Positions 1 through 64,000 of a DNA stretch of 64,000 bases are shown in pieces. The notes beneath the pieces are model-generated. The model was not told the DNA's origin. It made no database searches and saw only the letters and a list, made by a program, of their open reading frames with translations. Position 1 is the stretch's first letter; the number at the start of each line of letters is the position of its first letter. The stretch lies in the IMG/VR virus record IMGVR_UViG_3300026488_000015, positions 62,001-126,000 of that record; one strand, given 5' to 3'. A program made the position numbers and the translations under genes. This DNA comes from a virus.

Positions 1-526
1 TTAAATCATAATAAGTCCCATCTAAAATTTTGTGTGATTGATTCTTAGTAAATTTTGATATTTTGTCTTCATCTGTGTTGTGCACTGTATAAATCTGTGC
101 ATTCTCTAATATTACATCATCGCCATTAGCGTTTAATGGATTTCTAATCTTTAAATAGAGAGGGTCTGAATAATCATATTCTAGTCCTAATGAACCAACT
201 GAAGGGTATTCTGCTATACTAAAATATCTTAGATGTTCTTCAAGGTCGGCATCAACCTTTTGTAATACTGTATCCATATCTTTAGGTAGTTTATTAATAT
301 CAATCATATTGTTTAACATCATTAAAATATCCCAATAGTCAAGTGTATTGTAGTACTGGAGAGAAATATATTCTAATTTTACATTATCTTCTAGTTCTAT
401 TGTTACAAAAAGGTCTTCCATAGAAGATATACTTTCGGGTATGGTTCTTCCTTTAGTAAAATTCTTAAATGTTTGCCCACTTTCGGAATTTATTATATCA
501 TCAAAAGTGTAAAATCTTTTCTTCAT
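1..526 (-). CDS. Possible gp53-like baseplate wedge protein (partial)
   Basis: The frame is open from an ATG at 526 to the left edge, so only about 175 N-terminal residues are visible. The protein starts MKKRFYTFDD and is acidic. A segment near residues 58-75 (YNTLDYWDILMMLNNM) resembles the YW-(I/V)LL signature of T4 gp53-type baseplate wedge proteins, which help close the baseplate. The two genes just upstream in transcription are gp48-like, which fits a baseplate role. The match is a short remembered signature, so the product name is tentative; a structural protein is the safer statement. Confidence 0.4.
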   Translation of the reverse strand, partial: MKKRFYTFDDIINSESGQTFKNFTKGRTIPESISSMEDLFVTIELEDNVKLEYISLQYYNTLDYWDILMMLNNMIDINKLPKDMDTVLQKVDADLEEHLRYFSIAEYPSVGSLGLEYDYSDPLYLKIRNPLNANGDDVILENAQIYTVHNTDEDKISKFTKNQSHKILDGTYYDL

Positions 527-535
527 TAGTATCTC

Positions 536-1297
536 CTATTTTTCAAATACCCAATCTTCTTTCTCTTTAGGTTCAAACTCTAAGAAAGTCATATTAACTG
601 CTATAGATTTTGGTTTTGCACCATCACTTAAACCCATCGTACCATCAGCACCGTAGTTTATATCCATAGATGCCAAGGCACATAAATCAAACTGTATAAC
701 TCTATTTATATGCGATTTTTCTCTACCAAATCGTAAACTAAATAATCTAGGTGGGGCTTGAAAAACTTCATTTGCTGCAGTAGAAGCAGTACCTTGTGTT
801 GCATTAGCTGATTCTGATTTCCCTCCCTCTGAAGAACCAATAGGTCCTCCTGGTAGCATATCAGCTTTAAGGTTTCTCAAAGCTGATTCTATATTATCAA
901 AAATTGTTTCTGTTTCAGCATTCAATAAAAAAGAAACAGAAACGCTTCTAGGCACTTGTCCTTTGTATGTCTGAGCATAAAATGGTTTGATACCAAAACC
1001 CGTGATACCTTGTAACCCTCTTGCTGCTTCTGATAAACCACTCATTACTGAAGAGGTTAGTGAATTCTTGCTCCAATTTTGGCTGTAATCATCATCGATT
1101 GTTAGAGGCATAGGAAAATTATATGTTTTAACGCTATCTCCTGCAGCATCTTTGAGAGCTGTTATAACGCTCGATGATTTATCAGTTGTAAAAAAGTTCT
1201 CGATTAATGTGGATAAGTTTATGTTATAGCTACTAATCGTAAGGACTCTATCTGGTACTAAATCTTTACCTACTTTGAATATTGCTTTTCCTGCCAT
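536..1297 (-). CDS. gp48-like tail tube/baseplate junction protein, copy 2
   Basis: 253 residues. The C-terminal third carries the pattern FSLRFG, then a Cys-containing beta strand, then YGADG, then a DGxP-like turn and NMTFLEFEP. This pattern is typical of T4 gp48-type baseplate cap and tube-initiator proteins, which seat the tail tube on the hub. It is a clear paralog of the gene at 1297-2085, with the same C-terminal architecture and a Gly/Ala/Ser-rich middle. The start codon overlaps the stop of that gene (TAATG), which indicates translational coupling. T4 needs two related cap proteins (gp48 and gp54), so the pair may divide those roles. Confidence 0.5.
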   Translation of the reverse strand: MAGKAIFKVGKDLVPDRVLTISSYNINLSTLIENFFTTDKSSSVITALKDAAGDSVKTYNFPMPLTIDDDYSQNWSKNSLTSSVMSGLSEAARGLQGITGFGIKPFYAQTYKGQVPRSVSVSFLLNAETETIFDNIESALRNLKADMLPGGPIGSSEGGKSESANATQGTASTAANEVFQAPPRLFSLRFGREKSHINRVIQFDLCALASMDINYGADGTMGLSDGAKPKSIAVNMTFLEFEPKEKEDWVFEK

Positions 1298-2085
1298 TAT
1301 TTATCTCCCCAATCAGATTTATCTTTTGGTGCATATTCAGAAAAAGTTAAGGAAAGCGTACTCATTTTAGGAGTTAATCCATCTTCTGTTATGAACATAG
1401 CCATACTCCCATCTACACCGTATGATACTTTTGCAGATGTTAGTACACAAGCACTAAAGTTTATATTGTTATTTAGAAAAGAACTATCTTCACCAAAAGT
1501 TAAACTAAAAATATCAGGAGAAGATAAAAATATTCTACCAAATCCAGGTGACATAGCATTTTTGATGGCTATGATTCCTTCTGTAATAATGTTTGCTTCT
1601 TCCTCATTCTTAGGCATAAATGAAAACATCAAAGAAATACTTCTTGGTTCGTTCTCTCTAAATGTTAAATATGAGTTCGGGTTCACTGCTTCACCTTGTA
1701 CTGAAGCAATCTTAGTTGCAACACCAGACATTCCTTTGACTAAGGCTGCTATTTTTCCAGTTGCTTTGGCTACACCAGTCGAATTTCCATTTTTATCTGT
1801 CATACCAGCACCTGCTGCTCCAGCTTTATCGGCCATCCCTTGTGCTGCTCCAGTCAAACCAAAACCTTCCCAACCTACTGAAGAATTATCATTGATTACA
1901 TTAGGTAAAGGTAAATGCCAAGTCTGTGTGGCAGTACCTAATTCCCCTTTAATACCGTCTTTCTTCGATGGGGTACCTTTAAGTAGCTCCTTGTATAAAC
2001 TCATACTCCATTTAAAACTCTTCAATACCACAGTTCTATTTGTGATGATTCCATCTCCGTTTTTGTCAAACATTTTGAATGCCAT
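1297..2085 (-). CDS. gp48-like tail tube/baseplate junction protein, copy 1
   Basis: 262 residues. The N-terminus KMFDKNGDGI looks like an EF-hand-type DxNxDG turn but lacks a full loop. The middle, about residues 70-125, is Gly/Ala/Lys-rich. The C-terminal part has SLTFGEDSS, then YGVDGSM, then TLSLTFSEYAPKDKSDW, matching its downstream neighbour and T4 gp48-type proteins. It sits directly after the tape measure gene (4-base gap), the position gp48 has after gp29 in T4. The specific gp48 versus gp54 assignment cannot be made from sequence. Confidence 0.5.
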   Translation of the reverse strand: MAFKMFDKNGDGIITNRTVVLKSFKWSMSLYKELLKGTPSKKDGIKGELGTATQTWHLPLPNVINDNSSVGWEGFGLTGAAQGMADKAGAAGAGMTDKNGNSTGVAKATGKIAALVKGMSGVATKIASVQGEAVNPNSYLTFRENEPRSISLMFSFMPKNEEEANIITEGIIAIKNAMSPGFGRIFLSSPDIFSLTFGEDSSFLNNNINFSACVLTSAKVSYGVDGSMAMFITEDGLTPKMSTLSLTFSEYAPKDKSDWGDK

Positions 2086-2088
2086 TTG

Positions 2089-5000
2089 TTATGCTCCCTT
2101 TTCTAGTTTAGCATCTTTGATACTAGTATTATGTGTAGCACCTGCACTCGTTGTAGATGTAGTGTTTTGTATTTGAGGTGTTTTATTCTGTTTTACTTCT
2201 GCTCTCGTTTGTTTGTGTGACTCAACGAGTGCTACGACAGCTGGGTCAGGCTTCTTCTCATATTTTGTGAATGCTGTTGCTTTAAGACCAGAATTCTTAA
2301 ACATTTCTTGATAAGCTTCATTAGCGGCAGCACCAGTTTCATAAGATACTGGTTGTTTCGTAGTACCTTCTGTGAATGTCTTGCTATCCTTCTTAGTAAT
2401 CGTTTGGCCTTCTGAATCGATACTAACACCACCTGATACTGGTGCCGGTGCTGTTCCATCTTTTCTGTATTGTTTCATACCATTATCTCTAATACTTTTT
2501 CTGTCAATACCCAAAGGCTCAACATGCCAGGTTTCAGAAGCAACGATAGGTCTCCAAAAACCATATTTTCTGAATAGGTTCGCTTTGATTGCATCATTGG
2601 CATCTACCGTCTGAATATCGAATGCTAGACCATAGTTGTGCATTGATTTCCCTGGTGATGCAGCCTTCTTTCCTTTTCGTTTCTTCATATCAGCTTGTTC
2701 TTCAAAGCTTCTGAATGCTGAATTAACTTGCATCTTACGACCAGTGATTTCTTTAAATTCCATTGCCATACCTTTAAGGTTATGGAGAACATTTTCATCA
2801 AGACCTTCGATGTCGTTGTTTCCGTTGTTAATGAATAATTCTTTGAGTGACATATCATCTGTCGTTCTAACTTGACCGGCATCTGTATAGGTAACTTTCT
2901 TAGGTGTGTACTCGACACGACCTGAATAGTTACTCATTACATTAGCACCACCTTCGTTATCAAAAGTAGTGAAGCCTGATATATTATCCCTTTCTGTTTC
3001 TCTGCTTTTAAGAAACATAGCAATCTGGTGAGAAAGACTATCTCTCTTCCCTTCTATTTTAGTTTTCCTTTCTACATAAGTAGCTAAGCTTGACCACTGT
3101 GATAGAGGTATGCTTCTCATTTCTATCAAATCTTTTATTACTAATGGTTTGGCTCCCCAAATACCGGCATTATTAACTATAACAATACCCTCTTTCACTA
3201 AACCGGCAAGAAATTCTTCCATATTTTTATTCTTTAATTTTGATAGTTTATCTAGTTTCGATTTCGATGTTGCCATTACTTTTGTGTATATAGCTAATGA
3301 ACCATCTTCTAGTGCTACTTGTTTTGAATATGTAGCTTTATCTTCAAAATCTGTTCCTGAATCTCTTACTATTGCATCATCAGCACCATTTTTAAGGAAT
3401 TGTTTCTGGATAAATTTCTTTCTGTCTTTTTCTGTTAGGTCTTTACTAAGGGCCTTATATTCTTTAGTCCCAACAGCTCTTCCAGACATTTGTTTCATTA
3501 TACTATGGCTTTTCTTAATTTTTGCATCTTCTTCAGCTAAATTGTTTTGATTGTCTGTAACACCATTAATGATAGCTATCATTTTATCGCCTTCATTAGC
3601 AAATAAACTCTCATCTTTTACTCTATATTTAATATCGTTAATTAACTCAGCTCTTTGGTTCTCATCTAGGTATGTTGTGATATACTCTCTGAATCTTGAT
3701 TTCTTATATACAATACCATCATTTGTATTGTTAGGGTTCACAATATCTGCATCAATCATTGCTTCATAAATATCATCACCACTAGCATCTTTACGAACAG
3801 CATCTAATGTAGCTTTCTTACTCTTATCTTCAAATCTCATAGTAGTTTTTTTAGATGTTATTATACCAGTCTTAGCATTTTTTACTAATTTTGTACCGCT
3901 CGTACCGAATATAGCCATAGCTTCTTCACCATATTGTAATACCGCTGGGTCAGATGCTCCAAATTTTTCTCTTCTCACCATAATAATTTTTAAGAAATCA
4001 TCATTATTACCTTCGATGTAGCTCATAGCTTTGTCGAATTCTTCTAACGAAAGCTCTTCACTCGTTATAATATATTTAACGAAATCTTCCTCTGGTGATG
4101 AACCCCATAACCAAGAAGCCTGTGATGTCCCTAGTGCCGCTATACTTTTAGCTATTACAGCAACTCGTTTCTCGTAATTCGGGCCGAAAATATTTTTCGT
4201 TGCATTTCTGATTTCCACTGCATCTACAGCTAGTAGAGCACCAGTGATTAAACCAGCTGTTAAGACACCACCAATCTTGAATACTGATTTACCTAGACCC
4301 TTTACTCCTTTAAAAGCAGTTTTAAAGAATCCACTCTTAGCCATTTTAGGTTTGAAATGATTTGCTTTGGGTTTAGGTGTACTCCCTTTTTTTATAGTAG
4401 ATTTAGTATCACCAGACATCTTAGTTTTTCTTTTTTGTTCTGTTTCCATTCGTTTTTTGTTGGCTTCTGATTTCTTCTGCTGTTTGTCTTTACTATTTTG
4501 TTGCTGTTGTTTTTTCTTGTCGTTACCTTTTTTATTCTTCTTATCTTTTTTATCAGGCATACAACCACAACCAGACATAACCCCACGACCTTTCCCTTTA
4601 CCTCTTCTTCTACTAGAATTATTTCTTCGTTGGCTTCTATTTCTTTTTCTGTCTCTTTTGGATTGTTTTTTATCATTCTGGCTATTCTTTTTGTCTTTAC
4701 CTGGGCCTTCAGGCATATCCATACTTTTTGAAGAATTCAATAAATTTTTACCAAATACAGCTTTCCAAACCTTGTTAATCATTCTCTTAGCAAATCTTAG
4801 AGCTTTCTTAACCATTATCTTAAATTTTCTGAACATTTTCTTGAATGGAGCCAACAGCTTACCGAACATTTTCTTAACCATCGGACCTATCTTTTTCCAC
4901 AGCTTCGTAGCCAATAGACCTAATCCAGCCATTATCATATCCCATATCGATGTGTCTTCATCATCTTTTATGGCTTTACCATTTTTATCAAATTTTTGTT

Positions 5001-6237
5001 TTTTGTCTTTCTTGCCTTTTCTATCGATTGAAGTATCTTGCTCATCAACCATCTGGTCAGCAATCTTTTCTAGGTTCTCATTAATGCTTTCAGAAAGCTT
5101 AATCATTTTCTTAGAATCATCAGCTGTATAATCATTATCATTTAGAGAATTTTTGATACCCAATGAAGCTCCTAATGAACCTAGCATACCGTATTGCTCT
5201 TCCTTCTTTTCTTGTGTTTCTTTCTGTTTTTTCTCTTTAAGCTTATCAGCTGGAGTCGGGTTCTTTTCTGAATCTTCTTCTGTTTTTTGTCGTTCTTTAT
5301 CGTTAGCTCTAGCTTGTTCTACATCATCGCTTACACCGAAGGCATCAGTAATGTATTGGTTACCTAAGCTAGAAATAAAATCATCCTTAGAAATACTAGA
5401 ATAACCATATTTCTTTCTAATGTCATTGTGCATCTTCATCAAAGCTAATGTTTCATTTTGTACCATATTTCTAGCATCATTTTGTTCATTAATATTATCT
5501 ACTGTGTATGCATTACTAACCAGTGTAACATATTTGTACATATTAACGCTTTTATCGAGAACCATTTTCTGGCCTCTCGTTTCTTGGTCTAATGAATCAG
5601 TAACCTTATCTAATGTATCACCAGAGAATTTTAAAGCAGAAGATTTTACTGTATCTTGTGCTCTCTCCATTAGAGAACCTTTTTCTGATTTCTCTGCTAG
5701 TGAATCTTCTTTCTCTTTGATTTTAGATTGTAGTTTTAGTGTTTTCTTCTCATCGCCAGTAATTTTAGCTACTTCTAGTTCTTCTTCGAGGTCTGATAGT
5801 CTATTCTGGCTTCTCTCTCGTGATTCTCTTGTATTGAATAAAGCACCGATTGATTCTGATGCAAGATTTTTGATAGCATCAAGTGGGCTATCTATCATAT
5901 CAGAAAGTTTTTTGTGTTTCTTCTCTTTTAGATTATCTACTTTTTCTCTATCTGATATAGCCTTATCTAAATCAGAAAGTTTTTCTGGTGTTCCTGATGT
6001 TTCTATGCCGTCTGTTTTTTTCTGTTGTATTGCTACTTTTTTATCGTGTTGTGCTCTAGCAATGAATAAAGTGGTTAATAATTGTTTTGTTTGTGTGAGT
6101 TCAAGCTCAATAGTATCTGAAGGTTGACCTTGTTCTTTTTTCGAGGCTATAGATTTTTCTATTTTAGCCATACTCTTATAAGAATCTTCAAGCCTAGTGT
6201 TAATATCTATTATATTTTGTTGGTCTTGTGCGTTCAT
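2089..6237 (-). CDS. Tape measure protein with M15 peptidase domain
   Basis: 1382 residues, by far the largest gene here, in the gp29 position between hub-assembly-like genes and gp48-like genes. The N-terminal third is charged coiled-coil. Residues of about 500-640 are extremely Lys/Arg/Gln-rich, with a CGC cluster. A hydrophobic stretch follows near 660-690 (VFKIGGVLTAGLITGALLAV). Residues of about 1150-1245 form a VanY/M15 peptidase: SMHNYGLAFDI supplies His and Asp and ETWHVEP the second zinc His. The C-terminus is Pro/Thr-rich and disordered. The protein should set tail length and locally cut murein during DNA entry. A GATAAATA late box lies 22 bases upstream of the start. Confidence 0.7.
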   Translation of the reverse strand: MNAQDQQNIIDINTRLEDSYKSMAKIEKSIASKKEQGQPSDTIELELTQTKQLLTTLFIARAQHDKKVAIQQKKTDGIETSGTPEKLSDLDKAISDREKVDNLKEKKHKKLSDMIDSPLDAIKNLASESIGALFNTRESRERSQNRLSDLEEELEVAKITGDEKKTLKLQSKIKEKEDSLAEKSEKGSLMERAQDTVKSSALKFSGDTLDKVTDSLDQETRGQKMVLDKSVNMYKYVTLVSNAYTVDNINEQNDARNMVQNETLALMKMHNDIRKKYGYSSISKDDFISSLGNQYITDAFGVSDDVEQARANDKERQKTEEDSEKNPTPADKLKEKKQKETQEKKEEQYGMLGSLGASLGIKNSLNDNDYTADDSKKMIKLSESINENLEKIADQMVDEQDTSIDRKGKKDKKQKFDKNGKAIKDDEDTSIWDMIMAGLGLLATKLWKKIGPMVKKMFGKLLAPFKKMFRKFKIMVKKALRFAKRMINKVWKAVFGKNLLNSSKSMDMPEGPGKDKKNSQNDKKQSKRDRKRNRSQRRNNSSRRRGKGKGRGVMSGCGCMPDKKDKKNKKGNDKKKQQQQNSKDKQQKKSEANKKRMETEQKRKTKMSGDTKSTIKKGSTPKPKANHFKPKMAKSGFFKTAFKGVKGLGKSVFKIGGVLTAGLITGALLAVDAVEIRNATKNIFGPNYEKRVAVIAKSIAALGTSQASWLWGSSPEEDFVKYIITSEELSLEEFDKAMSYIEGNNDDFLKIIMVRREKFGASDPAVLQYGEEAMAIFGTSGTKLVKNAKTGIITSKKTTMRFEDKSKKATLDAVRKDASGDDIYEAMIDADIVNPNNTNDGIVYKKSRFREYITTYLDENQRAELINDIKYRVKDESLFANEGDKMIAIINGVTDNQNNLAEEDAKIKKSHSIMKQMSGRAVGTKEYKALSKDLTEKDRKKFIQKQFLKNGADDAIVRDSGTDFEDKATYSKQVALEDGSLAIYTKVMATSKSKLDKLSKLKNKNMEEFLAGLVKEGIVIVNNAGIWGAKPLVIKDLIEMRSIPLSQWSSLATYVERKTKIEGKRDSLSHQIAMFLKSRETERDNISGFTTFDNEGGANVMSNYSGRVEYTPKKVTYTDAGQVRTTDDMSLKELFINNGNNDIEGLDENVLHNLKGMAMEFKEITGRKMQVNSAFRSFEEQADMKKRKGKKAASPGKSMHNYGLAFDIQTVDANDAIKANLFRKYGFWRPIVASETWHVEPLGIDRKSIRDNGMKQYRKDGTAPAPVSGGVSIDSEGQTITKKDSKTFTEGTTKQPVSYETGAAANEAYQEMFKNSGLKATAFTKYEKKPDPAVVALVESHKQTRAEVKQNKTPQIQNTTSTTSAGATHNTSIKDAKLEKGA

Positions 6238-6258
6238 CAGATAACCCTCTTTTAGTAT

Positions 6259-6266
6259 TATTTATC
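6259..6266 (-). promoter_or_regulatory. Late promoter box variant, tape measure
   Basis: GATAAATA on the - strand, 22 bases before the tape measure start at 6237. Confidence 0.55.
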
Positions 6267-6274
6267 TGAATCGT

Positions 6275-6970
6275 TTATTGTGCGTTTTCTTCTTCTCTAG
6301 CTTTCTCTATTAGACTAAAATAAATTTCTCTCTCGAATGGTAGCATATTATATACATCTTGTAAAGCGAATTTTCCATAATAAGTGAATTCCTGAGCTTG
6401 TTGATATACATTACCTATACTGCTTTTCGATAAATCTGCCTTATAAAAATTATAACAATCCTTGATGTCGATATGCTGGCATTTTATACAAGGCATTTCA
6501 CAAAGAATCGACAACCCATCAGCACACAGCTTATCCATTTCTTGAGCACTCAAAAAATCCATTTCCTCGATATAGTACCTAGCTTCGTCGCTATCCAATT
6601 GCACATCATTATGATACACGGTGTTGTCGCCTACATTAATTTTGTATTCTCCGTCCTGGTAGAACACTTCCTCAGTATTGTATTTAATAAACGGGTCTAT
6701 ATTAATGGTATTTTCGTTAGGTTGTGAGCATTCCGAGCATTTATACTGAACCGTGAAATCTCCACCTACACTATTCACATAGGTTTTGTATAGGATGAAT
6801 AGCATATCTTCATCAGTAAGCTTTAAGGGTGTAGGTGTGATTTTTACGAGAAGCTTATAAATGTCTCTGATACTAGCACCATCTCCGTATAGGAGGTATG
6901 CCATTTCGTCCCTCGTTGTCCAAGGTTCTATATTGTATTCAGTACCCTTTAGCTCTAAACTAAAAAACAT
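6275..6970 (-). CDS. Baseplate hub assembly protein, gp26/gp51-like, copy 2
   Basis: 231 residues, acidic, with two Cys pairs that could bind zinc: CSEC near residue 79 and CIKCQH near 161. Two tandem proteins of about 230 residues with embedded zinc ribbons, next to the tape measure gene, match the T4 gp26/gp51 baseplate-hub assembly family found in many T4-like phages. Such proteins help assemble the central hub and may not remain in the virion. The start overlaps the stop of the upstream paralog by one base (TAATG). The family call rests on size, Cys pattern and gene order. Confidence 0.45.
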   Translation of the reverse strand: MFFSLELKGTEYNIEPWTTRDEMAYLLYGDGASIRDIYKLLVKITPTPLKLTDEDMLFILYKTYVNSVGGDFTVQYKCSECSQPNENTINIDPFIKYNTEEVFYQDGEYKINVGDNTVYHNDVQLDSDEARYYIEEMDFLSAQEMDKLCADGLSILCEMPCIKCQHIDIKDCYNFYKADLSKSSIGNVYQQAQEFTYYGKFALQDVYNMLPFEREIYFSLIEKAREEENAQ

Positions 6971-7677
6971 TATAAAGTACCGAAAAAGTTTGGAAGAACA
7001 TCAAATTCTAAATTGTGTTCCTTATTACAGCCCTCTGTTTGGCATTGATAAGTACCAGTAATATCAAAATAACTCATTTGTTTAACATATTCTTCTAGTA
7101 ACTGCTCATAATCGCTCATATCTAAGTCGCTGATGTACTCGAACATTTCTTCAAAAGTGTACTCGTTTTTGATTCCATCAGCATCTTCAAAAGAATTTAC
7201 CCTAAGAACCATTTCAATAATAGTAGCATCATCTTCAAGATATTTTCCCTCTTGTGCTGAAAGAACCTCAGCTTTAATATCTTTTTGGAGATTAAAAGTA
7301 ATATCGCCTATTACTATTTTTGCGAAAGTATCTGGTTCAAAATTACTACATTTAGCTAAATCCACATCGATTTTTGTATTCTCTTCACATTTAGGGCATA
7401 AATAATCGAATTTAATATTGTTACCTAGTGTGTTTTTTCTAATCTGTGTAAGCATATATAAGAGGTCGTAGTTTGAAAGGTATTCTCCCTCGTAATCTTT
7501 AACACAAGGTAGAACCAATGTACGGAGTTGTTCTTCGGTTAGCATTTCAATATCGAACGAATTTTCTAAGACTTCATTGAATGACTTAACATCACGACCT
7601 TTCCATTTTCTTAGAAACATAGGTTTATCGTGCATTTCTATTTCAATATCGAATTTATCTTCTTTCTTAATACTCAT
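6970..7677 (-). CDS. Baseplate hub assembly protein, gp26/gp51-like, copy 1
   Basis: 235 residues, the paralog of the downstream gene. It has CPKC near residue 98 and CQTEGC near 217, and an acidic helical middle. The N-terminal phrase KWKGRDVKSFNEVLE, followed by LP and a YDLLYMLTQIR segment, parallels the neighbour's TRDEMAYLLYG and LFILYKTYV. It is the first gene of a short run behind a GATAAATA late box at 7700-7707. The role in hub assembly is inferred from family resemblance and position. Confidence 0.45.
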   Translation of the reverse strand: MSIKKEDKFDIEIEMHDKPMFLRKWKGRDVKSFNEVLENSFDIEMLTEEQLRTLVLPCVKDYEGEYLSNYDLLYMLTQIRKNTLGNNIKFDYLCPKCEENTKIDVDLAKCSNFEPDTFAKIVIGDITFNLQKDIKAEVLSAQEGKYLEDDATIIEMVLRVNSFEDADGIKNEYTFEEMFEYISDLDMSDYEQLLEEYVKQMSYFDITGTYQCQTEGCNKEHNLEFDVLPNFFGTL

Positions 7678-7699
7678 TAAGTATCCTTTATTTTAATAT

Positions 7700-7707
7700 T
7701 ATTTATC
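7700..7707 (-). promoter_or_regulatory. Late promoter box variant, hub assembly genes
   Basis: GATAAATA on the - strand, 23 bases before the start at 7677. Confidence 0.55.
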
Positions 7708-8227
7708 TAGTTTTGAATGATATACTAAATTCTGCTATTTGTGATTCGTTTGTTCTATCTAAAGAAATATTTGAAACACTATCAAGTATAGCTACTTCAG
7801 TTTCAAAAATGACTACATCTGAATCGTAAGGAGTAATTTTAAGACCCCAATACTGGTCTTCAGGAAACATATCTTTAGTCCCATCGAGAATATAAGTCAT
7901 TAATCTATATAGGTAAAAATCATCAAAATCATTAAATGTTACATCTATTCTCTTTAGTTCTTTGATACCGGTAGTATAACTCCACTGCCCACCTACAAAA
8001 GTTTCTATGGGTTGAGTTACTAAATCTGGTATAGTAAAGGTTTTTATAGCTAAATTAAGTTTATCTACTTCATCAGCTGAATCTTCATCAAAATCTACTT
8101 CTTTAAGCTTAGTATAAGTTTCATCTATATAGAAATACCCTGCAGGGAAACTTACAGTAAGTTTGAAGTCATTAACATAATCCCACTTTGTTTCATATAT
8201 TTTTGTGATAACATCTTTTAATGCCAT
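7703..8227 (-). CDS. Tail-tube-fold or baseplate structural protein
   Basis: 174 residues. The order is a beta-rich N-terminus (FKLTVSFPAGYFYI), a FTIPDL motif, VGGQWSYTTG, then IDVTFNDFDDFYLYRLM and a C-terminal FSISFKTR strand. This order (FP/IP, W/GG, TF, short helix, final F-strand) is that of phage tail-tube and Hcp-like folds, although it is not close to the six gp19-like proteins further right. It has a perfect TATAAATA late box 20 bases upstream and a good ribosome site, so it is a late structural gene. It could be a tube-to-hub adaptor. Confidence 0.45.
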   Translation of the reverse strand: MALKDVITKIYETKWDYVNDFKLTVSFPAGYFYIDETYTKLKEVDFDEDSADEVDKLNLAIKTFTIPDLVTQPIETFVGGQWSYTTGIKELKRIDVTFNDFDDFYLYRLMTYILDGTKDMFPEDQYWGLKITPYDSDVVIFETEVAILDSVSNISLDRTNESQIAEFSISFKTR

Positions 8228-8246
8228 AATATACCTCTTTTAGAAG

Positions 8247-8254
8247 TATTTATA
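8247..8254 (-). promoter_or_regulatory. T4-like late promoter box
   Basis: Exact TATAAATA on the - strand, 20 bases before the start at 8227 and overlapping the end of the upstream gene. Confidence 0.75.
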
Positions 8255-8678
8255 CTTTAAACGATAATGTTTCTTTGGATATTTCTAATAATGAAGTTTT
8301 CCTTTCTAGTACGAGTTTTTGTAAATGAACTAATGAAGCTAATTCTAATGTGAGTTTAGTTTTATAAGCGGATTCTTTCTCTTTAGGGGTACTGAAGTAA
8401 ATTACATATAATCCTTGTTCAGGACGAGGCTCACCATAAGCATCTACTTCAAAAATTAAAATGTATTCATCTTGTTTAAAATAAGGAGAACTCTTCATCC
8501 TAGATTTAAGATTTTCTAAAGTTTTCTTAAATATGTTAGTGCTTGTTCTTTCATCGAATTTGATATATGATACTGAACCTTCATCTTTATTTTGTTTGGA
8601 TTCGTATGCAACTGCATTTCTGTAAGAGTAGTTTGGTAAGTATTTGTTGATTTCTTTAGTGAGAGTGAATGAAGTCAT
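8250..8678 (-). CDS. Uncharacterised protein in the tail module
   Basis: 142 residues, mixed alpha/beta, with no family recognised. The core YILIFEVDAYGEPRPEQGLY is followed by an amphipathic C-terminal helix. It lies between the sheath and the tube-fold protein at 7703. It has an early-type promoter (8688-8710) directly upstream instead of a late TATAAATA box, unlike all its neighbours, so its timing may differ from the rest of the tail genes. A chaperone or assembly role is possible but not shown. Confidence 0.5.
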   Translation of the reverse strand: MTSFTLTKEINKYLPNYSYRNAVAYESKQNKDEGSVSYIKFDERTSTNIFKKTLENLKSRMKSSPYFKQDEYILIFEVDAYGEPRPEQGLYVIYFSTPKEKESAYKTKLTLELASLVHLQKLVLERKTSLLEISKETLSFKV

Positions 8679-8687
8679 AATATATCC

Positions 8688-8710
8688 TTTATAAGATATA
8701 TTATAACATA
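8688..8710 (-). promoter_or_regulatory. Early-type promoter inside the tail module
   Basis: - strand CTTATGTTATAATATATCTTATAAAGG; carries TGnTATAAT. The only copy of this class left of 25 kb; reads into the gene at 8678. Confidence 0.6.
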
Positions 8711-8734
8711 AGTAGACTTAAAGCCTACTTAAAA

Positions 8735-10666
8735 TTAACCGATGATTGTATCAATATCAGTCGAAGCATTAACAGCAGTGAATCTAAGAGTAATAAATTC
8801 AGCGATGTAGTTAGGTTTAACAATGATGTCTGCAATGAACTCGTTTTTCTCAACGATAGCAGGCGTGTTGTTAGACGCATCACAAATTGCTCTGTACTCA
8901 TTAATACCACGGTTACTTTGAACTGTGTTAAGGAATGGAACGATAGCACTTAAAAATCTGTTTCTTGTGAAAGAATCATTGATTTCGAATGTGAAAGATT
9001 TTGAAGTCTTATAGATTACTCTTTCAAGGTAGTTGAATAAAGCTCTTGTAGTAACTCTATCAAATGCACTTGGTACAGAAGTATAAGTCTTGTTACCCCA
9101 AATAACATTTCCAGAACCTGGGAATGAAGTTACGATATTTGTCTTGTTTTGGTACATAGCGTCTCTTTGAGTCTTGTTTGGAATGAAAGCGAATTTCTTA
9201 ACATTCTTAACGCCACCTCTTTGAATACCTGCTGCTGCAGTCCACGGATTTTGTAACTCATTAGTCTGAGCTCTAATTCCAGCCATATCTCCTGCAAGAT
9301 TTAACCATACATTTTTACCAGTGAATTTATCGAATTGGAACTTGTAGTTACCATAAAATGCTGCATAAACAGTATTTACATTCATATCTCCAGCTTTAGT
9401 GTAATCAACGATTGCTTGAGTAGCATTGATTGAAGTTTTACCAACAGTATCTTCAAATCTAGCACCAACATAAGCGATACAATCTCTTCTCATATTTGCT
9501 AAGTTAATAGCTGAAACTGGTGAAAGTTCATTAGCGATAATTAAATCAACATCGATTTCATCAATATTTTCATATAATTTGTAACCATCAATGATTTCTG
9601 CTTGAGTAGCCATACCGTTATTACCACCAGCGAATTCAACTGTATCAGCTGTAATTACACCATCTTGTGAATACATCTTAGAAGCAACACCATCAACGGC
9701 ACCGTTATCTTTAACATAAACAAGATTAGATTTTTCATTTATAACATTTTCGATGTAAGTTGATTTATTTGCATAATCAACAGCACTTTCATCTAAAGAA
9801 ACGATATAAGTTTCAACAACGATATTGTCCTTAGTGATAAGAACGGCAACTTCTCCTGCTGCAGCAGCATATTCGAATTGGTCATCGATAGTAACACCTG
9901 AGAATGCTTCTGAAGGAGTAGCTGTACTGAAATCTGATGCGTTAGCAATAGATACTTCTAAATTATCTCCCCAAACACCTGGGTTTCTAGCAAAGAATTT
10001 AAGTTTTGAACCTGCGTCATCTGTAAGTGCACTAATAGTTTCAGTTACAACATCTAATTGATATGGAACACCTGGTACATAAGCACCACCACCATCAGTA
10101 TAACCAGCAACGATTGCACCAAATCCAACTTTTGTAAACTTACCTGCACCTTCGATAGTGTAAATTACGCCGTCTTCTAAAGAAACAGTCGTAGCGTCAT
10201 CTGCTAGTGATAATTGAGTACCATTAAGTGAAACACCTAAATCAGTTAAAGAAACAAGAACATCTCCTGACTCATCTACACCGAATTGAACTCCACCTAA
10301 TGAGAACACATCCCAATCAGATTTATTCTTAACAAGTTGTGGTGTAGCTGTGATATGTGCGTCATTTGCTACAGAACCGATTTCTGCTACTGAATTAAGT
10401 GCGTCTGCACCAACTACACGAGTTACATAAGAAAAACCTGCACCGTAGTTAAGGAAGTTATAACCTTGATACCATTGATTCATAATACTTGAATTTGGTT
10501 TACCGAAAACTGTTACATAATCATTTGTTGTTCCGATTGCTGTTAATTCATCAACTGGACCTTTTACGAAATCACCAACAAATACTGCTGCTGAATTACC
10601 TACACGATTTGTTACAACCGATGCATCTATTTCTACTACTTCTGAACCTGGGCTTAATAATGCCAT
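8735..10666 (-). CDS. gp18: Contractile tail sheath protein, gp18-like
   Basis: 643 residues, close to the T4 gp18 length. It begins with the sheath N-terminus (PGSEVVEIDASVVTNRVGNS, then AVFVGDFVKGP). The conserved C-terminal sheath domain runs from about 480 to 640 (SFPGSGNVIWGNKTY, FNYLERVIYK, then IIVKPNYIAEFITLRFTAV). The subunits form the contractile tube around the gp19 tail tube. The gene has its own late box at 10818-10825, a leader of about 150 bases with palindromes, and a hairpin separating it from the tube genes, as expected for a very highly expressed gene. Confidence 0.92.
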   Translation of the reverse strand: MALLSPGSEVVEIDASVVTNRVGNSAAVFVGDFVKGPVDELTAIGTTNDYVTVFGKPNSSIMNQWYQGYNFLNYGAGFSYVTRVVGADALNSVAEIGSVANDAHITATPQLVKNKSDWDVFSLGGVQFGVDESGDVLVSLTDLGVSLNGTQLSLADDATTVSLEDGVIYTIEGAGKFTKVGFGAIVAGYTDGGGAYVPGVPYQLDVVTETISALTDDAGSKLKFFARNPGVWGDNLEVSIANASDFSTATPSEAFSGVTIDDQFEYAAAAGEVAVLITKDNIVVETYIVSLDESAVDYANKSTYIENVINEKSNLVYVKDNGAVDGVASKMYSQDGVITADTVEFAGGNNGMATQAEIIDGYKLYENIDEIDVDLIIANELSPVSAINLANMRRDCIAYVGARFEDTVGKTSINATQAIVDYTKAGDMNVNTVYAAFYGNYKFQFDKFTGKNVWLNLAGDMAGIRAQTNELQNPWTAAAGIQRGGVKNVKKFAFIPNKTQRDAMYQNKTNIVTSFPGSGNVIWGNKTYTSVPSAFDRVTTRALFNYLERVIYKTSKSFTFEINDSFTRNRFLSAIVPFLNTVQSNRGINEYRAICDASNNTPAIVEKNEFIADIIVKPNYIAEFITLRFTAVNASTDIDTIIG

Positions 10667-10680
10667 TATATTTCTCCTAG

Positions 10681-10695
10681 TTACCTATTAGGTAA
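10681..10695. repeat. Palindrome in the sheath leader
   Basis: TTACCTATTAGGTAA is a perfect palindrome with one central base. It sits directly before the ribosome binding site (AGGAGA) of the sheath gene, and as an RNA hairpin in the 5' leader it could influence translation or stability. Confidence 0.5.
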
Positions 10696-10817
10696 CGATT
10701 GTTTTTGAGTGTCAATCTTACTCGTTATAGTATCTCTTTATGCAAAAGATGTATTTCGTATATACTCTATACAGTTCTTCGCCATATAGAACTTAAACAA
10801 GATTTAGCTCTTAAATG

Positions 10818-10825
10818 TATTTATA
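10818..10825 (-). promoter_or_regulatory. T4-like late promoter box
   Basis: Exact TATAAATA on the - strand, about 150 bases before the sheath start. This is the longest late leader in the window. Confidence 0.75.
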
Positions 10826-10851
10826 ATTGATTTTAAAAAAGTTTTGTGAGA

Positions 10852-10872
10852 ATAGTCCAAGAAAAGGACTAT
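10852..10872 (-). terminator. Hairpin terminator after the tail tube genes
   Basis: ATAGTCC and GGACTAT form a 7-bp stem with a 7-base loop just beyond the stop of the tube gene at 10886. A T-rich stretch follows some 12 bases later on the - strand. It probably limits read-through from the tube genes into the sheath gene, which has its own promoter. Confidence 0.5.
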
Positions 10873-10885
10873 ATAGTGTGTTTTG

Positions 10886-11404
10886 TTATAATGCTACTGG
10901 AACTGCACTGTCGAAAGCAAATGTTACAGTAAAAGTACCTACTGTGTTTACTTCCGAAGCATCCATTGACATTTCACCAACTGCTTGAGGCCACATATTT
11001 AATAATGTGTAAGCTCCACCAAAGTGATTTGTACTACCGTCATTTTGTAATTGTTTAATAGTAGCTGTACTTACATAAGTGTAGTTATGCATATCAAGCA
11101 CATCATCATCCATTAACCGCATCCATAAAAGAAAAATAGTTCTTACTCTATGGTCTGAAGTTTCATAGAATGTTACTTCAAAAGTGTTACCGTAATCAGT
11201 CATACCTTGTAGTAAAGTTTTACGACCCCTAAGAAATGCTTCAACCATTGGTATATTTTTTCCAGGGAATGCAGTACTCTTAGCTAGAAGGCTACCTATC
11301 TCTTTAAAAATATCTACACCAGGTATAGCTTGGAATTGTACTTCGAATTTATTTGTTCTAGCTCCACTTCCAAGTGCTCTCTTAAGGTCGCTTATTTTAC
11401 TCAT
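10886..11404 (-). CDS. gp19: Tail tube protein paralog, gp19-like (1)
   Basis: 172 residues. It shows the gp19 tail-tube pattern: an N-terminal helix with TNKFEVQF, then STAFPGKNIP, FLRGRKTLLQG, FEVTFYETSDHRVR, a helix with WMRLMDD, and the final TVTFAFDSA strand. Tube subunits stack as hexameric rings inside the sheath. It is the tube copy nearest the sheath gene and is followed by a hairpin terminator. Which of the six paralogs is the main tube subunit cannot be told from sequence; the three at 10886-12532 are closest to canonical gp19. Confidence 0.75.
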   Translation of the reverse strand: MSKISDLKRALGSGARTNKFEVQFQAIPGVDIFKEIGSLLAKSTAFPGKNIPMVEAFLRGRKTLLQGMTDYGNTFEVTFYETSDHRVRTIFLLWMRLMDDDVLDMHNYTYVSTATIKQLQNDGSTNHFGGAYTLLNMWPQAVGEMSMDASEVNTVGTFTVTFAFDSAVPVAL

Positions 11405-11408
11405 CTAT

Positions 11409-12011
11409 CTATCCGTTAGTTGTAGTTGTAGTTGTAACGGTATCTTTTTTCAGTTTCCAGTAATCGAATGATAAAGTTACTGTGAACTCACCAATAGCAT
11501 TAACTGAATCATTTGCCATATCTAAAGTACTGATAACCTGAGGCCATATATTATGGAATGTATATGTCATTGTAGGGTTACCTTGACCATCTAGTTGTGA
11601 AATAGTGGCTGTACCACCAACACTACGGTCATTTTTGTTGTACCCTTCTACATCATCGATACTATCTTGCCAAGCGATAAACGCTTCACGAAGCTTGTGG
11701 TCTTCTGTTTCATAGAAAACTAAGTCCCAAGTGTGGTCGAATTCTGTATCACCTACTAGCATACCCTTTTTACCGCCTACCCAAACTTCCGTTTGACCTA
11801 CAGTTTTTTGTGGGAATGATGTACCTTTACATAGCAAATCAAGTTGTGTAGCATCAGTAGTTGCTGTTTGTGTGATTTTGCCATCCACTTGTACTTCTGC
11901 CGTATCGTTAAACGATGTAATAGCAGTATTTGTAGGTATAATCTGTACTAAATATTTTGTTGTTCTTAAACCAGCACCTAATGCTGATTTTAAGTTTGAA
12001 ATTGCGCTCAT
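11409..12011 (-). CDS. gp19: Tail tube protein paralog, gp19-like (2)
   Basis: 200 residues. It has the same architecture as its neighbours: SNLKSALGAGLRTTKYLVQI at the N-terminus, then LCKGTSFPQKTVGQ, VGGKKGMLVG, DLVFYETEDHKLRE and GEFTVTLSFDYW. Compared with the 12035 copy it has about 20 extra residues near 35-55 (a Thr/Gln-rich loop) and a Thr-rich C-terminal tail. The very high similarity to the 12035 copy indicates a fairly recent tandem duplication. Confidence 0.75.
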   Translation of the reverse strand: MSAISNLKSALGAGLRTTKYLVQIIPTNTAITSFNDTAEVQVDGKITQTATTDATQLDLLCKGTSFPQKTVGQTEVWVGGKKGMLVGDTEFDHTWDLVFYETEDHKLREAFIAWQDSIDDVEGYNKNDRSVGGTATISQLDGQGNPTMTYTFHNIWPQVISTLDMANDSVNAIGEFTVTLSFDYWKLKKDTVTTTTTTNG

Positions 12012-12034
12012 AGAAGCCTCCTTATGATTTTATG

Positions 12035-12532
12035 TTAGTTCTTTTCCCAAAAATCAAAAGAGAATGTTACTGTGAACTCACCAATAGCATTAACTGAATC
12101 ATCAGCCATATCTAATGAACTAACAACTTGCGGCCATAAGTTTGTGAACTCATACTCAGCAGTTTCTTTACCTGCACCGTCTAGTTGAAATACTTTAGCA
12201 GTTTTCATTTCTGTTTCATCGATGTGTGTATTTGTTTTAGTATCATCGATAGCCTTCATCCAAGCAATAAATTCTTCTCTTAGTGAATGGTCTTCTGTTT
12301 CGTAGAATGTAACATCCCAAGTATAATCGAATTCTGTTTCGCCTTGTAACATTGCCTTACGACCTTGTGACCATACTTCAACTTGACCTATTGTAATCTG
12401 TGGAAAGTTTGTTGCTTTACATAATGTATCAATAGTTGCTAATGCACTTGGTGTATTTATGTTTACTTTGTATTTTGTTGTTCTAACTCCACTACCTAAT
12501 GTAGTTTTTAAATCTGAAATTGCGTTTGCCAT
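12035..12532 (-). CDS. gp19: Tail tube protein paralog, gp19-like (3)
   Basis: 165 residues, the most compact copy and the one closest to standard gp19 length. It carries SDLKTTLGSGVRTTKYKVNI, LCKATNFPQITIGQ, WSQGRKAMLQGETEF, DVTFYETEDHSLRE and the final GEFTVTFSFDFW. A perfect TATAAATA late box lies at 12569-12576 with a good ribosome site, so this copy heads the transcript for the three canonical tube genes. It is the best candidate for the major tail tube protein. Confidence 0.8.
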   Translation of the reverse strand: MANAISDLKTTLGSGVRTTKYKVNINTPSALATIDTLCKATNFPQITIGQVEVWSQGRKAMLQGETEFDYTWDVTFYETEDHSLREEFIAWMKAIDDTKTNTHIDETEMKTAKVFQLDGAGKETAEYEFTNLWPQVVSSLDMADDSVNAIGEFTVTFSFDFWEKN

Positions 12533-12568
12533 ATTTCTTCTCCTGTTTTGTGTGTTTATTTACAACTG

Positions 12569-12576
12569 TATTTATA
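12569..12576 (-). promoter_or_regulatory. T4-like late promoter box
   Basis: Exact TATAAATA on the - strand, 36 bases before the start of the tube gene at 12035-12532. Confidence 0.75.
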
Positions 12577-12591
12577 TCTTCTATATACTAC

Positions 12592-13191
12592 CTAAAATAA
12601 ACTCATAAGTCCACCAGCAGCATCTTCTGTTTCAAAAAAACTGTATGCTAGTGTGATAGTACTTGTAGTTAATTCGGATGTATTTGTGCCATCTAAAGTT
12701 AAATCAGAAATAGCAGTAGGATAAACCCCCATATATGTATGGACTAGGCTCGTTGAACCTATTAAATCTACTAATGCTTTCTTTGTCTTTGGTGTTATTT
12801 TAATTGTAGCATCGTAAGGATTAAGATAATCAGAACCCTTAACGGCATTCAACCAATTCATAAAGAATCTTCTAGTTGTAAGCTCTCTATCATTATAATA
12901 TTCTAACTCTATTGTACCCGAATAATCATCCTCTCCAGCAACAACATATTTTCTACCCCTATGATGATATTCAGTAGTAGTAAGATTCTTACCTGGCAAT
13001 GTTACTTGTTTACAAAGAACATTAATTTTAGGCGAAATATCACTACCTATACTAGCAAGCGAATCCAACATTCCACCTGATGGGTATTCTACCTCATCTG
13101 CAAGACTACCTAAGAATATTTCGACATCGTAATCATTTCCTTGAAAACCACCTGATAAATTAAATTGTAGTGTGTATGTGTTTAAAAACAT
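12592..13191 (-). CDS. Tail tube-fold protein, divergent gp19-like (4)
   Basis: 199 residues. The fold pattern is recognisable: a first beta strand (YTLQFNLSGG), LCKQVTLPGKNLT, YHHRGRKYVVAG, GTIELEYYNDRELTTRRFFMNW and a final STITLAYSFFE strand. It has a long Asp/Gly-rich insert near residues 15-55 and no N-terminal helix. Its ATG overlaps the upstream stop. It is more divergent than the three canonical copies and may be a minor tube, tip or adaptor subunit. Confidence 0.6.
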   Translation of the reverse strand: MFLNTYTLQFNLSGGFQGNDYDVEIFLGSLADEVEYPSGGMLDSLASIGSDISPKINVLCKQVTLPGKNLTTTEYHHRGRKYVVAGEDDYSGTIELEYYNDRELTTRRFFMNWLNAVKGSDYLNPYDATIKITPKTKKALVDLIGSTSLVHTYMGVYPTAISDLTLDGTNTSELTTSTITLAYSFFETEDAAGGLMSLF

Positions 13192-13727
13192 TATTTTTTC
13201 TCCTCTTCAATATCTGATTTAGTGAATAAACTAAAAGCAAATGTTACTGTGAACTCTAATAGTTCATTATTTTCTGAACTTAATGATACAGCACTTATTT
13301 CTGTTGGAAAAGAATTTAAAAATGTGTATTCTATATACTCTTTATTGTCATCTATCATACCACTTGAGCGTTTATGGACAACTTTTATGTCTTGGTATAC
13401 TTTTTTCTCGTTCGTATCTGATTTATCGGTATCGTATTCTTCAGAATAGAATTGCATCCACTTCATAAAGTTTTCTCTAAGACCATCTTCTGTCATATAA
13501 AATGTTATTTCTGTTGTGTTCTTATATGATACTTCTCTAGCAATCGGATATTTTACACCGTTCCAGACTTTCTCTATTTGTTTTCTTTCTATACTAGGTA
13601 GCTCAACACTTTTTGCTGAATATACTACAATAGCGGGATTCAATATACCTTCATCCATTCCAGGAAATATCACTTCAAACCTATTAGCACTGGCAAATTT
13701 GTTTATTATCGTATTAATATTAATCAT
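13191..13727 (-). CDS. Tail tube-fold protein, divergent gp19-like (5)
   Basis: 178 residues. Features: ASANRFEVIFPG, SAKSVELPSIERKQ, VWNGVKYPIAREVSYK, TEITFYMTEDGLRENFMKW and the final LLEFTVTFAFSLF strand. The Arg-x-Phe N-strand and the R-x2-F-x2-W helix are shared with every paralog. It resembles the 13738 copy most, especially the NGVKY(P)I-R-EI/V segment. An adaptor or tube-initiator role is possible. Confidence 0.6.
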   Translation of the reverse strand: MININTIINKFASANRFEVIFPGMDEGILNPAIVVYSAKSVELPSIERKQIEKVWNGVKYPIAREVSYKNTTEITFYMTEDGLRENFMKWMQFYSEEYDTDKSDTNEKKVYQDIKVVHKRSSGMIDDNKEYIEYTFLNSFPTEISAVSLSSENNELLEFTVTFAFSLFTKSDIEEEKK

Positions 13728-13737
13728 ATATCATCTC

Positions 13738-14292
13738 CTAAAATAGTAAATCTAATAGACTGCCACCAGATGAGGCTTCTTTTGATTCTGCAGTTGAACT
13801 TGTGCTCGTTTCTTTAACCCAATTATATCCGAATGATACAGTAAATTCAGGTATTTCTATCGAGCTTGATGATAATGCAATCTCGCTCACACTCTTAACA
13901 AACCCATCAGAAAATGTATTAACTGTAAAACTATCAGGCACATCAATATCGTTATTGGTCATTTCTGAATTTGTCTGTTGAGTTACAATAATGTTTAAAT
14001 CTTTTACATCAGTGCTCATCATTGTTAGGAATGCTTCTCGGATATTTTCGCTCTCATCTTGTATAAAAGTCATTGACACTTCATTTGTAAAAGCAATCTC
14101 TCTAGGTATTACATATTTTATGCCGTTCAACCAATACTCTGCTTCATTTCTCGTTTGTTCAACTAATCTTAAATCTTTACATAATGTGTCTATAGCTAAA
14201 TCTACATCAGTTCCTGTTATTTGTAGTGAATATCTATTTGATGAAGCAAGATTCGGTAAAACTACTGTCAATACATCTGTTATTAATGCCAT
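13738..14292 (-). CDS. Tail tube-fold protein, divergent gp19-like (6)
   Basis: 184 residues. Features: ASSNRYSLQI, LCKDLRLVEQ, YWLNGIKYVIPREIAF, VSMTFIQDESENIREAFL and IPEFTVSFGYNWV, followed by a Ser/Glu-rich tail. It is the first of the six tandem tube-fold genes in transcription order and abuts the gp15-like gene (2-base gap), so it probably shares the late promoter at 15388. Being next to the terminator gene suggests a distal tube or joining role (inference). Confidence 0.6.
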   Translation of the reverse strand: MALITDVLTVVLPNLASSNRYSLQITGTDVDLAIDTLCKDLRLVEQTRNEAEYWLNGIKYVIPREIAFTNEVSMTFIQDESENIREAFLTMMSTDVKDLNIIVTQQTNSEMTNNDIDVPDSFTVNTFSDGFVKSVSEIALSSSSIEIPEFTVSFGYNWVKETSTSSTAESKEASSGGSLLDLLF

Positions 14293-14293
14293 C

Positions 14294-15367
14294 TTAAACT
14301 CCTATTTCTATGCTGAAATCATAAGGTTTACTCTGTAATCCTTTATTGTCTATCACTATAACTCTTATATGTGCTGAAGAATCTTCCGTAAGATTTCCTG
14401 GTGTTACATATTTAACCTTATCTTTATTCGTTTCTATGGTACCTATATCGTTATATACACTCCATACATAAGTAAAAATATCACTATCTCTATCTTTGAA
14501 GTGGACTTTTAATACAGCACTCTTACCATCATTAAGACTTACATTTCCTGATATATGAGATATAATGGGTTCTGTATTACCATCTTCATCTTCGCTTGAA
14601 ATGTTATCTATTATAGGATTATTCTGACCCATTGTTTCGAAAAATTCTTCTTTCTTATGTGAAGTTTTATTTAGTAATTCATCTACATCAAACTCGTACT
14701 TAGCACTTCTTAGTTCTTCATCGTTGGGTTTCATACCCATATAGATTTTAACTTTTTCTACTTTCTCTGCATCTTTAATCGGTGGATACATATTACCTTT
14801 TACTAAGATACTTAATGAACCTTCGATTAGTCTGATTTCATCTTCGCCGTATTCTTCAGGTAAAACAATATCTGCACTTTCTAACATAATAGGAATACTA
14901 GTTGGTTCATCTTGAATCTCTAATTCATTAACGAAAAGAGAATAACTAGGATTAAAGAAAGGTATAATTTGTTCTTGAATCATACTCATATCCATCATAG
15001 TTCTCGTAGCAATACTAATAGTGAATGAGAAATCTACTGCAACAGCATTATACTGAAACGATATTCTTTCTCCATCAATTACTTTGTTAATTTTTGTGTA
15101 TTTGTTTGTTTGTCTTTGTTTATTTGGAGTCATACTCTCAAAAGTTAATGCCATTCTAGGTAGAATATTAACATTTCCTCTAAGCATAGCTTCAGAATCT
15201 TGTTCGCTAAGAATAAAGGCTTTATCTCTCGCACCAAAAGTGATAGGTACAGTATGATGTGTAGTGGACAGACCATCGCTAGAAACTCTTTCAATTTCTA
15301 TATCATTGAAAGTGTCTAGTAAAGCCATAGTTATTTTAGAAATTGTTTTATGGTGATAAAAGGTCAT
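14294..15367 (-). CDS. gp15: gp15-like tail terminator/sheath stabiliser with C-terminal Ig-like domain
   Basis: 357 residues from the ATG at 15367, chosen because a strong ribosome site (AAAGGAGA) and a TATAAATA box precede it; an in-frame ATG at 15418 lies above that box. Residues 1 to about 240 follow the T4 gp15 pattern: FYHHKTISKI, DTFNDIEIER, PITFGARDKAF, LPRMALTFESM, VDFSFTISI, IIPFFNPSYSLFVNE and LSILVKGNMYPP. gp15 caps the tail tube and sheath at the head-proximal end. Residues of about 270-357 form an extra beta-sandwich (FTYVWSVYND, ending NKGLQSKPYDFSIEI), Ig/PKD-like, absent from T4 gp15; it may decorate the neck. Confidence 0.75.
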   Translation of the reverse strand: MTFYHHKTISKITMALLDTFNDIEIERVSSDGLSTTHHTVPITFGARDKAFILSEQDSEAMLRGNVNILPRMALTFESMTPNKQRQTNKYTKINKVIDGERISFQYNAVAVDFSFTISIATRTMMDMSMIQEQIIPFFNPSYSLFVNELEIQDEPTSIPIMLESADIVLPEEYGEDEIRLIEGSLSILVKGNMYPPIKDAEKVEKVKIYMGMKPNDEELRSAKYEFDVDELLNKTSHKKEEFFETMGQNNPIIDNISSEDEDGNTEPIISHISGNVSLNDGKSAVLKVHFKDRDSDIFTYVWSVYNDIGTIETNKDKVKYVTPGNLTEDSSAHIRVIVIDNKGLQSKPYDFSIEIGV

Positions 15368-15387
15368 TTTGATTCTCCTTTTAGAGA

Positions 15388-15395
15388 TATTTATA
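15388..15395 (-). promoter_or_regulatory. T4-like late promoter box
   Basis: Exact TATAAATA on the - strand, 20 bases before the corrected gp15-like start. It fixes that start, because the longer reading would place the promoter inside the gene. Confidence 0.75.
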
Positions 15396-16091
15396 TTACT
15401 TATCAGGTAAGAAGCCATTAATCAAATCATTTGTTGAAAGGATATAATTATTTTGTATATTAGTAGTACCATTTTCAGAACCGTTTATGTCATCGTTCAT
15501 TTGTTCTTGACGCATATACTGCTTCAGCTTGACCTGAGTTTCTGCTACATCCTTATAGATTTTTGAAAGGAGCTGTACCTGATTAGCTACAGCTTTCATT
15601 AAGGAAGAGAATCCCTCTAATATTGTGGGAGAAATATCATCGATTGATACCATTAACATTTCATCTGTGAATTTTTTCTGAACAGCTCTACCATCAGCTA
15701 GAGAATCCAAAAGAATAGCTCTCATTTTAGCAAAATCGTTACTCAATAAATCAATATTGAATGCTGATGCTTTAATGTCCTCTGTTATTTCGTAACCAGC
15801 TTGTTTGTACTCAACAGCATCTTTCCTTACAGTATCTATACCTTCTTGTATATTGCTTGTCATAGCATCAGAGCTAACACCGAATGCGTCTGATAGCGTA
15901 TCAAATTTTGCTGCTACACCTGCTATATTTTCTTGTGAGGGGTTGTGTTCAAACTGCTCTATGATGTCGATAAATTCCTGAGTGGTTTCATCAACATCTT
16001 CTATGAGTTCTACGGTATTTACTTCTTCTAGTGTTTCTTCTAAATCACCTAGTATATCTGCTAGACCTAAATCATCTAAATTTGTATCCAT
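15396..16091 (-). CDS. Uncharacterised late acidic helical protein
   Basis: 231 residues. The N-terminal 60 residues are strongly acidic. Residues of about 90-200 form helices with coiled-coil character (KAVANQVQLLSKIYKDVAET, then QVKLKQYMRQEQM). An Asn-rich linker leads to LINGFLPDK at the C-terminus. It lies between the gp15-like and ankyrin genes and has a CATAAATA late-type box at 16123-16130. No family recognised; a structural or assembly protein of the neck or tail is likely from position only. Confidence 0.5.
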   Translation of the reverse strand: MDTNLDDLGLADILGDLEETLEEVNTVELIEDVDETTQEFIDIIEQFEHNPSQENIAGVAAKFDTLSDAFGVSSDAMTSNIQEGIDTVRKDAVEYKQAGYEITEDIKASAFNIDLLSNDFAKMRAILLDSLADGRAVQKKFTDEMLMVSIDDISPTILEGFSSLMKAVANQVQLLSKIYKDVAETQVKLKQYMRQEQMNDDINGSENGTTNIQNNYILSTNDLINGFLPDK

Positions 16092-16122
16092 ATCTATTCC
16101 TTATAAAGACTCGCTTTATAAG

Positions 16123-16130
16123 TATTTATG
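16123..16130 (-). promoter_or_regulatory. Late promoter box variant
   Basis: CATAAATA on the - strand, one base off consensus, 31 bases before the start of the 15396-16091 gene. Confidence 0.5.
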
Positions 16131-16674
16131 AATCTAGTAAATCAGCGTATTTACCTATTTTCTTAACGGCTTTAGCGTGTTTTTCTTGTGCCTTCCAAGC
16201 CTTTTCTATAATAACTTTAATTTTAGAATTCATAGGTAGTTCACGAATTTCTTCTGTGATTTTAGCACCATTCTTTATAAGCATTCTTACTGTACCAGCT
16301 TCTGTATCATAACCTTTGAGGTGGTTACCTAATGGTGTATCTCCCCATTTATTTTCCTTAGCCCAATCCATTTTCTCATTTTTGATGACCTTAAAGAATT
16401 CTGGTTTGTCTTGTTGGAATAATGTGTGTAATACTGTTGATTGGTTGTCTTCATCTTCAGCATTTAGATTACAATCTCCACTCTTTACAAGATATTTGAA
16501 AATCTTAAACGAACCTTTATTTACTGTCGTTCTATCTAAAATATTCTGATAACCTAGATAAGCATCAAGATTTCCACCGGCTTTATGCCATTTCTTAAAT
16601 TTTGTTAAATCATCTTGTTTAATGATTTCTGATACGGTTTCTAATTCTTCGCCTTCTAATATTTCTTTTTTCAT
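16126..16674 (-). CDS. Ankyrin-repeat protein with C-terminal GKYADLL tail
   Basis: 182 residues. About four degenerate ankyrin units are visible, for example GSFKIFKYLVKSGDCNLNAE, ATVLHTLFQQ-type and DTPLGNHLKGYDTEAGTVRM followed by LIKNGAKITEEI. The chain ends KKIGKYADLLDS, the tail shared with the proteins at 49361, 49870, 50193 and 57721. Ankyrin repeats bind proteins, so this is likely a host- or virion-interacting effector. It sits directly downstream of the terminase and has a GATAAATA late box 20 bases upstream, so it is made late. Confidence 0.7.
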   Translation of the reverse strand: MKKEILEGEELETVSEIIKQDDLTKFKKWHKAGGNLDAYLGYQNILDRTTVNKGSFKIFKYLVKSGDCNLNAEDEDNQSTVLHTLFQQDKPEFFKVIKNEKMDWAKENKWGDTPLGNHLKGYDTEAGTVRMLIKNGAKITEEIRELPMNSKIKVIIEKAWKAQEKHAKAVKKIGKYADLLDS

Positions 16675-16693
16675 TGTTATCTCCGTTTATTGG

Positions 16694-16701
16694 TATTTAT
16701 C
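16694..16701 (-). promoter_or_regulatory. Late promoter box variant
   Basis: GATAAATA on the - strand, 20 bases before the ankyrin gene start at 16674. Confidence 0.55.
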
Positions 16702-16704
16702 GTT

Positions 16705-18645
16705 CTAAAAATTGCTAGGTCCTTCAAACCCTTGACCTCCGCCACCTGCATCGTGGATATCGAATCCGTTAAAATTCGTTGGACTCTGTGGTTTGTCTTC
16801 AAGCTCATCATTAAACCCAAGGTCGAAAAAGGCACTCATTGATTCCTGATTCACATCCTCTGCCTTCTTTTGTGCTTCAATAAGAGAAATCATACCTTGG
16901 AAGTCATCAAAGTTTTTTATCTCCAAGAATACAGCAAATGTAAGAGCTAGAGCCATTGCCATATCATCCTTGTAACCTTCTTCTGCACTGAATGAACCAT
17001 TACTCTTTTCGATGAAAGAAAATAATTGATTCACGGTTAATTCGTCCTGAATGATAAGCTTACCCTCTTCAATGAATTTTTTCATAAACGATAGAATCTG
17101 CTTCTTTGTTCTCGTAGTGGTCCTAAAACCTTGTATTTTTTTATGCGATTCTTTGTATATATTTTCGTACTCGTAGTGATAGAATAGAGCATCCACGATA
17201 GTCTGGTCAAGATTATTCTCAACGACTACCAAAGCCTCATTGTAATACATACCAAGGTCGAATACTTTTGATGGAGCCGTTAGATACGATTCCTGAAGAT
17301 TCGCACAGGCTACTTGTTTAAAAGGAAGACCAGTCACATCGATTACCTGAATACCAGCATCATCGATACCATCTTTCTTAGGGTCCACTGTTAGGATATA
17401 ATGCTTACCCGGTTCGGGTTCATTAAAGATTCGTAGACCTTGAAAAATGTTATTAAATGTTATTTCGTCCTCTTCAACCCACGATAACGATTTTAGTACT
17501 GAACCAGTGATTAGTGTAGCAGAAGAACCTAAAAATTCCCCTCCAAAGTTTTGTTCGAAATACATTTGAGAAAATTTAGCTACTGTCTCGCTTCTGAAAT
17601 CATCATTTGTTTTAGGTGAACCATCTTTATTGAAACGGGGAACGCTTGTCCACGATGCTTCTGATAAAAGATACCCATTAATACCAGTATTGAAATTTAC
17701 TGTATATACATTGTCATTCAATGCAACAGAATCAATCTGCTTAGGCATACTGTCAAGGTTGTATAGCTCTTGTACTGTCATATTCTTAGCACCGATTTTG
17801 ATATTTTCATTCTCTTTGAAATCTTTAACGGCTTTCTTACGAGCACCTTTAACGAGAGCATAGAAATGATTCATACCACCAGCAGTACTCGATAGAATAG
17901 CTTGTGAATTTTGTAGAGCGGCCTGAGCAGGGAAAACTGAATCTGAAAATTCTTCCCATAACCCATTCTTAATAAAGGCAACCTCATCCACATAAAGGAT
18001 ATGAATAGAGTAACCACGAAATGAATCTGAAGATGTAGCTGATGTAAGAACTCTCGTTCCATTATCGAATTCGATTGATTGTTTATTCCATACAGTAACA
18101 CCTGATTGAAGCCAAATAGGTAATTCTAAAAAGATTTTCTTAATCTTATCTAGTACCTCAGTTGATAGTTTTTGTACATTGGCAGCGATACCAATATTGA
18201 TATTCGGGAAGAACATTGCTTTCCATAATAGATATATAGCCGTTGTAACGGTCTTGCCTGACTGTCTAGGAAAGAATAATACAACATCTTCACCAGTCAA
18301 ATAAGCATCTTCAGCATCTTCTTGATATTGTCTAGGTTCTGGTCTTGTGATACCAGTTCTATTAACAACTTTACAATAATGTTTTCGGAAGTATTTGAAG
18401 TCGTTCATACAATGATAAATTTCATTTTTGTGTACTTCGGTAAGTGCGAGTTTTGTGTCTGTTTTCTTCATAGTCTTAGCACCATTGTACGAAATCTTTG
18501 AACCAAAAGCATCCACATAGAATCCTTCATCGTTCGTTTTCATATCAATTTTCACTAAGATAGCATCTTTCTCTCTATCAGTAAGCTCAGAGCCTTTTTT
18601 ATCTGCTAGAGCGTCGAATAAACCCTTTTCAGTAGGTTCTTGCAT
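16705..18645 (-). CDS. terL: Terminase large subunit, gp17-like
   Basis: 646 residues from the ATG at 18645, which has a good ribosome site (AAAGGAAA); an upstream in-frame ATG at 18678 overlaps the preceding gene. The ATPase domain has Walker A FFPRQSGKT (about 124-132), Walker B ILYVDE (about 216-221) and coupling motif SSTAGG (about 252-257). The RNase H-type nuclease domain has acidic residues at YILTVDP (D421), VVENN (E476) and YKDD (D560/D561). Length and motifs match T4 gp17, the headful packaging motor. No small terminase is recognisable nearby. The C-terminal 40 residues are Gly/Asp/Asn-rich. Confidence 0.95.
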   Translation of the reverse strand: MQEPTEKGLFDALADKKGSELTDREKDAILVKIDMKTNDEGFYVDAFGSKISYNGAKTMKKTDTKLALTEVHKNEIYHCMNDFKYFRKHYCKVVNRTGITRPEPRQYQEDAEDAYLTGEDVVLFFPRQSGKTVTTAIYLLWKAMFFPNINIGIAANVQKLSTEVLDKIKKIFLELPIWLQSGVTVWNKQSIEFDNGTRVLTSATSSDSFRGYSIHILYVDEVAFIKNGLWEEFSDSVFPAQAALQNSQAILSSTAGGMNHFYALVKGARKKAVKDFKENENIKIGAKNMTVQELYNLDSMPKQIDSVALNDNVYTVNFNTGINGYLLSEASWTSVPRFNKDGSPKTNDDFRSETVAKFSQMYFEQNFGGEFLGSSATLITGSVLKSLSWVEEDEITFNNIFQGLRIFNEPEPGKHYILTVDPKKDGIDDAGIQVIDVTGLPFKQVACANLQESYLTAPSKVFDLGMYYNEALVVVENNLDQTIVDALFYHYEYENIYKESHKKIQGFRTTTRTKKQILSFMKKFIEEGKLIIQDELTVNQLFSFIEKSNGSFSAEEGYKDDMAMALALTFAVFLEIKNFDDFQGMISLIEAQKKAEDVNQESMSAFFDLGFNDELEDKPQSPTNFNGFDIHDAGGGGQGFEGPSNF

Positions 18646-18655
18646 AGTATTTCCT

Positions 18656-19348
18656 TTAGTTGTTCCAGTAGTTAGCAAAATCTTTCTTTGCTTTATCTAA
18701 TTCTTTGTCTATCTTATCAAAAACTTTCATAACTTTTTTAAGCATAGATAGTTCCTTTTTTGAATCTTTAATCTCTGTTTGGTATTCTACTATTCTTTCT
18801 TTAGTTGTTATTATATAATCTTCGAGATAACCTATATTAGCTATTCTTATTTCGGTTCGTTTCTTTAGCTTCTGCTGGAATGCTTTTACTGGATATTCAG
18901 TATCGTTCCTTAAACCCGACCTTAGTTCTTCTATTTCTTCCTTGTATTTTTTAATATTTTTTAATTCAGTTTCAATACCACTATCTGCTGAGTGTTGGTG
19001 GTGCTCAGTCTTCTCTATATCAAGTACCACACTCTCTCTGTCTTCATAAGGTTTTGATTCTTTGGGTAACTTGAATTTTTTAAGTAGCTTCTTCTTTTCT
19101 TCTTTCAAAAAATCTCTTAGCTCCAGTGAGTGTAAATCGCCAGCATATAAAGTTTTGCTTTTACTACTACTGGAATAATCGCTCTTATTTCGAAAAGCAC
19201 TAGATATTTGTGTAGAATGTGCATCTTTAACTTTCTTCTGAGCTATCTTAGAGAAATCTTGCTTTGAAGAATCAACACCGTATCTAGCCATCATATCTTC
19301 TATTTCTTTCTTTGACATTTCTGTTATTAAATCTTTAAAATTCTTCAT
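18656..19348 (-). CDS. Predicted packaged protein with capsid-targeting N-terminus (Lys-rich coiled coil)
   Basis: 230 residues. The N-terminus MKNFKDLITE has the tag shared by the small late proteins here and resembles the T4 capsid-targeting sequence MKTYQEFIAE; cleavage by the prohead protease would follow ITE. The mature part is highly charged and Lys-rich with long coiled coils (about 85-225), like DNA-associated internal head proteins. The start overlaps the end of the 19345 gene, and the stop overlaps the terminase leader. Function after delivery is unknown. Confidence 0.6.
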   Translation of the reverse strand: MKNFKDLITEMSKKEIEDMMARYGVDSSKQDFSKIAQKKVKDAHSTQISSAFRNKSDYSSSSKSKTLYAGDLHSLELRDFLKEEKKKLLKKFKLPKESKPYEDRESVVLDIEKTEHHQHSADSGIETELKNIKKYKEEIEELRSGLRNDTEYPVKAFQQKLKKRTEIRIANIGYLEDYIITTKERIVEYQTEIKDSKKELSMLKKVMKVFDKIDKELDKAKKDFANYWNN

Positions 19349-19593
19349 AGTAATCCCATCTCCTTTATTTGAAAAAGTTGTTTTCCTTGAGCCTTGACTA
19401 CTAATTGTTTACCATCATAAGAAAACATTATTTCATCGTTGTTCCAATAGAAAGTTGTTGAGCCTTTCTTCTCAATCTTACCGTGTTCGCCGTCAATCCA
19501 TCTAGTAAATGATTTAGCGAAATCATTTTTGTTTACTTTATAAGATAGACCTTCATTAATAATATTTTCAGCTATTTGTTTGAATGTTACCAT
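19345..19593 (-). CDS. Small predicted packaged protein with N-terminal tag
   Basis: 82 residues. It starts MVTFKQIAENIINEGL; the INEGL segment recurs in other tagged proteins here (NEGLF, NEGLW, KEGLF) and would be the cut site. The mature 65 residues are a compact beta-rich basic domain (TFYWNNDEIMFSYDGKQLVV). Its start lies 7 bases inside the 19587 gene. Likely an internal head protein; activity unknown. Confidence 0.6.
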   Translation of the reverse strand: MVTFKQIAENIINEGLSYKVNKNDFAKSFTRWIDGEHGKIEKKGSTTFYWNNDEIMFSYDGKQLVVKAQGKQLFQIKEMGLL

Positions 19594-19874
19594 TTGCCAT
19601 CGTTCTCTTCAGCTTCTTCAGCGTTAAAACCATAGTTCTTGATTTCTTCTCTGATAATGTCATCTATATTTCCGATTGTGGTGTTCACTTCATTAAGAGG
19701 TGAAGCAACTTCATTCTTTAGACCTAACATTTTCATAATCTCTCTAAGGTCTTCCAAATCTTCTTGTATATCAACCATTAAATCTTCGTAGTACTCAGCC
19801 ATTTCAAATTCTTCAACATCTTTGATGTCTTCATCACGAATATCTGCTTCAGCTATATTTTTAAAACTTCTCAT
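19587..19874 (-). CDS. Acidic predicted packaged protein with N-terminal tag
   Basis: 95 residues, strongly acidic. It starts MRSFKNIAEAD, so cleavage would follow IAE, exactly the T4 internal-protein site sequence. The remainder is helical and Glu/Asp-rich (EDLMVDIQEDLEDLREIMKM). It is first in a transcript (19587, 19345, 18656, terminase) behind a perfect late box at 19898-19905. It could be an acidic internal protein or a DNA-mimic effector; nothing decides between these. Confidence 0.55.
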   Translation of the reverse strand: MRSFKNIAEADIRDEDIKDVEEFEMAEYYEDLMVDIQEDLEDLREIMKMLGLKNEVASPLNEVNTTIGNIDDIIREEIKNYGFNAEEAEENDGKW

Positions 19875-19896
19875 ATTCTTCTCCGAATGTTTATTG

Positions 19897-20238
19897 TTAT
19901 TTATAGACTTCTGCTAGTCCAAGACTAAGAAGTTCTTCATTTATATCTGTCTCTTCAACGAACACAACACCTAAATATCTACCATATTTACCTTGTTTGT
20001 CTTTTGTTGTCTTAATGAATATTTCTTTGTTCATTTCATAAGCAAGATACAATCTCTCTCTTAAATAGTCACGAGAAATAATCCCTGATTCGTACTCATC
20101 ACCTCGAAGTTCTGGTGTATCAATACCTAATAATCTAATTGTTTCGTGTTTATAGATTCCGAAACCCAAATCTAAAATAACTTGAATTGTGTCACCATCA
20201 TATATTTTGACAATTTCTTTTACTCGGTATGTGTACAT
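19897..20238 (-). CDS. Staphylococcal nuclease-like endonuclease
   Basis: 113 residues, a minimal SNase/OB-fold domain. Catalytic landmarks are VKIYDGDTIQV (D14, D16 near calcium), IRLLGIDTPELRG (R35, D40, E43) and GKYGRYLG (R87). The family cuts DNA or RNA with calcium. There is no signal peptide and no capsid-targeting tag, so it acts in the infected cell or enters the virion another way. It shares a divergent TATAAATATTTATA late promoter with the + strand gene at 20281. It could degrade host nucleic acid late or process packaging intermediates. Confidence 0.8.
   Translation of the reverse strand: MYTYRVKEIVKIYDGDTIQVILDLGFGIYKHETIRLLGIDTPELRGDEYESGIISRDYLRERLYLAYEMNKEIFIKTTKDKQGKYGRYLGVVFVEETDINEELLSLGLAEVYK
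19898..19905 (-). promoter_or_regulatory. T4-like late promoter box
   Basis: Exact TATAAATA on the - strand, 23 bases before the 19587-19874 gene; it heads the transcript leading to the terminase. Confidence 0.75.
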
Positions 20239-20250
20239 TGCTGACTCCTT

Positions 20251-20264
20251 TATAAATATTTATA
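20251..20264. promoter_or_regulatory. Divergent late promoter, overlapping TATAAATA boxes
   Basis: TATAAATATTTATA is a perfect 14-base palindrome that reads TATAAATA on both strands. It lies between the nuclease gene (start 20238, -) and the internal-protein gene (start 20281, +), so one element can fire late transcription in both directions. Confidence 0.7.
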
Positions 20265-20280
20265 AACTACGGAGAACACA

Positions 20281-20862
20281 ATGAAATTCACAGAATTTAT
20301 AGCTGAACAAGATTTAACAGAAGAAACAGAAGATAAAATATCGATAATGATGTATATGATAGAAAATGATTCTATTCTTACGGAGAGTGATTTAGAAAAT
20401 CTTACAGAAGCACAAGAACTATTAATCATTGAAGGTGTACACGATTGGTTAAAGAAAACGGGGTTAAAACTTCATAAGGGTAACGGTATTATCGACTATG
20501 TGATTCAGTTTAGTAAAGGTGCAGGAAAACTTATAATGGCAGCATTTAAGAATGATAAAGAAGAAGTGAAGAGAATTGCAGGTACATTAAAGAAAGAACA
20601 AGTGATTGACTTTTTGTTAAAATTAGATATGGCAACGATACATATTGTTACTGGAACTATACACCGTATAGATGCTTGGACAGGATGGGATTTATCAGCG
20701 AATCTAAATGCTCTTGCTAAGAAAGCAGAAAGTTCATTACATACATTTTATAAAGCTATGAAATCTGTAAAAGATTCGTTATTATCTGTGCTAGACGGCG
20801 ATAAACAAAAAAGAATGATGAAATTAGCAGATAAAATAGAAAATAATCTTCCAGATTTATAG
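20281..20862 (+). CDS. Predicted packaged protein with T4-like capsid-targeting sequence
   Basis: 193 residues, one of only three + strand genes. It starts MKFTEFIAEQ; EFIAE is identical to the core of the T4 capsid-targeting sequence, and cleavage would follow IAE. The mature protein is mostly alpha-helical, with an acidic N-terminal third and a basic remainder. A stretch around residues 115-150 (IDFLLKLDMATIHIVTGTIH) is hydrophobic enough to contact membrane or pack as a core helix. It ends in a perfect bidirectional terminator hairpin. Function after injection is unknown. Confidence 0.65.
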   Translation: MKFTEFIAEQDLTEETEDKISIMMYMIENDSILTESDLENLTEAQELLIIEGVHDWLKKTGLKLHKGNGIIDYVIQFSKGAGKLIMAAFKNDKEEVKRIAGTLKKEQVIDFLLKLDMATIHIVTGTIHRIDAWTGWDLSANLNALAKKAESSLHTFYKAMKSVKDSLLSVLDGDKQKRMMKLADKIENNLPDL

Positions 20863-20874
20863 GAAGATTATTTT
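20840..20874. terminator. Bidirectional hairpin terminator
   Basis: AAAATAATCTTCC and GGAAGATTATTTT form a perfect 13-bp stem with a 9-base loop, A-rich on one side and T-rich on the other. It overlaps the end of the + strand gene and lies just before the convergent endolysin stop at 20881, so it can stop transcription from both sides. Confidence 0.8.
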
Positions 20875-20880
20875 ACTGAG

Positions 20881-21330
20881 CTAAGGCTTAACGAGTTCGA
20901 AATGCGGTAAATCATCAAAACTCTGGTCTCTAAATGTATCATCTCCATCCCAATCTAACCCAAAACGAACCTTGTGATTAATGGCACCTTGAGCATATAA
21001 ATCTTCTGATATTGCTTTAACCATACCCATCATCATATAAAATCTAGCATTGTCTTTAGTGTTATTACTAAAAGCATTTGAACCTTTCTTGTACGGCATA
21101 ATATCTACTGCGTAAGAAAAACCATCACCTTTATCTTGATGTTTAGATTTCTTTTTGATACCATCAAGCTTTGAACGGCCTTCGTTAAATAACATTTGTT
21201 GTCGTTCTTCAGTTCTAAGACCTTCGAGGACACTAAAATCGTAAAACTTAATGAGGACATTAAGAATTGCTTGAATGTCTTCGTGGCAAGTAACTAGTTG
21301 AGCTTCTGATTTTCTTCCAAAATTATACAT
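20881..21330 (-). CDS. Endolysin, M15 (VanY-like) peptidase
   Basis: 149 residues, a single M15 peptidase domain typical of phage L-Ala-D-Glu endolysins. Zinc ligands are visible: H64 in SKHQDKGDG, D76 in SYAVDIMPY and H143 in DDLPHFELV, with a preceding GLRTEERQ strand-helix. It cuts the peptide part of murein at lysis. No signal peptide, so it needs a holin; none was identified, although several tiny membrane proteins lie elsewhere. It is last in the late transcript of tagged proteins starting at 24668. The tape measure carries the same enzyme family. Confidence 0.88.
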   Translation of the reverse strand: MYNFGRKSEAQLVTCHEDIQAILNVLIKFYDFSVLEGLRTEERQQMLFNEGRSKLDGIKKKSKHQDKGDGFSYAVDIMPYKKGSNAFSNNTKDNARFYMMMGMVKAISEDLYAQGAINHKVRFGLDWDGDDTFRDQSFDDLPHFELVKP

Positions 21331-21338
21331 ATTATCCT

Positions 21339-21929
21339 CTATTTTTTAAGTTTCTTTAAAAACTTTAATGATGGTAAGAATACCATTTCGATTGTCTTAC
21401 CTCTTTTAGAAGCAGATACAGTAAATTCTTCTGTTTCAAATTCTAATTCGTTATAATCTTTATCAAGAATTTTCTCTTTCATACCACCTTTCTCTAAAGC
21501 AGCAGCAAGTTTCATTAACCAACCTCTTGGTGGTTTAGATACATCGATGAAAATTTCTTTAGCATCATCTGTGTCCATCCAAATCGGGTCATCTTTTCTT
21601 ACTAATTTGTTTGTCTTACCAAAATTCTTATTGATTGAATCAACAACTTTCGCTACAGATTCAGCAGGTAAAGAACCTACATCAGCACCTTCTGTTAGTG
21701 AAACTGACCAAGACTTTGTGTATTTTTTAAATTTAGTAGGAATTTCAATTATACTATCATCAGCATAACTCCAATCTTTGTCTTTTAAACCATATTGCTT
21801 AAGACTATCTATGAAATAGAAAAAGTCATCATTTTCTTGTTCTTGTCCATCTGAATAAGTGCCAATTAAGTCACTCACATTTACTTTTAATGTTTTCTCT
21901 TCATTTACGAATTTACTAAATTTTATCAT
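21339..21929 (-). CDS. Predicted packaged protein, MIKFSKFVNE tag
   Basis: 196 residues. It begins with the tag MIKFSKFVNE; the first 30 coding bases are identical to those of the next gene upstream (21929-22327). The mature part is alpha/beta and charged, with a conserved-looking SVSLTEGADVGSLPAESVAK middle and a Lys-rich end. Nothing enzymatic is recognised. Its ATG overlaps the previous stop. Predicted to be packed in the head, cleaved after VNE and injected. Confidence 0.6.
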   Translation of the reverse strand: MIKFSKFVNEEKTLKVNVSDLIGTYSDGQEQENDDFFYFIDSLKQYGLKDKDWSYADDSIIEIPTKFKKYTKSWSVSLTEGADVGSLPAESVAKVVDSINKNFGKTNKLVRKDDPIWMDTDDAKEIFIDVSKPPRGWLMKLAAALEKGGMKEKILDKDYNELEFETEEFTVSASKRGKTIEMVFLPSLKFLKKLKK

Positions 21930-22327
21930 TATGATTCTCCATTTTCGTGTTTAAATATTCTAATGTATGCTTTACCATCATTTTTCTTAGCGAACTCATT
22001 ACTAGCACTAAAAGAAAATTCAGTACCATCAGCAGTGAAAGTACCTTCTACATCTTCTGCTTTAGAAGCACTGTTTTGTTTGAATTTATATTTCTTTAAG
22101 AAATTTGTAAGTTCAACTTTTTGTTCATACGAAAATTCACCTTCAACAAACTGCCATAAATTGATACTTACACCATCCATACTACGAACTTTATCTTGTA
22201 GTTTACCTTTAGGTTTCATTCCAATCTTTTTTAATGCTAGAACTATAACTGACTCAACAAAATCCCAATCATCATCTTTCTTTGGGCTAAAAAGACCTTC
22301 ATTTACGAATTTACTAAATTTTATCAT
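21929..22327 (-). CDS. Predicted packaged protein, MIKFSKFVNE tag (small)
   Basis: 132 residues. The tag MIKFSKFVNEGLFSPKK shares the NEGLF cut-site extension with other members (KEGLFSKK at 23683, NEGLW at 22338). The mature part of about 115 residues is basic, with a helical first half and a beta-rich second half (GTFTADGTEFSFSASNEF). Unknown activity; the shared leader with neighbours is the informative feature. Confidence 0.6.
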   Translation of the reverse strand: MIKFSKFVNEGLFSPKKDDDWDFVESVIVLALKKIGMKPKGKLQDKVRSMDGVSINLWQFVEGEFSYEQKVELTNFLKKYKFKQNSASKAEDVEGTFTADGTEFSFSASNEFAKKNDGKAYIRIFKHENGES

Positions 22328-22337
22328 TTTGTTTCTC

Positions 22338-22880
22338 CTATACCTTTATATTCCAAAAAGCAAAAACTAATTCTTTGCCGTTTGCATCTTTTGCCATTAT
22401 TTCTGTATCAGCGTGTTTCTTATCGAGTTTTTGTTTTTGAACTGTAACAACTGTATCTTTAATAAGTTTTACATTTGTTTCGTATTCAAAATCAATCTTT
22501 TCGCCTTTCGCTAAAGTTACTTTTGTTTCGCCTTTAGTAATACTCTTCATAATATCTCTTGTATCAAAGAAAATTCCATTAGGGTTACCAACCCAATCTC
22601 TATTATGTTTGGCTTCTAACTTTCTCCACTCACTCCAAGGCATATTGATTGTTTTACCTGATTTATAATCAAGTAGTTCAATAGTTTCTTTTCCTAGTTT
22701 CGTCTTCTTATATAGTACATCGGGTATTACTTTAGCACTTTCTGATTTACCAATAGTTACAGACTCGCCTACATCGTGTTCATCATAAATTGACATACTT
22801 CTATCTAATTTATTTTTGAACCAAGACCAAAGACCTTCGTTTATATTGCTTTCTGATACGAACTCGCTAAATTTTATCAT
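22338..22880 (-). CDS. Predicted packaged protein, MIKFSEFVSE tag
   Basis: 180 residues. It starts MIKFSEFVSESNINEGLWSW, with two possible cleavage sites (VSE and INE). The mature part is a basic, beta-rich protein with SWSEWRK-type and RDIMKSITKGETKVTLAKGE segments and a C-terminal VFAFWNIKV strand. No family recognised. Same late transcript as the surrounding tagged genes. Confidence 0.6.
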   Translation of the reverse strand: MIKFSEFVSESNINEGLWSWFKNKLDRSMSIYDEHDVGESVTIGKSESAKVIPDVLYKKTKLGKETIELLDYKSGKTINMPWSEWRKLEAKHNRDWVGNPNGIFFDTRDIMKSITKGETKVTLAKGEKIDFEYETNVKLIKDTVVTVQKQKLDKKHADTEIMAKDANGKELVFAFWNIKV

Positions 22881-22898
22881 TTTGTTTCTCCTATTTAA

Positions 22899-23201
22899 TT
22901 ACTTTAATCTTACCCATATCATTTTAATATCTTCAACTTCTATATTAACGAACTTTTGGTCGTTCCCGTCCACAGCTTTAATGGGTTTCAAAGACCTGAT
23001 ATTTTTTTCGTCTCTTTCCGTAAATACTCTTGAGCTTTGGATGCTACCATCTTCATCTTTGTATTCTACTTCACCAAACCAGCCTGTCCCATCAGTAGTC
23101 ATTACTTCTTTAAAACCATAGTTGTCCTTAGTCACTAAGTACATTTCTGATGCTTCATTTATTGCCTCATTGTCGTGAGTATATTCGCTAAATTTTTTCA
23201 T
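22899..23201 (-). CDS. Predicted packaged protein, MKKFSEYTHDNE tag
   Basis: 100 residues from the ATG at 23201, which overlaps the upstream stop and has a strong ribosome site (AAAGGAGA); an in-frame ATG at 23228 lies inside the upstream gene. It begins MKKFSEYTHDNEAINEASE, a divergent tag with a possible cut after INE. The mature part is a small beta-rich domain (GWFGEVEYKDEDGSIQSSRV) of unknown role. Confidence 0.5.
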   Translation of the reverse strand: MKKFSEYTHDNEAINEASEMYLVTKDNYGFKEVMTTDGTGWFGEVEYKDEDGSIQSSRVFTERDEKNIRSLKPIKAVDGNDQKFVNIEVEDIKMIWVRLK

Positions 23202-23686
23202 TAGTCTTCTCCTTTTGTGTTTTTCCAATCTAAATTTAATTCTTCTGTGTATTCTTCTTGAACAAAGAAATCTATATCATCTAAATCTTCAATATCTAAA
23301 GTATTTATATCATAATCTTCTAAATCGTAGCTTAATGTGATATGAGGAATGTAATCAGGGAAATCATAAGTACCATCGTATTCTTTCATAAGATATTCGT
23401 GTCTTGCTTTTAAATCAGGAGAATCTAACTGCAGTACAAGTACTTTTGTGTCACCCTCAAAGATTTTAAATGAGTGTAGTGGTGTATCGTATTGAACTTT
23501 TCCAGCTGACTCATAGCCCTCAAGCTTTGAACGGCTAAACATAATAGTTGTATGGTAATCTGTATTGATATTAGGAATATCGTTATCTTTACAGAATTCC
23601 TCTAAACCCTTTTCAACATCTTTCGAGAAGCGACCACCAACATAGGTACCTTTCTTCTCTTCATTACAAAATTCTGAAAATCTCAT
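23201..23686 (-). CDS. acb1: Acb1-like 2H phosphoesterase with capsid-targeting N-terminus
   Basis: 161 residues. It starts MRFSEFCNEE, the head tag. The rest follows the T4 57B/Acb1 pattern: GTYVGGRFSKDV, DNDIPNINTDYHTTIMFSRS with the first HxT (H45, T47), VLQLDSPDLKARHEYLM, then TYDFPDYIPHITLSYDL with the second HxT (H115, T117). Acb1 proteins hydrolyse the cyclic oligonucleotides used by CBASS defence. The visible novelty is the tag: if packaged and cleaved, the enzyme would enter with the DNA and act at once. A general 2H RNA-end phosphoesterase role is the alternative. Confidence 0.8.
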   Translation of the reverse strand: MRFSEFCNEEKKGTYVGGRFSKDVEKGLEEFCKDNDIPNINTDYHTTIMFSRSKLEGYESAGKVQYDTPLHSFKIFEGDTKVLVLQLDSPDLKARHEYLMKEYDGTYDFPDYIPHITLSYDLEDYDINTLDIEDLDDIDFFVQEEYTEELNLDWKNTKGED

Positions 23687-24006
23687 CTATAACCCTTTTT
23701 ATTGATATATTCTATTGTAGTATCAGTTAATTTTGTTTTAATAGTATAGTACCAATTATCGTAAACTTTCGATTCAGAAGTCTTCTCTATTTCCCAATCA
23801 ATGTCGGGGAATTGTTTGCTTAATCTTCTCATATCTTTAATTACTACTTCAGACATATCGGTTCCATCACCTACAAGGTATTTCCCTTTTATGCTCCAAG
23901 AACCTACAATATCCGTAACTAGTCTTAAAATACTAGCAGTTTTATCATCTAATTTTGCTTTCTTACTAAATAATCCTTCCTTTATTAATTCGCTAAATGA
24001 TTTCAT
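23683..24006 (-). CDS. Predicted packaged protein, MKSFSELIKEGLF tag
   Basis: 107 residues. The leader MKSFSELIKEGLFSKKAKLD is closely parallel to that at 21929 (NEGLFSPKK); cleavage would follow IKE. The mature part of about 95 residues is alpha/beta and ends with TIKTKLTDTTIEYINKKGYR. No family recognised. Start and stop both overlap neighbours by a few bases, so it is tightly coupled in the transcript. Confidence 0.6.
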   Translation of the reverse strand: MKSFSELIKEGLFSKKAKLDDKTASILRLVTDIVGSWSIKGKYLVGDGTDMSEVVIKDMRRLSKQFPDIDWEIEKTSESKVYDNWYYTIKTKLTDTTIEYINKKGYR

Positions 24007-24668
24007 TAGTGTTTCTTTCCATTAATCGTTTTGATTTGCCAATCAGTAATAACTGGTTCTCTACCTTTAGTAAATCTTTGAGCAAGATAAGGGTCAATTT
24101 TAGCATCATAATCGATTTTAAACATTTTAGAACCGTTATCAAGTGTAATGTCAATGATAGTACCACCTAGCTCCATACTTCTGTATGTGAACATAACATA
24201 GTCGCCTACTTTAGGTTTTGTTGATTCAGTTACTTCAACTTTTTCTTCTTCCTTTTCAGGTTTCTCTTCATCTTTTACTTCCTTCTTCTCAGGTTTCTCT
24301 TCTTTTTTCTTAGGCTTTTCTTTCTTCTCAGGTTTCTCTTCAGGAACTTCTTCCTCTTCTGGCTCAGGCTCTAATTCAGCATCTTCACCTTCTTCAGTCT
24401 CTACATCAGCAATATTATCAGCTATGAACTGTCCCATTTCTGCACTTAAATCGTGTAGTTTTGCTTCCATATCTAAGATGTTAGCTCTAAGAGGATTATC
24501 CTCTCTCATAACTCCTAATACACCTAAAAGTGATACATTAGCTATACTCGCTTGAATTTCTTTCATCGCTGCTAGAGCCTCGTAACGAACTGCGTTTTCT
24601 GTTACTTCTGTTTCTGGAATGATTTCTACTTTTGATTTAACACCAAGATGGTCTTTGAATGATTTCAT
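24006..24668 (-). CDS. Tagged late protein with Glu/Lys/Pro repeats, first of the packaged-protein transcript
   Basis: 220 residues. It starts MKSFKDHLGVKSK, a weaker form of the tag without a clear cut site; a site after VTE near residue 24 is possible. Residues 25-90 are helical, 90-155 a low-complexity E/K/P stretch (EKPEKKEKPKKKEEKPEKKE), and 156-220 a small beta domain (VGDYVMFTYRSMELGGTII) like a KOW/SH3-type barrel. A perfect late box at 24691-24698 precedes it, and the next seven - strand genes through the endolysin follow without a visible break. Confidence 0.55.
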   Translation of the reverse strand: MKSFKDHLGVKSKVEIIPETEVTENAVRYEALAAMKEIQASIANVSLLGVLGVMREDNPLRANILDMEAKLHDLSAEMGQFIADNIADVETEEGEDAELEPEPEEEEVPEEKPEKKEKPKKKEEKPEKKEVKDEEKPEKEEEKVEVTESTKPKVGDYVMFTYRSMELGGTIIDITLDNGSKMFKIDYDAKIDPYLAQRFTKGREPVITDWQIKTINGKKH

Positions 24669-24690
24669 ATGGTTCTCCTAACTTTATTGA

Positions 24691-24698
24691 TATTTATA
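24691..24698 (-). promoter_or_regulatory. T4-like late promoter box
   Basis: Exact TATAAATA on the - strand, 22 bases before the 24006-24668 gene; start of the packaged-protein and endolysin transcript. Confidence 0.75.
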
Positions 24699-24975
24699 GG
24701 AGATAATGAGGGTGGAATTCTATGAGTATTTTTTTGAATGAGGGGAATTTTATTAGGTTATGCAATGATGTGTATATGTATTCTCCAGTGAATACGCCTT
24801 CGTTTGAGTATTCTTTAGTGTGGAATGAACCCCAAGAGTCTTCGTTTAAGTAGTTTTTAAGGATATTTTCGTATGAGTGGTATTTTATTTCATTCTGCCA
24901 TTTTATAGAGAAAATATGATGGACTCTTCCTTCCAAATCAATCACGAAAGGAAAACCAAAAGAGTCTTTATTCAT
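24694..24975 (-). CDS. Small protein with C-terminal PHYLL tail
   Basis: 93 residues, acidic to neutral, aromatic-rich, ending LIEFHPHYLL. That end matches the PHLxL-type C-terminus found on over a dozen otherwise different small proteins in the window. It is the last gene of the early-type block at its right; its stop overlaps the late promoter of the packaged-protein transcript. Function unknown. Confidence 0.5.
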   Translation of the reverse strand: MNKDSFGFPFVIDLEGRVHHIFSIKWQNEIKYHSYENILKNYLNEDSWGSFHTKEYSNEGVFTGEYIYTSLHNLIKFPSFKKILIEFHPHYLL

Positions 24976-25216
24976 AACGAGATTCGCCGTTCCGTTCTAC
25001 TAGGATAGGTACTGGTGCTATGTCAAAATTGAATGCACAAGTGTCACCACATTTGTTGCAAGTGTATCTTACTAAATCTGTATCAGTACAATCTGCTTGG
25101 TCGTTGAGTGGGTCGCCACATCCGGGGCATTTACATACGCAACCACACTGCTCTAGTATTTTTTCTTCTCTACTCTTCTCTAGGCGGAACAGCTTTCTTA
25201 TGATTCCTAATAACAT
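24968..25216 (-). CDS. Small zinc-ribbon protein
   Basis: 82 residues. Two or three Cys pairs, CGCVCKCPGCGDP and YTCNKCGDTC, form a likely zinc ribbon. It overlaps the 25170 gene by 47 bases, which is unusual but has a good ribosome site (GGAGGC) at 25216. Such ribbons bind nucleic acid or protein; no closer identity is visible. Confidence 0.5.
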   Translation of the reverse strand: MLLGIIRKLFRLEKSREEKILEQCGCVCKCPGCGDPLNDQADCTDTDLVRYTCNKCGDTCAFNFDIAPVPILVERNGESRYE

Positions 25217-25445
25217 ATTTGCCTCCTTCTTTGACTAAATATTTATTTAATATTGTTGTTTCTTGTACTGAAATATTTCTCCAATGGCCACCTTGACTAT
25301 CGTATAAAAATTCTTGGATTGTAGAACATTTCTCGCATATTCTATGTGATGGATAAAAACTATCGTATGTTTCATCAAGATATGTCCTTGAGATTACTTG
25401 ATTTACTTCCACCCATTTATGGAATTGATACCATTTACATTTCAT
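25170..25445 (-). CDS. Small Cys/His protein
   Basis: 91 residues from the ATG at 25445, which overlaps the stop of the upstream gene (TAATG); the reading can be extended to 25457. Aromatic and basic. Potential zinc ligands are MKCKWYQFHKW at the N-terminus and RICEKCST near residue 50. Unrecognised; the C-terminal 15 residues overlap the next gene in another frame. Confidence 0.45.
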   Translation of the reverse strand: MKCKWYQFHKWVEVNQVISRTYLDETYDSFYPSHRICEKCSTIQEFLYDSQGGHWRNISVQETTILNKYLVKEGGKYVIRNHKKAVPPREE

Positions 25446-25798
25446 TATTCTAGCCAATCAGATATTAAATCAGTTGTTTTATCTGTATTTTCTGCTTTGA
25501 AATAACAGATTGCCTCTACCGTTGTATTCTCAAATTCTACCTCGATAACGCCTCTAGTATATAAATCAGGCACATCTTCAAATCTATCCAATTCAATAAG
25601 CTGTTCTTCGGTTACTTCGTACAGTTCGCCTTGAATAATATTGCCTTCTTGAGGTCTATCCTCTAAGAAAGGGAAATACCAACGGCTCTTATACATAGGG
25701 TAAGGTACTGTCGTTTCGCAAGGAAACAAGAACTTGCTATGGTTGTAGTGGTTATTTCTGCAACCTTGTTTGAGTGTTCCATATACAAATAATTTCAT
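25445..25798 (-). CDS. Gamma-glutamylcyclotransferase-like (GGCT/AIG2) protein
   Basis: 117 residues, a full AIG2/GGCT fold. It opens MKLFVYGTLKQG (the YGTLK substrate loop), then NIIQGELYEVTEEQLIELDR and a single catalytic-type acidic residue in that segment, followed by FEDVPDLYTRGVIEV. The family releases 5-oxoproline from gamma-glutamyl amines or peptides. In phages its substrate is unknown; suppression of glutathione-linked stress, or a peptide modification, are possibilities. It is first behind an early-type promoter. Confidence 0.75.
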   Translation of the reverse strand: MKLFVYGTLKQGCRNNHYNHSKFLFPCETTVPYPMYKSRWYFPFLEDRPQEGNIIQGELYEVTEEQLIELDRFEDVPDLYTRGVIEVEFENTTVEAICYFKAENTDKTTDLISDWLE

Positions 25799-25811
25799 TT
25801 TATTCCTTAAT

Positions 25812-25834
25812 TTTTAATATAATATTATAACATA
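25812..25834 (-). promoter_or_regulatory. Early-type promoter, copy at the GGCT gene
   Basis: - strand TATGTTATAATATT carries TGnTATAAT; a TTAAG hexamer-like block lies about 10 bases upstream. It reads into the gene starting at 25798. Confidence 0.6.
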
Positions 25835-25848
25835 AAGTAGCTTAATGG

Positions 25849-26406
25849 CTACTTTATTTCCGAAAGAATGACTTCATTTACTTTTTTATTGTACTCTGAA
25901 TCAGTCTTGTAGTGTTTTGCTACTATAAATCCATTATAACGGTGTTCTGTCGTGATAGTAAATTTTGAAACATCAGTCATCTTAGCTAATCGTTGTGCTT
26001 CTCCTTTAGGGAAGAAAAAGGTAACAGTTTTATTGCCATCGATTACTGCATCCATATGATACTGTGAACCCATCTGATACACTTTTACTTTTGTTGGTGT
26101 ATGTACTTCTGTGTAATGCTCAAAAATAAAGATTCTAGGAAATAGATAGAATGCTATAGTAAGCACAACAAATGCTATAGATTGCATCATCAATGCTAAA
26201 GCCATATTCGCCTGTTCATCTGTTATATCAAGCATTTGAGCAAAGATAAAGAAAAATGTAGCAAATACCCAAAACACTAAATTAAATCCAATTACACTTA
26301 ACCAGATACTATACGAATCACCTAAATAAATGTATATACCAAGACCTACGAACCATATCAACGGGTACAGACCAAATCTGTATAAATTTTCTATATTTGT
26401 TTTCAT
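25849..26406 (-). CDS. Membrane protein, unknown
   Basis: 185 residues. Three hydrophobic segments lie in the first half (about 12-29, 32-56 and 72-94: WFVGLGIYIYLG, FNLVFWVFATFFFIFAQM, SIAFVVLTIAFYLFP). A C-terminal soluble beta-rich domain of about 85 residues follows (YQMGSQYHMDAVIDGNKTVT). Probably in the host inner membrane with the tail in cytoplasm or periplasm. Its ATG overlaps the stop of the 37-residue gene at 26403. No family recognised; superinfection exclusion is a speculation only. Confidence 0.5.
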   Translation of the reverse strand: MKTNIENLYRFGLYPLIWFVGLGIYIYLGDSYSIWLSVIGFNLVFWVFATFFFIFAQMLDITDEQANMALALMMQSIAFVVLTIAFYLFPRIFIFEHYTEVHTPTKVKVYQMGSQYHMDAVIDGNKTVTFFFPKGEAQRLAKMTDVSKFTITTEHRYNGFIVAKHYKTDSEYNKKVNEVILSEIK

Positions 26407-26516
26407 CTTCTTCCTTTCTTCCTTTTTGTATTAGCCAATCCACAGAAGCTATTTGCTTCAATAACTATTAAGAGTATCATTAATCCAGTAAATATCGAAC
26501 CTTCTAATAATGACAT
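26403..26516 (-). CDS. 37-residue single-span membrane peptide
   Basis: MSLLEGSIFTGLMILLIVIE, then a polar stretch and a basic end (KRKKGRR). One membrane helix with positive-inside topology. The ATG follows the upstream stop by one base, and its TGA overlaps the next ATG, which argues that it is translated. Function unknown. Confidence 0.5.
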   Translation of the reverse strand: MSLLEGSIFTGLMILLIVIEANSFCGLANTKRKKGRR

Positions 26517-26714
26517 TTAGTGCTCTCTTATTTCGAAACCAGGGTTAATGACTCTCATTGCATCTTGTAAGTTATCCAGGATTGCTGCTTTTTTATTAAC
26601 TTCTGTTACTAAGGCCAAATCTCTTGGTGAACTGAAACCGTCTTCAGGTACCATATTTTTAATCTCGTGATATAGTTCATTAATCAATCTATAAAGTCGT
26701 TGTTCTGTATCCAT
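26517..26714 (-). CDS. Small helical protein, unknown
   Basis: 65 residues, acidic. It starts MDTEQRLYRLINELYHEIKN, a clear amphipathic helix, and continues with a second helix containing AAILDNLQDAMRVI. It is first behind the promoter at 26731-26753 and translationally linked to the two downstream membrane genes. Confidence 0.5.
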   Translation of the reverse strand: MDTEQRLYRLINELYHEIKNMVPEDGFSSPRDLALVTEVNKKAAILDNLQDAMRVINPGFEIREH

Positions 26715-26730
26715 CTTTCTATCCTTTGTT

Positions 26731-26753
26731 TGATATGTAGTATTATAACATAA
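26731..26753 (-). promoter_or_regulatory. Early-type promoter
   Basis: Contains - strand TATGTTATAATACT, one base different from the common form after the -10. It reads into the gene at 26714. Confidence 0.6.
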
Positions 26754-26770
26754 AATACCTTATAGATACC

Positions 26771-27097
26771 TTAAAGTACTAAATGTGGATTTTCTTTATA
26801 ATAATCTCTTATGTCAAAAGAGAACTCATTCTTAAAGAAATCCTGAAATTCTGGTAGATATTCAGAATATTCATCAAAATATCTATCCGTAAATATTTCT
26901 TGGAATGCCTTCGACATTTCGGTAATAGGACCAGTACCACCAATATCCATTAATTCTATTCTCGAATACCATAGCGAATAGAACCTATTCAATGAAGGAG
27001 ATACAATCAGTTCAAAATCAGGAACATCTGAAACATCATTAGCAAAACATTCTTGTATTAATTTATCGGTCTCTTTTGTTTTGCCTTTAAGAATCAT
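26771..27097 (-). CDS. Small protein with C-terminal PHLVL tail
   Basis: 108 residues, acidic, ending DYYKENPHLVL, a clear member of the PHLxL set. The segment before the tail (EFSFDIRDYYKE) is a predicted helix, as in other members. No enzyme motif seen. Lies 6 bases after the membrane gene at 27104. Confidence 0.5.
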   Translation of the reverse strand: MILKGKTKETDKLIQECFANDVSDVPDFELIVSPSLNRFYSLWYSRIELMDIGGTGPITEMSKAFQEIFTDRYFDEYSEYLPEFQDFFKNEFSFDIRDYYKENPHLVL

Positions 27098-27103
27098 TAC
27101 ATT

Positions 27104-27355
27104 CTACGCTACAAATGGATTAGATAGGCTTATAGCATTCTCTGTTTGAAAATAGTATGAAATATCTCCGACTACAATACCCGCTAAAAATATCATTATG
27201 ATTGCTTGGACGATGACACCACCAACACCAGTCCCATCTTGTTTAAATATCATAAATACAGCAATAACGAATAAAGCTAACTGTGCTGCTAATACAAACT
27301 GTGTTCCCACTATAATTCCCGCCACAAAAACCCCTATCGTAAGTATGAATTCCAT
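27104..27355 (-). CDS. Small integral membrane protein
   Basis: 83 residues with three hydrophobic segments: ILTIGVFVAGIIVG, LAAQLALFVIAVFMIF and VIVQAIIMIFLAGIVVG, plus a short polar C-terminus. Resembles TrbC/VirB2-like or holin-sized proteins in topology only. Its start overlaps the stop of the RNA ligase by one base. Holin or membrane-modifier are open possibilities. Confidence 0.5.
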   Translation of the reverse strand: MEFILTIGVFVAGIIVGTQFVLAAQLALFVIAVFMIFKQDGTGVGGVIVQAIIMIFLAGIVVGDISYYFQTENAISLSNPFVA

Positions 27356-28515
27356 TATAGACCCTCTACGAATTCTTTTGCTTTACCTAAAGAGTTGGTT
27401 TGTTTTTCGATGTGCTCTTTAACCATTTTACCCGCAGTTTGTTCTACATCACGAAATGATGTGTTAAGTGACTTCATAACACCACCAAATAATGGTTCGT
27501 TTCTATATTTTAAAGCGAATTCTTTTCTGTTTTCATCAAAATCTTGGAAATACTTTCTTCTTAGTTCTTTAAAAGCAACCACTTGATGATTATAATAATG
27601 AGAAACTTTTTCTTCCATTTCAATAATCATATCTTTTTTAGGACCTTGTACTAATTGAGCTATAACATCATCGATATTACCATCTAAGATAGTCTTCACT
27701 AAAAGATTCTCTCTAAATGCATCAGGACCAACTAAACCGTGTAATTGGATATAGTGGTCTGTTTTGATTTTTGCCATTTGACCATCTTCAAAAGTAACTA
27801 CCCAACCTTCGATGTTTGCTTGTGAAGTTTCTTTGAGTCTTAATAAACCATCGAGTGCTAGATTTTCATTTGGGAAGATTTTAAAGTCTTCAGTCACATT
27901 AATATTGAAAATATCAGCTAAAGATTTCATTTCTAATTTCTCTAAATAACTTCCATCATTTCTTCTAACTTGTAGTAGTGTCAAAGCATTAGCTACTTCA
28001 TAATTTAGTACAATTTGATTTTCAAATCCAACTAATTCAAAGATTGGAGTAAAATCTCTAATATTACATTCAGTAATAAAATGTTGGAATTCTCTGCTAG
28101 TATCATAGATATTTTGTGCCATTACAGCTTGTTCTGAAATAAATGACATTTTAGATTTAGCTCTAACTTTGCTATTCGGGAACTCAACAAAAGAGATAAC
28201 TGAACCGTCTTCTTTATTTTGTACACGAGCAACTTTCTTACCTTGTAAATCTTCTGGCATCCACCCTAAAGTTTGACCATAATTGAAGAATTTTTGCATT
28301 AAAAGATTTCTTTTCCAAGTGCCATCTGGTTGTTCAATGAATGTTAAACCTCTAAGTTCAAATGCTTCATCATTTGCGAAATCAGAAATTGATGCAAGGC
28401 GATAATCATACATTACTACATTAACACCTTCAACTTCTCGTTCTGCTTTAATAAATGCTTCATTACGAGCAACAATTTCATCACATTCTTGTTTTGTTTT
28501 TAAATAAAATTTCAT
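27355..28515 (-). CDS. rnlA: RNA ligase 1 (T4 Rnl1-like)
   Basis: 386 residues, near the T4 Rnl1 length of 374. The nucleotidyl-acceptor motif is VQNKEDGSVISF, with K101 as predicted AMP-carrying lysine. Later motifs follow: KVRAKSKMSF, FELVGFENQIV (motif III region), EGWVVTFEDGQ (motif IV) and AKIKTDHYI (motif V). A helical C-terminal domain of about 110 residues follows, as in T4 Rnl1, where it recognises tRNA. It repairs cleaved tRNA anticodon loops, countering nuclease defences such as PrrC. A second ligase is at 34014. Confidence 0.9.
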   Translation of the reverse strand: MKFYLKTKQECDEIVARNEAFIKAEREVEGVNVVMYDYRLASISDFANDEAFELRGLTFIEQPDGTWKRNLLMQKFFNYGQTLGWMPEDLQGKKVARVQNKEDGSVISFVEFPNSKVRAKSKMSFISEQAVMAQNIYDTSREFQHFITECNIRDFTPIFELVGFENQIVLNYEVANALTLLQVRRNDGSYLEKLEMKSLADIFNINVTEDFKIFPNENLALDGLLRLKETSQANIEGWVVTFEDGQMAKIKTDHYIQLHGLVGPDAFRENLLVKTILDGNIDDVIAQLVQGPKKDMIIEMEEKVSHYYNHQVVAFKELRRKYFQDFDENRKEFALKYRNEPLFGGVMKSLNTSFRDVEQTAGKMVKEHIEKQTNSLGKAKEFVEGL

Positions 28516-28518
28516 TTC

Positions 28519-28833
28519 TTATCCTTCTTTTGTTCGTATGATATAATCATCTTGAATTATTTTAGTAAATTCTTTAATAGCTTTAATTTCTTTCTTGTAT
28601 GGTATAGTGTTATTCAAATCTATCATAACATCTTTAAGCGAAATTAGCAGATTTGTTTTGGTTGTTATTTGTTTATTACAAATTCTATCCATATTACTAT
28701 AAATTTTGAAGCATTCTATTATAAAGGCCTCAATATTATCAGCACTTCTAAAAGACTTATCAGTTAAATTAAGTTTATTCTTTATAGTGTTAAACAATAA
28801 TTGGCTTTCGCAGAATGAAGAGAAATTATTCAT
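28519..28833 (-). CDS. Small helical protein, unknown
   Basis: 104 residues, basic and helical. Its start MNNFSSFCESQLLF is reminiscent of the head tag (MxxFSxFxxE), but the gene lies under an early promoter and lacks a clear cleavage site, so this may be chance. It overlaps the 28826 gene by 8 bases. Adjacent to RNA ligase 1, with no recognised function. Confidence 0.45.
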   Translation of the reverse strand: MNNFSSFCESQLLFNTIKNKLNLTDKSFRSADNIEAFIIECFKIYSNMDRICNKQITTKTNLLISLKDVMIDLNNTIPYKKEIKAIKEFTKIIQDDYIIRTKEG

Positions 28834-29056
28834 CTAGTATCCCTTCTTTGACTAATGCATCTAATTCTTTTCTTAAATTAGGCATCAATCTTTTCATCTT
28901 TCTAATATTTTCTGCGTGTCTTACCGTAGAAAATAATGTACATTCTTTGTCTGAATATTTCTCGTTCAGGCTTTCTTTAAGTTCATTAATTTCTATTAGT
29001 ACATCAGAAAATTCTGAATCTGTTAATGACAATAAATCTTCTTTCGTATAATTCAT
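28826..29056 (-). CDS. Small helical protein, unknown
   Basis: 76 residues, charged and entirely helical in appearance (SDVLIEINELKESLNEKYSD, NIRKMKRLMPNLRKELDALV). First gene of the transcript running through RNA ligase 1. Ribosome site AAGGATAAGA. Confidence 0.5.
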   Translation of the reverse strand: MNYTKEDLLSLTDSEFSDVLIEINELKESLNEKYSDKECTLFSTVRHAENIRKMKRLMPNLRKELDALVKEGILDE

Positions 29057-29072
29057 TTCTTATCCTTCTCTC

Positions 29073-29095
29073 TTTATATGTAATATTATAACATA
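29073..29095 (-). promoter_or_regulatory. Early-type promoter, RNA ligase 1 transcript
   Basis: Full consensus form on the - strand: CTTAAGGTTAC, then TTATGTTATAATATTACA and TATAAAGAGA. It lies 17 bases before the start at 29056. Confidence 0.7.
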
Positions 29096-29113
29096 AGTAA
29101 CCTTAAGACCTTC

Positions 29114-29197
29114 TTAATTTCCAGTCCGACCACTCTCAGGTTCTACACCTCTTCTACGAGGCATTTGTTTTGCTATTTGTAATGCTGTTAATTTCAT
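29114..29197 (-). CDS. 27-residue basic peptide
   Basis: MKLTALQIAKQM, then PRRRGVEPESGRTGN. It has the standard ribosome site (AAGGATAAGA) 4 bases after the upstream stop, which supports translation. Too short for any assignment. Confidence 0.4.
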   Translation of the reverse strand: MKLTALQIAKQMPRRRGVEPESGRTGN

Positions 29198-29201
29198 TTT
29201 C

Positions 29202-29471
29202 TTATCCTTTATTAGTATAATTGTTCATTTCATTAATGGATTTTTCTACTAAGATTCTTAAATATTTTGTCTTTTGTTCGTAAGCCTCTTTAGGGGAAGT
29301 ACCAAACATATTCCAACGGTCATCGCACTTTAATTGATTGCTTGATGCTTTTATCGTATCTCCGAATTGGTCGATTAGTAAAAAATAACCTCTTAAACCA
29401 CCATCAAAACTTTTAATAACTTCTAATGCTTCTTTTGGATTATCTCTGTGGTAAAATATCTTTTTTAACAT
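29202..29471 (-). CDS. Small protein, unknown
   Basis: 89 residues, basic. It starts MLKKIFYHRDNPKEALEVIK and has a beta segment LRGYFLLIDQFGDTIKASS. First gene behind the promoter at 29490-29512. Nothing recognised. Confidence 0.45.
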   Translation of the reverse strand: MLKKIFYHRDNPKEALEVIKSFDGGLRGYFLLIDQFGDTIKASSNQLKCDDRWNMFGTSPKEAYEQKTKYLRILVEKSINEMNNYTNKG

Positions 29472-29489
29472 TTTTAGTCCTTATCTCTC

Positions 29490-29512
29490 TTTATATGTAA
29501 TATTATAACATA
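29490..29512 (-). promoter_or_regulatory. Early-type promoter
   Basis: Identical core to the copy at 29073-29095; reads into the gene at 29471. Confidence 0.7.
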
Positions 29513-29545
29513 AGTAACCTTAAAAGTAGATTAAGATTATATCAT

Positions 29546-30271
29546 TTATGCATACATTTTGATGTGATTGATTACATCTTGATTATTGTATTGACCCATT
29601 TTAAATCTACCTAATGCTGAATTTATTATCTCGACATTCGTTAAAGACTTAAACTCTTCTTTTGTAAGAATTGCTTTAAGCATTCTGAAAACTTTCATAT
29701 CTTTTTTAACAAGACCAAAATGAACCTTCTCACCAAAGATGGCATTCATACACTCATATCTATCTGAATACATATTTTTGATAAGATTCAATCTTTTTTC
29801 AAGTGAGTATTCTTTAATTCTATTAGTCATCTTTTTACTAATATCAGCATTAACCTCGACAATAACTGGTGAAGTTTTATAAGAAGTGTTCATAGGTTTT
29901 AAATTAAGAGGTGTAGCAACAAGTGTATGTGCTAATTTAGATAATCTGTCAGCATCTTCATTGAACTCTCTAGGAATCCAATTCAATGTGATGTTAAGAC
30001 CTTTTGCTAATGTAGATGAAACACCTTTAGCAGCAACACCTCTATTATCTGTGAATAAATGAGCAGATTCAATATTTCTATCTCTCATATATGTAAGAGT
30101 CTTTACTAATGCCATCGTTTCCATAAGTTCTGAATTATTTTGTGCTTTCGTTTTGTAAGGTAATTCATATCTGATATAGATTTCTTCTTTCGTGTCAAAG
30201 TTATAGATACCTATACCACAAAAACCTTCGTGGTAACTAGCATCGAAACAGATTTTAGTTTGAGTACTCAT
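29546..30271 (-). CDS. RNase HI-like protein with extra C-terminal domain
   Basis: 241 residues. Residues 1 to about 120 form an RNase H fold with acidic residues in place: ICFDASYHEG (D10), NNSELMETMA (E48), LFTDNRGVA (D75) and REFNEDADRLSK (D106/D108). This enzyme cuts RNA in RNA:DNA hybrids, removing primers or R-loops. Residues 125-241 are a basic helical domain (KKMTNRIKEYSLEKRLNLIK) not typical of bacterial RNase HI, perhaps a nucleic-acid clamp. T4 uses an unrelated FEN-type RNase H, so this gene is a functional substitute. Own early-type promoter. Confidence 0.85.
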   Translation of the reverse strand: MSTQTKICFDASYHEGFCGIGIYNFDTKEEIYIRYELPYKTKAQNNSELMETMALVKTLTYMRDRNIESAHLFTDNRGVAAKGVSSTLAKGLNITLNWIPREFNEDADRLSKLAHTLVATPLNLKPMNTSYKTSPVIVEVNADISKKMTNRIKEYSLEKRLNLIKNMYSDRYECMNAIFGEKVHFGLVKKDMKVFRMLKAILTKEEFKSLTNVEIINSALGRFKMGQYNNQDVINHIKMYA

Positions 30272-30290
30272 TTTAAATTCCTTTTGTCTC

Positions 30291-30313
30291 TTTATATGTA
30301 ATATTATAACATA
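30291..30313 (-). promoter_or_regulatory. Early-type promoter, RNase H gene
   Basis: Consensus core TTATGTTATAATATTACA on the - strand, preceded by CTAAGG; 20 bases before the start at 30271. Confidence 0.7.
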
Positions 30314-30331
30314 AAGAACCTTAGAGCTTTA

Positions 30332-30844
30332 TTAAGAGATTACGGTAACATTTTTCTGTGATTTATATTTTAGTAGTGCTTCGATTATTAGAGGGCTTTT
30401 CTTTGGGTTGATGGATACATTAGTTCTATCTAAAATTAGCACATTATTAACAAAATGAATAATTTCATCAAAGAATACTAGTGAATCAGAACCTAGAGTC
30501 AAATATCTACCTTCTTGGTCAATCTTGAGGTATTCGTATCCTAATGGTAACGATTCTAAAATCTCATCGAATTTTGGGTAGTTTAAGTGGTCTTTAAGAC
30601 CTAATACTAATTCTTTGATATTATCTGGTATCTCGTGTTGCACTTCAAAAGGTTCAACCCAAGAGGTGCTCTTATTATATTTCGCGTGGTCACCGTGTGG
30701 TTTGCCTGTGTATAGAAAGAACCCTTTATGACCAGAGCCGTTTTTTTCTGTTCTAAGAATCCACGAATCGTATTCTTCTAAGTACATAACGGCTACATCT
30801 TCCATTGTAAGAGGGAATGCTATGTTATTTGTGTTTACTTCCAT
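30332..30844 (-). CDS. Unknown protein
   Basis: 170 residues, alpha/beta, neutral. Segments include LTMEDVAVMYLEEYDSWILR and GHKGFFLYTGKPHGDHAKY. The C-terminal part is basic (NPKKSPLIIEALLKYKSQKN). Its ATG lies on the stop of the 30844 gene. No motif recognised. Confidence 0.45.
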   Translation of the reverse strand: MEVNTNNIAFPLTMEDVAVMYLEEYDSWILRTEKNGSGHKGFFLYTGKPHGDHAKYNKSTSWVEPFEVQHEIPDNIKELVLGLKDHLNYPKFDEILESLPLGYEYLKIDQEGRYLTLGSDSLVFFDEIIHFVNNVLILDRTNVSINPKKSPLIIEALLKYKSQKNVTVIS

Positions 30845-31071
30845 TAGTACACCCCATTTTCTAATTTAATAAGAGGACCTTTGATATTGTATATTTCTAT
30901 ATGAGGCATCTTATCATATTTCCCATTTAGTAGCTCCTTATAATAAATATAAGCTTCTTCAGAATCTAAAAAACATCCTAGTTCTTGATTATTCCGACCA
31001 TCATAAACCCTATACATATTATAAGCTTCTATATCGATTGACATCTGCTCGTAAAATTCTTTGTAACCCAT
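30844..31071 (-). CDS. Small acidic protein, unknown
   Basis: 75 residues: GYKEFYEQMSIDIEAYNMY, then CFLDSEEAYIYYKELLNGKY. The Tyr content is high. Good ribosome site (AAAGGATAA). A 58-base gap with no gene separates it from the 31130 gene. Confidence 0.45.
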   Translation of the reverse strand: MGYKEFYEQMSIDIEAYNMYRVYDGRNNQELGCFLDSEEAYIYYKELLNGKYDKMPHIEIYNIKGPLIKLENGVY

Positions 31072-31129
31072 AATTATCCTTTGTTCTCTGTGAAGCTAGT
31101 AAGCTAATATACCCAGCGTGAGGCTATGA

Positions 31130-31339
31130 CTAAGGCTCGTTTCCAGAATCTCGTTCATATCGTAATAAAATATCTGTCTCTATCTCTTTAAGCTTCTCAG
31201 CAATATCGTAATAGCATTCAGAATAGCAATCTTCACATAAATGTAAGTGAGTACCATATTTGTCGTGTTGTTCATTTAATGAAGCTGTAAGGTGGTGTTC
31301 ACCAACCCCTCCACATAAATCGCATTGTAAATCTTTCAT
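31130..31339 (-). CDS. Small zinc-binding protein
   Basis: 69 residues with CDLCGGVGEHH near the N-terminus and HLCEDCYSEC near residue 40, a treble-clef or zinc-ribbon arrangement, then an acidic helix. Probably binds one zinc; role unknown. Overlaps the next gene start by 4 bases. Confidence 0.5.
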   Translation of the reverse strand: MKDLQCDLCGGVGEHHLTASLNEQHDKYGTHLHLCEDCYSECYYDIAEKLKEIETDILLRYERDSGNEP

Positions 31340-31596
31340 TGATTAACCTTTCTAAGCTTCTGTACTTTTTCCCATCGTTCAAAATCTTCTGAATCTAAAG
31401 CCATCGGGTCTTTTTCTTGTACTTTTATTCCAAAATGTCTAGGTTGAAATTGAGCACCTGACATAATAATGGCAACTATAATAGTCCACTCACTCCAACC
31501 TAGAATGATTATGAGGTACAGAAATATACCCCAAATCATTCCTTCATAAAGCACTGTGTACAATAAGAAGTAAAATAATCTAGTTGAGTCTTTCAT
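31336..31596 (-). CDS. Small membrane protein
   Basis: 86 residues with two hydrophobic segments in the first half (LFYFLLYTVLYEGMIWGIFL and YLIIILGWSEWTIIVAIIMS) and a charged cytoplasmic-type tail. Coupled to its neighbours by start/stop overlaps at both ends. Confidence 0.5.
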   Translation of the reverse strand: MKDSTRLFYFLLYTVLYEGMIWGIFLYLIIILGWSEWTIIVAIIMSGAQFQPRHFGIKVQEKDPMALDSEDFERWEKVQKLRKVNQ

Positions 31597-32105
31597 TAGA
31601 GGTCCTCCAAAATATTATCTACATTTGCAAAGAATACGGTGTTATAAGAACCATCGTATCCCTCGAATGTAACATAAGATGTACTATCTTCTATTTCAAT
31701 GTCTTCAATGGTTAAAACGCAACCTAACGAAAACTGCTCTTTCATTCTTTTTTGGTCGTTTGCGTAACCATTATTAGGGAATGCAAAGACTACCCTACTA
31801 CCCGCTTCAGAATATATATCCATCACGGGTCTAGTACCTATAATAGTGTTTGGTATTTTGTCTTCTATTGTGACTTCATCAACGGGGTCAAACGAAATAT
31901 TCAGCTGTACCCGAGTACCAACCATATCCACTTCATAAATATCTAACTCATTTAATCTTGATTCTGCTTGGGCAATAATAATTTCTTTTCTCGTATGTAG
32001 TCTAGCTCTACTAATGTTAGCACCGAACTCGGTGCTGCTGTTAATATACGATACCAAATAAGGGTAATTATTCTCGCCCTTTTTCTTTAAATAGTAGTTT
32101 TTCAT
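31596..32105 (-). CDS. Unknown protein
   Basis: 169 residues, beta-rich and acidic towards the C-terminus (CVLTIEDIEIEDSTSYVTFE). No motif recognised. It ends by overlapping the start of the membrane gene at 31336-31596. Confidence 0.45.
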   Translation of the reverse strand: MKNYYLKKKGENNYPYLVSYINSSTEFGANISRARLHTRKEIIIAQAESRLNELDIYEVDMVGTRVQLNISFDPVDEVTIEDKIPNTIIGTRPVMDIYSEAGSRVVFAFPNNGYANDQKRMKEQFSLGCVLTIEDIEIEDSTSYVTFEGYDGSYNTVFFANVDNILEDL

Positions 32106-32113
32106 AGTTTTCC

Positions 32114-32425
32114 TTATACAAAAAATGCCATCTGAAGAGCCAGAAGCTCATCACTGGTTAATGGTTTAATATTGCTCTTTGTACCTTTACTGAATACATA
32201 AACAGAATTCCTAGTACTGATAGAAATCTCGTAATAGTGGCGTGAAACTTCGTTGTACTCTATTTTTTCTATTGTAGATGTACTATATCTACCGTGTCGC
32301 AAATCAAAATTGCAATCAGTAGCATCGAATGTAAAACTAGCAGTCATATCGATATGTAATTTACATTCTTTACCTACGATTTCATCAGCATTAGAATTTG
32401 TTGTGCTTAGTAATGTTGTGGTCAT
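32114..32425 (-). CDS. Unknown protein
   Basis: 103 residues, Thr/Ser-rich at the N-terminus (MTTTLLSTTNSNADEIVGKE) and beta-rich in the middle (EISISTRNSVYVFSKGTKSN), ending LLALQMAFFV. First gene of the transcript 32114 to 30332. Confidence 0.45.
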   Translation of the reverse strand: MTTTLLSTTNSNADEIVGKECKLHIDMTASFTFDATDCNFDLRHGRYSTSTIEKIEYNEVSRHYYEISISTRNSVYVFSKGTKSNIKPLTSDELLALQMAFFV

Positions 32426-32441
32426 TATTTTTCCTTTTCTC

Positions 32442-32464
32442 TTTATATGTAATATTATAACACA
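32442..32464 (-). promoter_or_regulatory. Early-type promoter
   Basis: - strand TGTGTTATAATATTACA; one base differs from the usual TATG before the -10. It lies 17 bases before the start at 32425. Confidence 0.65.
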
Positions 32465-32484
32465 AAGTAGCTTAAACCTTCTTT

Positions 32485-32676
32485 TTAAGTATCATTTGGT
32501 TCTCTCCAAGTGCCAAAATTATATGTCTCACCATTAAATGGCTTCCATAAATCAAAATATAGTATTTTTGTTTGTGTTTTATTCCAACATCTGATTTGTG
32601 TATCGGTGTGCTCGATAAACTCTCTTATCTGATAATGAGTTTTATGCCATTCATTTTTTCTAACAAATATTAACAT
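32485..32676 (-). CDS. Small basic protein, unknown
   Basis: 63 residues, rich in His, Trp and Thr (RKNEWHKTHYQIREFIEHTD, then YFDLWKPFNG). Single gene between two promoter elements. Unrecognised; the pattern TQIRCWNKTQTKILYF suggests a small beta-hairpin domain. Confidence 0.45.
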   Translation of the reverse strand: MLIFVRKNEWHKTHYQIREFIEHTDTQIRCWNKTQTKILYFDLWKPFNGETYNFGTWREPNDT

Positions 32677-32694
32677 TATAATTCCTTTTCTCTC

Positions 32695-32717
32695 TTTATA
32701 TGTAATATTATAACATA
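32695..32717 (-). promoter_or_regulatory. Early-type promoter
   Basis: Core TATGTTATAATATTACA on the - strand; the upstream flank differs from the usual form (AGTATGTT after TCTTT). Reads into the gene at 32676. Confidence 0.6.
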
Positions 32718-32735
32718 CTAAAGATAAGAGCCACC

Positions 32736-33551
32736 TTAAAGCAACATTGCTGGTGCTTTCTTACAAACTCGGTCAAAATCAAGATTGATAACATCTTTAA
32801 TCTTATCTATATAATTCAAGCCCATTTTCTCAAAAGATACTAATAGATTGCTTAGATATTTTTGTCTGAATGCTAGTGCTGATATTCTATCTGTAAAAAT
32901 ATAAACAGGCTGTCTATAATTTATTTTTGAAGAAGGTGTGGATAACGATATTGTTTCTTTACCTGATTCAGTAAATACTTTTAATGCCGTTACTGAATCG
33001 GATTGACCTTGAATAAACGAACCAGTAGCCTTATATACATCAAAACGCCATTCTGAAGGAACGGAGAGTGAGTTCCATTTATATATAGCACCAGGCATAA
33101 CATAATATGTTTCGCCTCTTTTAACATCATCGAAGATATTTTCTACCATATTTTCTGCATCTTTAAATAATGAATAATCATAACCAATATTCAGCGTCTT
33201 AAAAAGATGTCTAGGTATATCAAAGACCGTAGTTATTTCTGTGTTTTCTTTCATCTTATCTTTCATATACATTTCATCTTCTGTGGTGCTAATTTTATAT
33301 TGTTTCTTTAATTGTATAATACGATTCATTTGACCTACACTAGAAGTGTGGTTAATATGAATGAATAGTTCAATGAACTTCTTCCATTCAGATGTCTTAG
33401 CAGTGAGCTTTGGTGTCCTAGGTTTCGAACCTAAAGGGTACATTCTAAAACCACAACATTCAGCCCCACCTTTATTTGATTTGAGACAATACAAACATAT
33501 AGATTTACTATGTGATGCTTTAGGTTTTCTCAATTCTTCTCTATATTTCAT
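32736..33551 (-). CDS. Protein with N-terminal zinc knuckle, unknown
   Basis: 271 residues. The N-terminus has a Cys cluster (SICLYCLKSNKGGAECCGF) like a C4 zinc finger, followed by a basic Pro/Lys linker. The central part (60-130) is helical; 140-230 is beta-rich with VPSEWRFDVYKATGSFIQ; the C-terminus is helical (ALAFRQKYLSNLLVSFEKMG). It could bind nucleic acid. It heads no obvious known system; neighbours are small unknowns. Confidence 0.45.
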   Translation of the reverse strand: MKYREELRKPKASHSKSICLYCLKSNKGGAECCGFRMYPLGSKPRTPKLTAKTSEWKKFIELFIHINHTSSVGQMNRIIQLKKQYKISTTEDEMYMKDKMKENTEITTVFDIPRHLFKTLNIGYDYSLFKDAENMVENIFDDVKRGETYYVMPGAIYKWNSLSVPSEWRFDVYKATGSFIQGQSDSVTALKVFTESGKETISLSTPSSKINYRQPVYIFTDRISALAFRQKYLSNLLVSFEKMGLNYIDKIKDVINLDFDRVCKKAPAMLL

Positions 33552-33566
33552 TTCTTAATCCTTATT

Positions 33567-33776
33567 TTAACAGCTTCCCCACCTAAAAGATTGTAATGCT
33601 GTCTCTCCACAGTCTTCACCAACAAAGAAACCAAATTCTTCTAACAAATCTATATCTTCTTCAGATACTTCCTCTGGTTCTACACCACAAATACATAAAA
33701 TATCGTGTGCACAAAATGTTCTAAAATCGTGATTATATTTCTCTATAATCATAAGTGCTTTTATTAAATCGTTCAT
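33567..33776 (-). CDS. Small acidic protein, unknown
   Basis: 69 residues with several Cys (FCAHDILCICGVEPEE) and an acidic helix (DIDLLEEFGF). Could bind metal but lacks paired CxxC spacing. Ribosome site AAAGGATATAA. Confidence 0.4.
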   Translation of the reverse strand: MNDLIKALMIIEKYNHDFRTFCAHDILCICGVEPEEVSEEDIDLLEEFGFFVGEDCGETALQSFRWGSC

Positions 33777-33786
33777 TTATATCCTT

Positions 33787-34017
33787 TTAACAGCGCATTA
33801 AACCATTGGCATTAAGATAGTCCACTATACATTTATAATGGAAACCTACATATTTTCCATTGTAAGTGACGGCACTACCAGAAACACCTTGAGTGTACAT
33901 AAAAGTTTTTTGTGTGTCTTCTTTCTCTTCGTAAGAGATTCCTTCTTCATCGAGAATAGCTTTGATTACTGTATTTCTATTCTCGTAGCCTTTGGCGTAA
34001 AATAGCAAAAACTTCAT
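33787..34017 (-). CDS. Glutaredoxin-like fold without active-site cysteines (tentative)
   Basis: 76 residues. The order beta (KFLLFYAKGYENR), helix (NTVIKAILDEEG), ISYEEKED, helix, then GVSGSAVTYNGKYVGFHYKC and a final helix matches small glutaredoxin/NrdH proteins in size and layout. The usual CxxC is replaced by YENR and the cis-Pro segment reads GSAVTY, so redox activity is unlikely. Overlaps the start-proximal end of the RNA ligase 2 gene by 4 bases. Confidence 0.3.
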   Translation of the reverse strand: MKFLLFYAKGYENRNTVIKAILDEEGISYEEKEDTQKTFMYTQGVSGSAVTYNGKYVGFHYKCIVDYLNANGLMRC

Positions 34018-35165
34018 AGCACTTTACTTTTGAAGTACTGTACTGCTGCTTTACTGATATTTCCGTTAAGAACTTTCGGTTCAAAACCTTCATCTATCAT
34101 ATCTTGTGTATGCTCTTTAACGACATCACGCATAACAAGTCCAAGAAATTCTTTCATATCGGTCATACCAATCCTAGTCTCATCGCCATTATGTGTAGCA
34201 TTAATGATTTCTTGGTACATTTGCTCTAAACGACCTTCAGTACAAGCAATATCATTAACAAATGCTCTTTTACGGTTTTCGAGTGCTTCATCGACTGGTT
34301 TAAGAACCTTAACTTTTCCTGAACCTTTTGAATGCTCTTCACCTTTTACTTTAAATCTGTACACTTCATCTTTGTAATCGAATGTGAACACATATCCTTC
34401 AGCAATATTGTTATCGATACCAAATTGTTTACCTACTGGTGAATCTTGTTCAATCTCATCAACTAATTTAATAAGAGTATTTTGCGACATCTTAGCATCA
34501 TTAAAATCGATTACAATTTCTACTGTTGGAAAATTCATAATGTTATAGATGTTTTTGTCTTCATTTGAAACCCATTTTGTTCTCATATCATCCGTAATAT
34601 ATGATGGGTCTACAAAACCTTTAGGTAGAGAAACCGTAGTTTTCGTTTCTAACCATTTAGCACTTTCAGGTATTTCAGCACCATCATTACCAATTTGTGG
34701 TTCGATAGGAGATACTTTGAAATATTGAAAAATCATACTTCTCTTATCAAGACCAGTCAATGCTGATTTCTTTTGAACATTGCCACCACTCCACTCAAAG
34801 TAAACAGAAATGATATGTTTGTTCAAATCGATACTGTATTCATTAGCAAGACCAAAGATGATTTCTGCCCATTCATTCTCATAAGCATAAGTTTGGAATG
34901 CACAACCAGCATTATCTTTTTCTGGTGTGATAATATTTTTACGAGATTGAACCCAAAAACCATCTGGGATTGAATAACATACAGAGGCATTAGTCCCGTG
35001 AATCTTTTCAGAACCAGTTGCTACAATAGTAGGCGACAAAGCTGTTCTATCCATAGTTACTTCTTTAGTAACCTCATCGTATGACACAAATTGTGCTTGT
35101 CTTTGTAAATTTTTTGTTACTGTGCTGAATTGGTCAATACTGCCGTATGTGATAAATCTTTTCAT
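34014..35165 (-). CDS. rnlB: RNA ligase 2 (T4 Rnl2-like)
   Basis: 383 residues, longer than T4 Rnl2 (334). Signature motif GSEKIHGTNASVCY has the KxHGTN active site, with K54 as predicted AMP acceptor. SVYFEWSGGNVQKK provides the motif III region, IAEGYVFTF motif IV and YRFKVKGEEH motif V. The family seals nicks in double-stranded RNA. Residues from about 290 on form the helical C-terminal domain. Together with Rnl1 and two nucleotidyltransferases it suggests broad RNA repair. Own early-type promoter. Confidence 0.9.
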   Translation of the reverse strand: MKRFITYGSIDQFSTVTKNLQRQAQFVSYDEVTKEVTMDRTALSPTIVATGSEKIHGTNASVCYSIPDGFWVQSRKNIITPEKDNAGCAFQTYAYENEWAEIIFGLANEYSIDLNKHIISVYFEWSGGNVQKKSALTGLDKRSMIFQYFKVSPIEPQIGNDGAEIPESAKWLETKTTVSLPKGFVDPSYITDDMRTKWVSNEDKNIYNIMNFPTVEIVIDFNDAKMSQNTLIKLVDEIEQDSPVGKQFGIDNNIAEGYVFTFDYKDEVYRFKVKGEEHSKGSGKVKVLKPVDEALENRKRAFVNDIACTEGRLEQMYQEIINATHNGDETRIGMTDMKEFLGLVMRDVVKEHTQDMIDEGFEPKVLNGNISKAAVQYFKSKVL

Positions 35166-35183
35166 TTTCTTTCCTTCTTATTT

Positions 35184-35206
35184 TGTATATGTAGTATTAT
35201 AACATA
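35184..35206 (-). promoter_or_regulatory. Early-type promoter, RNA ligase 2 gene
   Basis: - strand CTATGTTATAATACTACATATACA; 18 bases before the start at 35165. Confidence 0.65.
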
Positions 35207-35224
35207 GTATTACTTAAAGCCTTC

Positions 35225-35425
35225 TTAAATTCGCTCACCCAAAAAGAAAGGGAGTTCATCCAACGGGTATGCGTTTGTGTCATTTTGGTATCTGTCTTTT
35301 AGTACTGTAAATGAATCTTTATCAACATAAACTGCCGCATCAGCCTCAAAAAGTGTTTTCATATTTTTGGGTATAATATCACCATCTTTAATGTTTACAT
35401 CTTTTGTTCTGTATATGATAATCAT
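35225..35425 (-). CDS. Small protein, unknown
   Basis: 66 residues from the ATG at 35425, chosen because AAAGGATAAGA precedes it; the frame is open to 35488, but the longer start overlaps the upstream gene. Sequence MIIIYRTKDVNIKDGDIIPK, then a VYVDKDSFTVLKDRYQ segment. Unrecognised. Confidence 0.45.
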   Translation of the reverse strand: MIIIYRTKDVNIKDGDIIPKNMKTLFEADAAVYVDKDSFTVLKDRYQNDTNAYPLDELPFFLGERI

Positions 35426-35427
35426 TC

Positions 35428-35595
35428 TTATCCTTTGATTTGTACCAGAATAACATCTGTAATCGGTACAGTAATCTGCATATACCAATTACTAAGCGTT
35501 ACTTCATCTTCTTTAACTGAAATTACTTTATAGTTTTCGTGTGTTTTTAGGAATGGATGGAATCCATTATATTGTACTGTGTCATCTTTTTCCAT
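35428..35595 (-). CDS. Small beta-rich protein, unknown
   Basis: 55 residues from the ATG at 35595 (MEKDDTVQYNGFHPFLK); an upstream in-frame ATG at 35652 lies inside the gene at 35597-35734. The rest (ENYKVISVKEDEVTLSNWYM) looks like a small SH3-type barrel, as seen in many phage accessory proteins. Confidence 0.45.
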   Translation of the reverse strand: MEKDDTVQYNGFHPFLKTHENYKVISVKEDEVTLSNWYMQITVPITDVILVQIKG

Positions 35596-35596
35596 T

Positions 35597-35734
35597 CTAT
35601 TGTCTCTCAACTTTATAATCTTTTGCTTTGTCATAAAACAGAGCAATAGCATTCAATTCTCTAACGCTGTATTCATCAATCTCGATGAGTTTAGATTTAC
35701 CTGATTTGTGTGTGATTTTAAATTGTGTAAACAT
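35597..35734 (-). CDS. 45-residue protein, unknown
   Basis: MFTQFKITHKSGKSKLIEID, then a helix EYSVRELNAIALFYDKAKDY. Start and upstream stop share TAATG, and the ribosome site is GGAGATATA. Basic N-terminal hairpin plus one helix. Confidence 0.45.
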   Translation of the reverse strand: MFTQFKITHKSGKSKLIEIDEYSVRELNAIALFYDKAKDYKVERQ

Positions 35735-35943
35735 TATATATCTCCATTTCTAGCTTCTTCAGCTCTGTAACCACGAATGTCTGCTCTACGAAGGTTCTCT
35801 TTAACCTGAGCAACTCCGATGTCTCTAGCACTCTCTAAAGCACTCTCTGTGCTCATCTGACAATCATCATTCCAAGAACCGTTATTAAAACTTCGTACTG
35901 ATAATTCGATTTCTGTGATTTCTGTTTGAGTTAATTCTTTCAT
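35734..35943 (-). CDS. Small protein, unknown
   Basis: 69 residues, acidic. It starts MKELTQTEITEIELSVRSFN and has a helix STESALESARDIGVAQVKEN. First gene behind the promoter at 35953-35975. Confidence 0.45.
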   Translation of the reverse strand: MKELTQTEITEIELSVRSFNNGSWNDDCQMSTESALESARDIGVAQVKENLRRADIRGYRAEEARNGDI

Positions 35944-35952
35944 TTCTTATCC

Positions 35953-35975
35953 TTTATATGCAATATTATAACATA
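35953..35975 (-). promoter_or_regulatory. Early-type promoter
   Basis: - strand CTTATGTTATAATATTGCA; the usual ACATATAAA is GCATATAAA here. 10 bases before the start at 35943. Confidence 0.65.
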
Positions 35976-35988
35976 AGTAACCTTAAAG

Positions 35989-36222
35989 CTAGTTGAAGTT
36001 AATCTCTGTATTTGAAACTTTTTTCTTCGTTGGTTTTACTGAATCTAAAAATTTCATATTTCTTGTCTTCTCTAATATAGTTTCTATCATTTTATCGGCA
36101 TAATCAGTAGCATTTATGTTTAGAGTAGCTGTATATTGTTTATCGCTCTCAGTAGCACCATTGTAGAAACTCGAATAAGCATTTGACCATATGACCATAT
36201 AATCAGATTTTGTCATATCCAT
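35989..36222 (-). CDS. Small protein, unknown
   Basis: 77 residues (MDMTKSDYMVIWSNAYSSFY, then helix DYADKMIETILEKTRNMKF) with a basic tail. Start and upstream stop overlap (TAATG). No motif. Confidence 0.45.
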   Translation of the reverse strand: MDMTKSDYMVIWSNAYSSFYNGATESDKQYTATLNINATDYADKMIETILEKTRNMKFLDSVKPTKKKVSNTEINFN

Positions 36223-36392
36223 TATTTCTCCAATTTCAGCTCAATAACATTACCTGCTTTAGGCATTATCTGCATGTTTGCACCATCTAAAGAAATAGTA
36301 ACCGTACCATTCTTTGTGAAGTGAACTAGCATTTCCACATCGTTACCTAAGTCCATAAAGACTCTCTTTTCTTTTGGTAAATTGATTTCCAT
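36222..36392 (-). CDS. 56-residue beta-rich protein
   Basis: MEINLPKEKRVFMDLGNDVE, then HFTKNGTVTISLDGANMQIM and an IELKLEK end. Looks like a small beta barrel or sandwich. First gene behind the promoter at 36413-36435; coupled to the downstream gene. Confidence 0.45.
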   Translation of the reverse strand: MEINLPKEKRVFMDLGNDVEMLVHFTKNGTVTISLDGANMQIMPKAGNVIELKLEK

Positions 36393-36412
36393 CTTATCTT
36401 TCCTTATCTTTC

Positions 36413-36435
36413 TTTATATGTAATATTATAACATA
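36413..36435 (-). promoter_or_regulatory. Early-type promoter
   Basis: Consensus core; AAGGTC lies about 10 bases before the -10. Reads into the gene at 36392. Confidence 0.7.
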
Positions 36436-36453
36436 AAAGACCTTACAGCCACC

Positions 36454-36573
36454 TTAAAATGTTGTAACTGTTGGTATCTCATTAGAATCTTTTCTTAATT
36501 CTACTTCGTTGCATAGTTCATCAACATCTATACCACTAAAAAACTTGATGAATCGTTTGATTAACGAATCCAT
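36454..36573 (-). CDS. 39-residue protein, unknown
   Basis: MDSLIKRFIKFFSGIDVDEL, then an acidic segment ending PTVTTF. Amphipathic basic N-terminal helix. It starts 2 bases after the upstream stop and has a ribosome site (GAAGGACTATAAG). Confidence 0.4.
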   Translation of the reverse strand: MDSLIKRFIKFFSGIDVDELCNEVELRKDSNEIPTVTTF

Positions 36574-36574
36574 C

Positions 36575-36763
36575 TTATAGTCCTTCTACTTCTACGATTT
36601 GTTCTAAAATATATTCAGGAATCTCATTGATATTAGATGTCATTTCAACACCATTTCGTTCAATCTCTGCTGCTAATTTATTGTAAAAATTACTGATACC
36701 CAAAGTACTATCACCTTGACCTCTAACGATGTTCTCTAATGAGTTTAAAATTGATTCTTTCAT
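36575..36763 (-). CDS. Small helical protein, unknown
   Basis: 62 residues: MKESILNSLENIVRGQGDST, helix, then INEIPEYILEQIVEVEGL. First behind the promoter at 36781-36803, with AAGGATAAGA as ribosome site. Confidence 0.45.
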   Translation of the reverse strand: MKESILNSLENIVRGQGDSTLGISNFYNKLAAEIERNGVEMTSNINEIPEYILEQIVEVEGL

Positions 36764-36780
36764 TTCTTATCCTTTGTCTC

Positions 36781-36803
36781 TTTATATGTAATATTATAAC
36801 ATA
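36781..36803 (-). promoter_or_regulatory. Early-type promoter
   Basis: Consensus core preceded by TTAAGGTTCG; 18 bases before the start at 36763. Confidence 0.7.
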
Positions 36804-36821
36804 ACGAACCTTAAAGGCTAC

Positions 36822-37037
36822 TTAATATTTATTTTCCATTTCGGTTGTTACTTTAATATGGTCACTACAATCTCTTACCCACATAGTGGTCCTTGTACCC
36901 GTATCGATTTGGCATTCTTCAAGACCATTTTCGATTGCTCTTTGTGTTGTTTTGTAATCTGCGTAAATTGCTGCTATACCTGCTATACTTAGTAATATTG
37001 CTACTACTACTGATATGATTGTTTCATTTTTATTCAT
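36822..37037 (-). CDS. Single-span membrane protein with Cys-containing ectodomain
   Basis: 71 residues. One N-terminal hydrophobic helix (TIISVVVAILLSIAGIAAIY), then about 45 polar residues with two Cys (EECQIDTG and VRDCSDH) that could form a disulfide outside the cytoplasm. Spanin- or exclusion-like topology, but no evidence for either. Confidence 0.45.
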   Translation of the reverse strand: MNKNETIISVVVAILLSIAGIAAIYADYKTTQRAIENGLEECQIDTGTRTTMWVRDCSDHIKVTTEMENKY

Positions 37038-37046
37038 TATATATCC

Positions 37047-37280
37047 TTATAGTAAATAGTGAGGTTTATCTGCTAAGATTCTCTTTATGAATGTCTTAGC
37101 GTCTTTTTGAGGATAGCCTAATAGTATCATCAAGTCAAGACTCGAATCTTCTATCAGCTGTAAGCATTTGTCTGCTGCTTCCTGTTTTGTAGGACTGTAT
37201 TGTGCATCCCAGTTTTCCATAGCAACTTCAAACCACCAGTATTCTTGGTCTTCGTTTGGTTGTAATAATTTGAAATACAT
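37047..37280 (-). CDS. Small protein with C-terminal PHYLL tail
   Basis: 77 residues from the ATG at 37280, which overlaps the upstream stop; a longer reading to 37361 runs through the upstream gene in another frame. Aromatic N-terminus (MYFKLLQPNEDQEYWWFEVA), acidic helical middle, ending FIKRILADKPHYLL. Member of the PHLxL-tail set. Confidence 0.5.
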   Translation of the reverse strand: MYFKLLQPNEDQEYWWFEVAMENWDAQYSPTKQEAADKCLQLIEDSSLDLMILLGYPQKDAKTFIKRILADKPHYLL

Positions 37281-37474
37281 TATTTTCCGGCCATAGCACC
37301 AGAAACGAGTGAAATGAATCCAACAAAGCCTACACCAATCCAAATCTTGAACGCCGTCCAAGCAGCAAGACCGACGGCCATATCATTTGCACCCCAATTA
37401 TAGAGAAATGTACCTACACCAATGATGTTAGCAAAAACCAATAAAACAATACCGAAAATAAATAATAACGGCAT
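37280..37474 (-). CDS. Two-span membrane protein
   Basis: 64 residues: LLFIFGIVLLVFANIIGVGT, a short polar loop, then WTAFKIWIGVGFVGFISLVS, ending AMAGK. Holin-sized with two helices; whether it makes lesions is unknown. Confidence 0.5.
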   Translation of the reverse strand: MPLLFIFGIVLLVFANIIGVGTFLYNWGANDMAVGLAAWTAFKIWIGVGFVGFISLVSGAMAGK

Positions 37475-37477
37475 CTG

Positions 37478-37594
37478 TTATCCTTTCGCTATCGTTACGC
37501 ATACAGCAACAACAAAAGTCATTATTAAGCCGATGTAAAAAATTGTACCATTTGTGCTAAGAGAGTCCCATTTAAAACCTTGTAAATCTATCAT
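37478..37594 (-). CDS. 38-residue single-span membrane peptide
   Basis: MIDLQGFKWDSLSTNGTIFY, then a hydrophobic helix GLIMTFVVAVCVTI and AKG. Ribosome site AAAGGAAATA. One of four tiny membrane genes in a row between 36.8 and 37.8 kb. Confidence 0.45.
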   Translation of the reverse strand: MIDLQGFKWDSLSTNGTIFYIGLIMTFVVAVCVTIAKG

Positions 37595-37604
37595 ATTATT
37601 TCCT

Positions 37605-37820
37605 TTAATTAAATAACGAACCGAGACCGTAAATTAATACTGTCACGGTTGAAATGATTACTGCTAGAGCAATCGACACTTTGATTATAATACCAGTAAT
37701 AAAACCATTAGCTACATCTGCACCAGTTTCTAAACCAGCTTTAAGCCCATCTTTGGCTAACTCTTTAACATCTACATCTTTTACTGAATCAACAGCAATA
37801 TCTTTCATTTTCTTAAACAT
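37605..37820 (-). CDS. Membrane protein with amphipathic N-terminus
   Basis: 71 residues. The first 30 form a charged amphipathic helix (FKKMKDIAVDSVKDVDVKEL), followed by one long hydrophobic segment (ITGIIIKVSIALAVIISTVT) and VLIYGLGSLFN. Resembles the layout of the 57-residue gene at 60598. Unknown. Confidence 0.45.
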   Translation of the reverse strand: MFKKMKDIAVDSVKDVDVKELAKDGLKAGLETGADVANGFITGIIIKVSIALAVIISTVTVLIYGLGSLFN

Positions 37821-37841
37821 TCATTTCCTTTTTAACTGAAT

Positions 37842-38069
37842 CTAACTAAACCTAACTAAACCAACTAAGTTGATTAAACTGAATACTACATTCATTATAA
37901 GCAACTGTCTATTATCATTATTATAAGCATAAATTGACCATAATATAGAACTCGTGATGAATAATGTATAGCACAACATAAACAAGTCTAAATTTAACGC
38001 CATTAACATTGCTGCTGTAACACCCGTTGTAGTTGCTGAATTTGTAATAAATGTTTCTGATATTCTCAT
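37842..38069 (-). CDS. Two-to-three-span membrane protein
   Basis: 75 residues, almost entirely hydrophobic: TAAMLMALNLDLFMLCYTLF, then ITSSILWSIYAY and LIMNVVFSLINLVGLVRFS. First of the run of membrane genes behind the promoter at 38087-38109. Confidence 0.5.
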   Translation of the reverse strand: MRISETFITNSATTTGVTAAMLMALNLDLFMLCYTLFITSSILWSIYAYNNDNRQLLIMNVVFSLINLVGLVRFS

Positions 38070-38086
38070 AATCTTTCCTTCTTCTC

Positions 38087-38109
38087 TTTATATACAGTAT
38101 TATAACATA
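38087..38109 (-). promoter_or_regulatory. Early-type promoter
   Basis: Variant with TATAATACTGTATATAAAG on the - strand; 18 bases before the start at 38069. It points away from the flagellin gene. Confidence 0.65.
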
Positions 38110-38144
38110 ACATAGCTTAAAGGCTACTTAAATTTGGAGAAATA

Positions 38145-38166
38145 AAAAGAATTTTGAAATTCTTTT
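38145..38166. repeat. Perfect hairpin upstream of flagellin
   Basis: AAAAGAATTT, TG, AAATTCTTTT: a 10-bp stem with a 2-base loop. With an A-run before and a T-run after, it could act as a bidirectional transcription barrier between the membrane-gene promoter and the flagellin leader. Confidence 0.45.
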
Positions 38167-38189
38167 AGTAGAACTTGGTTTTTACTAAA
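38164..38189. repeat. Inverted repeat in the flagellin upstream region
   Basis: TTTAGTA and TACTAAA, 7-bp arms 12 bases apart, located 18 bases before the TATAGATA box. The spacing suits an operator or RNA structure; no protein can be named. Confidence 0.35.
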
Positions 38190-38206
38190 GTTTTACCTCT
38201 AACTTT

Positions 38207-38214
38207 TATAGATA
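38207..38214 (+). promoter_or_regulatory. Possible late promoter box of flagellin
   Basis: TATAGATA on the + strand, one base from TATAAATA, 70 bases before the ATG. TAAAGTTT at 38186-38193 equals the -35 half of the sigma-28 consensus, but the matching GCCGATAA half is absent at the right spacing; GATA appears 3 bases too far downstream. A late box is the better reading. Confidence 0.4.
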
Positions 38215-38220
38215 CTACTA

Positions 38221-38243
38221 AGATACAAAACAAACAAGTATCT
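38221..38243. repeat. Inverted repeat in the flagellin leader
   Basis: AGATAC and GTATCT, 6-bp arms 11 bases apart, in the transcribed leader between the box at 38207 and a very strong ribosome site (GGAGGTG at 38274-38280). Confidence 0.35.
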
Positions 38244-38284
38244 AACCTCAAGGAAGAGGATGTTTTACACAACGGAGGTGTATT

Positions 38285-39109
38285 ATGGGATTTACAATCA
38301 ACACAAACAATAGCGCAAACTTCGCACTATTATATGGTAGACAAACACAACAAAAAATAGATAGTTCTTTAGAAAAACTATCAACTGGTCTTAGAATTAA
38401 CAGAGCAGCAGATGATGCAGCAGGAATGGCTATTGCTAATCAGTTAAGAAGCCAATCACAAGGTTTAATTCAAGGTAACAAAAATGCACAAGATGCTATT
38501 GGTCTTGTTAAAATAGCAGATGGCGCAATGGATGAGTATCAAAAAATTCTCGTGACTGCTAGAGATAAATCAGTTCAGGCAGCAAGTGATACGAATTCAC
38601 CTGAAGCAAGAGCAGTACTCGAAGAGGAAGTTAAGCAATTACTTCAACAAGCAGATGATATTGCCACTACGACATCATTCAATGGTATTAATCTTTTAGA
38701 TGGTACATTTACTAGCAAGAAATTTCAAGTAGGTTCAGAATCTGGCCAAACTATTAGTATGAGTATAGCTAATACTGATATTGCTTCTCAAAATATTGCT
38801 GACGCTGATATTGATTTAACTACTCAAGCAGGTGCTGATGCAGCAATCGTTTCATTGGATGCAGCGATAAAAAGTATTGATGCCGTTAGAAGTGGAATAG
38901 GTTCGACTCAAAATGCACTAGAAAGTAGAGTCCGTGTTAATGAGGCAACTGCCGCAAATGTTATGGCCGCAGAGAGCGCGATTCGTGAAGTTGATTATGC
39001 TGCAGAACAAACAGCATTAAATACAAACACAATCAAGTTACAAGCTAATACATTCGCTTTAGGTAAAGCATTAGAGAACCAACAAATGATTCTTAGTCTG
39101 CTTAGATAG
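38285..39109 (+). CDS. fliC: Flagellin (phage-encoded)
   Basis: 274 residues, a short but complete flagellin. The N-terminal D0/D1 region, about 1-140, is canonical: LEKLSTGLRINRAADDAAGM, AIANQLRSQSQG, QDAIGLVKIADGAMDEY and TTTSFNGINLLDG. The C-terminal D1/D0 region, about 185-274, is also complete: NALESRVRVNEATAANVMAA, ESAIREVDYAAEQTALN and ENQQMILSLLR. No D2/D3 variable domain. It lies on + against the local gene direction, with the strongest Shine-Dalgarno in the region. The protein should polymerise and be exported if the host has a flagellar system. It may alter host flagella or form virion filaments. Wording is Campylobacterota-like from memory. Confidence 0.93.
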   Translation: MGFTINTNNSANFALLYGRQTQQKIDSSLEKLSTGLRINRAADDAAGMAIANQLRSQSQGLIQGNKNAQDAIGLVKIADGAMDEYQKILVTARDKSVQAASDTNSPEARAVLEEEVKQLLQQADDIATTTSFNGINLLDGTFTSKKFQVGSESGQTISMSIANTDIASQNIADADIDLTTQAGADAAIVSLDAAIKSIDAVRSGIGSTQNALESRVRVNEATAANVMAAESAIREVDYAAEQTALNTNTIKLQANTFALGKALENQQMILSLLR

Positions 39110-39461
39110 GGTTTAGGAAAACATCAACTATGATGATAACCAATCCATAATAGTGTAGAGACTCTTCTTTGGTCTCTGCAATATTACCTTTACCAATAAA
39201 CAATCCAATATCATTTAAAATATCAAATAGACCTAGACCTTCAGGTTTAGTATAATCAATCATATCAGACATCAAACGAATACTTTCAAGCATCTTAGAT
39301 GTAGTTTCAAATTTAATTTTTTGTTGGGATAATGCTGGTTCTTTTTTCTTTTTTTCTGTTTCTATCTTTATAAGTACAAGAGTTTTTTTCTTTAATAAAG
39401 TATAAAATGTTTTTAAGAATTCTTCTTTACCTAAGACAGCATTTTGTTCGTAAGGGTTCAT
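39102..39461 (-). CDS. fliS: FliS-like flagellin chaperone (tentative)
   Basis: 119 residues, the size of FliS (about 125). It starts MNPYEQNAVLGKEEFLKTFY, which parallels the FliS opening NPYxQ-x-V-x-(T/S)-(A/S)-P-E-x-L-x-x-(M/L)-(L/F)-Y. It stays helical, with IRLMSDMIDY and EGLGLFDILNDIGLFIGKGN at the places where FliS has its LD and E-x-L-x-x-LYDY-x-x-x-x-L-x-x-AN segments. FliS binds the flagellin C-terminus and blocks early polymerisation. The gene faces flagellin tail to tail with an 8-base overlap and ends the late transcript from 40627. Residue-level similarity is modest; chance cannot be excluded. Confidence 0.4.
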   Translation of the reverse strand: MNPYEQNAVLGKEEFLKTFYTLLKKKTLVLIKIETEKKKKEPALSQQKIKFETTSKMLESIRLMSDMIDYTKPEGLGLFDILNDIGLFIGKGNIAETKEESLHYYGLVIIIVDVFLNPI

Positions 39462-39485
39462 AATCTTTCCTTCTTTTTTGTATGG

Positions 39486-39725
39486 TTACCAAGTAAGATG
39501 AGTGCCGTTGCAGTTCCCGCACATTTTTACGGATGGTGCGTACACTCTATCACATTTAGGACAAAGCCAACCCCTATCTAATTGAGTTCTATCTTGAGGT
39601 ATCTTTAGTCCATAACCACCAACACCAAAACCAGTATCGATGATAGTGCTGTATTCAACATCACTAACACCATCTATCTCTTTAATTTCTTCTATTTTCT
39701 TATCGTTTGCGTTGTTCCAGAACAT
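39486..39725 (-). CDS. Small protein with C-terminal zinc ribbon
   Basis: 79 residues. The first 50 are soluble alpha/beta (KIEEIKEIDGVSDVEYSTII). The end has CPKCDRVYAPSVKMCGNCNG, a complete four-Cys zinc ribbon of the kind seen in single-domain phage proteins and in nucleic-acid-binding subunits. Second gene of the late transcript that ends with the FliS-like gene. Confidence 0.5.
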   Translation of the reverse strand: MFWNNANDKKIEEIKEIDGVSDVEYSTIIDTGFGVGGYGLKIPQDRTQLDRGWLCPKCDRVYAPSVKMCGNCNGTHLTW

Positions 39726-39739
39726 TTTGTTTCCTTAAA

Positions 39740-40606
39740 TTATATTGATATTCTCATTTCGTGACGGTTTGGACCAGTAGTATAAATTAATGTACCTGCA
39801 CCAATTTTTGACATTCTACTGATAAGTACTTTATTGGCATCTTCAGCTTGTCTGTGACCACTATCGATTGCCCAAACCTCAGTATCGAATGAAGAAAGAA
39901 TTCTACTTGCTTCTTCTAAATCATTACCTTTCTGCGTAAATACGATGTAAGCACCGTTAGCTCCTAATGCAATATAATCCGATTCAGTCTTTTCTGTTTT
40001 CTTAATCTTTTCCATAGCTTCGTACTTAGCTTTGTTTTCTTTTTTGAGTCTGTCATCTATAGCATCTTGATAGTCTTTCTCTAAACGAGCGTACTCTTTT
40101 TTCGTAGTAGGTTTGTTGAATAGCTCATCAGAAGTCGTATTACAAGTTTTTGTAGAGAATGCATTAACGGCACTAACAAATCTTTTCTTATTCTTTAAGT
40201 CTCTTGCTATCTTCTCTGAAGTCTTCTTATCGAGTTTAACTTTATCACCATTAACGAGAACTTGTACAACTTTACCTTGAAGCATAATAGGTTTTATATG
40301 TACTTGTGGTTCATCGTTACGACTAGGCCAAAATGCAGAACTAACTTTTACTGGAACTTCCAATACAACATCCACAATGTCCTCAGTAGAATTAATAATG
40401 GTGCTTATACCTACGGTCACTAAATCAGTATTGATAACCTCTATCGTTTGTCTACGAATAATATTTAAGTTATCCAGGTTATTATATGTAAATCTAGCAT
40501 CATCGATGTCTTTAGCGCCCAAGGCCTCGATTCCTCTAATTGCTACTTCTCTTTGTTCTTTTGTTGTAAGTGTTTTTGTACTTACTAAGCTCTTAAATGT
40601 TCTCAT
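39740..40606 (-). CDS. Late protein of unknown function
   Basis: 288 residues from the ATG at 40606, chosen for the CAGGAGAC ribosome site and the TATAAATA box just upstream; the frame is open to 40663. It starts MRTFKSLVSTKTL, a weak resemblance to the head tag but with no acidic cut site. The middle, about 170-215, is a Lys/Glu-rich coiled coil (KEYARLEKDYQDAIDDRLKK). The C-terminal 70 residues form an alpha/beta domain (SSFDTEVWAIDSGHRQAEDA) reminiscent of a Toprim- or Rossmann-like unit. No family recognised. Confidence 0.5.
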   Translation of the reverse strand: MRTFKSLVSTKTLTTKEQREVAIRGIEALGAKDIDDARFTYNNLDNLNIIRRQTIEVINTDLVTVGISTIINSTEDIVDVVLEVPVKVSSAFWPSRNDEPQVHIKPIMLQGKVVQVLVNGDKVKLDKKTSEKIARDLKNKKRFVSAVNAFSTKTCNTTSDELFNKPTTKKEYARLEKDYQDAIDDRLKKENKAKYEAMEKIKKTEKTESDYIALGANGAYIVFTQKGNDLEEASRILSSFDTEVWAIDSGHRQAEDANKVLISRMSKIGAGTLIYTTGPNRHEMRISI

Positions 40607-40625
40607 TGCGTCTCCTGGTTTACTA

Positions 40626-41381
40626 TTATTTATATCTCTTAGAGATAAATTCGTTAATATCACTAAAACAAATCTGAACCTTAGGTCCTTTTTCTAGCTG
40701 TACTGTTTCAATATCTGCAATAACATCACCATTGACACCGTCAATCCAACAAGTAACGCTCTGTCTTGATTCTACCGAAACTTCAGTAAATCTTGGTTTG
40801 ATAACAGTACTAAGATGCATATTTGTTTTATCTCCCGTAACAACCCATTGCTTTGAGTCGATAGGTATCACAACACCTTGATTATTTACACTAATTCCTG
40901 TTGAACCTTGTGGTGTACTGATAATTATTCCACCACCCTTAAACGATTCAGGAAGAACCTTAGATTTAACAGAAAAATCTATCCAATCCATCATAGTACC
41001 ACCGATAGCAACTTCATTGAATGCATAGTATGATTTAGTTGCCAGATGATGGTTTCGTTTTACTGTTGCTTTAATAGTTCGCAGTGTCTTAGTATTAAAA
41101 AATTCTCTCTCGCATACATCTACAATAAAATTGTATGGTTCTATATCATTCATAAGAAAGCCTAGTGTCCCAGCATTGATGCCATAGATAGGTAAATCGA
41201 AATCGATGTAAGTCTTTACTGTTTTGAGTAAAGTCCCGTCTCCACCAGCACAGACAATCATTTCTGCTTCGTTAGGTGTATCAACGAGAAATCTTTGAAT
41301 ATTCTCATTTTTCTCAAATAAATCGTTCCATTCTTGTGTTTTTTTGTTATGTGCTTCATATTTTACGAAGAATATTTTCAT
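40626..41381 (-). CDS. nadK: NAD kinase
   Basis: 251 residues, the usual bacterial NadK size. Diagnostic motifs are intact: CAGGDGTLLKT (46-50 GGDGT), YGINAGTLGFL (68-76), AFNEVAIGG (NE 122-123) and IISTPQGSTGIS (155-162). A C-terminal beta region with TCWIDG follows, as in the family. It phosphorylates NAD to NADP. In an infected cell it could raise NADPH for nucleotide synthesis or move NAD away from NAD-consuming defences. Its start is joined to the 41381 gene by a one-base overlap. Early-type transcript. Confidence 0.93.
   Translation of the reverse strand: MKIFFVKYEAHNKKTQEWNDLFEKNENIQRFLVDTPNEAEMIVCAGGDGTLLKTVKTYIDFDLPIYGINAGTLGFLMNDIEPYNFIVDVCEREFFNTKTLRTIKATVKRNHHLATKSYYAFNEVAIGGTMMDWIDFSVKSKVLPESFKGGGIIISTPQGSTGISVNNQGVVIPIDSKQWVVTGDKTNMHLSTVIKPRFTEVSVESRQSVTCWIDGVNGDVIADIETVQLEKGPKVQICFSDINEFISKRYK
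40627..40634 (-). promoter_or_regulatory. T4-like late promoter box
   Basis: Exact TATAAATA on the - strand, inside the last codons of the NAD kinase gene and 20 bases before the start at 40606. It drives the late run 39740, 39486, 39102. Confidence 0.75.
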
Positions 41382-41665
41382 TACTTTCCTTTCTTATTGA
41401 TGCTAGGTTGAGTAAAACCTTTTTGTGTGCCGATTGGCAATATTTCTACATTAGCTATATCAGCAGTCGTGTAAGCACTTTTGTCTGTCCAATTCCAAGC
41501 ATCGATATATTCAAATATAGCAACAACAAATGTTACTGTTTGTCTAATCGTAAAGCCGTCTTTGAATGTTACTTCACAATCGAACTCTTCTGCCTTGTAT
41601 GGTTCAGTATTAATTTCTGTAGCCGGTGGAGATAATTTTCTTCCGCCTTCTGTTGTATGAAACAT
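41381..41665 (-). CDS. Unknown protein, partner of the NAD kinase transcript
   Basis: 94 residues. Beta-rich middle (FDCEVTFKDGFTIRQTVTFV), then an aromatic segment (FEYIDAWNWTDKSAYTTADI). The YIDAW phrase also ends the membrane protein at 47513 (EYIDAWD), a small local echo. First gene behind the promoter at 41684-41706. Confidence 0.45.
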   Translation of the reverse strand: MFHTTEGGRKLSPPATEINTEPYKAEEFDCEVTFKDGFTIRQTVTFVVAIFEYIDAWNWTDKSAYTTADIANVEILPIGTQKGFTQPSINKKGK

Positions 41666-41683
41666 AGTATCTCCTTCTCTTTC

Positions 41684-41706
41684 TTTATATGTAATATTAT
41701 AACATA
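41684..41706 (-). promoter_or_regulatory. Early-type promoter, NAD kinase transcript
   Basis: Core TATGTTATAATATTACATATAAAG with a diverged upstream flank (TCTTTATTATG), like the copy at 32695. Confidence 0.65.
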
Positions 41707-41724
41707 ATAAAGATAATAGCCACC

Positions 41725-41967
41725 TTAAGGCTTGGGAATTTTTTTCTTTTGTGATTTACCTATCAGTACATTGTTTTTATTATTAGCGTACCAAGAATTA
41801 GTTAGTTGAATCCAACCTAGAATTGTACTGAATGCATTTACGATAGGCACTAATGAAATTAGTAAATTTGAGAGGAGAATCTTGCCAGTAGCAAAATAAA
41901 CTGTGATTAAGTGTAAGATAACGAATGCCCAATAAGCTGAAGCACTAACGATGATATAATTTTCCAT
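41725..41967 (-). CDS. Membrane protein, three spans
   Basis: 80 residues: IIVSASAYWAFVILHLITVY, then ILLSNLLISLVPIVNAFSTI and a basic C-terminus (GKSQKKKIPKP). The start shares TAATG with the small gene at 41967. Unknown. Confidence 0.45.
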   Translation of the reverse strand: MENYIIVSASAYWAFVILHLITVYFATGKILLSNLLISLVPIVNAFSTILGWIQLTNSWYANNKNNVLIGKSQKKKIPKP

Positions 41968-42125
41968 TATAATCCTTTATGATTATTTATCTTCTCTTGG
42001 TTTTCTCTCATTTCTTTAGCTTGAGCATCCATTACTTTCTTAAGCATTTTATGAGTCCTGGCATTTTTACGAGATTCAAAGACACCGTTGGCATCTTTAG
42101 ACATATCAAACGGGTTTTTATGCAC
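41967..42125 (-). CDS. 52-residue basic helical protein, GTG start
   Basis: Fills exactly the space between the CCA-enzyme gene (stop 42127) and the 41725 gene. Reading from GTG at 42125: VHKNPFDMSKDANGVFESRK, then a helix KMLKKVMDAQAKEMRENQEK. An internal ATG at 42104 is the alternative start. Overlapping TAATG at its end supports translation. Confidence 0.45.
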   Translation of the reverse strand: MHKNPFDMSKDANGVFESRKNARTHKMLKKVMDAQAKEMRENQEKINNHKGL

Positions 42126-42126
42126 C

Positions 42127-43158
42127 TTATAGCCCTACCATTTTTTCGATTTCAAGTCTGATTCTCTCTAGTGAAAGAATAGTTTCAGAAAGTTCCTCTA
42201 CGCTCATTGTAACAGTTGGTGCTCTTTTGACCATTTTGTTGTCGTTTCTTTGAAATTCAAGTGCAGTTTCAACTGCTTCAGATACACCAGGTAGTGTAAG
42301 TACAAGTTGTAGTTCTGTGATTCTCTTTGAATCGTTTTGTACTCTCTCACGAACAGCTTGAAGTGATTTCTTATCTGCTGTGAATCCTCTACCAACGAAT
42401 CTCATAAATCTAAATGCTCTAAGAGGGTCTTCTTCAAGACGGTCTTTTGGTTTACCAACAAATCTAAGTGTTTTTGTCTTGATGTCATCTATGAAACATT
42501 CAGTAGGGTCGATAATCAGTTCAGATGTAAGATTAAAGAAACCAGCACCGATAGTGAAATCTCTACGATTACCATCTTCTTCAATAGTACCTGCTTCTCC
42601 ACCCGCATTATCCTTATCTTTCCTAAAATTAGCAATCTCGAAATCTTGGTTGTTCTTAGAAGCAATAAGTACAAGAAATTGTTTACCTACATTGTTTACT
42701 TTAAACCCATTTTCTTTGAAAGTTTTTTCTAGTGTATCCATATCTGTGTCCGTACAAAAATCAAAATCGTTTGGTACTTTATTGATAAGAAAATCTCTTA
42801 CAGCACCACCAACAAGACAAGCTTCAGTAGAAAGACCTTTAAGAATCTCTGCTACTTCTTCTGCTTGAGCAAAATGACCATTAAATTCTTCTGAAATAAC
42901 AGCACTCATACCGATATTTTCATCAACCATTTCGCACATTGTATCTGATAGAGGTGTAAATGTATCTGGAAAATCACCAAACATAAACTCTGAAATATCG
43001 TGTAGAATATAAAACATTTGTGTATCATAATCATCAGCAAGTGATAGATTTACTTCAACTTCCCATTTCTCAGGAGGGTTTGATAGTTTAATCAAATCTG
43101 TATCTTGGAAGTTTCTAAAGAACATTTCGTTGAATTTCTTTGTTAGTTTGTTTCTCAT
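42127..43158 (-). CDS. CCA-adding/poly(A) polymerase-type nucleotidyltransferase
   Basis: 343 residues. The class II head is at about 100-230: ACLVGGAVRDFLINKVPNDF with GG 117-118 and DFDFCTD (D131, D133), then DFEIANFRKD, RRDFTIGAGFFNLT and the LEEDPLRAFRFMRFVGRG motif. It adds CCA (or A) to RNA 3' ends. The first 95 residues are an unrelated acidic region (EMVDENIGMSAVISEEFNGH), and the body after 280 is short. With two RNA ligases nearby, repair of tRNA ends is the likely job. Own early-type promoter. Confidence 0.85.
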   Translation of the reverse strand: MRNKLTKKFNEMFFRNFQDTDLIKLSNPPEKWEVEVNLSLADDYDTQMFYILHDISEFMFGDFPDTFTPLSDTMCEMVDENIGMSAVISEEFNGHFAQAEEVAEILKGLSTEACLVGGAVRDFLINKVPNDFDFCTDTDMDTLEKTFKENGFKVNNVGKQFLVLIASKNNQDFEIANFRKDKDNAGGEAGTIEEDGNRRDFTIGAGFFNLTSELIIDPTECFIDDIKTKTLRFVGKPKDRLEEDPLRAFRFMRFVGRGFTADKKSLQAVRERVQNDSKRITELQLVLTLPGVSEAVETALEFQRNDNKMVKRAPTVTMSVEELSETILSLERIRLEIEKMVGL

Positions 43159-43178
43159 CTTATCTTTCCTTCTTTCTC

Positions 43179-43201
43179 TTTATATGTAATATTATAACAT
43201 A
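43179..43201 (-). promoter_or_regulatory. Early-type promoter, CCA-enzyme gene
   Basis: Consensus core preceded by TTAAGGTCTC; 21 bases before the start at 43158. Confidence 0.7.
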
Positions 43202-43219
43202 AGAGACCTTAAAACCTTC

Positions 43220-43813
43220 TTATGAACTATAACTATCTGGCCAACCACCATTAGAAACAGACTTAGTAGAACCTGGTGATAATGTGATATATCCAGGCAT
43301 CTTAGTTTTAAGTAAAATACCTTCTTCGTTCCCTTCTTTAAAAAGAGCAGTACAAGCTTTTACATTTTTTACAAGAGCAGGAGAATTAATATCTATAAGT
43401 TTTTTGATGTTATTAGAGATTTCATACGAACCACTACCTGCTTTTTTAGGTGTAACTACTATTGAGATATATTCTATCCAAGTAGTTGTTTTCTTTCCAG
43501 CATAAACTGAACCATAAACATCATAAGTAATAAACATTGTAACGCCATTTTCAATTATTTCTAATTTAGCTGTACCATATCTGTTATTAACAAACTCTCC
43601 ACTTGTATGATATTGCATATTATCTTTAGTTTCAATGCTAACCAGTTTTGGTTCATATCCTGCTTTCTTTAGTGTTTCAAATACTTTAGATTTTTTATAT
43701 ACTGTCTTTATTTTCTTTTCAACTGCATCCATAGTCGGGAGCATACTATGTTGCTCACCTGATGGGTTTACCTCTGTTGTAGCTTCATTCACAAATTTAC
43801 TAAATTTTACCAT
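43220..43813 (-). CDS. Predicted packaged protein, MVKFSKFVNE tag, isolated late gene
   Basis: 197 residues. It starts MVKFSKFVNEATTEV, nearly identical to the leaders of the genes at 21339 and 21929 some 21 kb away; cleavage would follow VNE. The mature part is basic and alpha/beta (DAVEKKIKTVYKKSKVFETL, VTMFITYDVYGSVYAGKKTT), ending in a Gly/Ser tail. It has its own TATAAATA box at 43833-43840 in the middle of early genes. The dispersed copy indicates that tag and promoter move together. Confidence 0.65.
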   Translation of the reverse strand: MVKFSKFVNEATTEVNPSGEQHSMLPTMDAVEKKIKTVYKKSKVFETLKKAGYEPKLVSIETKDNMQYHTSGEFVNNRYGTAKLEIIENGVTMFITYDVYGSVYAGKKTTTWIEYISIVVTPKKAGSGSYEISNNIKKLIDINSPALVKNVKACTALFKEGNEEGILLKTKMPGYITLSPGSTKSVSNGGWPDSYSS

Positions 43814-43832
43814 ATTGTACCTCTTTTATTGT

Positions 43833-43840
43833 TATTTATA
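43833..43840 (-). promoter_or_regulatory. T4-like late promoter box
   Basis: Exact TATAAATA on the - strand, 19 bases before the tagged gene at 43813 and overlapping the 3' end of the early gene at 43836. Confidence 0.75.
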
Positions 43841-44258
43841 TTTCAATCTTAGGTTTTTTGTTTAGTGTAAGTTCCCATAAAGAAAGTGAATGAGAATAAT
43901 CTTCAATATGCTGTAAAGAAGCATATTCTTCAACACATTCTTCAGATAAGATAAGTTCTTCGGAACTCATAAATAGCACTAATTTTTTTGGAAATTGCTC
44001 AAAGTTCTGCACTGATTTTAATACTTTTTTGTAATCTTTAATGAACTCAAAAATATCATCTTCTATACTTAACTCTGTAGCTGTATAAAAAGTAAAATCT
44101 TCATCTAAAGCATCTTCAAAAGTGGTATCACCTGAATCTGTTTGAAACGATTTGTCTTCTAAATCTACGAAACGAAAATGCTCATTACAATAAAAAACTA
44201 CTTCATCTATCATATCCGATTTGTTTGTTAATAACTCTATCATTTTTTGGCTTAACAT
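43836..44258 (-). CDS. Acidic protein, unknown
   Basis: 140 residues, very acidic (DEVVFYCNEHFRFVDLEDKS, then DTTFEDALDEDFTFYTATEL). C-terminal YSHSLSLWELTLNKKPKIEI. No motif. Single gene behind the promoter at 44278-44300. Confidence 0.45.
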   Translation of the reverse strand: MLSQKMIELLTNKSDMIDEVVFYCNEHFRFVDLEDKSFQTDSGDTTFEDALDEDFTFYTATELSIEDDIFEFIKDYKKVLKSVQNFEQFPKKLVLFMSSEELILSEECVEEYASLQHIEDYSHSLSLWELTLNKKPKIEI

Positions 44259-44277
44259 ATTATTTTCCTTATCTCTC

Positions 44278-44300
44278 TTTATATGTAATATTATAACATA
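44278..44300 (-). promoter_or_regulatory. Early-type promoter
   Basis: Consensus core preceded by AAAGGTTCTT; reads into the gene at 44258. Confidence 0.7.
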
Positions 44301-44318
44301 AAGAACCTTTAGGCCTTC

Positions 44319-44555
44319 TTAAAGCATATCTGCAGGATAATTCTCTTGAATATATCCCATCAGCTCTGGTGGAATATTGGTTGCTAATGAATTTTCGGTT
44401 GTTATTCCAACCAATATCATTTCGCCTTCGTATCTAGGATACATTTCTGATACTGCATCATTAAAATCTTTTTGCATAGCTGTTCTATGGTATTCATCTA
44501 ATATTTGGTGGAGATATGTTTCTGCTATTTCTGTGAGTTTAACTGCTAAATCCAC
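44319..44555 (-). CDS. Small protein with C-terminal PADML tail
   Basis: 78 residues. N-terminal helix (DLAVKLTEIAETYLHQILDE), then GEMILVGITTENSLATNIPP and the end YIQENYPADML, a looser member of the PHLxL-tail set (helix, Pro, hydrophobic, Leu). Overlaps the upstream gene by 10 bases. Confidence 0.45.
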   Translation of the reverse strand: MDLAVKLTEIAETYLHQILDEYHRTAMQKDFNDAVSEMYPRYEGEMILVGITTENSLATNIPPELMGYIQENYPADML

Positions 44556-44893
44556 CCTACTTCCTTCTGTAATCTGTGCATAATGATAAATTCTTCCATC
44601 GTGTCGAAATCTTTACACCACTTGAAAAAATTAGTAACGAAATAATGAAAATCGGAGACATCATAATAAGAATTCCCAAGGTCAATGATGTCTAAGCCGT
44701 CCAGCATCAAGATATAACCAGGGTACTCATTCACTATTGTTTTGATAACTGGTATGTACACAGCATCGAATAGCATCATTCTGTCAATACCTGCTTTGTC
44801 TCCACTCATAACGAATTCTTTATATTTCTTCAATGCTCTAGGAGAGTTCATAATGTTTTGTTCTTTTTGCGATAATGTGCCGTATATTTTCAT
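44546..44893 (-). CDS. Unknown protein
   Basis: 115 residues, mostly helical with a central hydrophobic strand-like segment (YPGYILMLDGLDIIDLGNSY). Aromatic C-terminal half (FHYFVTNFFKWCKDF). No family recognised. Confidence 0.45.
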   Translation of the reverse strand: MKIYGTLSQKEQNIMNSPRALKKYKEFVMSGDKAGIDRMMLFDAVYIPVIKTIVNEYPGYILMLDGLDIIDLGNSYYDVSDFHYFVTNFFKWCKDFDTMEEFIIMHRLQKEVGWI

Positions 44894-44894
44894 T

Positions 44895-45185
44895 CTATCC
44901 CTTTATGAGGTAAATACCATTTTTAAATCCACCTAGCTTCTCTTCTTTGAGTCTTTTTGCTTCAAGTATATCATCTAACGAAAACCCTTGAATTAAAGCT
45001 AAATCTTCCATTACCTGGAGAACATCACCGTACTCTAAAATATCTTTGCATTTAGCATCAATAAGCTCATCCATTTCTTCTTTTAGTTTTTTCACTAAGA
45101 ACATCTTTCGTTGTTTCTCGCAATCACTAATATGTAGCTCTTTAGGCTCGATTATGTCGATGTACTTATCTCTGATTATTTTCAT
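44895..45185 (-). CDS. MazG-like nucleotide pyrophosphohydrolase
   Basis: 96 residues. It opens KIIRDKYIDII, then helix with KKLKEEMDELIDAK (the EExxE/D-type metal site), LEYGDVLQVMEDLALIQG and ends KRLKEEKLGGFKNGIYL, the layout of the small phosphoribosyl-ATP-pyrophosphatase/MazG-like family. Such enzymes hydrolyse dNTPs or modified nucleotides and in some systems lower (p)ppGpp. The E-Y-G-D replaces the usual E-x-x-D, so the metal site is preserved. Confidence 0.7.
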   Translation of the reverse strand: MKIIRDKYIDIIEPKELHISDCEKQRKMFLVKKLKEEMDELIDAKCKDILEYGDVLQVMEDLALIQGFSLDDILEAKRLKEEKLGGFKNGIYLIKG

Positions 45186-45187
45186 AA

Positions 45188-45394
45188 CTAATCCTTCAAT
45201 CTTTTAAATGTTTCATAATCCATTCTGCTTCTATTTCGAAACCACCAAAAGTGAGGCCAAAAATAAAGAACCTCCCAAATACCTTTATCATTTTTCACTA
45301 CTTGAATATCAATTATATCTTTATTTAATATTTCAGAAAGCATATCTTTGTATTCTTGAAGATTCTCTATCTCTCTTTGTATTTGAGCAGTCAT
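45188..45394 (-). CDS. Small protein, unknown
   Basis: 68 residues: coiled N-terminus (QIQREIENLQEYKDMLSEIL), then an aromatic segment GIWEVLYFWPHFWWFRNRSR. Next to the MazG-like gene. Confidence 0.4.
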   Translation of the reverse strand: MTAQIQREIENLQEYKDMLSEILNKDIIDIQVVKNDKGIWEVLYFWPHFWWFRNRSRMDYETFKRLKD

Positions 45395-45664
45395 CTAACA
45401 CCACTCTGAAGCAATTGATTGTGCTTCTTCAAAAGTTTTAAGAACTACATTTGATTGTTCTTGTTGTTCATTATCATAGTTAAATTCAAGAACTCGACAT
45501 TCATTAGAAGTTATCTCATAGACAATTTCCCAAGATGGAGAACGAACTTCTATAAGTTGCACAAATGAAAGTTCTGATTTGTCATTCTTAGTAGTAAAAC
45601 CTAAATCTAATAATTCTAGGTTGTTTTCTTCATAGTCTTTAAGTATTTTGTTTAAATCATTCAT
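45395..45664 (-). CDS. Small acidic protein, unknown
   Basis: 89 residues (NDLNKILKDYEENNLELLDL, beta middle SFVQLIEVRSPSWEIVYEIT). First gene of a run ending with the PADML-tail gene at 44319. Confidence 0.45.
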   Translation of the reverse strand: MNDLNKILKDYEENNLELLDLGFTTKNDKSELSFVQLIEVRSPSWEIVYEITSNECRVLEFNYDNEQQEQSNVVLKTFEEAQSIASEWC

Positions 45665-45680
45665 AGTCTTTCCTTCTTTC

Positions 45681-45703
45681 TTTATATGTAATATTATAAC
45701 ATA
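45681..45703 (-). promoter_or_regulatory. Early-type promoter
   Basis: Consensus core preceded by TAAGGTTCTT; 17 bases before the start at 45664. Confidence 0.7.
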
Positions 45704-45710
45704 AAGAACC

Positions 45711-46013
45711 TTACATCTTCCTTAATTCTTCATCTATCATCTTATAAATGCGAAGGAAATCGATATTGCACTCATTTTTTATTTTTGAAGCATTATCATC
45801 GCACTTAGCATTATACTCGCTAAGGACATCCTGAACATCTTCTGTTAATAGTTTTGCTCTTAAATATTCTTGCGTAATTCTTAAATCTTTCTTCGAAACA
45901 ATACCACTTTCAATAAGTGTATCTATGAAAACTTTTAGGTTATTAGCAGTACGACCTGCTTTATATAACAATTCGTTATATTCTTGTGAGTCTTTTACAT
46001 CCATTATTGTCAC
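45711..46013 (-). CDS. Small helical protein, unknown
   Basis: 100 residues, all-helical (QEYNELLYKAGRTANNLKVF, DLRITQEYLRAKLLTEDVQD). Ends a run 46013 to 45711 before the promoter at 45681. Confidence 0.45.
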   Translation of the reverse strand: MTIMDVKDSQEYNELLYKAGRTANNLKVFIDTLIESGIVSKKDLRITQEYLRAKLLTEDVQDVLSEYNAKCDDNASKIKNECNIDFLRIYKMIDEELRKM

Positions 46014-46014
46014 C

Positions 46015-46458
46015 TTAAAGCATTAAATCAGGTCGAGTATTCGTTACATATTCGTAAGCATCTTCTCTCAATGTTTTTGTATCAGAATCAAAATCAAAAA
46101 AGAACGAACCATCACCACCATAAAATTGGATATGACCACTTAATAGCTCTTTACCTGATTCTTTGTACACATCATTCATAAACATAATATCTTTTTTTGA
46201 ACCACTGAATACATTCGTATAACCATAAACCTGAGGGAGAACTGAACGAAAACCTTGTACTTCATCGTGAAATTTATCTATAAATTCTCTTGCCATAATA
46301 CTACTATTTAACCCGTTAGGTGTTAATGTTGTTGAGTATTCTTTGGTGTTTAATTTCGTTTTAGCAGTAAATACTTTTTCTTCTCTCGTTACTATAGCAG
46401 ATACTTTATATGTTTGTCTTAATATCATTTCTATATTTACTTCAAAATCAGTTCTCAT
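46015..46458 (-). CDS. Unknown protein with C-terminal RPDLML tail
   Basis: 147 residues. N-terminal beta part (MILRQTYKVSAIVTREEKVF), Gly/Phe-rich GHIQFYGGDGSFFFDFDSDT, ending EYVTNTRPDLML, a variant of the PHLxL C-terminus with Asp instead of His. Directly follows another tail carrier at 46468, so two members are adjacent. Confidence 0.45.
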   Translation of the reverse strand: MRTDFEVNIEMILRQTYKVSAIVTREEKVFTAKTKLNTKEYSTTLTPNGLNSSIMAREFIDKFHDEVQGFRSVLPQVYGYTNVFSGSKKDIMFMNDVYKESGKELLSGHIQFYGGDGSFFFDFDSDTKTLREDAYEYVTNTRPDLML

Positions 46459-46467
46459 AATTTTTCC

Positions 46468-46743
46468 TTATAATATTAAATGTGGGTAATGTTCACCAAT
46501 AAGCGTCATTATTTGTCTGTGAATGTAAAGAGATTTTGCTTGACTTCCTATTCGGGTATTGAATGTATCTGCTATAAGATATTCTTTAGCGAAATATTCA
46601 AAATCTCTCATAAATCTATCGTCCATATACTCTTCTATACTAACTTTAATAAGTGTATCAGTACCATTAAAGAATACATTTTTAGTGTGGTGATTTGGGC
46701 TCACATTTATGAACTCAATAAGATTGTTATCAATCGTTATCAT
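46468..46743 (-). CDS. Small protein with C-terminal PHLIL tail
   Basis: 91 residues. Beta N-terminal half (NNLIEFINVSPNHHTKNVFF), helical second half (RDFEYFAKEYLIADTFNTRI), ending TLIGEHYPHLIL. Clear PHLxL-set member. Confidence 0.5.
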   Translation of the reverse strand: MITIDNNLIEFINVSPNHHTKNVFFNGTDTLIKVSIEEYMDDRFMRDFEYFAKEYLIADTFNTRIGSQAKSLYIHRQIMTLIGEHYPHLIL

Positions 46744-46752
46744 TTTGCTCCT

Positions 46753-46914
46753 TTAAAATTTATCTGAAGCCATTATACCTGATACTAGACCAAATGTGAT
46801 ACCAAACATTATAGCACAAATACCGTACCCATTTAGTACCACACTTAACGCTACAGCACAACCTACAATAATACCAGTTTTAACTGGTTTTGGTATATTT
46901 TTAATTTTTCCCAT
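46753..46914 (-). CDS. 53-residue two-span membrane protein
   Basis: MGKIKNIPKPVKTGIIVGCA, VALSVVLNGYGICAIMFGIT, then FGLVSGIMASDKF. The basic N-terminus suggests inside orientation. Fits the gap between neighbours with a proper start spacing; unknown function. Confidence 0.45.
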   Translation of the reverse strand: MGKIKNIPKPVKTGIIVGCAVALSVVLNGYGICAIMFGITFGLVSGIMASDKF

Positions 46915-46917
46915 TAT

Positions 46918-47022
46918 CTAGTCCAATTGGTAATCGACCACATCGCCAATACCATCATATATTTCATTCTCGTATGTCTCATCCCAAAAATCATTCCAAA
47001 CCATTTTTATATATTCAATCAT
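46918..47022 (-). CDS. 34-residue acidic protein
   Basis: MIEYIKMVWNDFWDETYENE, then IYDGIGDVVDYQLD. Its start overlaps the end of the 47019 gene by 4 bases (ATGA type), which supports translation. Confidence 0.4.
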   Translation of the reverse strand: MIEYIKMVWNDFWDETYENEIYDGIGDVVDYQLD

Positions 47023-47501
47023 TTTATTTCCTTTATATCTGAAATAGTGTAATCACAAGCACTAATTATTTCAAAAAGTTCCTCTGAATATGAGTTTAAC
47101 GAATCAATTTCGTATGCTTGGTATTCATCCATCGTTTGCATATCTTCATCCCAATCAGCAGGGTCAAATTCTAAGGTTTCTGTGACCTCGAATGTTACTG
47201 TATATGATATTTTACGAGTTTCTGTTAAATCTTGTTCTGGTTCTTGATTTGCTTTTTCTAATGCATCTTCCATTAGGGCATTCATCATTTCTTTCTGTGA
47301 ATCTTCTAATTCTTTCATTTTTTCGATTGTAGGTATTTTTGGTAACTGAGGTTCAATCCAATCACAATCAGGACATTGCAGATAAAAATTAGGCTCGCTT
47401 ACAGTAGGTGTTAATTTACTACCACATAAACAAGTGAGTTTATGCCCGAAAGAACTATTTTGAAAATAATTGTATTGTTTTTGTAAGTCATTGTTTGTCA
47501 T
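47019..47501 (-). CDS. Zinc-ribbon protein, unknown
   Basis: 160 residues from the ATG at 47501 (AAAGGATAATCAG ribosome site); the frame is open to 47522. A zinc ribbon lies at about 24-50 (LTCLCGSKLTPTV, then LQCPDCDWIEPQ). It is followed by an acidic coiled segment and a beta domain (ISYTVTFEVTETLEFDPADW). Possibly binds nucleic acid or polymerase; nothing specific. Confidence 0.45.
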   Translation of the reverse strand: MTNNDLQKQYNYFQNSSFGHKLTCLCGSKLTPTVSEPNFYLQCPDCDWIEPQLPKIPTIEKMKELEDSQKEMMNALMEDALEKANQEPEQDLTETRKISYTVTFEVTETLEFDPADWDEDMQTMDEYQAYEIDSLNSYSEELFEIISACDYTISDIKEIK

Positions 47502-47512
47502 CTGATTATCCT

Positions 47513-47986
47513 TTAATCCCAAGCATCGATGTATTCGATAGCTTCTAAATCTCTATCGAGTATTTCAAAATGGTTACTAAAACGACCAATGAAGTACACG
47601 AAATATACAGTTTTTCCTTCGTAACCTACATATCTAGGTCTTCCAGTCCTTAAGCTATAATTTTCATTCTCGTATCGAATTACATTATTCCAATGCTCAG
47701 GGTCTACATCTGTATGTGTAGTGACATAACCTTTAGAATCTGTACTCGTATATGTACTTGTACTTCTAGCTACATAAGTACAAGTAATAAGCTTACCTAC
47801 TGCAGAATGTTCTTCTACACCAACTCTATCTGCAACAGCAAATATAAGACTGAATAATATAGCACCAAATACTACTATGAACATTTTGTGTATATTGCTT
47901 GTTCTCCATAATCCAACTAGAGTCTCTTTAATATCTACAAATAACTCTAATGTACCACTAAACACATTGTTTAAAAACTTATTCAT
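47513..47986 (-). CDS. Membrane-anchored protein, unknown
   Basis: 157 residues. One span at about 30-50 (MFIVVFGAILFSLIFAVADR), then a soluble domain with CTYVARSTSTYTSTDSKGYV and GYEGKTVYFVYFIGRFSN, probably outside the cytoplasm. Ends EYIDAWD. First behind the promoter at 48005-48027. Confidence 0.45.
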   Translation of the reverse strand: MNKFLNNVFSGTLELFVDIKETLVGLWRTSNIHKMFIVVFGAILFSLIFAVADRVGVEEHSAVGKLITCTYVARSTSTYTSTDSKGYVTTHTDVDPEHWNNVIRYENENYSLRTGRPRYVGYEGKTVYFVYFIGRFSNHFEILDRDLEAIEYIDAWD

Positions 47987-48004
47987 CTTTCTATCCTTTG
48001 TCTC

Positions 48005-48027
48005 TTTATATGTAATATTATAACATA
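48005..48027 (-). promoter_or_regulatory. Early-type promoter
   Basis: Consensus core preceded by CTAAGGTTCTT; 18 bases before the start at 47986. Confidence 0.7.
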
Positions 48028-48045
48028 AAGAACCTTAGAGCTTTA

Positions 48046-48330
48046 TTAACAGCGTTCACCTGGTTGTAAATTATTGAAATACGACTGAATAGCTTCGGTT
48101 TGTTCTATTCTTTCACCTTCTGGCAAGTTCCCAAAAACATTAGAACCACCTTCGTGTATATGACTCAAAGCGTGTTGATGCTCAATCGAGCCCATACTCG
48201 GGTCTATATCATCACGAAAGGCTAATCTAAGATGCCCTTTGATACGCTGTAAGTCTTTTGCTGATATTTCTTTTGGGTCATTTAATTCAAGAAAACCTTG
48301 AAGGAAGTAACAAAAATTTGTACTGGTCAT
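48046..48330 (-). CDS. Small phage protein of the FCxxLxGxLEL type, copy 1
   Basis: 94 residues. It opens TNFCYFLQGFLELNDP, then helix DLQRIKGHLRLAFRDDID; this compact pattern (FC, LQG, EL, P, HL) occurs in many phages as an uncharacterised protein. The C-terminal 40 residues are His/Glu-rich (SIEHQHALSHIHEGGSNVFG). Paralog of the 48565 gene. Confidence 0.5.
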   Translation of the reverse strand: MTSTNFCYFLQGFLELNDPKEISAKDLQRIKGHLRLAFRDDIDPSMGSIEHQHALSHIHEGGSNVFGNLPEGERIEQTEAIQSYFNNLQPGERC

Positions 48331-48331
48331 A

Positions 48332-48463
48332 TTAATCCTTTACTGTTTCACGGAGTTTAAGTAAATCCATTTCTTTCTTCCTGACTTCTTCTATGTTCTT
48401 ATACAGTTTGATTTTCTCATCATTATATACTTCTAATGCTTTATCAATTTGTTCTCTATTCAT
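48332..48463 (-). CDS. 43-residue helical protein
   Basis: MNREQIDKALEVYNDEKIKL, YKNIEEVRKKEMDLLKLRET, VKD: a single charged helix or coiled coil. Its ATG overlaps the stop of the 48460 gene. Unknown. Confidence 0.45.
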   Translation of the reverse strand: MNREQIDKALEVYNDEKIKLYKNIEEVRKKEMDLLKLRETVKD

Positions 48464-48546
48464 TTCGTTTCCTTTAAGTATCGTTTCTTCCATATTTCAT
48501 AGTCTGGTATATTTCTATCTTCAGACCACAACCGCCAGTGCAACAT
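48460..48546 (-). CDS. 28-residue basic peptide
   Basis: MLHWRLWSEDRNIPDYEIWK, KRYLKETK; rich in Trp. Preceded by GTGGAAGAAGAAC and overlapping the next start (ATGA). Existence plausible, function unknown. Confidence 0.35.
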   Translation of the reverse strand: MLHWRLWSEDRNIPDYEIWKKRYLKETK

Positions 48547-48564
48547 AATAAGTTCTTCTTCCAC

Positions 48565-48786
48565 TTAACAGTTTACTGTTGGCATACCATAGAAACCATA
48601 ATCTTCTTTGGTAGGGTGCACAGTTTTAGGTTCATCTTTCAAAGTACCATCTTCATTTACTATATGTTCAAAAACCATATTTAAGTGGTTCTTCAAAATC
48701 TGTGTTTGTTTCTCATTAAGTCCGTCTTCTGGTTCAATAAGCTCTAACGAACCCATCATCCAGAAACAAAAATCTCTAGTGGTCAT
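48565..48786 (-). CDS. Small phage protein of the FCxxLxGxLEL type, copy 2
   Basis: 73 residues: TRDFCFWMMGSLELIEPEDG, NEKQTQILKNHLNMVFEHIV, then an Asp/Lys tail. Same pattern as the 48046 gene but without the His-rich extension. The two copies are separated by two tiny genes. Confidence 0.5.
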   Translation of the reverse strand: MTTRDFCFWMMGSLELIEPEDGLNEKQTQILKNHLNMVFEHIVNEDGTLKDEPKTVHPTKEDYGFYGMPTVNC

Positions 48787-48795
48787 ATTTTTCCT

Positions 48796-49305
48796 TTATA
48801 TGTTAGTTAAGAATTGTAAACATACCATTCTAATTTTTAACATTACAATTTCTTGTTTCATTGTAATTTCTCTGTTTTGTGCTAATTGAATCATCATATC
48901 TAATGTGTTACGAACATATTTTTCTTTAGGTTCATCAGAAATGTTTGAGAGCCTATCACATAATTTTACTTCAAAAGCGCCATCAGTCATTTCAGACATT
49001 TCAGAAATAAGATAAGTGTTTTTACCTAATCTTTTGGTTTCTTTTTCATCCGAAGTGAGTTCTTGTACCATATCAGCAATCGTTTCACCAAATTCTCTAC
49101 TAATATCTGAATGAGATACATCGCAATCTTCAATAGTATCGTGTAAAAATGCTACTGACATCAATACACCATCTGAACCGAAATGCTTCTCAACTCTTTT
49201 AGCAACATCCATCGGATGAACTATATAAGGCAACTTTGAACCTCTTCTGATTTGACCTTCGTGTGCTTTCGTTGCAAATAATAATGCTCTTTCAATAAAT
49301 CTCAT
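48796..49305 (-). CDS. SpoT/MESH1-type HD hydrolase, predicted (p)ppGpp hydrolase
   Basis: 169 residues, hydrolase domain only. The fingerprint is FATKAHEGQIRRGSKLPYIV (substrate loop), H30 and P31, FLHDTIEDCD (H55-D56, E59-D60) and KLCDRLSNIS (D117), the full HD metal site and guanosine-binding signature of Rel/SpoT/MESH1. No synthetase or TGS domains. It would remove (p)ppGpp and so keep the host out of stringent shutdown or blunt alarmone-type toxins. Own early-type promoter. Confidence 0.87.
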   Translation of the reverse strand: MRFIERALLFATKAHEGQIRRGSKLPYIVHPMDVAKRVEKHFGSDGVLMSVAFLHDTIEDCDVSHSDISREFGETIADMVQELTSDEKETKRLGKNTYLISEMSEMTDGAFEVKLCDRLSNISDEPKEKYVRNTLDMMIQLAQNREITMKQEIVMLKIRMVCLQFLTNI

Positions 49306-49319
49306 AATTTCTTTCCTTC

Positions 49320-49342
49320 TTTATATGTAATATTATAACATA
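49320..49342 (-). promoter_or_regulatory. Early-type promoter, HD hydrolase gene
   Basis: Core matches; upstream flank TTTAAGTAAAGATATG. 14 bases before the start at 49305. Confidence 0.65.
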
Positions 49343-49360
49343 TCTTTACTTAAAGCTCTA

Positions 49361-49870
49361 TTAAAGAAGGTCTGCGTATTTACCTAGTTTTCGTTTTAGT
49401 TTTCTGTTATTGAATTCATCAAATGCTTCTAATAGGTTTTCATCGTAATCTAAGGCGTTCTTTTTGAGTTCTTTTTGTACTCGTTTGTCGCCGAACATTA
49501 TTTGGACTGTTTTTCTGTATTCATCATATTCTTTACCTTTTCTTGATGTCATTGACCAAGCCATTCTAAGCCCTCTACATCTACCGCTAATAGGGTTTAC
49601 TCTCTTATCAGTTAATAAAAGTTTCACTATTTCCGAATAACCATTACTAGCCGACATCTGAAGTGATTCATTACCATTATCCGATGGGTCTACTCTCTTA
49701 TCTTTCATTAAAAGTTTTACTGTCCCAAGATAACCGTGCGTACTAGCTTCTCTGATTAACCAGTTAGCATTTTCAGTTGGGTCTGCTTTTAGTCCAAGTT
49801 GTTTTACTATATAAGATTCAAAATCTTTCTCGTTTCTTGTGTATTTGTAAGCATCTACGAAACTAGCCAT
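49361..49870 (-). CDS. Ankyrin-repeat late protein with C-terminal GKYADLL tail
   Basis: 169 residues. Three clear ankyrin units of the giant-virus style: LIREASTHGYLGTVKLLMKD, KRVDPSDNGNESLQMSASNG with YSEIVKLLLTDKRVNP, and GRCRGLRMAWSMTSRKG. Ends KRKLGKYADLL exactly at the stop. Third of three consecutive GKYADLL genes in one late transcript (51158 to 49361), joined by TAATG overlaps. Likely binds a protein target; the tail is probably a sorting or docking signal. Confidence 0.7.
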   Translation of the reverse strand: MASFVDAYKYTRNEKDFESYIVKQLGLKADPTENANWLIREASTHGYLGTVKLLMKDKRVDPSDNGNESLQMSASNGYSEIVKLLLTDKRVNPISGRCRGLRMAWSMTSRKGKEYDEYRKTVQIMFGDKRVQKELKKNALDYDENLLEAFDEFNNRKLKRKLGKYADLL

Positions 49871-50193
49871 TAGTCATCTCCGAGTAAATCGGCATATTTA
49901 CCAATCTTTTTGTTCTTGTATTTTCTTATTCTATTTCTGATTTCGGGAACTGCATCATCTAAGAACTTATCGATATTATCTGGTAATTTGATTTCATTAT
50001 CGATGAACATCTGAACCATCTTAGTGTCTTTGTTCTTGATAGCCATACCAAAAGGTGAATCGTTGAAATTATTTGTTAATTCGACCCATTCAGGAACTTT
50101 AATCTTTAATATTTTCTTGGCTTTATCGTAATCACTTGATAGCACAACATCGATTAATATCTGATTTAGTGCTTTCTCTTCTATTGTCCCCAT
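49870..50193 (-). CDS. Ankyrin-like late protein with C-terminal GKYADLL tail (small)
   Basis: 107 residues. About two degenerate ankyrin units (NFNDSPFGMAIKNKDTKMVQ, MFIDNEIKLPDNIDKFLDD), ending NKKIGKYADLLGDD. Start and stop overlap both neighbours. The GDD extension after the tail is shared with the 50193 gene. Confidence 0.65.
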   Translation of the reverse strand: MGTIEEKALNQILIDVVLSSDYDKAKKILKIKVPEWVELTNNFNDSPFGMAIKNKDTKMVQMFIDNEIKLPDNIDKFLDDAVPEIRNRIRKYKNKKIGKYADLLGDD

Positions 50194-51158
50194 TAGTCAT
50201 CTCCTAGTAAGTCTGCATACTTACCTAATTTTTTATTATTCGATTTCTTTGCTATCAGTTTTATTGCTTTATCGTACCATTTCCACTTCGGTTTAGCTAG
50301 TAACATTTCAAGAACTCTATCATCTTTCATAAGTATTTTAGCTATCCCTGGTGTTACTGAATTCATATCATCAACGATACCACTTGGTACTTGAAATTTA
50401 TCATCAGCTAATAATATTCTAACCATTTCTAAATTCCCAGCCATTGCTGCAGTACCTAGAGCACCATAATCTAAATTAGAAATATTTACATCCACATCGT
50501 ATAACCACTTAGCGATTTTCTCTCTTTTGTATTCGAGTGCATTAGCAAACCAATAATTTTCATCCTTGAATAAGCTATAACCACCTCTTATAGCAGTTGT
50601 CATTAATTTCAATAGTACATCATCATCTTTCTCTGTTTTAAATTTCATAATGTACATTTCGCCCTCTTCATCTAAAATGATATAAGGATATTCCACTGAT
50701 TCGACCACTATTCTATCCTGCTTTTGTCTCGATTTTGTGAAGTAAAATTCCGGGTCTTTCTCTCTACCTTGGATAAATGTGATGATGGTTATGTAACCAT
50801 TTTCTTTGTTGATTATCATCATATCGTAACGAGCTTTAGAATTTTTGTAAACGATTATTGTTTTGTTGCCTGGTACAAGCTCACCAGAATCGAAAACTTT
50901 TTTAATCTTCTTTAGAATTAATTCATCTTTGATACCGTGGTCACGAGCTTTCTTCTCACCGTCACGCTTTTGAGTGCTATGAGAAGATTTATAGACATCT
51001 ATATTATCTACTGTCCCGACTTTTAAAGAGTCGCTAGGTCGTTTTGCTTTGATTTTTTGGGGAGTCGGGGTAGGTTGCTCAGTCTTATCAGATGCTTTCT
51101 TCTTTATTTTAAGTGCTTCTGTTATTGAGTCGTTAAGTATTTTATTGAATGTTTGCAT
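50193..51158 (-). CDS. Doubly tagged late protein: head-type N-terminus plus GKYADLL tail
   Basis: 321 residues. It starts MQTFNKILNDSITEALKIKK, which fits the head tag with a cut after ITE, and ends NKKLGKYADLLGDD. Residues 20-60 are Lys/Pro-rich. Residues of about 75-165 form a compact RES-like or endonuclease-size alpha/beta domain of unknown type (ARDHGIKDELILKKIKKVFD, YDMMIINKENGYITIITFIQ). Residues of about 190-300 hold ankyrin-like helices (LGTAAMAGNLEMVRILLADD). First gene behind the perfect late box at 51180. It links the two tag families, implying that GKYADLL proteins may also travel in the head. Confidence 0.65.
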   Translation of the reverse strand: MQTFNKILNDSITEALKIKKKASDKTEQPTPTPQKIKAKRPSDSLKVGTVDNIDVYKSSHSTQKRDGEKKARDHGIKDELILKKIKKVFDSGELVPGNKTIIVYKNSKARYDMMIINKENGYITIITFIQGREKDPEFYFTKSRQKQDRIVVESVEYPYIILDEEGEMYIMKFKTEKDDDVLLKLMTTAIRGGYSLFKDENYWFANALEYKREKIAKWLYDVDVNISNLDYGALGTAAMAGNLEMVRILLADDKFQVPSGIVDDMNSVTPGIAKILMKDDRVLEMLLAKPKWKWYDKAIKLIAKKSNNKKLGKYADLLGDD

Positions 51159-51179
51159 AAGTACTCTCGTGTTTGAGAG

Positions 51180-51187
51180 TATTTATA
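51180..51187 (-). promoter_or_regulatory. T4-like late promoter box
   Basis: Exact TATAAATA on the - strand, 22 bases before the doubly tagged gene at 51158, located against the end of the early gene at 51188. Confidence 0.75.
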
Positions 51188-51460
51188 TTAAGCTTGTTTA
51201 ATGTTATCGTTATCTAAATCATAGAGAGAGGCTCTTTCCCATTTCTCATCATAAATATAAATAGTGTTTAAACCATTCTCTATTTTCCATTCTAACATCG
51301 GTGCATCATCTGAATCTAGTGCTAATGCTGTATAGGCTACTTTGTCTCCAGATTCTTTATCAGTGCAAACTGTGTAAACATCCAGTTCTTCTAATTCTAC
51401 TGTACCAAATTCTAATTCTTGAAGTAAATCATTTACTTCCTGGGGTATGATGATATTCAT
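51188..51460 (-). CDS. Small acidic protein, unknown
   Basis: 90 residues, acidic alpha/beta (NDLLQELEFGTVELEELDVY, DSDDAPMLEWKIENGLNTIY). Single gene between the promoter at 51478 and the late box at 51180. Confidence 0.45.
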   Translation of the reverse strand: MNIIIPQEVNDLLQELEFGTVELEELDVYTVCTDKESGDKVAYTALALDSDDAPMLEWKIENGLNTIYIYDEKWERASLYDLDNDNIKQA

Positions 51461-51477
51461 AATAAATCCTTTGTTTC

Positions 51478-51500
51478 TTTATATGTAATATTATAACATA
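51478..51500 (-). promoter_or_regulatory. Early-type promoter
   Basis: Consensus core; upstream flank TTTAAGAAACAC. Reads into the gene at 51460. Confidence 0.65.
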
Positions 51501-51514
51501 GTGTTTCTTAAACT

Positions 51515-51781
51515 CTACTTAACATATTTTAAATACTCTGCTCGTGTATCAAATGTTTTGCCTGATTTTGTCTGAATAAGAATATGATTATCTGAAGCAT
51601 CGTAATACTTATCATCATTTGAATTATATGTAGCATTTTTACCATATTGGGTGACTTCAGCATCCATCGCCATACATATTTTACATACATTATTCGACAT
51701 TGCTACCCAAGCACTCGATACAACAAAGCAATCTTCATCTGATTTACCACATACCTCACAAGGTCTTCCTGTAGGTTCCAT
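51515..51781 (-). CDS. Small zinc-binding protein
   Basis: 88 residues. GRPCEVCGKSDEDC and NNVCKICMAMDAE give two CxxC pairs 26 residues apart, a treble-clef or HNH-like metal site without the HNH catalytic residues. Start overlaps the upstream stop. Confidence 0.5.
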   Translation of the reverse strand: MEPTGRPCEVCGKSDEDCFVVSSAWVAMSNNVCKICMAMDAEVTQYGKNATYNSNDDKYYDASDNHILIQTKSGKTFDTRAEYLKYVK

Positions 51782-52014
51782 TATATCTCTCCTCTATATT
51801 TTAATTCATTAAATAATTCCAACCAAGGCGTGTACATAAATGCTTCTGGATTCTCTTTGATAAGGATTATCATTACAGAACCAATATCTTTATTATTTCT
51901 TAGAATAATTTTATTATCATCCATATAACCATCGAGAATAGTATTTTCAACATTTACAGAACCAATAAATTCTCCAGTCTCTCTCGGTGGATACATTCTC
52001 TTAGTGCCAATCAT
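51781..52014 (-). CDS. Small protein, unknown
   Basis: 77 residues from the ATG at 52014 (AAGGGATTTATT ribosome site); the frame is open to 52062, but the longer start lies well inside the phosphoesterase gene. Sequence MIGTKRMYPPRETGEFIGSV, then helix KENPEAFMYTPWLELFNELK. Confidence 0.45.
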   Translation of the reverse strand: MIGTKRMYPPRETGEFIGSVNVENTILDGYMDDNKIILRNNKDIGSVMIILIKENPEAFMYTPWLELFNELKYRGEI

Positions 52015-52673
52015 AATAAATCCCTTAATTTTTTCGGTCTGAAATTGATATGTTCTAAACAAACATTTACAGAATCTTTAAAAACACTTTTGTTGCTATG
52101 TGTATGTCCGTGAATATTCTTAGAACAACCAAATGAATCATAATATTTTTCGAGTTTTTTAACTCTCGGAGTGATTCTCTCATTTTTTCTATCCCATTCA
52201 TCATTATCGAATAATGGGTAGTGAGAGAACATAAATTGCTCATCGCCAAATTGCTTAACGATACCACTAAATAATGGGTCTTCAGGTACTAAGAAATGAA
52301 GCATATCGTTTGATTCGGAATCGGAGTAATCTAAAAGAAGTTCACCAGAGATAACACCTTCAAACATTTTGTATGTTTGAGAGCCTTTTCTATCGTGATT
52401 CCCCATAATAAGATATTTTCTACCATTCATACGAGAGATTGCTTCAAGATTTTTAAATGCTACATCACCAACGATTAACACAATATCATCATTAGTAACA
52501 GTTTCATTATGAATATCGATAATCCATTCCGTATGGTCTTCATAACCATCAATTCTCATAGCAGTCGCTCTCATTGGTTCAAATTGAGTGATATTTTTAT
52601 GTCCGATATGATGGTCACTACATACGAATGTGTCTAGCGTGAGCCAATCTAAATTTGTTACTTTTTTATTCAT
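52011..52673 (-). CDS. Calcineurin-like metallophosphoesterase
   Basis: 220 residues with the complete two-metal site: FVCSDHHIGHKN (D20, H22), VGDVAF (D70), IMGNHDRKG (N92, H93, D94), MFSHYP and NIHGHTHSNK. Close in style to phage and YfcE/MJ0936-like phosphodiesterases that act on nucleic acids or cyclic nucleotides. In T4-like phages such genes sit in accessory regions; substrate unknown. Third gene after the promoter at 52894. Confidence 0.88.
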   Translation of the reverse strand: MNKKVTNLDWLTLDTFVCSDHHIGHKNITQFEPMRATAMRIDGYEDHTEWIIDIHNETVTNDDIVLIVGDVAFKNLEAISRMNGRKYLIMGNHDRKGSQTYKMFEGVISGELLLDYSDSESNDMLHFLVPEDPLFSGIVKQFGDEQFMFSHYPLFDNDEWDRKNERITPRVKKLEKYYDSFGCSKNIHGHTHSNKSVFKDSVNVCLEHINFRPKKLRDLL

Positions 52674-52675
52674 CG

Positions 52676-52876
52676 TTAATCCTTCCCTATTTCTTCTAAG
52701 ATTGCTGCACCAACAATAAAAATGCTGGATATTGCTACCATTGCATAATATGTTGTCTTATCAGCAAGTTTCTGCAACACATCTATTGTTTCAGTTCCAT
52801 AATCAGTAAACGATAAATTTACTGCTAGGGCCATCCATATGATACCGACAATTAAAAATAATGTACTTCTTTTCAT
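52676..52876 (-). CDS. Two-span membrane protein
   Basis: 66 residues: STLFLIVGIIWMALAVNLSF, loop TDYGTETIDVLQKLADK, then YYAMVAISSIFIVGAAILEE. Holin-like size; no further evidence. First gene behind the promoter at 52894-52916. Confidence 0.5.
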   Translation of the reverse strand: MKRSTLFLIVGIIWMALAVNLSFTDYGTETIDVLQKLADKTTYYAMVAISSIFIVGAAILEEIGKD

Positions 52877-52893
52877 ATTTCTTCCTTCTTCTC

Positions 52894-52916
52894 TTTATAT
52901 GTAGTATTATAACATA
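52894..52916 (-). promoter_or_regulatory. Early-type promoter
   Basis: Core with TATAATACTACA; preceded by TTAAGGTTGC. 17 bases before the start at 52876. Confidence 0.65.
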
Positions 52917-52941
52917 AGCAACCTTAAAACCTTATTAAAGA

Positions 52942-53319
52942 TTAAAGGAACTCGGCAGGATTGTTTTCTATATAAGCATCGATACTTATTTTAGTGAGTT
53001 CTTTAAGAAACATTGGTTGAGCACCCAAAAGAAGAGCCTGCATTAGTTCTGCTTGTGTTGGTTCATCAAAAAATCGTATATTGTTAGGATTTTCAATGAG
53101 TGTGGATTCTCTCGTTTCAATAGAGTATTTTTCTCGGAATTCGCCGAATTTCTGAATTCTTTCTATATTTGTTCCTTGTACTTCTCGAAAATCTATGTCA
53201 TCGACATTAGATATAGTATTAGTCAAGGATACACTATCAAAACTTAAATCGTTACTGTAAACGAGACTTGAGCTATCAATTACTAAGTCACCTTGAACTG
53301 TATTTGCTAAAGCAGCCAT
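52942..53319 (-). CDS. Unknown protein with C-terminal PAEFL tail
   Basis: 125 residues. The N-terminal half is Ser/Asp-rich beta (ALANTVQGDLVIDSSSLVYS), the rest helical, ending SIDAYIENNPAEFL, a looser member of the PHLxL set; the preceding AYIENN matches QYIEDN of the 63573 protein. Possibly related to the adjacent tail fibre by location only. Confidence 0.45.
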   Translation of the reverse strand: MAALANTVQGDLVIDSSSLVYSNDLSFDSVSLTNTISNVDDIDFREVQGTNIERIQKFGEFREKYSIETRESTLIENPNNIRFFDEPTQAELMQALLLGAQPMFLKELTKISIDAYIENNPAEFL

Positions 53320-53474
53320 TATTTCAGTAACCTATGTACTTCAGAAAAATGAGAAATACTTATATTCAGATAAGCTTTCTTGGTTTCCATATCTTCTGTT
53401 TTCATAAATTTTTGCAGTAGTTTTTGTGCTTTTTGAAAATGTTCTTCAATCTCTTGTGTTTCTTTTACGGTCAT
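53319..53474 (-). CDS. 51-residue helical protein
   Basis: MTVKETQEIEEHFQKAQKLL, QKFMKTEDMETKKAYLNISI, then SHFSEVHRLLK. Two helices, likely a small dimer. The TAA overlaps the start of the 52942 gene. Ribosome site AAAGGATTATT. Confidence 0.45.
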   Translation of the reverse strand: MTVKETQEIEEHFQKAQKLLQKFMKTEDMETKKAYLNISISHFSEVHRLLK

Positions 53475-53482
53475 AATAATCC

Positions 53483-53503
53483 TTTATGAAACATTATAAC
53501 ATA
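53483..53503 (-). promoter_or_regulatory. Early-type promoter (short variant)
   Basis: TATGTTATAATGTTTCATAAAGG on the - strand keeps TGnTATAAT but not the downstream block. It lies back to back with the + strand late box of the tail fibre gene. Confidence 0.55.
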
Positions 53504-53516
53504 AATGTTCTTAACA

Positions 53517-53524
53517 TATAAATA
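53517..53524 (+). promoter_or_regulatory. T4-like late promoter box, tail fibre
   Basis: Exact TATAAATA on the + strand, 26 bases before the tail fibre ATG at 53551. Confidence 0.75.
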
Positions 53525-53550
53525 TAAGAAAACTCACTTAGAGGTATAAA

Positions 53551-56500
53551 ATGATAACTAGAAGTTTTAACAAAATTGATTTAGATTTAGCAGTAGTAGA
53601 AGCAGAGATTGCTGGTGTTGTAATCTCAACAAACAAAATTACATCGGTGCAGAGTAATTCAACTCTTACTTTGGAAGGTAATGGTACTGGAAAAATAACA
53701 CTCAACGATGATACAAAAGTAAACGGGAGCCTGAGCACTTCTAAGGATGTCGTATTCCATAGTGACTTTGCTTTAATAGCTGATGATTCTTCTGGAGAAT
53801 TTTCTAATAGAAGTGGTACAAACATAGACCATATTTGGCACAATGATACTACCAATTCTTGGAATTTTGTTTCTGATGGTACTTATAGAAAAGATGGAAT
53901 TTCAGGTTCAAGTACTTTAAGAGCTCAACACTTAGCTCTTGGTTCACATCTTACTGTAAATGGAAATACAGTTCTTGGTAATGCTAATACCGATTCAACA
54001 ACGGCTAGAGGTACAGTAACATTATCTGATGCAGGAAAATTGACTAATATCAAGGGAACATTAAATGTGGACCAAGCAGTTTCTTTCGATTCAACATTAA
54101 ATGTTGCTAGTACCACGACTTTAAATTCAACTCTTACTGTAAATGGTAGCACGACTTTAAAATCAAATCTTACTGTAAATGGGAATACAGTTCTTGGTAA
54201 TGCTAATACAGATACTTCAGTAATTCGTGGAACTCTTACATTATCTGATTTAGACAAACTTACTACTATCAAAGGTTCTTTAAGAATTAATCAAGACCTT
54301 GTTATCGATAAAGCACTAAATGTTACGAACGATTTAGTTGTTGGTGATTTCAATGATTCAAACTCTAATATTACAGTTCTAGCTGGGGAAACGAAAATAG
54401 CACAAATATCTGCATACGGGTCTAGTCAAGGTACTGGAATTGTATATGTAGGACAAAGCAGTTCTCACGGTGGTGGTATCGTTTATAATGGCGATGACAA
54501 CCCTAATTTACCTTTCAGTACTGATAGTATATCAATGTTTAGAAGAAGTTCAGGTGTAGATTACGAGATTATACACGCAAGTCACGGTTCAAGTCGAGTT
54601 TTATTCAATGATAGCATTACTATTGAAGGTACATCTGATTCATCAAGCACTATTACTGGTTCATTCCAGACTAAAGGTGGTGTAGGAATTGCTAAGAAGT
54701 TATATGTTGGTACTTCTGTTTATGCACCGACTTATTACGATTTAAACAATACTGGATATTATGGTAACTTTGCTAGTACAAGTAGAATGAATTTACTAAA
54801 TCTTACGACTCTTAATGTTTATGGTATTACTACTCTTGGTGATGCAGTTACTGATTCGACTAGAATTCGTGGTACTGTTACTATAAGTGATAATACGAAA
54901 TTAACTAAGATTGAAGGTAAACTTACAGTCGATGAAGCAACTATTTTAAGTTCTACTCTTAATGTTAATGGTAATACTACTCTTGGTAATGCAGTTACTG
55001 ATTCAACGACTATTCGTGGTACTGTTACTATCGGTGATGATACGAAAAATACTAGAATTGGTGGTACACTTTCAGTTGATGAAACTGCTACATTCTCTGG
55101 TATCATAAATGCTAACGCTGGAATCAAACAAGATAATTTCTCTATTCTTAATGGTTCTGATACTTGGTTAAGAACTTCTGGGAATACTGGTTGGTATTCT
55201 GCCACTCACGGTGGTGGTATGTATATGACTGATACTACCTGGGTTCAGACTTATGCAGATAAAGGTCTATCAGGTAGAGTACTAAGAAGTACTGTTGCAC
55301 AAGGAACAGCACCTCTTGTTGTTACTAGTACGACTAAAGTTGCCAAACTAAATGTCGATTATCTTGATGGTCAAGATATTTCATATTATAGAAATGCTAC
55401 AAACTTGAATGCAGGTACAATATCTGATGCAAGATTACCAAATATTATCACTTCTGATATAAAAGGTATCAAGTATGTGGATAGTAGTAATGAAATGACA
55501 TTAGCACAAGGCTTCGTTGGTGGTAGATTGTACTTAAATTATAGAGGAGCAACTTCTGCTATTACAGAATTATACATAGCTAATGGTCGTGGTGCTACTA
55601 CAACTAATGTTATAGCAAGACAATACACATCTAATGTTGCACAAGGAACAGCACCTCTTATTGTTGCTAGTTCAACTAAAGTAACGAACTTGAATGCTGA
55701 TTATCTTGATGGTCAGACTTTGACATCTGCAGGGACAGCAAATACAGTTGTCGGTCGTGATGGTTCGGGCGATATAAATGCTAGATTATTCAAGAGTACT
55801 TACGGTACAACATCATCATTAGCAGCAACTGCAGATATTTGTTTCAGAAATAGCACTTCAGATAATTATTTAAGATTCGTAGACCACGCAGGAATAATTT
55901 CTTGGATTGGTAAAGTAAACGATTCACAAAAACTTGATAATCTCGATTCTACACAATTTTTAAGAAGCGATACAGCAGATACATACACTTCATTAAGTGG
56001 GGGTAGACTCACAGCAACTGGTACGGGTAACAACTATACTAATGGTGGAATAGAAGTGCGTTCATCGGGTAGTGCTATACCAACAATCGGTTTTCATAAA
56101 CCAGGTGCTTTCGCTGGAGAACTACAACTAAGAGCTAACAACGAATTTTACTTCCGTAATAATGGCGATACTGGAAATGCAAATGTAACTGCAGAGGTGT
56201 TTAGAGGTAAAGCAACAAGTGCTAACTACGCCGATGTCGCAGAAAATTATCTTTCTGATTCAGTACAAGTTCCAGGTACTGTAATGGGTATAGGAGGAGA
56301 AAACGAGATTGCAGTATGGACTGAAGGAATGCCTCTAGCAGGTGTTGTAAGTACTAATCCAGCTCTTATTATGAATAACGAAGATTCTATTAAGGATAAT
56401 GAATTGTATCTTGAAATAGCACTTAAAGGAAAGATTCCTTGTTTCATAGAAGGAGAAGCTAAGAAAGGACAATATTTAGTCCCTTCAAGTAATGGTAAAG

Positions 56501-56589
56501 CAAAAGTTTCTACTACATACAATCCAGAATTTAATATAGGTGTATGCATAGAAGATTCCGTAAACGGGACTGTAATGGTTAAAGTCTAA
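53551..56589 (+). CDS. Long tail fibre / adhesin with repeat units
   Basis: 1012 residues. After a short N-terminal part it consists of beta-repeat units. Four TVNGNT(T/V)LGNA-type units with TDSTxxRGT(V/L)T(L/I)SD occur at about 130-165, 205-240, 425-460 and 470-505. Two units of AQGTAPLxVxSxTKVxxLNxDYLDGQ occur near 585-615 and 690-720. The C-terminus (about 890-1012) matches the T4-like fibre end: YADVAENYLSD, VPGTVMGIGGENE, LAGVVSTNPALIMNN and KGKIPCFIEGEAKKGQYLVP. That end may be an autoproteolytic or trimerising tip. It should form a receptor-binding trimer. + strand with its own late promoter. Confidence 0.82.
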   Translation: MITRSFNKIDLDLAVVEAEIAGVVISTNKITSVQSNSTLTLEGNGTGKITLNDDTKVNGSLSTSKDVVFHSDFALIADDSSGEFSNRSGTNIDHIWHNDTTNSWNFVSDGTYRKDGISGSSTLRAQHLALGSHLTVNGNTVLGNANTDSTTARGTVTLSDAGKLTNIKGTLNVDQAVSFDSTLNVASTTTLNSTLTVNGSTTLKSNLTVNGNTVLGNANTDTSVIRGTLTLSDLDKLTTIKGSLRINQDLVIDKALNVTNDLVVGDFNDSNSNITVLAGETKIAQISAYGSSQGTGIVYVGQSSSHGGGIVYNGDDNPNLPFSTDSISMFRRSSGVDYEIIHASHGSSRVLFNDSITIEGTSDSSSTITGSFQTKGGVGIAKKLYVGTSVYAPTYYDLNNTGYYGNFASTSRMNLLNLTTLNVYGITTLGDAVTDSTRIRGTVTISDNTKLTKIEGKLTVDEATILSSTLNVNGNTTLGNAVTDSTTIRGTVTIGDDTKNTRIGGTLSVDETATFSGIINANAGIKQDNFSILNGSDTWLRTSGNTGWYSATHGGGMYMTDTTWVQTYADKGLSGRVLRSTVAQGTAPLVVTSTTKVAKLNVDYLDGQDISYYRNATNLNAGTISDARLPNIITSDIKGIKYVDSSNEMTLAQGFVGGRLYLNYRGATSAITELYIANGRGATTTNVIARQYTSNVAQGTAPLIVASSTKVTNLNADYLDGQTLTSAGTANTVVGRDGSGDINARLFKSTYGTTSSLAATADICFRNSTSDNYLRFVDHAGIISWIGKVNDSQKLDNLDSTQFLRSDTADTYTSLSGGRLTATGTGNNYTNGGIEVRSSGSAIPTIGFHKPGAFAGELQLRANNEFYFRNNGDTGNANVTAEVFRGKATSANYADVAENYLSDSVQVPGTVMGIGGENEIAVWTEGMPLAGVVSTNPALIMNNEDSIKDNELYLEIALKGKIPCFIEGEAKKGQYLVPSSNGKAKVSTTYNPEFNIGVCIEDSVNGTVMVKV

Positions 56590-56609
56590 GTAAGAAAACT
56601 TAGCACTAC
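56583..56609. terminator. Possible bidirectional hairpin between convergent genes
   Basis: AGTCTAAGT and ACTTAGCACT pair with one bulge around a short AAGAAA loop, at the exact point where the + strand fibre gene and the - strand nucleotidyltransferase gene converge (they overlap by 4 bases). Confidence 0.3.
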
Positions 56610-57611
56610 TTTATTCATAAACTCTCTATCTGATTTCTCAGGTAGAGTAGTCCTCAACATAAGTTCATCAACTCTATCTAAAGTATCTCGTACTTCATCA
56701 AGAGCATCATCTACATCGACACGGCCTTCTTTGACATCTTTCAATCTCTCTGCTTTTGTGAGAGGAAATTTAAGAAAGTTGGTGGTAAGAAGTTCTTCAA
56801 CCTCTACAGCTACTCTAAGAGCGTGAGATAAAGCTTTAAAGTCTGTTTTTGATTCAGTCTTAGCAACAGTTTTTGTTCTGTTACCAAAACCTTCATATAA
56901 TTTCTTAACTCTCTCAAGCATATACAAGAAAGTAACATTTCCTTCGTACATTTTACCAAGGACAGAAAAATACTCACATTCAGTATGTTCACCAAGACCA
57001 CGAGAGTTAGGTGCCATAACGAACTTAACATATTTGTATCCTCTTGTAATAACTTTCAAATCATCAAATCTATCACTAAGTTTTGTATCAGGTGAACCTT
57101 GTGCCCAGCCATCTAGTGCTTTTACAAGTTTATCTAGCTCTGCATATCTATCACCTTTGACACCGAATTTCTTCGTTTGTCCGACAGCATATCCAACAAA
57201 TTTCTTCATATTTCTATTTTGGAATTTTGTGTGATTATCTTTCATTACTTTAGTAAATTCAGGTACTTCGTAAACGACTGTATCCTTTCTAAACATAGAG
57301 TAAAGTAAATCTACTGCACCCGTTTCAGAACCTTCGAGTAAATCCATAAATTTGTATGGAGAATATCCATCTAAATCTACATCATCAGCACCATTCTTTT
57401 CTTTAGTGTCTTTACCAACTTTAAGAAATTCTACATCTTTTTTCAATAGAACATCTTCTTTACTTGGAGCGAACAAAAATTTATAATCAGTATCAGAATT
57501 AACATTATCTGTACCGTATAATTTTGAACCACTAAGAGTCACATATAGAACCCTAACATTGTGTTTTTCTTCTAGTCCTCTGAGGACCTCTTTTAGTTTT
57601 TCGTTTGTCAT
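56586..57611 (-). CDS. Nucleotidyltransferase of the RNA-repair type (PF10127-like)
   Basis: 341 residues from the ATG at 57611 (TAAAGGTCATAAA before it); an in-frame ATG at 57641 is the alternative. The polymerase-beta signature is VTLSGSKLYGTDNVNSDTDY, with GS at 28-29 and D40/D42; SGSxLYGTxxxxSDxDy is the hallmark of the family often found with RNA ligases in RNA-repair operons. A helical body follows (MFRKDTVVYEVPEFTKVMKD, YVKFVMAPNSRGLGEHTECE). It probably transfers a nucleotide to damaged RNA ends. Early-type promoter at 57680. Confidence 0.75.
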   Translation of the reverse strand: MTNEKLKEVLRGLEEKHNVRVLYVTLSGSKLYGTDNVNSDTDYKFLFAPSKEDVLLKKDVEFLKVGKDTKEKNGADDVDLDGYSPYKFMDLLEGSETGAVDLLYSMFRKDTVVYEVPEFTKVMKDNHTKFQNRNMKKFVGYAVGQTKKFGVKGDRYAELDKLVKALDGWAQGSPDTKLSDRFDDLKVITRGYKYVKFVMAPNSRGLGEHTECEYFSVLGKMYEGNVTFLYMLERVKKLYEGFGNRTKTVAKTESKTDFKALSHALRVAVEVEELLTTNFLKFPLTKAERLKDVKEGRVDVDDALDEVRDTLDRVDELMLRTTLPEKSDREFMNKVVLSFLT

Positions 57612-57679
57612 TTTATGACCTTTATTTTGATTTTCCACCAATCAATTTACGGTATTAATAACCGAATAAAGTATCTCTC

Positions 57680-57702
57680 TTTATATGTAATATTATAACA
57701 TA
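57680..57702 (-). promoter_or_regulatory. Early-type promoter, nucleotidyltransferase gene
   Basis: Consensus core preceded by TTAAGGTTAC; leader of about 68 bases to the start at 57611, the longest for this promoter class here. Confidence 0.65.
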
Positions 57703-57720
57703 AGTAACCTTAAAACCTTC

Positions 57721-58227
57721 TTAATCTAGTAAATCAGCATATTTACCTAGTTTCTTTAATTTCACGCCTTCTAAAAACTCTTTGATGAATAGCTTGAAGT
57801 TATTGGAATCCCATCCACTGTATTGCATAGCTTGTTCTAATATTTTTGGGTTGCTTAGAGCTATTTCAGCTGTCTTACGGAATTTGTCGTGGTGAAGGTT
57901 AGCAATAGCGTGTCTATTCAATTCGTACATCAAATCATATTTACCAGTGAATTCTTTTATTCTTGGTAAAATAATCTCTAATGCCTCATAATTACCTAGT
58001 TCAATTGCTGTTTTTATAATCTGATTGAAATTTTGTGAGTACTCATAACCTTTAAGATTACTGACCAGTTTAACTGCCTTTACATTATTCGTTTGGATTA
58101 TTCTGCGTATAACCTCATCTTCATAAGGTATTTTGTTTTTTAAAAGTCCCTTGATTTCTTTATCAAGATTCCTTCCACCTGGTCCCATTGTATCTAAATC
58201 CCACCAATCTGTTACTTTTTCGTTCAT
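57721..58227 (-). CDS. Helical-repeat late protein with C-terminal GKYADLL tail
   Basis: 168 residues from the ATG at 58227, placed 8 bases after GAGG; a GTG at 58236 lies too close to that site. The body is helix pairs like degenerate ankyrin repeats (NNVKAVKLVSNLKGYEYSQN, TAIELGNYEALEIILPRIKE). Ends KLKKLGKYADLLD. Single late gene with its own TATAAATA box (58249-58256), inserted among early genes, and the fifth member of the tail family. Confidence 0.65.
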   Translation of the reverse strand: MNEKVTDWWDLDTMGPGGRNLDKEIKGLLKNKIPYEDEVIRRIIQTNNVKAVKLVSNLKGYEYSQNFNQIIKTAIELGNYEALEIILPRIKEFTGKYDLMYELNRHAIANLHHDKFRKTAEIALSNPKILEQAMQYSGWDSNNFKLFIKEFLEGVKLKKLGKYADLLD

Positions 58228-58248
58228 ATCCAACACCTCGTTTAATAA

Positions 58249-58256
58249 TATTTATA
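58249..58256 (-). promoter_or_regulatory. T4-like late promoter box
   Basis: Exact TATAAATA on the - strand, 21 bases before the GKYADLL gene start; overlaps the last codons of the 58252 gene. Confidence 0.75.
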
Positions 58257-58503
58257 AGAATAAGTGAGGTGCCAGTTCTTTAGCTTCTTCTAAAGATTTA
58301 AAATCGTGTTTAATGTTGTTGGATTCCATTTTGTAGTTTTCTATCAGCTCGTAATCGCCTGAAGCACTATGGATGACTAAAACATCATCTAAGGTATATC
58401 GTTCCGTGTCTTCATCGTATCCGAGGACTTCGGCAAAGAATCTGAATTCGGCTCTATCGTCCTCTTTGTAATCCACATAAACGATAGCACCTATCCCATA
58501 CAT
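58252..58503 (-). CDS. Small protein with C-terminal PHLFL tail
   Basis: 83 residues, acidic. Beta N-terminal half (GIGAIVYVDYKEDDRAEFRF), ending KSLEEAKELAPHLFL. Clear PHLxL-set member; the next gene upstream (58506) is another, so they are paired. Confidence 0.5.
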   Translation of the reverse strand: MYGIGAIVYVDYKEDDRAEFRFFAEVLGYDEDTERYTLDDVLVIHSASGDYELIENYKMESNNIKHDFKSLEEAKELAPHLFL

Positions 58504-58505
58504 TT

Positions 58506-58979
58506 TTAGCTCTTCGAGAATAAATGAGGGTTATTTTTCTTCATTGAATCCCACGAGTGTTTCGCAGCATCTGTAAGCTCAACAGCTTCTTCAAGCTCGT
58601 ACTCTTCAGTTCTATCGTTATCATATGGTTTAATCATAACAGGCGTACCTGATGCTAAATCCACGATACCCATAATGTCAAAAATATCTAATGAGCGGTA
58701 ATAAGCCTCACCGTCAAAACCCGTAACGATATAAATCGTGTCGTTATCTACATTGTAATAGCTGTCATCTAGCGACTGGCCTTCGATGTCTAATACCATC
58801 ATTCCTTCAGACTGCTCTAAAACATCTTCTGGTAGTGGTTTATCCCATCGGTCTTCTGGTGTTAAAATTAATCTGAATGGTATCCCAGCATCTAAATAAG
58901 TTGCTACTAGCATAAACATTTGGTCATCTATCACTTCTTTTACCATTTCCGGGTAGTCTGTTTGTGGGGCTTTCATCAT
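58506..58979 (-). CDS. Protein with near-terminal NPHLF motif
   Basis: 157 residues, acidic (YLDAGIPFRLILTPEDRWDK, YDNDRTEEYELEEAVELTDA). Ends SMKKNNPHLFSKS: the PHLF motif is present but followed by three extra residues, unlike other members. Unknown function. Confidence 0.45.
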   Translation of the reverse strand: MMKAPQTDYPEMVKEVIDDQMFMLVATYLDAGIPFRLILTPEDRWDKPLPEDVLEQSEGMMVLDIEGQSLDDSYYNVDNDTIYIVTGFDGEAYYRSLDIFDIMGIVDLASGTPVMIKPYDNDRTEEYELEEAVELTDAAKHSWDSMKKNNPHLFSKS

Positions 58980-59638
58980 TACATCCTTTGTTTTGTTTTA
59001 AATCTTCTATACATAGATAATCTACTAATATCTATTGTAGTTAATATTTTTCTTACACCACAAAAATCGTTATCTTGTGGTTTAGGGAACATATAATCTC
59101 GCGTGGCTTTCTCTACTTCATCTAAAAATTGATATTCTCCATCTACCCAAGCATAATCTTTTGTGACTAAATCATTGCTATACACTTTAACATCACTAAA
59201 ATTATCCAGCATATAATTTAAGCAAGATATTTCTTGTTTAGTTTGGAGTACTTCAAGAGGAGCTATTCTTCTCATATATAATAATATTTCCTCAGCGTCG
59301 AACTCCTTAACTGGTGCTACGCACGAATTAAAATCGTTCATATCACCCGCTTCAGCGCAAATAACATAATCATCTGCAATATTAGCAAAGTTGTGTATAA
59401 CAATGATATTAATAGCAAGATTCAATTCATAAAGCAACTCTAAGAATAGCATATTCTTATCTTGGTCGTAAGACATATTGATATAAGCGTCTTGTTTAAT
59501 ATTCAGCTGATTGCCGATATAGGTTTTATTGTCAAACTTACGCCTATTTGTACAGACAGCAGGCAATGAAAGTGTGTCCGTAAAAAAATCAATATCTGTA
59601 TTGCAATCGTTTATAAACATATAAAGCGTTGGTTTCAT
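58979..59638 (-). CDS. Unknown protein
   Basis: 219 residues, alpha/beta (LYMFINDCNTDIDFFTDTLS, LLYELNLAINIIVIHNFANI, DAEEILLYMRRIAPLEVLQT). Six Cys but no metal-site spacing. C-terminus basic (RLSMYRRFKTKQRM). No family recognised; lies after the Nudix gene in the same transcript. Confidence 0.45.
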   Translation of the reverse strand: MKPTLYMFINDCNTDIDFFTDTLSLPAVCTNRRKFDNKTYIGNQLNIKQDAYINMSYDQDKNMLFLELLYELNLAINIIVIHNFANIADDYVICAEAGDMNDFNSCVAPVKEFDAEEILLYMRRIAPLEVLQTKQEISCLNYMLDNFSDVKVYSNDLVTKDYAWVDGEYQFLDEVEKATRDYMFPKPQDNDFCGVRKILTTIDISRLSMYRRFKTKQRM

Positions 59639-59645
59639 ATTTACT

Positions 59646-60059
59646 TTACATCCTTAAAATTTTTGTTCGTTCGTTGAAATAAAAGACAATATCGTCCATT
59701 ATTTTTTGTTGATTCTTAGATGTTACTACACCGTCATCGATTCTGACCCAGCTGTAAGAGAAAATCTCCTCCGGGTCAGCACTAATACTAATTTCTTTAT
59801 CAGTAAAACTTATAAGGAATATACCTACATCTTTACGGGAACCTTTTTGGAAAAAGTAATCACCAAGATATGACTGTGCTACTACAATTCCTGATTCTTC
59901 TTCGAATTCACGAACTGCACAGTCCTCAATGCTTTCTCCTTCTTCAATCTTTCCCTTGAAAAAATTGTAGTCACCTATTCTTCCTGTTTTATTTAATAGG
60001 ACATAAACACCGTCCTCTCTAATCTGATAAGGACAAATACCATAAGAAAATTCTTTCAT
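59646..60059 (-). CDS. Nudix hydrolase
   Basis: 137 residues. The Nudix box, 36-58, is complete (GKIEEGESIEDCAV, then REFEEESGI: Gx5Ex7REUxEExGU). N-terminal SYGICPYQIREDGVYVLLNK is typical of MutT/Ap4A-type members. It hydrolyses nucleoside diphosphate derivatives; candidates are oxidised dNTPs, Ap4A, RNA caps or ADP-ribose. The gene has its own promoter (60071-60086). Confidence 0.85.
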   Translation of the reverse strand: MKEFSYGICPYQIREDGVYVLLNKTGRIGDYNFFKGKIEEGESIEDCAVREFEEESGIVVAQSYLGDYFFQKGSRKDVGIFLISFTDKEISISADPEEIFSYSWVRIDDGVVTSKNQQKIMDDIVFYFNERTKILRM

Positions 60060-60070
60060 ATTTTTCTCCT

Positions 60071-60086
60071 TCTTGTATTATAACAC
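60071..60086 (-). promoter_or_regulatory. Early-type promoter (short variant), Nudix gene
   Basis: GTGTTATAATACAAG on the - strand keeps TGTTATAAT; flank TTAAGTAAAAGA. Only 12 bases before the start at 60059. Confidence 0.55.
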
Positions 60087-60105
60087 TCTTTTACTTAATT
60101 TTATT

Positions 60106-60597
60106 CTAGCTGTCGATACTGCAGTTTGTTATATCTTGTGGTATTTCTGTTACTGGTTTAGCTGTCATAATATCAAACAGCATCTTCTCAGCAAAATCAT
60201 TGAGATTTGTATCGATTTTTACTGTTTTTACTATATTGAGCACATTCGTTGTTAATCCTGCTATACTGCAGTTAAGATGCAATTCAGGTTCTATTTTTTC
60301 TATTTTTTTCAGTAAAGCTTGAGGTAATGTCGTGCTAGTTAGTTCCATTATACCATCAACATATATGTCCCACATACCTATGGTATCTGTTTGTGCTACC
60401 ACCACCTCTTTAGAGAATGATACATAACCTTCTGGTGTTGTATTATCATAAACTAAATGATACATATTAAAATTACAATAAACGGGTACTGTGGCTCTGT
60501 AGCATATCTGTTTAAATACACTAAAATTTAGTACCTTGCTAGTTTCAAGATATATACCTTGAAATCCCGATACTACTACGCTCTTAGAGCTTAACAT
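60106..60597 (-). CDS. Unknown protein
   Basis: 163 residues, beta-rich first half (SKSVVVSGFQGIYLETSKVL, YRATVPVYCNFNMYHLVYDN), helical second half (LPQALLKKIEKIEPELHLNC). No family recognised. Follows the 57-residue membrane gene with overlapping start. Confidence 0.45.
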   Translation of the reverse strand: MLSSKSVVVSGFQGIYLETSKVLNFSVFKQICYRATVPVYCNFNMYHLVYDNTTPEGYVSFSKEVVVAQTDTIGMWDIYVDGIMELTSTTLPQALLKKIEKIEPELHLNCSIAGLTTNVLNIVKTVKIDTNLNDFAEKMLFDIMTAKPVTEIPQDITNCSIDS

Positions 60598-60771
60598 TTA
60601 CTTTTTCTTAGGTAAAGCTAAGTAGAAACCTGCAAGACCGAGAACAGCACCAGATAGTAATCCACCTGCAAGTAATACACCAGTAACACCTACGCCAACA
60701 CCTACTTTTAATGGAGTGTTCTCCATACCTTTGTCGAATAACTCTTTTACTTTTGTTTTATCTATTTTCAT
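60598..60771 (-). CDS. 57-residue membrane protein with Gly-rich helix
   Basis: MKIDKTKVKELFDKGMENTP, then one long Gly/Val/Leu segment (VGVGVGVTGVLLAGGLLSGA) and VLGLAGFYLALPKKK. Amphipathic N-terminus plus long hydrophobic hairpin, similar in plan to the 37605 gene. Own promoter. Confidence 0.5.
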   Translation of the reverse strand: MKIDKTKVKELFDKGMENTPLKVGVGVGVTGVLLAGGLLSGAVLGLAGFYLALPKKK

Positions 60772-60791
60772 CTTTTAATTCCTTTGTTTTG

Positions 60792-60814
60792 TTTAATGTG
60801 TACTATTATAACAC
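60792..60814 (-). promoter_or_regulatory. Early-type promoter (variant)
   Basis: GTGTGTTATAATAGTACACATT on the - strand; TGTTATAAT retained, flank ATTAAGTATA. Reads into the gene at 60771. Confidence 0.55.
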
Positions 60815-60838
60815 ACTTATACTTAATCTCTTCTTAAA

Positions 60839-61219
60839 TTACAGCAATAAATGAGGTTTTTCGTCCAAGTAATCTTGGAACTCCATTGATTTGTATATTC
60901 GTTCTTTGGGGTTGTCGTGAGTGTACTTATTTCTATAATTGCTTATTATGCTATCTGAAGCTTCTTCTTCGGATGAGAATCTTGAAGCTAAATTAGCCAT
61001 ATTATATGCTACACCATTATAAGAAACAAATCCACCTTGTGCTTCATCGTAAATATCTTTTGGTATAGATAGTACATCTAAGAATGCTAAATGTTTTACA
61101 CTATCTAGCTCCCATTTGTAAAATTTGTACACTCTCGTAGCTGTATTTTCCAATAATCCACCTTCGTTATGTAGAGACATTTCCCAGCACTCATACTTTT
61201 TGAATCTCATATAAACCAT
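60839..61219 (-). CDS. Protein with C-terminal PHLLL tail
   Basis: 126 residues, aromatic N-terminus (YMRFKKYECWEMSLHNEGGL), helical end MEFQDYLDEKPHLLL. The phrase (A/M)EF-x-x-Y-(L/I)-x-(D/E)-x-PH is shared with the 63573 protein (AEFLQYIEDNPHSIL). Clear PHLxL-set member; start overlaps the upstream gene by 13 bases. Confidence 0.5.
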   Translation of the reverse strand: MVYMRFKKYECWEMSLHNEGGLLENTATRVYKFYKWELDSVKHLAFLDVLSIPKDIYDEAQGGFVSYNGVAYNMANLASRFSSEEEASDSIISNYRNKYTHDNPKERIYKSMEFQDYLDEKPHLLL

Positions 61220-61506
61220 CCTGGAAATGTAGACCTAAAATCTTCTGTGTCTTTTTCTGATAACAAAGTGGGTGTACTGAATATTAAAGCATCACTTTCG
61301 CCCTCATCATTAATATTCAGTATTTCTCCACGAAAGGTACCAGATTGCCCTTTCGTTTTATTTGATGTATATGATTCGATTACACCATACAGCCGTCCAT
61401 CGCCAATGTCAGCTAGGTTGGCTAGAGTCTTATCGTATAACGGGTACAGAATCACTACCCTACCTATACAAGATTCGTTAGCCTTCATTAAAATCTGAAA
61501 AGTCAT
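61207..61506 (-). CDS. Protein with C-terminal PGWFI tail
   Basis: 99 residues, beta-rich (CIGRVVILYPLYDKTLANLA, GDGRLYGVIESYTSNKTKGQ), a probable small barrel. Ends RSTFPGWFI, a variant tail with Gly in place of His. Adjacent to three other members. Confidence 0.45.
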   Translation of the reverse strand: MTFQILMKANESCIGRVVILYPLYDKTLANLADIGDGRLYGVIESYTSNKTKGQSGTFRGEILNINDEGESDALIFSTPTLLSEKDTEDFRSTFPGWFI

Positions 61507-61515
61507 ATCGTTCCT

Positions 61516-61860
61516 TTATAGAAAAATGTGAGGGTGGTTATCGATGTGGGGGTTCAACCACCTTAAGGTTTTCGTTAATTCCCCTTGCATTGTCTGTTTT
61601 GTTTTGTTACCTGATTCTAATTCTGAATGCTCAGAAACATTCTGGTAATAGGGTGTATCTAACAGCTCTTGGAGATATTTGGCTCTCTGAATACTAGAAT
61701 CTATTTTAGCCTCTAATGAGGTCCCGTAAATATCTGTCCACGACCAACCCAACCTATCTCTCTGTATTCGTTCCTTAAGGAATTCTTCGGTACCAGAGAA
61801 ATATTGCTCGAGGACTTTTTTCTCTTTATTCATTCTAACGGCAAACATTACAGAAACCAA
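61516..61860 (-). CDS. Protein with C-terminal PHIFL tail
   Basis: 114 residues, basic and helical (GTEEFLKERIQRDRLGWSWT, RAKYLQELLDTPYYQNVSEH). Ends NPHIDNHPHIFL, with an additional NPH eight residues before the terminal one. Overlaps the upstream gene start by 13 bases. Confidence 0.5.
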   Translation of the reverse strand: MVSVMFAVRMNKEKKVLEQYFSGTEEFLKERIQRDRLGWSWTDIYGTSLEAKIDSSIQRAKYLQELLDTPYYQNVSEHSELESGNKTKQTMQGELTKTLRWLNPHIDNHPHIFL

Positions 61861-62207
61861 TGTGGATAACGAGCTTTCATTTCATTAGAGCTATCGTGAC
61901 CTAGGACAGAATACTCGTTATTCCACATATAGTGGGTATAATTTTCGTTTCTCTCTATACTCGTGTATGAGTGTGTACTAGTTAATTTCGGTTGACCGAA
62001 ATCTATCGAGCCGTTAAGCAAAACACCAGAAAGACTATTATTATCTCTAACGGTTTGAATTAAGGCATAAAGAACATTATCTTTACACCAAACACCCTCA
62101 AGGTTGCTTATTTTTCCTTGTTCATTCATATTGTTATTGAAGATAAGTATCTCACCTACCTTATGTTTATCTCTGTATCCATCTTTTACATATATTGTGA
62201 ACTGCAT
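61848..62207 (-). CDS. Protein with C-terminal PHWFL tail
   Basis: 119 residues, beta-rich N-terminal barrel (QFTIYVKDGYRDKHKVGEIL, VLYALIQTVRDNNSLSGVLL) like the 61207 protein, ending NEMKARYPHWFL. The similarity of layout to 61207 (barrel plus tail) suggests old duplication. Confidence 0.5.
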   Translation of the reverse strand: MQFTIYVKDGYRDKHKVGEILIFNNNMNEQGKISNLEGVWCKDNVLYALIQTVRDNNSLSGVLLNGSIDFGQPKLTSTHSYTSIERNENYTHYMWNNEYSVLGHDSSNEMKARYPHWFL

Positions 62208-62208
62208 A

Positions 62209-63519
62209 CTAATCCTTCAGGTCGATAAGGTATCTTTTTTGTCTTGGGTATGATTGTACCTGAGAACCTTCATTCATTTTTGTCGCCGATAACCAGAAGA
62301 TAGGTGCTTTTGGTAATGCTTTCCAAGAAGATAGTTCTTCTATATATAAATCTGTAATAAACATAATAGCATTAAACTTCATTCTATTTTCGTGAATATA
62401 ATCAATACCAGCTTCCATATAAGTACCACCACAACCATTTCTCTCGAATGAAAAATCTTTAGCACTAAAATCAGTAACAGCAGAAACTTGCGTATCAACT
62501 TGAACAACTTTTAATGTCGTGTTTGTCATTTCGCAAATATGTCTAATCTCATTGAGAGGTACTAAGATTTCCTCATTTGACATTGAACCTGAAGTATCAA
62601 CTAAAACGATTAACTCGAAAGTCGTATCTTTTGTTTTACCTCTCAAATCCATACGACCAGGCATTCTACGGTCACGACGCTTGATAGTCAATCTCTTATT
62701 TGCCTTCTTGTTACCTACAAGTTTTTTCAACTCTTTTTTCCAGTTCACTTGAGCTTTTCGTTTGAATAAATCCAACATACTAGCGATGTCCCCAGGTAGA
62801 TTACCTTTCGATTTACTGATAGCACTTTCAAGCATATCACTCGTGATACTATCCATAATTTCTTGAGCTTCTTCTGAAATATCTCCCCATTGGTGAACAC
62901 CGTCTGGTCCATCACCTAGAATAGGATTCCCATCAGCATCTAAAGGTTGCCCGTTCTCATCGACATTACCACTCTCTATAGCATCTTTAATAGCTTGAGC
63001 GAGTGCTTTCTGTTTCTCTTTCTTCTCTTCTTTTTGGTCTTGATAATCTTGGTCTTCATCTAATAATCTGTAATACTGTTCGGTATTCAGCTTAGAAGGA
63101 AAATTGTAATCTCGGTAATCAACACAACCTTTTGGTAAATGAGTCAAGACCTGATTAATGGCCATATCCATAGCTATATTAGCTTGTTCGTGGTCTTCAA
63201 AATCTTTTCTTACAGTCAAGTGTCGATACATAATATGCAACATTTCGTGCTTGATAACATCGATTCGTTCTCTATCTGATAAATCTTCAAAGAAGAATGG
63301 GTTAATCATTAGGTTGTATGCACTGTTACTAAACGATACACCTGCAGTAGGTAAAGCATTTGACATTCGTACCTTACATTTAGCAATCAAGTGAGCATAA
63401 AAGTTATTTCCTGAAACAGTATCAGTAAACATAGCAACGATACTTTTTTCGAATGCATCACGATTAAATACCTTTACTTCTTTTTCTTCTTTTTCATCTT
63501 CTTTTGGTGTCTCGTTCAT
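62209..63519 (-). CDS. Metallopeptidase-like + VWA-like domain protein (DUF2201 type)
   Basis: 436 residues. The N-terminal DUF2201-type domain has IKHEMLHIMYRH (HEMLH 91-95 and H100, a zincin-like HExxH). The middle, about 150-215, is Lys/Glu/Asp/Gly-rich. The C-terminal VWA-like domain, about 290-436, has a MIDAS motif in LIVLVDTSGSMSNEE and a later GGTYMEAGIDYI threonine loop. In bacteria such proteins pair with MoxR-type AAA ATPases to remodel complexes; no ATPase is visible here, so the partner may lie beyond the right edge. Early-type promoter. Confidence 0.75.
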   Translation of the reverse strand: MNETPKEDEKEEKEVKVFNRDAFEKSIVAMFTDTVSGNNFYAHLIAKCKVRMSNALPTAGVSFSNSAYNLMINPFFFEDLSDRERIDVIKHEMLHIMYRHLTVRKDFEDHEQANIAMDMAINQVLTHLPKGCVDYRDYNFPSKLNTEQYYRLLDEDQDYQDQKEEKKEKQKALAQAIKDAIESGNVDENGQPLDADGNPILGDGPDGVHQWGDISEEAQEIMDSITSDMLESAISKSKGNLPGDIASMLDLFKRKAQVNWKKELKKLVGNKKANKRLTIKRRDRRMPGRMDLRGKTKDTTFELIVLVDTSGSMSNEEILVPLNEIRHICEMTNTTLKVVQVDTQVSAVTDFSAKDFSFERNGCGGTYMEAGIDYIHENRMKFNAIMFITDLYIEELSSWKALPKAPIFWLSATKMNEGSQVQSYPRQKRYLIDLKD

Positions 63520-63534
63520 ATTTGTATCCTTTTC

Positions 63535-63557
63535 TTTATATACAGTATTATAACATA
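63535..63557 (-). promoter_or_regulatory. Early-type promoter, VWA gene
   Basis: Core TATGTTATAATACTGTATATAAAG, the same variant as at 38087; preceded by TTAAGCTTAT. Confidence 0.65.
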
Positions 63558-63572
63558 AATAAGCTTAAAGCT

Positions 63573-63890
63573 TTATAAAATAGAGTGAGGATTGTCTTCG
63601 ATGTACTGTAAGAATTCAGCTGATTTATGAATCATATTATATTTAATACCTATGACCTCTTCTGCTGTCTTGTATCCTTGGATGTATGACCAGACAGCTA
63701 ATGTTGCATCATCTTTTGATTCATAGAATAAACCATAATCTCGTTTTGTCATTAATTTCACTTGGTATAGGCCATTGTAGGTTGAAACGGCTACTGGTTT
63801 TTTGAATTCATCTACTGCGTTCTGATTGGTCATTTCTGCTTCTTGAAGAAAGACATTCAGTTCATTGGTGCATTCCCATTTGTATCGCAT
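63573..63890 (-). CDS. Protein with C-terminal PHSIL tail
   Basis: 105 residues, alpha/beta (NGLYQVKLMTKRDYGLFYES, DATLAVWSYIQGYKTAEEVI). Ends AEFLQYIEDNPHSIL. Clear PHLxL-set member. Confidence 0.5.
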   Translation of the reverse strand: MRYKWECTNELNVFLQEAEMTNQNAVDEFKKPVAVSTYNGLYQVKLMTKRDYGLFYESKDDATLAVWSYIQGYKTAEEVIGIKYNMIHKSAEFLQYIEDNPHSIL

Positions 63891-63907
63891 CGTTTCTCCT
63901 TGTTTCT

Positions 63908-64000
63908 TTATATGAATAAATGTGGGTCTGATTCTTTGAGTGCCTCTACTTCTACATTACTAAAAGTGTAACGAAATATAATCGTTTCTGTGTACGGGTC
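63908..64000 (-). CDS. Protein with C-terminal PHLFI tail (partial)
   Basis: Only the last 30 residues are inside the window; the gene continues past the right edge. The end reads VEVEALKESDPHLFI, another PHLxL tail, showing that the cluster goes on to the right. Confidence 0.5.
   Translation of the reverse strand, partial: DPYTETIIFRYTFSNVEVEALKESDPHLFI

What the first reader, a model, noticed from the sequence alone, without database searches (positions are those of the whole stretch)
10886..14292. Six tandem tail-tube-fold genes
Six adjacent proteins of 165-200 residues have the gp19-type layout (strand, xFPx, GxK, TFY, R-x2-F/W helix, final (T/S)xxFxF strand). T4 needs one tube protein here. 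Three are close to each other (10886, 11409, 12035) and three divergent (12592, 13191, 13738), with a possible seventh at 7703. The tube may be a heteropolymer, or be built from zones with different subunits, or the divergent copies may be adaptors.
Basis: seen in the sequence. Interest (0 to 1): 0.62.

Follow-up and report, generated by a model that had tools for sequence, protein, structure and literature searches.

The report
Expanded set of phage tail-tube genes
A virus of bacteria related to phage T4 carries six neighbouring genes for variants of the protein that forms the inner tube of its tail, an enlarged form of a three-gene set that many relatives share, which suggests that these tails contain several kinds of ring rather than one repeated part.

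Summary
Six intact, adjacent minus-strand genes (T6 to T1 in transcription order) are homologous to one another and to the T4 gp19 tail tube; T6, the most divergent, is predicted to have the tube fold. The suspected seventh at 7703 (T7) is also a tube-fold homologue. T4 is not a one-paralogue phage: its gp3 terminator and gp54 junction protein fall in the same family (phrog_45). Here gp3 lies elsewhere in the record and two gp48-like caps are present, so the six are extra.

Comparative loci explain the array. At least 58 other loci carry exactly one gene each of three anciently separate tube types, A, B and C; 51 of them also hold one T7. The window keeps the order A-slot (T6, T5), B (T4), C (T3, T2, T1), sheath: C has tripled and the A-slot probably doubled. 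A T4-like late-promoter motif lies just upstream of C in 41 of 48 loci and never of B. C evolves slowest and is sister to canonical gp19.

Best model: C is the main tube; B, A and T7 form minor rings at special positions. Several tube types per virion preparation are documented in Campylobacter phages (2010, 2012); their arrangement is unknown. New variant of a known kind.

The parts
13738..14292 (-). T6, tube-fold paralogue, most divergent of the six, in the A-slot (first of the array)
   Evidence: homologous to T1-T5; AlphaFold pLDDT 80.8, PDB matches are tail tubes; pairs with T5 at 100/97 support; family scores ambiguous
13191..13727 (-). T5, tube-fold paralogue, probable A type
   Evidence: phrog_45 E=1.4e-21; A profile 87.6 bits against C 73.1 and B 53.8; A+T5+T6 as one clade not rejected, p-AU 0.375
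12592..13191 (-). T4, tube-fold paralogue, B type
   Evidence: phrog_45 E=3e-29; groups with B at 95/90; B profile 98 bits against A 70, C 50
12035..12532 (-). T3, tube-fold paralogue, C type (gp19-like), candidate main tube subunit
   Evidence: phrog_45 E=2e-39; C profile 191 bits; own late-promoter motif; codon use close to the sheath gene, 3rd of 45 ORFs
11409..12011 (-). T2, second C-type copy
   Evidence: phrog_45 E=7e-40; 52% identical to T3; a 37-nt identical run with T3 suggests gene conversion
10886..11404 (-). T1, third C-type copy
   Evidence: phrog_45 E=1e-35; orthologue in L008 at 61% identity
7703..8227 (-). T7, separate tube-fold protein beside the hub genes
   Evidence: T7 family 99% SH-aLRT; adjacent to A in most relatives; fold match, low confidence
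12569..12576 (-). TATAAATA late-promoter-like motif 44 nt upstream of T3
   Evidence: motif upstream of C in 41/48 loci
15388..15395 (-). TATAAATA motif upstream of the likely true gp15 start (15367), leading gp15-T6-T5-T4
   Evidence: start choice is inference
10818..10825 (-). TATAAATA motif between T1 and the sheath gene
8247..8254 (-). TATAAATA motif upstream of T7
10852..10872 (-). hairpin after T1, possible terminator
   Evidence: -8.5 kcal/mol, z -3.2
14294..15367 (-). gp15-like tail sheath stabiliser
   Evidence: PF16724 E=3e-43
8735..10666 (-). single tail sheath protein gp18
   Evidence: phrog_23 E=6e-89; only one in the record
1297..2085 (-). gp48-like tube cap
   Evidence: phrog_230 E=5e-29
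536..1297 (-). second gp48-like tube cap paralogue
   Evidence: phrog_230 E=4e-14; 24% identical to the first

Best explanation
The array is an enlarged form of a conserved A-B-C tail-tube cassette of a large group of T4-related myoviruses. C-type proteins (T3, with extra copies T2 and T1) are the orthologues of gp19 and build most of the tube. The B-type (T4) and the A-slot proteins (T5, T6), and T7, form rings at special positions, most likely at the baseplate end where T4 uses gp54, which has no separate orthologue in this record. All are parts of the same tail. Shown: homology, fold of T6, orthologous groups, gene order, promoter pattern, slower change of C, a separate gp3 and gp48. Inferred: abundance order, ring positions, co-assembly in one particle, what the extra C copies do.
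For: Three types are separate groups in the tree (A 95/96, B with T4 95/90; C with canonical gp19 as sister 87/83). 58 loci have exactly one each of A, B and C, 51 of them also one T7; the order T7-A-B-C is the commonest pattern. The window keeps the order, with T4 = B, T1-T3 = C, T5 best with A. TATAAATA lies within 70 nt upstream of C in 41/48, A 36/48, T7 36/43, B 0/48, with about 1-3 expected from shuffles; within the array of the window it precedes T3 only. C is far more conserved than A, B, T7 on the same genome pairs (median normalised bits 0.54 against 0.20-0.21; 0.46 against 0.18 and 0.15 on seven genomes not chosen by C). Codon similarity to the sheath gene: T3 0.71, T1 0.61, T2 0.59, T4 0.56, T5 0.50, T6 0.48. 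gp3 found at G000:20098-20559 with best hits annotated gp3. No separate gp54: the best gp54-profile hits in the record are the array proteins, T5 first. A and B types were seen in CP220 virions (PMC2853527) and three gp19-type proteins in IBB_35 virions (PMC3322345).
Against: No structure or proteomics exists for this virus or its near kin. In CP220 the gel bands named were A and B, not C, so C as the main subunit is not shown by protein data. The link of A to gp54 is weak (hhalign score about equal to that of gp19). T6 cannot be assigned. Nothing explains why C was tripled. The record may be incomplete (no gp23 match), so a separate gp54 could be missing.
Confidence: 0.55

Rival explanations
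1. Heteropolymer: rings along the whole tail contain several types in a fixed pattern (for example two each of A, B and C per hexamer in relatives, and up to six types here).
For: Exactly one each of A, B, C in 58 loci; two tube types are visible as gel bands in CP220 virions; tube rings are hexamers and T5 pb6 shows that a ring can be built from unlike repeats (PMC8718954).
Against: C is much more conserved than A and B, and has its own promoter while B never does; A and B carry long insertions or tails that C lacks; here codon use falls from T3 to T6.
Confidence: 0.2
2. Redundant or alternative copies: the paralogues are interchangeable main-tube variants kept for dosage, variation or exchange between phages.
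For: T2 and T3 show a gene-conversion-like patch (37 identical nt, permutation p 0.001); copy number differs in L008, where no T2 lies between the T3 and T1 orthologues; the CP220 authors left open whether types occur in separate virions.
Against: A, B and C are old orthologous groups, each kept as one copy across many lineages, which interchangeable copies would not be.
Confidence: 0.15
3. Some divergent copies (T5, T6, T7) have left the tube and serve as baseplate, hub or sheath adaptors or as assembly factors.
For: T7 sits beside the gp26/gp51-like hub genes in the window and in phiKT1024; gp54 sits in the same place in Vibrio phage EniLVp02; T6-T5-T4 follow gp15 directly.
Against: T6 keeps the whole tube fold; A and B relatives are virion proteins.
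Confidence: 0.1

Closest known systems
Multiple gp19 proteins of Campylobacter phages CP220, CPt10 and IBB_35 (PMC2853527, PMC3322345)
   Same: Three gp19-type genes; in CP220 they are one each of types A, B and C by the tree; at least two (CP220) or three (IBB_35) found in virions.
   Different: Genes are dispersed, not tandem; three rather than six; these phages also have three sheath genes, the window record has one.
Tandem tail-tube genes of Vibrio phages phiKT1024, Va1, pv27
   Same: Three adjacent tube genes A-B-C plus a T7 orthologue near the hub genes (read in phiKT1024; three places each in Va1 and pv27).
   Different: One of each type; the window has three C and two A-slot copies.
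T4 gp19, gp3 and gp54
   Same: All three belong to the same PHROG family as the array proteins; C is sister to gp19.
   Different: In T4 each has one gene at a different place; here gp3 is separate, gp54 has no separate orthologue found, and six gp19-like genes are tandem.
Tube proteins of extracellular contractile injection systems (PVC, AFP)
   Same: Related tube-fold proteins in a contractile machine.
   Different: Only a remote fold and profile match; no shared gene order tested.

Membership tests
T4 gp19 tail tube (PF06841 / phrog_45) | T1-T5: sequence match to the family | tested here: met
   T1-T5 phrog_45 at 1e-21 or better; Pfam cut-off passed by T2 only
T4 gp19 tail tube (PF06841 / phrog_45) | T6: direct match to the family | tested here: not met
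   no phrog_45 or PF06841 hit; but homologous to T1-T5 with tube fold
T4 gp19 tail tube (PF06841 / phrog_45) | tube beta-sandwich fold | tested here: met
   T6 model pLDDT 80.8; top PDB matches are tail tubes incl. T4 gp19
T4 gp19 tail tube (PF06841 / phrog_45) | hexameric stacked rings inside the sheath | not testable with these tools
   needs cryo-EM
A-B-C tube cassette (defined here) | members of all three clades | tested here: inconclusive
   T1-T3 in C, T4 in B; T5 scores best with A but its place in the tree is not resolved; T6 unassigned
A-B-C tube cassette (defined here) | gene order A-B-C, late-promoter motif before C and not before B | tested here: met
   T4 (B) directly before T3 (C); motif before T3, none before T4
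gp3 tail terminator | best match to gp3 | tested here: not met
   gp3 profile gives 10-36 bits to T1-T6 and 209 bits to G000:20098-20559
gp54 baseplate-tube junction | best match to gp54 | tested here: not met
   gp54 profile 7-31 bits to the six and 0.5 to T7; an equivalent role is not excluded

The most novel reading that the evidence does not exclude
The tube of these phages is built of mixed rings: A, B and C alternate within each hexamer in most relatives, and in this virus up to six different paralogues make one heterohexameric ring, giving a tail tube without true sixfold symmetry.
Probability: 0.08. Interest if true: 0.85.

Novelty: new variant of a known kind. Interest (0 to 1): 0.5.

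Why it matters
Contractile tails are usually modelled as one tube protein stacked many times. A set of four tube-fold proteins (A, B, C, T7), kept apart across many uncultured phages and in Vibrio and Campylobacter phages, argues that these tails have several kinds of ring. A question left open in print since 2010 (whether several gp19 types share one virion) becomes a concrete prediction: C abundant, A and B few and at fixed places, in phages that can be grown.

Tried and rejected
T1-T6 as gp3 terminators: rejected, gp3 is separate. T7 as a gp54 orthologue: position and fold suggest it, but the gp54 profile gives it 0.5 bits, so only an equivalent role is possible. Zones matched to several sheath proteins, as CP220's three sheath genes might suggest: rejected here, one sheath gene only. 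The count of TATAAATA over the whole window is not above chance (16 against 13); the signal is its place upstream of particular genes across loci. Pfam gp23 search of the record: nothing. Scans with terminase, gp15, sheath and T3 found no closer relative than the 3.6-kb contig L008; a scan of bacterial and archaeal genomes found none. No paper was found on mixed tail tubes in such phages. An alignment of 15 tube proteins was too diverse to scan with.

Full report
WHAT IS THERE. The window is bases 62001-126000 of a 146,525-base virus record of a T4-related myovirus: a gp15-like protein, gp17-type terminase, gp18-type sheath, gp48-like caps and gp26/gp51-like hub proteins surround the finding. 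All six genes lie on the minus strand, so transcription runs from high to low coordinates: gp15, T6, T5, T4, T3, T2, T1, sheath, a 142-aa protein, T7, two hub proteins, a 1382-aa tape-measure candidate, two gp48-like proteins. I name the six T1 to T6 by rising coordinate.

HOMOLOGY AND FOLD. All pairs among the six are linked by phmmer at about 1e-6 or better. T1-T5 match phrog_45 tail tube strongly; T6 only through its paralogues. An AlphaFold model of T6 made from 23 homologues has mean pLDDT 81, and its best PDB matches are tail-tube-type proteins, among them T4 gp19, phage P1 and cyanophage A-1(L) tubes. T7 is a remote member: with every T7-like and gp3-like sequence left out, the tube profile still finds it at E = 3e-4 in the record, the next unrelated ORF being at 0.1; its model is poor (pLDDT 61) but matches tube and junction proteins.

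T4 IS NOT A ONE-TUBE-PROTEIN PHAGE. T4 gp3 (terminator) and gp54 (junction) are also phrog_45 members, at 6e-44 and 1e-65. A gp3 orthologue is present outside the window at G000:20098-20559, plus strand; its best hits are annotated gp3 and the gp3 profile gives it 209 bits against at most 36 for T1-T6. Two gp48-like genes are present. No separate gp54 was found. So the record encodes eight tube-fold proteins of this family: six in the array, T7 and gp3.

THE A-B-C CASSETTE. A sheath profile and then a profile of the C-type protein brought about 160 viral loci. Classified with family profiles, 58 loci have exactly one each of types A, B and C and 51 of these also one T7; the common order is T7-A-B-C, often followed by the sheath gene. 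T7 is mostly on the opposite strand beside A. CP220 has the three types dispersed (CPT_0045 = A, CPT_0175 = B, CPT_0058 = C), B directly after gp15. In a 40-protein tree A, B and C are separate groups; canonical gp19 is the sister of C; T4 falls in B, T1-T3 in C; T5 and T6 pair with each other. Their joining A is not rejected (p-AU 0.375; joining C also not, 0.217), and with 22 sequences per family T5 scores best with A. Order plus scores therefore give: T6, T5 = A-slot; T4 = B; T3, T2, T1 = C. No other locus in the survey had more than three array members by these profiles.

NEAREST RELATIVE. L008, a 3.6-kb contig, has the end of a T4-like (B) gene, T3 (77%) and T1 (61%) orthologues and a sheath (74%), with no T2 between. 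So C was at least doubled before the two separated, and copy number varies. T2 and T3 share a 37-nt identical run near their 3' ends, where T3 and its L008 orthologue are only about 70% identical, a gene-conversion-like patch.

EXPRESSION SIGNALS. The T4-type late-promoter motif TATAAATA is not enriched over the window as a whole. Upstream of the cassette genes it is: C 41/48, A 36/48, T7 36/43, B 0/48, sheath 1/17, with about 1-3 expected. In the window it precedes T3 (44 nt), T7 (27 nt) and the likely true gp15 start; a hairpin follows T1. This would split the array into gp15-T6-T5-T4 and T3-T2-T1. Codon similarity to the sheath gene falls from T3 to T6, with the caution that only one reference gene was used.

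WHICH ONE IS THE TUBE. C changes far more slowly than A, B and T7 on the same genome pairs. The loci were partly chosen by C, which favours this result, but seven genomes not chosen that way give the same. With its sisterhood to gp19 and its own promoter, C is the best candidate for the main subunit. A and B carry insertions and tails that would fit special positions. The gp54 profile prefers the A-type protein in CP220 and T5 in the window, but weakly; I infer, and do not show, that A stands in for gp54.

PRIOR KNOWLEDGE. Timms et al. 2010 (PMC2853527) found at least two gp19 types in CP220 virions, which are types B and A here, and wrote that it is unknown whether types are mixed in one virion. 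The IBB_35 study (PMC3322345) detected three gp19-type proteins by mass spectrometry. Multiple tube genes are therefore known; what is added here is that they are old, distinct, singly kept types in a wide group, that T7 belongs with them, and that this virus has enlarged the set to six.

LIMITS. No experiment on this virus; no complex prediction; the record may be incomplete. T6 is unassigned and T5 only probably A. Ring positions are inference. Many survey loci are short contigs, so genes elsewhere in those genomes are not counted.

Noticed in passing
window 2089-6237 (-): The 1382-aa protein in the tape-measure position carries a VanY/M15 D-Ala-D-Ala carboxypeptidase domain near its C-terminus (PF02557, 5e-7).
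   Followed up: partly
window 536-2085 (-): Two tandem gp48-like tube-cap paralogues, 24% identical, where T4 has gp48 and gp54; the first begins with an EF-hand-like DKNGDGIIT stretch.
   Followed up: partly
window 6275-7677 (-): Two tandem PF12322 (T4 baseplate) paralogues, 235 and 231 aa, in the hub-gene position.
   Followed up: no
window 16126-16674 (-): An ankyrin-repeat-like protein just downstream of the terminase gene, inside the structural module.
   Followed up: no
L016 7083-8925 (+): A distant myovirus contig has three tandem tube genes (183, 200, 204 aa) right after its sheath gene, an apparently independent multiplication.
   Followed up: partly
window 14294-15418 (-): The gp15 ORF is probably called too long: a start at 15367 follows a late-promoter motif and ribosome site; its C-terminal part has a weak PKD-like match.
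   Followed up: partly
G000 whole record: No Pfam gp23 major capsid match in the 146.5-kb record, so it may be a fragment or have a very divergent capsid protein.
   Followed up: no
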